NCBI GenBank assembly: GCA_022013615.1
Contig: JAKLQB010000602.1
Coordinates: forward strand, 1-5,240
Length of the DNA stretch: 5,240 bases
Origin: Desulfobacterales bacterium
Lineage (GTDB): Bacteria > Desulfobacterota > DSM-4660 > Desulfatiglandales > Desulfatiglandaceae
Reading direction: 5' to 3'
In this document: one piece after another, positions 1-5,240 of the stretch
Layout: every line of letters starts with the position of its first letter
How positions within the stretch are numbered: position 1 is the first letter of the stretch
Position numbers and translations under genes: made by a program
The notes under the pieces: model-generated
Database searches by the model: none
Told to the model about the DNA's origin: nothing
What the model saw: the letters and a program-made list of their open reading frames with translations, nothing else

Positions 1-92
1 GCGACTAGTTTGACCAATTGCTTCTGATTTAGGTTGACCACCGCTTCCTTCAATTCAGACCAAGTTGGCCTGCTGGATGTGCGTTTAGCCAC
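1..92 (-). CDS. 5' end of an unidentified gene (partial, runs off the window)
   Basis: An open frame on the minus strand enters the window edge. From the ATG at 101-99 it reads MTLVAKRTSSRPTWSELKEA, then VVNLNQKQLVKLV before leaving at position 1. A strong Shine-Dalgarno AAGGAGG lies at 109-103. It is only 1 nt from that ATG, which is too close, but 10 nt from the GTG at 92-90 (starting VAKRTSSRPTW) and 7 nt from a CTG at 95-93. I therefore prefer the GTG start. The opening 'RPTW..LK..V..L....L..L' resembles small hypothetical proteins I have seen with the same N-terminus, but I cannot name a function. Only about 30 residues are visible. It follows the 76-residue gene at 201-431 on the same strand across a 13-bp inverted repeat. 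Confidence 0.6.
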   Translation of the reverse strand, partial: MAKRTSSRPTWSELKEAVVNLNQKQLVKLV

Positions 93-129
93 CAGAGTCA
101 TTCCTCCTTCACTTGTCACCGACTTGGGT

Positions 130-169
130 GAGAGGCTGGCATAGAGCACCAGCGAAATGCCAGCCTCTC
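130..169. repeat. Perfect 13-bp inverted repeat (hairpin) between two minus-strand genes
   Basis: GAGAGGCTGGCAT (130-142) and ATGCCAGCCTCTC (157-169) are perfect reverse complements with a 14-nt loop. The hairpin lies 32 bp past the stop of the gene at 201-431 and upstream of the partial gene at the window start. It could end transcription on the minus strand, but no T-run follows on either strand, so it is not a canonical intrinsic terminator. A GTTGGGC at 181-187 gives it a faint resemblance to half an attC site, but no matching AAC box lies on the far side. Confidence 0.55.
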
Positions 170-200
170 TCCACACAAAGGTTGGGCGAAACGTAGTTAT

Positions 201-431
201 TTAGCTTGCTACGCGCAAGGCTTCTTGCGCCTCTTTAGGCAGTTGTACGGAAATGAAATAGGATTCTGGATAAAGATAATCTTCGCCTGACTCGTCAACG
301 ACTCTCAAGTACCCTTCTTTCGAGGCCTCGTTGTCAGGTAAAACCTGATATATCTTTCGCCGCTCCAAATCTTCACAATCCTTATTTTCTATGCAAAGCA
401 TAAATATACGTTTTTCGGTATTTTGTTCCAT
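201..431 (-). CDS. Small conserved hypothetical protein (76 residues)
   Basis: Function unknown. The 76-residue product has no membrane segment or signal peptide. Its core resembles a family of small cytoplasmic proteins recognisable by a central 'KIYQVLPD..A...G.LRVVDESGEDYLYP..YF' pattern (about residues 26-59), here followed by a short hydrophobic and charged tail (LPKEAQEALRVAS). The short beta-rich pattern suggests a small barrel fold (inference). The start is uncertain: the ATG at 431 has no good Shine-Dalgarno site. The frame is open upstream into the toxin remnant, and Met12 (398-396, opening MLCIENKDCE) fits the usual family start as I remember it. The gene sits directly behind the broken toxin remnant of the TA locus at 435-739, so it may have shared that operon's transcript. 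I am fairly sure it is a real gene and unsure of its role. Confidence 0.7.
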   Translation of the reverse strand: MEQNTEKRIFMLCIENKDCEDLERRKIYQVLPDNEASKEGYLRVVDESGEDYLYPESYFISVQLPKEAQEALRVAS

Positions 432-542
432 AGTTTTAATCCAATAACCTTTTAATTTTCATTTTCTTTCTGCCAATTCTTGGATGTGTTTTGGAAGCTT
501 TTAGTATTCTTTCTAAAAAGAAGGGGAGGTGAAATGATTCAT
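432..542 (-). pseudogene. Degraded RelE/HigB-type toxin remnant, partner of the antitoxin at 539-739
   Basis: Directly behind the antitoxin, an ATG at 542-540 overlaps its TGA (ATGA, the usual coupling in this TA family). Reading on gives MNHFTSPSF, stop (TAG, 515-513), KEY, stop (TAA, 503-501), KLPKHIQELAERK, stop (TGA, 461-459), KLKGYWIKT, and then runs in frame into the ATG of the gene at 201. As I remember the toxins that partner this antitoxin type, they begin like MxHFTSPxFWxxYxxLPxxIQxLAxKN. The TAG thus replaces a Trp codon and the TAA replaces a Gln codon, each by one base change. Past about residue 30 the body of the toxin (normally around 90 residues with the catalytic core) is missing, and 'GYW' may be a trace of a later conserved segment left by a deletion. 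No functional toxin can be made from this frame. Confidence 0.75.
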
Positions 543-739
543 AGCTTTTTAAATATCCCTTTCTTGAAATCCGACACTGCTCTGTTGGCAATGTCGTCAA
601 ATTTTCCCGAAGCCACGTCTTTCTCAAATTGCTTGTCCCATTCTGATGTATCAAACTCTTCAAACCATGATCGAAATTCTTTAAGTTGCACTTCAGGCAA
701 TCCAGCTACTTCTTTTTTTATTTGTTGGACCAACATCAT
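539..739 (-). CDS. Antitoxin of a RelE/HigB-like toxin-antitoxin pair (orphaned)
   Basis: The product is a 66-residue acidic protein of the small antitoxin family that pairs with RelE/HigB-like toxins. The diagnostic run is the Trp/Asp-rich 'FRSWFEEFDTSEWDKQFEKD' (residues 22-41), followed by 'ASGKFDDIANRAVSDFKKG', in which the family's '..D.Q.E.D...GK.D..A..A..DF..G' pattern is complete. The length is normal. The ATG at 739 is preceded by GAGG at 750-747 with 7-nt spacing, so the start is well supported; a second ATG follows directly. Its toxin partner starts in a 4-nt overlap but is broken by three stops (432-542), so the antitoxin is now an orphan. No clear promoter fits into the 23 bp between the start and the attC-like site at 763-835. 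Expression may come by readthrough from the yefM-yoeB-type operon upstream on the same strand. Confidence 0.85.
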   Translation of the reverse strand: MMLVQQIKKEVAGLPEVQLKEFRSWFEEFDTSEWDKQFEKDVASGKFDDIANRAVSDFKKGIFKKL

Positions 740-762
740 AGCTTCACCTCACTTTTTTTCTG

Positions 763-835
763 CCATAACGCCCAGCTTGAGAGGTGCGAATGGCGCGTAG
801 CGGAAAGAGCATCTTTCTCCAAGCTGATGTTCGCC
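763..835 (+). other. attC-like integron recombination site 1
   Basis: The parts are arranged as in an integron attC site. R'' is CCATAAC (763-769), followed by a 3-nt gap and L'' CAGCTTG (773-779). After a variable centre come L' CAAGCTG (820-826), a 2-nt gap, and R' GTTCGCC (829-835, core GTT). L'' and L' pair perfectly over 7 bp. One extrahelical C (819) follows, then A780-T818, G781-C817 and A782-T816. The site at 1815-1878 has the same gaps and the same extra C. R'' and R' pair only through AAC/GTT, which is normal for an integrated site because R'' belongs to one cassette and R' to the next. It separates the orphan antitoxin locus from yoeB, whose stop is 13 bp past R'. No integrase is in view. 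Confidence 0.6.
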
Positions 836-847
836 GAAAAGCGGCGA

Positions 848-1114
848 CTATTCATAATGGGTCCACATCCGGATGATCTTGACCGTCCGGATATCATCTA
901 AAATTTGGTAGACAATCCGATGCTGGATATTGATCTTCCTGGAACAAGCGCCGGCCAGATCACCAACCAATCTCTCATATGGGGGCGGAGTGCGATAAGG
1001 ATCCTCTCTGAGAACGTCGAGGAGCCGCTCGGCTTGTGGCTTTAAACCGGAATGGGATAGTCTCTTGGCGTCTTTTTTGGCTTGCTTTGTGTAAACCAGA
1101 AGCCAGCTCACCAC
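848..1114 (-). CDS. yoeB: Txe/YoeB-family mRNA interferase toxin
   Basis: The product is an 88-residue toxin of the YoeB/Txe branch of the RelE fold, a ribosome-dependent endoribonuclease that cleaves mRNA in the A site and is neutralised by its YefM-type antitoxin. Family features are the opening W-LVYTKQAKKDAKRL, then 'LREDPYRTPPPYERLVGDLAGACSRKINIQHRIVYQI' and a terminal 'THYE'. Glu47, Arg59 or Arg66, His65 and the C-terminal His86-Tyr87 fit the catalytic positions described for YoeB (Glu46, Arg65, His83, Tyr84), so it looks intact. The start is a GTG at 1114, or the next GTG at 1111; the second gives the usual MSWLLVYTKQA opening. AGAGGAG inside the end of the antitoxin gene serves either. 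It overlaps the antitoxin gene by 7 bp (GTGGTGA), implying translational coupling. It ends right at attC-like site 1 and runs against that site's direction. Confidence 0.9.
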   Translation of the reverse strand: MVSWLLVYTKQAKKDAKRLSHSGLKPQAERLLDVLREDPYRTPPPYERLVGDLAGACSRKINIQHRIVYQILDDIRTVKIIRMWTHYE

Positions 1115-1350
1115 TCAAGCTCCTCTGCACACTCTTCAACCGGAGTTTTCAACCCCTCGCGAATCGATTCCCGCATTCCTGGTATAGATGACAGGTATAA
1201 TGTTTCTTGGATTGCTCTCCAGTCTTCTTCAGAGACGAGGACAGCCGAGTTTCGTTTCCCAACAATTTGGATTGGATCATGGGAATCTGCAACATCATCG
1301 ACGAGGGTATAGAGCCGCTTTCTTGCTTCGGTCGCTGTAAGGGTAGGCAT
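1108..1350 (-). CDS. yefM: YefM/Phd-family antitoxin
   Basis: The product is an 80-residue Phd/YefM antitoxin that should bind and block the YoeB-like toxin encoded next, and repress the shared promoter. The N-terminal DNA-binding half shows the family pattern 'TATEARKRLYTLVDDVADSHDPIQIVGKRNSAVLVSEEDWRAIQETLYL' (about residues 5-53). The acidic C-terminal tail (about 55-80, ending EECAEELEW) is the part that wraps the toxin in known pairs. The start ATG at 1350 has a near-perfect Shine-Dalgarno AAGGAGG at 1366-1360 with 9-nt spacing. Upstream lies a promoter embedded in a 17-bp dyad (1363-1402), consistent with autoregulation. It is first in the operon and overlaps the toxin gene by 7 bp. Confidence 0.9.
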   Translation of the reverse strand: MPTLTATEARKRLYTLVDDVADSHDPIQIVGKRNSAVLVSEEDWRAIQETLYLSSIPGMRESIREGLKTPVEECAEELEW

Positions 1351-1362
1351 TGTTTAGTACCT

Positions 1363-1412
1363 CCTTTTTGTAACGTACGGCATATCGTACGCTACAAAAA
1401 GGGGCAAGTCAA
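1363..1412 (-). promoter_or_regulatory. Promoter, operator dyad and Shine-Dalgarno site of the yefM-yoeB-type operon
   Basis: On the minus strand, TTGACT (1412-1407) and TACGAT (1389-1384) are separated by exactly 17 bp, a good sigma70 promoter. The -10 lies in a long inverted repeat. TTTTTGTAACGTACG (1365-1379) and CGTACGCTACAAAAA (1386-1400) pair at 14 of 15 positions around a 6-nt spacer, and two more C/G pairs extend the arms to 1363-1402. One arm also covers most of the Shine-Dalgarno AAGGAGG (1366-1360). A dyad over the promoter and translation start is what a YefM-YoeB complex needs for self-repression. I infer that from the family; the site itself is seen directly. Confidence 0.8.
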
Positions 1413-1420
1413 GCCATTAA

Positions 1421-1431
1421 TCGGCGAACAT
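1421..1431. repeat. Inverted copy of the attC-like site 1 core (11 bp)
   Basis: TCGGCGAACAT here is the exact reverse complement of ATGTTCGCCGA at 827-837, the R' end of attC-like site 1. The pair brackets the yefM-yoeB-type operon together with its promoter (about 830-1420). In a gene cassette, the R'' box (…AAC) of the cassette's own attC is complementary to the TTRRRY at its start, so GGCGAAC (1423-1429) is what the R'' of this cassette should look like. The L''/L' hairpin that should follow is not recognisable downstream, so the rest of that attC may have been lost, or the match may be a simple inverted repeat. Confidence 0.5.
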
Positions 1432-1530
1432 AGATTATAAGGACTATTTTCCGTAAAATAAACTTTAAGAGAAATTCCTTCTTGTGGGCTATGGGTGATT
1501 TACCCCGTGAAATGTTTACCAAGTGAAATG

Positions 1531-1610
1531 CAAAGCCTATTTCACAACGGCGTAGCCTATTTAACTGGGGCAAAGCCTATTTAACTGGGGTATGCCACAC
1601 ATAGCCGGGG
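1531..1610. repeat. 20-bp tandem repeat, about four units
   Basis: Four consecutive 20-bp blocks line up without gaps: caaagcctatttcacaacgg (1531-1550), cgtagcctatttaactgggg (1551-1570), caaagcctatttaactgggg (1571-1590) and a degenerate tatgccacacatagccgggg (1591-1610). Blocks 2 and 3 differ at two positions only; all four share GCC at the same offset or a GGGG end. The period is not a multiple of three and no frame runs through it, so it is non-coding. Similar 'GTGAAATG…TTTCACTGGGG'-type repeats occur between genes in some environmental bacteria, from memory only. Confidence 0.75.
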
Positions 1611-1744
1611 ATGTAATGACGATTTGCCCTTGCTATCTTACTGCTGCTTTCTTAAACGACCCTTTTTGATATGAAAATTGAAGGTTTAAGCCCAAAAATA
1701 AGAAAAAAACCGATAATATTATAAATATATCGAATAGTTAGCTT

Positions 1745-1763
1745 GGTTCGAATCCCATCTCCG
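1745..1763 (+). other. tRNA 3'-end-like fragment (possible old attachment site)
   Basis: GGTTCGAATCCCATCTCCG reads like the T-loop (GGTTCGAATCC) followed by the 3' acceptor strand of a tRNA, closest to tRNA-Ser 3' ends. No tRNA body precedes it: the 60 bp upstream are A+T rich and form no anticodon or D arm. The T-stem is imperfect (only the two G-C pairs next to the loop are clean) and no CCA follows. It is therefore not a gene. It could be an integration scar, because many integrases use tRNA 3' ends, or a chance match. Confidence 0.35.
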
Positions 1764-1814
1764 AATCTATTACTGATATGTATTTTTTATCCATAGCTTT
1801 ATTTGTATTATGAT

Positions 1815-1878
1815 GCCCAACGCGCTGGCTGAGGGGAGCGCTTTTTATAGTGCTTCCCTCTCCAGCCAGATGTTATCC
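1815..1878 (+). other. attC-like integron recombination site 2 (5' border of the hicAB cassette)
   Basis: R'' GCCCAAC (1815-1821) matches the consensus RYYYAAC. A 3-nt gap, L'' CTGGCTG (1825-1831), a 31-nt centre, L' CAGCCAG (1863-1869), a 2-nt gap and R' GTTATCC (1872-1878) follow. L'' and L' pair over all 7 positions. One extrahelical C (1862) interrupts the stem, which then continues with AG/CT and a GGGGAGC/GCTTCCC-like helix. Gap lengths and the extra C are identical to site 1, so the two are members of one attC family. The predicted crossover is after G1872. The hicAB promoter starts 20 bp after that point. Confidence 0.72.
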
Positions 1879-1892
1879 GGTGACTTTTTGCC

Positions 1893-1928
1893 TTGACATA
1901 CTCGGAAAACATGTGTATAAATACACAC
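1893..1928 (+). promoter_or_regulatory. hicAB promoter with overlapping operator dyad
   Basis: TTGACA (1893-1898) and TATAAA (1916-1921) stand exactly 17 bp apart, a near-consensus sigma70 promoter. The perfect inverted repeat TGTGTAT-AA-ATACACA (1912-1927) covers the -10 and the predicted transcription start. It is a natural operator for the ribbon-helix-helix domain of HicB. Transcription should start about 7 bp past the -10, around 1928, only 1-3 nt before the hicA ATG at 1930, and no Shine-Dalgarno site precedes that ATG. Confidence 0.85.
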
Positions 1929-1929
1929 C

Positions 1930-2118
1930 ATGGATAGCCGAACAATTATCAAGACTCTCAAACAAAATGGTTGGCGCGAAGTGGCAAAAGTCGGCTCCCA
2001 TTCTCAGTTTCGGCATCCAACCAAAAAGGGGCGTGTTACCGTTCCACACCCTAAAAAGGACATACCGATTGGCACCCTGAAAAGTATCGAGCGCCAGTCG
2101 GGAATCAGATTTAGTTGA
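1930..2118 (+). CDS. hicA: HicA mRNA interferase toxin
   Basis: The product is a 62-residue HicA/YcfA-family toxin, a small double-stranded-RNA-binding-like fold that cleaves mRNA independently of the ribosome and is held inactive by HicB. The whole family pattern is present: 'LKQNGWREVAKVGSHSQFRHPTKKGRVTVPHP' (residues 10-41) and 'KKDIPIGTLKSIERQSGI' (42-59). The catalytic His is His24 in GSHSQF. Length and charge are normal, and nothing suggests inactivation. The start ATG is fixed by family alignment but has no Shine-Dalgarno site and lies 9 bp after the -10 element, so a leaderless mRNA is likely. The stop overlaps the Shine-Dalgarno site of hicB, coupling the two genes. Confidence 0.93.
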   Translation: MDSRTIIKTLKQNGWREVAKVGSHSQFRHPTKKGRVTVPHPKKDIPIGTLKSIERQSGIRFS

Positions 2119-2127
2119 GGTGTAACC

Positions 2128-2544
2128 ATGGCAAACTATATTGCAATCGTACATAAAGACCCCAAGAGCGACTTCGGCGTGTCGTTTCCAGACTTTCCGG
2201 GCTGTATCACGGCCGGTAGAAACATCGACGACGCAAGGGACATGGCCCAAGAAGCTCTCGCCCTTCATATTAAGGGCATGTTTGAAGACGGAGAGCAACT
2301 GCCAGGCCCTTCAAAGCTCGAAGAAATTATGGCTGATCCCGATTTCGCTGATGCTGCGGCCTATTTGGTCGTTGAGGTCCCTGATGCCAAGCCTCGAACC
2401 GTCAGGGTCAATATTACTGTTCCAGAAATGACTCTTAAACAAATTGATGCCGCAGCTAAAAAGCGCGGTATGTCAAGGTCTTCATTTCTTGTTCACGCTG
2501 CTCAAAACGCCATCCAGCCTGGCCAATTAGAAGCATCTGTCTAA
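2128..2544 (+). CDS. hicB: HicB antitoxin and transcriptional repressor
   Basis: The 138-residue product is a two-domain HicB. Residues 1-62 form the HicB-like degenerate RNase H fold that binds HicA ('YIAIVHKDPKSDFGVSFPDF', then PGCITAGRNIDDARDMAQEAL). Residues about 92-126 form a ribbon-helix-helix DNA-binding domain, 'VRVNITVPEMTLKQIDAAAK' followed by KRGMSRSSFLVHAA. The RHH should bind the TGTGTAT/ATACACA dyad over the promoter. The ATG at 2128 is preceded by GAGGTG (2117-2122) with 5-nt spacing, overlapping the TGA of hicA. It lies 9 bp behind hicA, and its stop is 12 bp before the R'' box of attC-like site 3. It belongs to the long, RHH-bearing HicB class rather than the helix-turn-helix class. 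Confidence 0.93.
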   Translation: MANYIAIVHKDPKSDFGVSFPDFPGCITAGRNIDDARDMAQEALALHIKGMFEDGEQLPGPSKLEEIMADPDFADAAAYLVVEVPDAKPRTVRVNITVPEMTLKQIDAAAKKRGMSRSSFLVHAAQNAIQPGQLEASV

Positions 2545-2556
2545 TCCTTTCCTTAC

Positions 2557-2649
2557 GGATAACGGATAAGCTGACTTGGCGCGGTGTTCCATATGTGGAT
2601 TTTTAGCAACCGCTGTCACTCCGCGCTCGAGTCAAGCGCCTGGTTAGAA
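2557..2649 (+). other. attC-like integron recombination site 3 (3' border of the hicAB cassette)
   Basis: R'' is GGATAAC (2557-2563). An 8-nt gap precedes L'' TGACTTG (2572-2578), continued by GCGCGG (2579-2584). On the other side, CCGCGC (2621-2626) is followed by an extrahelical T (2627), then L' CGAGTCA (2628-2634), an 8-nt gap and R' GTTAGAA (2643-2649). The arms pair over 13 bp with one G-T wobble and one extra base placed exactly as in sites 1 and 2. The gaps are longer than in those sites (8 and 8 against 3 and 2). R'' is the exact complement of R' in site 2, tying the two as the ends of one cassette. Confidence 0.68.
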
Positions 2650-2653
2650 ATTA

Positions 2654-2686
2654 TGAATTGGGTTATGAATTGTGAATTGTGAATTG
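2654..2686. repeat. Short TGAATTG repeats
   Basis: TGAATTG occurs at 2654-2660, 2666-2672, 2673-2679 and 2680-2686, the last three in direct tandem with a 7-bp period. They follow immediately after the R' box of attC-like site 3. No coding frame depends on them. They look like slippage-derived filler, and variation in copy number between strains would be expected. Confidence 0.7.
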
Positions 2687-3153
2687 GGGTCGGGCCACGT
2701 TAACTTATTGAATATTATAGCTTTACGTTCCAAAAACAGGTGTTTTCAGGCCCTATATCGTCCTTTTTGACCCCAAAATGGGCGCCATAAGAAATAGATG
2801 ACTCTCGAAGTTGATAGGATTCTCGTGCTTAGATGCTTTTTCTTCTAAGGCCAGTACTCCCAGTATTGATTTTACCCTGACACAAAAAAGCCACGTTCCC
2901 TTTACTGAATGTGAATAATGCTCTTTTTGCCCTAATAAGATCGATATTGAGGCCAAACAAGGGTGTTTCTACGGTTGTTCTTTAATCGTTTTATGTAGTT
3001 ATGGTACTCCCATTATTCGTTCTCGCATTCATAATCTATTCGCACCAGCATAGTCCGCCGCGGCTTGAACAGGCTTCCTCACCGCTTCTGCCGTACCGAG
3101 GCTGAGGGGCTTGTGCACAGTGAGGAGCTACGAAAAGTAGTGGAGGAAAGGAA
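2687..3153. other. Gene-free stretch between the hicAB cassette and the cyclase gene
   Basis: No convincing gene is present in these 467 bp. One open minus-strand frame (2753-2956) lacks a Shine-Dalgarno site and family resemblance and is not accepted. TTGGGGTC (2684-2691) and GACCCCAA (2769-2776) form an 8-bp inverted repeat bounding a 93-bp segment, which could be a small repeat element. GCTTCCTCAC (3073-3082) can pair with GTGAGGAGC (3120-3128), and its CCTCA alternatively with TGAGG at 3103-3107. This lies 26 bp past the cyclase stop and may be its 3' structure, but no T-run makes it an intrinsic terminator. Confidence 0.5.
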
Positions 3154-4728
3154 CTAATCTCGTCCCATGAGCTTATAGACCATAACGTCCCGGCTCTTGC
3201 CCTTTACCTTTACGGCGGGGAGTTGCTCCATTTGAAACCTGCCGGTGACCAAATCATGGGTGGTCTGACTCAGAATCACATCACAGGAGAATTTTTTAGT
3301 AAGCCCTTGGATCCGGGATGCAAGATTTACCGTATCTCCCACCAGGGCATAGGAACTCCTCTCTTTGCTCCCGATAATCCCGGCCAATACCGCGCCTGTA
3401 TGAATGCCGATGCCGTGACGCAAGGGCGAAACCCCTTGTGCTTGAAACCGTTCGTTCAATAGGGCCAATCGCTCCCTCATCTCCAGGGCGGCACGCGCAG
3501 CCGAGTCCGGGTGATCGTCCCGGGGCACAGGTGCACCAAACACCGCCTCGATTTCATCACCCACGTATTGGAGAATCAGACCCTGGTTTTGCTTGATGGC
3601 TTCTGCCATCTCCGAGAAATACTGGTTCATGATTCTGACCACTTTTTGAGGATGGGTGGACTCGACAAAAGGCGTGAAGTCTCTGAGATCGGAAAACAAT
3701 AATGTGGCGCGGGTCATTTCCCCGTCTAAAGAGACCCTGCCTGCCAAAATCTCATCCCGTATTTCCTGGGTAATGTATTTTCCAAAAGATTCTTTCATTG
3801 CCTCAGACTCTTTCAGGCCCTTTATCATCCTGGCAAAGCCCTCGCCCAAGCCGCCGATTTCATCGTTTGAAACAATGCGTATACAAACATCTAAGTTTCC
3901 CTTCTCCACCTCCTTCATGGCCTTTTCCATCTCCTTTATCGGAGCGGAAACGCTTTTGGATACAAAAAGCGACAGTACCAGTGACATGGCAACACCGAGC
4001 GCCGTAATAAAGAAAATCTGAAACACCAACTCGGAAATAATGTGCCCTCCCATTACGGCATCCGCCGACAGCAACGCCTGTGCCTTGTAGTAAGCAGAGA
4101 AGCTGAGAGCTGTCAGTGGGAGCAAACTGATCATAAGAAATACCACGAAAAGTCGGACCCTCACATTCAGCTTAAAGGCGCCGCTCACACGACTCAGATC
4201 CCCTTCCGGGAAAAAACTTGGGAGTTCTTTTCGCCACAGACTTTCCCCACAAAAATAGATGAAAAGAACAGTGAAGGAGCCGCCGATACAGGTTATGCCA
4301 AAGATCCGTCCCAGACTCTCTGAAAGCGTTATCGAAGGCATCCCAAAAAAGGTTTCCAGGATAGCGGGCATCAGCATGCCGAAAATGAATCCTGCCATGA
4401 CCCAGGCGATGAGGCTGCTTCCCGCTATTACCGGAATATTCTGAAGGGCCTTCCTCCTTAGTTGTTCGGCTGAAGGCCCGCTGATATCATTTATGGATAA
4501 TTTACTCTTGAAAAACTCGTCCAGCGGACGAGACCATCGGTTCAGCGTCACCATAATGACTAAAAAAATGAGACCGGTCCCGATGACAAAGAAAATAACA
4601 TAATGAATAGATGGACCTTCCCCAAAAGTACTATCCGGACCTACCCTGACGAAGGTAAAATAAAGAAAGGTAAGCAATGCACCCATCAGGTTCCCGATGA
4701 CACTTAAGAGGGTCAGTTTTAACCTCAT
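3154..4728 (-). CDS. Membrane-bound class III nucleotide cyclase (6 TM, HAMP, cyclase)
   Basis: The 524-residue integral membrane protein is predicted to make a cyclic nucleotide from ATP or GTP at the cytoplasmic face. Six hydrophobic spans lie at about residues 5-27, 42-62, 98-120, 140-160, 191-212 and 234-256. A HAMP signal relay follows (about 252-308, with Pro263 and 'NDEIGGLGEGF' at 288-298), then a cyclase-transducer helix (FGKYITQEI) and the catalytic domain (about 338-522). The order matches the six-span HAMP cyclases typified by Mycobacterium Rv3645. Metal-binding Asp347 (LFSDLRDFT) and Asp391 (YVGDEIEAVFG) are present, as are Asp465, Asn468 and Arg472 (VGDTVNLASR). The purine-contacting Lys of canonical adenylate cyclases is Gln387, so substrate choice is uncertain. 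The ATG at 4728 has GAGG at 4738-4735 with 6-nt spacing. It appears monocistronic. Confidence 0.92.
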   Translation of the reverse strand: MRLKLTLLSVIGNLMGALLTFLYFTFVRVGPDSTFGEGPSIHYVIFFVIGTGLIFLVIMVTLNRWSRPLDEFFKSKLSINDISGPSAEQLRRKALQNIPVIAGSSLIAWVMAGFIFGMLMPAILETFFGMPSITLSESLGRIFGITCIGGSFTVLFIYFCGESLWRKELPSFFPEGDLSRVSGAFKLNVRVRLFVVFLMISLLPLTALSFSAYYKAQALLSADAVMGGHIISELVFQIFFITALGVAMSLVLSLFVSKSVSAPIKEMEKAMKEVEKGNLDVCIRIVSNDEIGGLGEGFARMIKGLKESEAMKESFGKYITQEIRDEILAGRVSLDGEMTRATLLFSDLRDFTPFVESTHPQKVVRIMNQYFSEMAEAIKQNQGLILQYVGDEIEAVFGAPVPRDDHPDSAARAALEMRERLALLNERFQAQGVSPLRHGIGIHTGAVLAGIIGSKERSSYALVGDTVNLASRIQGLTKKFSCDVILSQTTHDLVTGRFQMEQLPAVKVKGKSRDVMVYKLMGRD

Positions 4729-5004
4729 AATGAACCTCGTTTCTTACTTCACACTCATCTTTTTCATCCAAACCCCATTGAAAATTCCAAATCGAGTCGG
4801 GACAAGGCAGTATTCCCCTCAGTTCACTTGTTTTTGGGACGTCTATGTTTATATTCGCTTCTATTCATGGATAAACAAGAAACACACAAGATCACAGGCG
4901 TGCCTCATTCCCATCGGCGAGCTGGGACAAGCCTTAACGACTCCCCCGATTCTTTCGGTCAGCTAAATCGGTCAGATTTAATTATATATGTTGAATGTCA
5001 ATGA
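4729..5004. other. Intergenic region between the RRM gene and the cyclase gene
   Basis: These 276 bp must hold the cyclase's minus-strand promoter, but I see only weak candidates (for example TATAAA at about 4853-4848 with a poor -35). Near the RRM gene's 3' end, TCGGTCAG is repeated directly (4955-4962 and 4968-4975). CCGATT (4946-4951) can pair with AATCGG (4966-4971), or AAATC with GATTT (4965-4979). These are mutually exclusive small hairpins 30-60 bp past the stop. Neither is followed by a T-run, so I do not call a terminator. Confidence 0.45.
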
Positions 5005-5240
5005 TTAGAAGCTACGGCCACCCCTTGGTCCTCCTCTGCCACCGCCTTGTCCTCCTCTGCCACCGCCGTATCCCCCTCTGCCACCACGACTTTCGGTGCG
5101 AGGGCGAGCCTCATTAACGTTAAGTGCTCTTCCTTTTAGCTCTTTGCCATTTAGGCCATCGATTGCAGACTGCCCTTCAGCTTTAGAGGCCATCTCCACG
5201 AATCCAAATCCTTTTGATTGACCACTATGCTTGTCTTTTA
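5005..5240 (-). CDS. RRM-type RNA-binding protein with glycine-rich RGG tail (C-terminal part, 5' end outside)
   Basis: An open frame enters from the right edge and gives 77 residues. It begins KDKHSGQSKGFGFVEM, which contains the RNP1 octamer KGFGFVEM of the RNA recognition motif with its RNA-stacking aromatics. It continues 'ASKAEGQSAIDGLNGKELKG' and RALNVNEARPR, the usual last helix and strand of an RRM. The tail (about 30 residues) is Arg/Gly rich with RGG repeats and ends RGGRSF. RNP2 and the true start lie outside the window. A GTG at 5199 inside the RRM is not a credible start, since it would cut RNP1. Bacterial proteins of this single-RRM plus Gly-tail type, best known from cyanobacteria, bind RNA and are often cold-inducible. 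The role here is inferred from family only. Confidence 0.9.
   Translation of the reverse strand, partial: KDKHSGQSKGFGFVEMASKAEGQSAIDGLNGKELKGRALNVNEARPRTESRGGRGGYGGGRGGQGGGRGGPRGGRSF
5029..5091 (-). repeat. 21-bp coding repeat in the RGG tail
   Basis: TCCTCCTCTGCCACC recurs at 5029-5043 and 5050-5064, and with one change (TCCCCCTCTGCCACC) at 5071-5085, an exact 21-bp period. On the coding strand it encodes seven-residue units of the type GGRGGxG with x = Gln or Tyr. Because the period equals seven codons, copy-number change keeps the frame, so the RGG tail length can vary between strains without breaking the protein. Confidence 0.75.

Follow-up and report, generated by a model that had tools for sequence, protein, structure and literature searches.

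Integron integrases fold the recombinogenic strand of an attC site into a hairpin and cut it between G and TT. Groups of attC sites with no integron integrase nearby are known as CALINs, the rule applied by IntegronFinder being that no intI lies within 4 kb. Desulfobacterota are listed among the integron-carrying phyla in PMC8618304, and integrons are common in the order considered in this study, 38 of 85 genomes having an IntI that exceeds the TIGR02249 cut-off. The stretch analyzed here, 5,240 nt of a Desulfobacterales bacterium referred to below as the window, belongs with that order but has no integrase in view. It resembles a CALIN in the close succession of several attC sites, in its cassettes and in the lack of a visible integrase, whereas it departs from the CALIN as defined in that the absence of integrase is established for the 5.2-kb window only, and in that one cassette has no attC match on its upstream side. 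Compared with the toxin-antitoxin cassettes of the Vibrio cholerae chromosomal integron, as presented in PMC11023631, it shares two-gene modules, own promoters (here read by eye) and one attC per cassette, but differs in its Desulfobacterota host, in a HicAB module oriented against its attC and in the presence of just two complete cassettes.

As judged from its sequence, the window very probably carries integron gene cassettes in a small cluster that is decaying. It contains three predicted attC sites, all on a single strand, and two complete cassettes, YefM-YoeB and HicAB, whose start and end boxes pair exactly. The cluster is a further example of an already known gene-capture element, real but small and decayed, and its present state is most likely that of an integrase-less cluster (CALIN) left by rearrangement.

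An earlier note, made by reading the letters, had described attC-like sites at positions 763-835 (site 1), 1815-1878 (site 2) and 2557-2649 (site 3). All three were matched, at these coordinates, in a search of the window with a home-made covariance model (R2) built from 29 attC-like sites of integrase-bearing stretches of relatives, the window sequence being excluded. The three best matches of R2 in the window are exactly site 2 (34.2 bits, E 1.5e-7), site 3 (28.4 bits, E 4.7e-6) and site 1 (19.8 bits, E 8.5e-4), the E values referring to the whole window, and a separate profile score likewise ranks the three sites first to third. Among 300 dinucleotide shuffles, a total of 0, 1 and 2 matches reached the scores of sites 2, 3 and 1, respectively, and three same-strand sites of that level were found in none of the 300 shuffled windows. 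A first, narrower model (R1), built from joined arms because MAFFT misplaced some loops when applied to full sites, matched site 2 (27.3 bits, E 6.9e-5), gave E 0.29 for site 1 and left site 3 unmatched even at E up to 10. Candidate training sites came from a hairpin finder whose design had been guided by the window sites, and the final choice among them was made by eye; on DNA without demonstrated integrons this ad hoc finder gives a high background, and it was used solely to propose candidates. As a background control, the model was run on 43.6 kb from 16 loci surrounding relatives of the 201-477 region, where it made three matches (E 8.5e-7, 7.7e-4 and 0.021). Rfam returned nothing near any gathering score. 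A further candidate at about 115-187, suggested by a hairpin together with a GCCCAAC box, had no match to the model and was discarded.

The orientation given in the earlier note has to be reversed. Site 2 scores 34.2 bits on the minus strand vs 9.3 on the plus strand, and for sites 1 and 3 only minus-strand matches are listed; the attC top strand is thus the minus strand and the recombinogenic strand would therefore be the plus strand. The AAC and GTT core boxes, the paired arms and the extrahelical bases on one side are found in the R2 alignments of the three sites, with R'' GGCGAAC (835-829) and R' GTTATGG (769-763) in site 1, R'' GGATAAC (1878-1872) and R' GTTGGGC in site 2, and R' GTTATCC (2563-2557) in site 3. 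The boxes, the paired stem of about 7 bp and the gaps of 3 and 2 nt previously described for sites 1 and 2 were all recovered. The extrahelical base had been placed at the same position of every stem, which holds for sites 1 and 2, where it follows 6-7 bp with a placement ambiguous between two like bases, but not for site 3, where a script resolved a first extra base after 3 bp, then 6 nt, then an extra A. The succession of AAC, 8-9 nt, an extra base, 6 nt and an extra A was obtained by script for site 3 and by eye for sites 1 and 2, for which the R2 alignment has 8 nt plus one more inserted base. By script, 14 of 17 sites of relatives have the extra A at the place it occupies in site 3, while L045:302, L046 and L078:395 were placed in a different register. 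When the plus strand was folded, the z values were -3.31 (site 2), -2.50 (site 3) and -0.61 (site 1), with 0 of 200 and 3 of 200 shuffles folding as well as sites 2 and 3; on the minus strand the values were -1.17, -1.92 and -0.08. The plus strand hence discriminates sites 2 and 3 from shuffles, the fold of site 1 being ordinary, and the minus strand discriminates none of them. Site 1 is also weak in its R2 score and its R1 E value.

The first complete cassette (cassette A, 769-1428, 660 bp, minus strand) has its genes in the usual orientation towards its own attC, site 1. It encodes a YoeB toxin (848-1114, minus), which exceeds the cut-off of the NCBIfam equivalog TIGR02116 Txe/YoeB (88.7 bits vs 51.8) and matches PF06769 and PF05016, and a YefM/Phd antitoxin (1108-1350, minus; PF02604, 63.2 bits), upstream of which a palindrome at 1363-1402 is likely the operator. 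Site 1 begins 12 nt past the YoeB stop codon, and a homologous attC lies at a matching distance after YoeB in the closest relative (G001) and in G054, where it appeared only with the search filters off. Its start box, GTTCGCC (1429-1423, minus), when reverse-complemented, is identical to the R'' of site 1 (7/7). The homology blocks shared with G001 (766-1429) and G054 (767-1428) end within 3 nt of both cut points, and the homology with G049 is in two pieces (766-801 and 852-1428) whose outer ends fall equally close to them, so that the cassette recurs in other contexts as a unit of the same boundaries in G001 and G054, and in G049 by its outer ends. Among seven relatives checked, the complementary box pair is present at both ends in one (G001), a single box in three and none in three. 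At the upstream edge of the cassette, R2 has no match in the window or in G001, whereas G049 has an attC exactly there. With about 1.5 kb scanned on each side where the contig allows, attC matches accompany 10 of 20 YoeB loci, all 15 matches being on the strand of YoeB; none was detected with default filters at the other ten.

Cassette B (1821-2562, 742 bp, minus strand) carries, in the direction opposite to its attC (site 2), a HicA toxin (1930-2118, plus; PF07927, 77.3 bits) and a HicB antitoxin (2128-2544, plus; PF15919, 127.6 bits), both above their Pfam gathering cut-offs of 27. A promoter-like TTGACA / 17 nt / TATAAA was read by eye at 1893-1921, inside the cassette and ahead of HicA. 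The start box GTTATCC, which is also the R' of site 3, is the exact reverse complement of the R'' of site 2 (7/7). A boundary is shared at one end only and in one genome only: in G031 the right edge, 2563, coincides with an attC edge and the alignable DNA stops at most 3 nt away, the alignments of G045 and G044 stopping at 2540. Over flanks of the same length, attC matches were found at 7 of 15 HicB loci, 10 of 11 on the strand opposite HicB, and with default filters none at the other eight; several of the HicB and YoeB loci lacking attC are contig ends. One HicB relative occurs in viral contigs, its stretch (L008) being without match in the R1 scan, and 23 plasmid records from other hosts match the HicAB and YefM-YoeB stretches. 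The earlier reading as attC sites and cassettes with a toxin-antitoxin cargo is borne out by the covariance model, exactly complementary end boxes and homologous attC-bearing cassettes in relatives.

The distance from site to site is not everywhere that of a cassette: YefM-YoeB ends at 1428, and an interval of 391 bp (1430-1820, minus) separates its start from the R' of site 2. This interval has no R2 match at E up to 10, includes a dispersed repeat with matches in 16 of 85 genomes and may be a decayed cassette. After site 1, positions 478-768 (minus) would probably be a truncated cassette whose attC is gone. Its 66-aa ORF (539-739), which begins 29 nt beyond the cut of site 1, has relatives in 13 of 85 genomes, all of them distant (29-40% identity); Pfam gave nothing above cut-off and NCBIfam no match, and the ORF appears antitoxin-like to us from its size and sequence. 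Site 3 is read as the remnant of a lost upstream cassette. Neither the start expected for that cassette (TTCTAAC) nor the end of the one following site 1 (GTTATGG, to the left of 763) occurs as an exact copy, and the front part that is missing from the gene interrupted at 478 had no convincing match elsewhere in the window. The signs are of a cluster fraying within the window on either side, at about 478 (truncated gene) and at 2650-2690 (MITE-like repeat), rather than of an array through which the window cuts, as inferred in the earlier note.

An explanation of the hairpins as inverted repeats arising by chance, as terminators or as dispersed repeats next to toxin-antitoxin operons is very improbable: the ordinary folding of site 1 and the background of the hairpin finder would agree with it, but the strand-asymmetric model matches, the complementary boxes, the breaks of homology at the cassette edges and the shuffle test argue against it. 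The integrase was reported as out of view, and our IntI search of the window agrees (best E 0.16, against E 5e-24 for the positive control L034). This search covered the 5.2-kb window; of the two readings, a CALIN and the edge of a complete chromosomal integron with its integrase beyond the window, we favor the first and judge the second unlikely. The frequency of IntI in the order suits a complete integron, as does G001, in which one contig retains a C-terminal fragment of IntI and a second contig has three attC. Minus-strand attC sites would, however, put the expected integrase on the right-hand side of site 3. What the window shows there is a MITE-like repeat, followed by genes for an adenylate cyclase and an RRM protein, in synteny with G001, and the additional 0.6 kb or so that the G001 contig offers on this side has no convincing IntI match (best E 0.63).

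It is likewise doubtful that there never was an integron here and that single cassettes were put into non-attC (attG-like) sites by an integrase from elsewhere. The upstream edge of cassette A would fit such off-target insertion, as would the G054 cassette of identical boundaries, whose own attC is the sole match below E 1 in 3.3 kb scanned with filters off, and G002, with at least 29 scattered attC matches and no IntI above cut-off; on the other hand, HicAB is flanked by sites 2 and 3 as in an array, G049 has its attC at the very edge in question, and empty sites were not found. Extended to the whole order, this would make self-expressed toxin-antitoxin cassettes genome-wide mobile elements, planted singly at non-attC sites by an integrase encoded elsewhere; the present cluster, the G054 copy of YefM-YoeB and the attC sites dispersed in G002 would then never have been in an array, which we regard as quite improbable.

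Under the attC-cassette reading, the plus strand of each attC would form the hairpin and be cut by the integrase between G and TT, the cut segment being excised or inserted as a circle. Each of the two cassettes seems to be equipped with a promoter of its own and with an addiction module; they would therefore be independent of an integron promoter and their loss would be penalized, which would explain that YefM-YoeB and HicAB outlasted neighboring cassettes. Rearrangement would most likely have left the cluster without integrase and frayed at both ends.

The general interest of the finding is modest since the mechanism is already known. It shows, for an uncultured lineage, that attC sites recognized by eye in the bare sequence can subsequently be confirmed, and it adds two defined and shared cassettes, YefM-YoeB and, against its attC in several genomes, HicAB, which are usable to follow cassette exchange among Desulfobacterota.

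The three attC-like sites proposed in the earlier note, at 763-835, 1815-1878 and 2557-2649 (sites 1 to 3, all on the minus strand), proved to be exactly the three best matches in the window of R2, the second of two home-made attC covariance models built from sites of related genomes. Sites 2, 3 and 1 scored 34.2, 28.4 and 19.8 bits; with 9.3 bits, the mirror of site 2 came next. The first model, R1, matched site 2 (E 6.9e-5) and site 1 (E 0.29), and gave no match to site 3 at E up to 10; all E-values are rough and rest on a short calibration. An ad hoc finder and inspection by eye supplied the training sites, from stretches of integrase-bearing contigs; these sites usually have an AAC followed after 8-9 nt by an extra base and after 6 nt more by an extra A, with a C before GTT. 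A script detected the A in 14 of 17 relatives' sites and the C in 15, with three sites mis-parsed and one displaced by a base. R1, built from 16 of the 17, recovered 15 of its own sites over 49 loci (E up to 5) together with 19 further ones, of which 16 are oriented as the integron integrase (IntI) predicts, by our reading of the strands; it found no match in 35 of these loci, L001-L008 included. The 29 R1 matches with E no higher than 0.1, which come from 14 of the 49 loci, served to build R2, the last three rows of its training set being weak and one of them lying on the unexpected strand.

As an independent null, a Python profile score derived from the same 16 relatives' sites ranked the three sites first to third (24.8, 20.4 and 16.3) ahead of the mirror of site 2 (12.0), one more extra inner-arm base having been allowed after the window sites had been seen. 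The window was also dinucleotide-shuffled 300 times: these scores were attained by 0, 1 and 2 matches, respectively, and a third site on the same strand scored 7.7 at best. If minus is the top strand, plus is the recombinogenic one; folded as single-stranded DNA, the plus strand was equalled by 0/200 shuffles for site 2, 3/200 for site 3 and 56/200 for site 1; folding of this strand thus supports sites 2 and 3, whereas the fold of site 1 is ordinary. For the minus strand the corresponding counts were 27, 8 and 92 of 200.

As is established for integrons, a cassette read on the minus strand begins right after the G of the preceding R' box, its last base being the G of its attC. Cassette A (769-1428, minus) is thus delimited by a start box GTTCGCC at 1429-1423 and an end R'' GGCGAAC at 835-829, and cassette B (1821-2562, minus) by GTTATCC at 2563-2557 and GGATAAC at 1878-1872; both pairs are exact complements. 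On the plus strand, the window contains a single copy each of the heptamers GGCGAAC and GGATAAC. Cassette A carries a YoeB exceeding the Txe/YoeB equivalog cut-off, paired with a YefM/Phd antitoxin, and cassette B clearly identified HicA and HicB, whose genes run opposite to their own attC. Judged by eye, each cassette seems to carry a promoter of its own. Relatives align with cassette A over 766-1429 in the closest one, G001, and 767-1428 in G054, at 84% in both, over two pieces (766-801 and 852-1428) in G049, where an attC starts at the far edge of the homology, and over shorter parts in further genomes. In seven relatives' stretches, both exact boxes are present in G001, one in three and none in three. 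The HicAB block of G031 stops at 2563, which coincides with an attC edge. In G045 and G044 the alignment covers 1871-2540, and the G045 stretch searched lacks a GGATAAC beyond it, hence the right part of the HicAB cassette differs in these genomes.

Relatives of HicB were found at 15 loci in 12/85 genomes and those of YoeB at 20 loci in 18/85. With default filters and E up to 1, R2 gave 11 matches in the 41.2 kb of the HicB loci, spread over seven of them, and 15 in the 58.2 kb of the YoeB loci, spread over ten. Ten of the 11 run opposite to HicB, L122, with a 43% identical HicB, being the exception, and all 15 lie on the strand of YoeB. As a background, 16 loci that surround relatives of the 201-477 region, 43.6 kb in all, had three matches at E up to 2. 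Turning filters off (E up to 10) at eight of the 35 loci yielded five matches: an attC 12 nt past the YoeB stop of L126 in G054 (E 0.002), L124 again, and three weak ones, of which one in L129 is on the same strand (E 0.53) and two are on the opposite strand (E 4.5 and 8.4).

On the left of the cluster, window 201-477 encodes a 76-aa protein without Pfam or NCBIfam match, and the region has matches in 16/85 genomes. In 7/9 relatives examined, the 201-431 ORF has a neighbour gene in front of it, of which the window retains only the last 12-13 residues, at 439-477; for the remainder, nothing matched convincingly elsewhere in the window. The stretch 478-768 contains a small ORF, the relatives of which are weak. 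Between the cassettes, no attC match was found in 1430-1820, an interval harbouring a dispersed repeat (about 1459-1761) with matches in 16/85 genomes of the order and another copy at L001 1-126, in G001. On the right, a short repetitive stretch past 2649 is followed from about 2688 by a MITE-like repeat (end GGGGTCGGGCCACG) common to several Desulfobacterota MAGs, with copies at window 2688-3001, L001 2762-3093 and 179-311, L002 5985-6066, L144 1981-2079 and in L150; the right end present in L001 is missing from the copy in the window. Beyond it, window 3118-5240 is 95.7% identical in DNA to L001, and the adenylate cyclase encoded at 3154-4728 is 98% identical to that of this Desulfatiglandales MAG and 80% identical to one in a Desulfobacterales MAG. 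This places the window in Desulfobacterota, near G001.

The absence of an integrase from view, as claimed earlier, held: the window has no IntI-like match (best E 0.16), and as a positive control these queries recover the G001 fragment described below at E 5e-24. IntI above the curated TIGR02249 cut-off is present in 38/85 genomes of the order of G001. G001 itself has a C-terminal IntI fragment (L034, contig C376, 3743-3928; profile 252-313, 112 bits), its three attC matches lying on another contig. On a 4.8 Mb contig of G045 (C1, 461-500 kb; L075, L148), attC matches form a run on one strand only around an IntI split into two pieces that overlap; HicAB is also there, and inspection by eye adds genes resembling MazF, Phd/VapC and HigBA. 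In G002, the genome of L002 (e.g. L082, L086 and L095), scoring 150 of 1165 candidates gave at least 29 attC-model matches with E no higher than 0.1, spread over 20 contigs; the eight listed ones differ in sequence. By eye, the three inspected loci carry genes resembling toxin-antitoxin, HEPN/MNT and HsdM ones, and no IntI in this MAG exceeds the TIGR02249 cut-off (best E 1.1e-26).

We read the attC cluster of the window as decayed. For CALIN, the clusters of attC sites lacking an integron integrase, off-target insertion, loss of intI and rearrangement are proposed as origins (PMC8618304), and any of these three routes may have led to the present cluster. Published work already covers CALIN, toxin-antitoxin cassettes and the integrons of Desulfobacterota, and the two cassettes of the window add to a kind already known.
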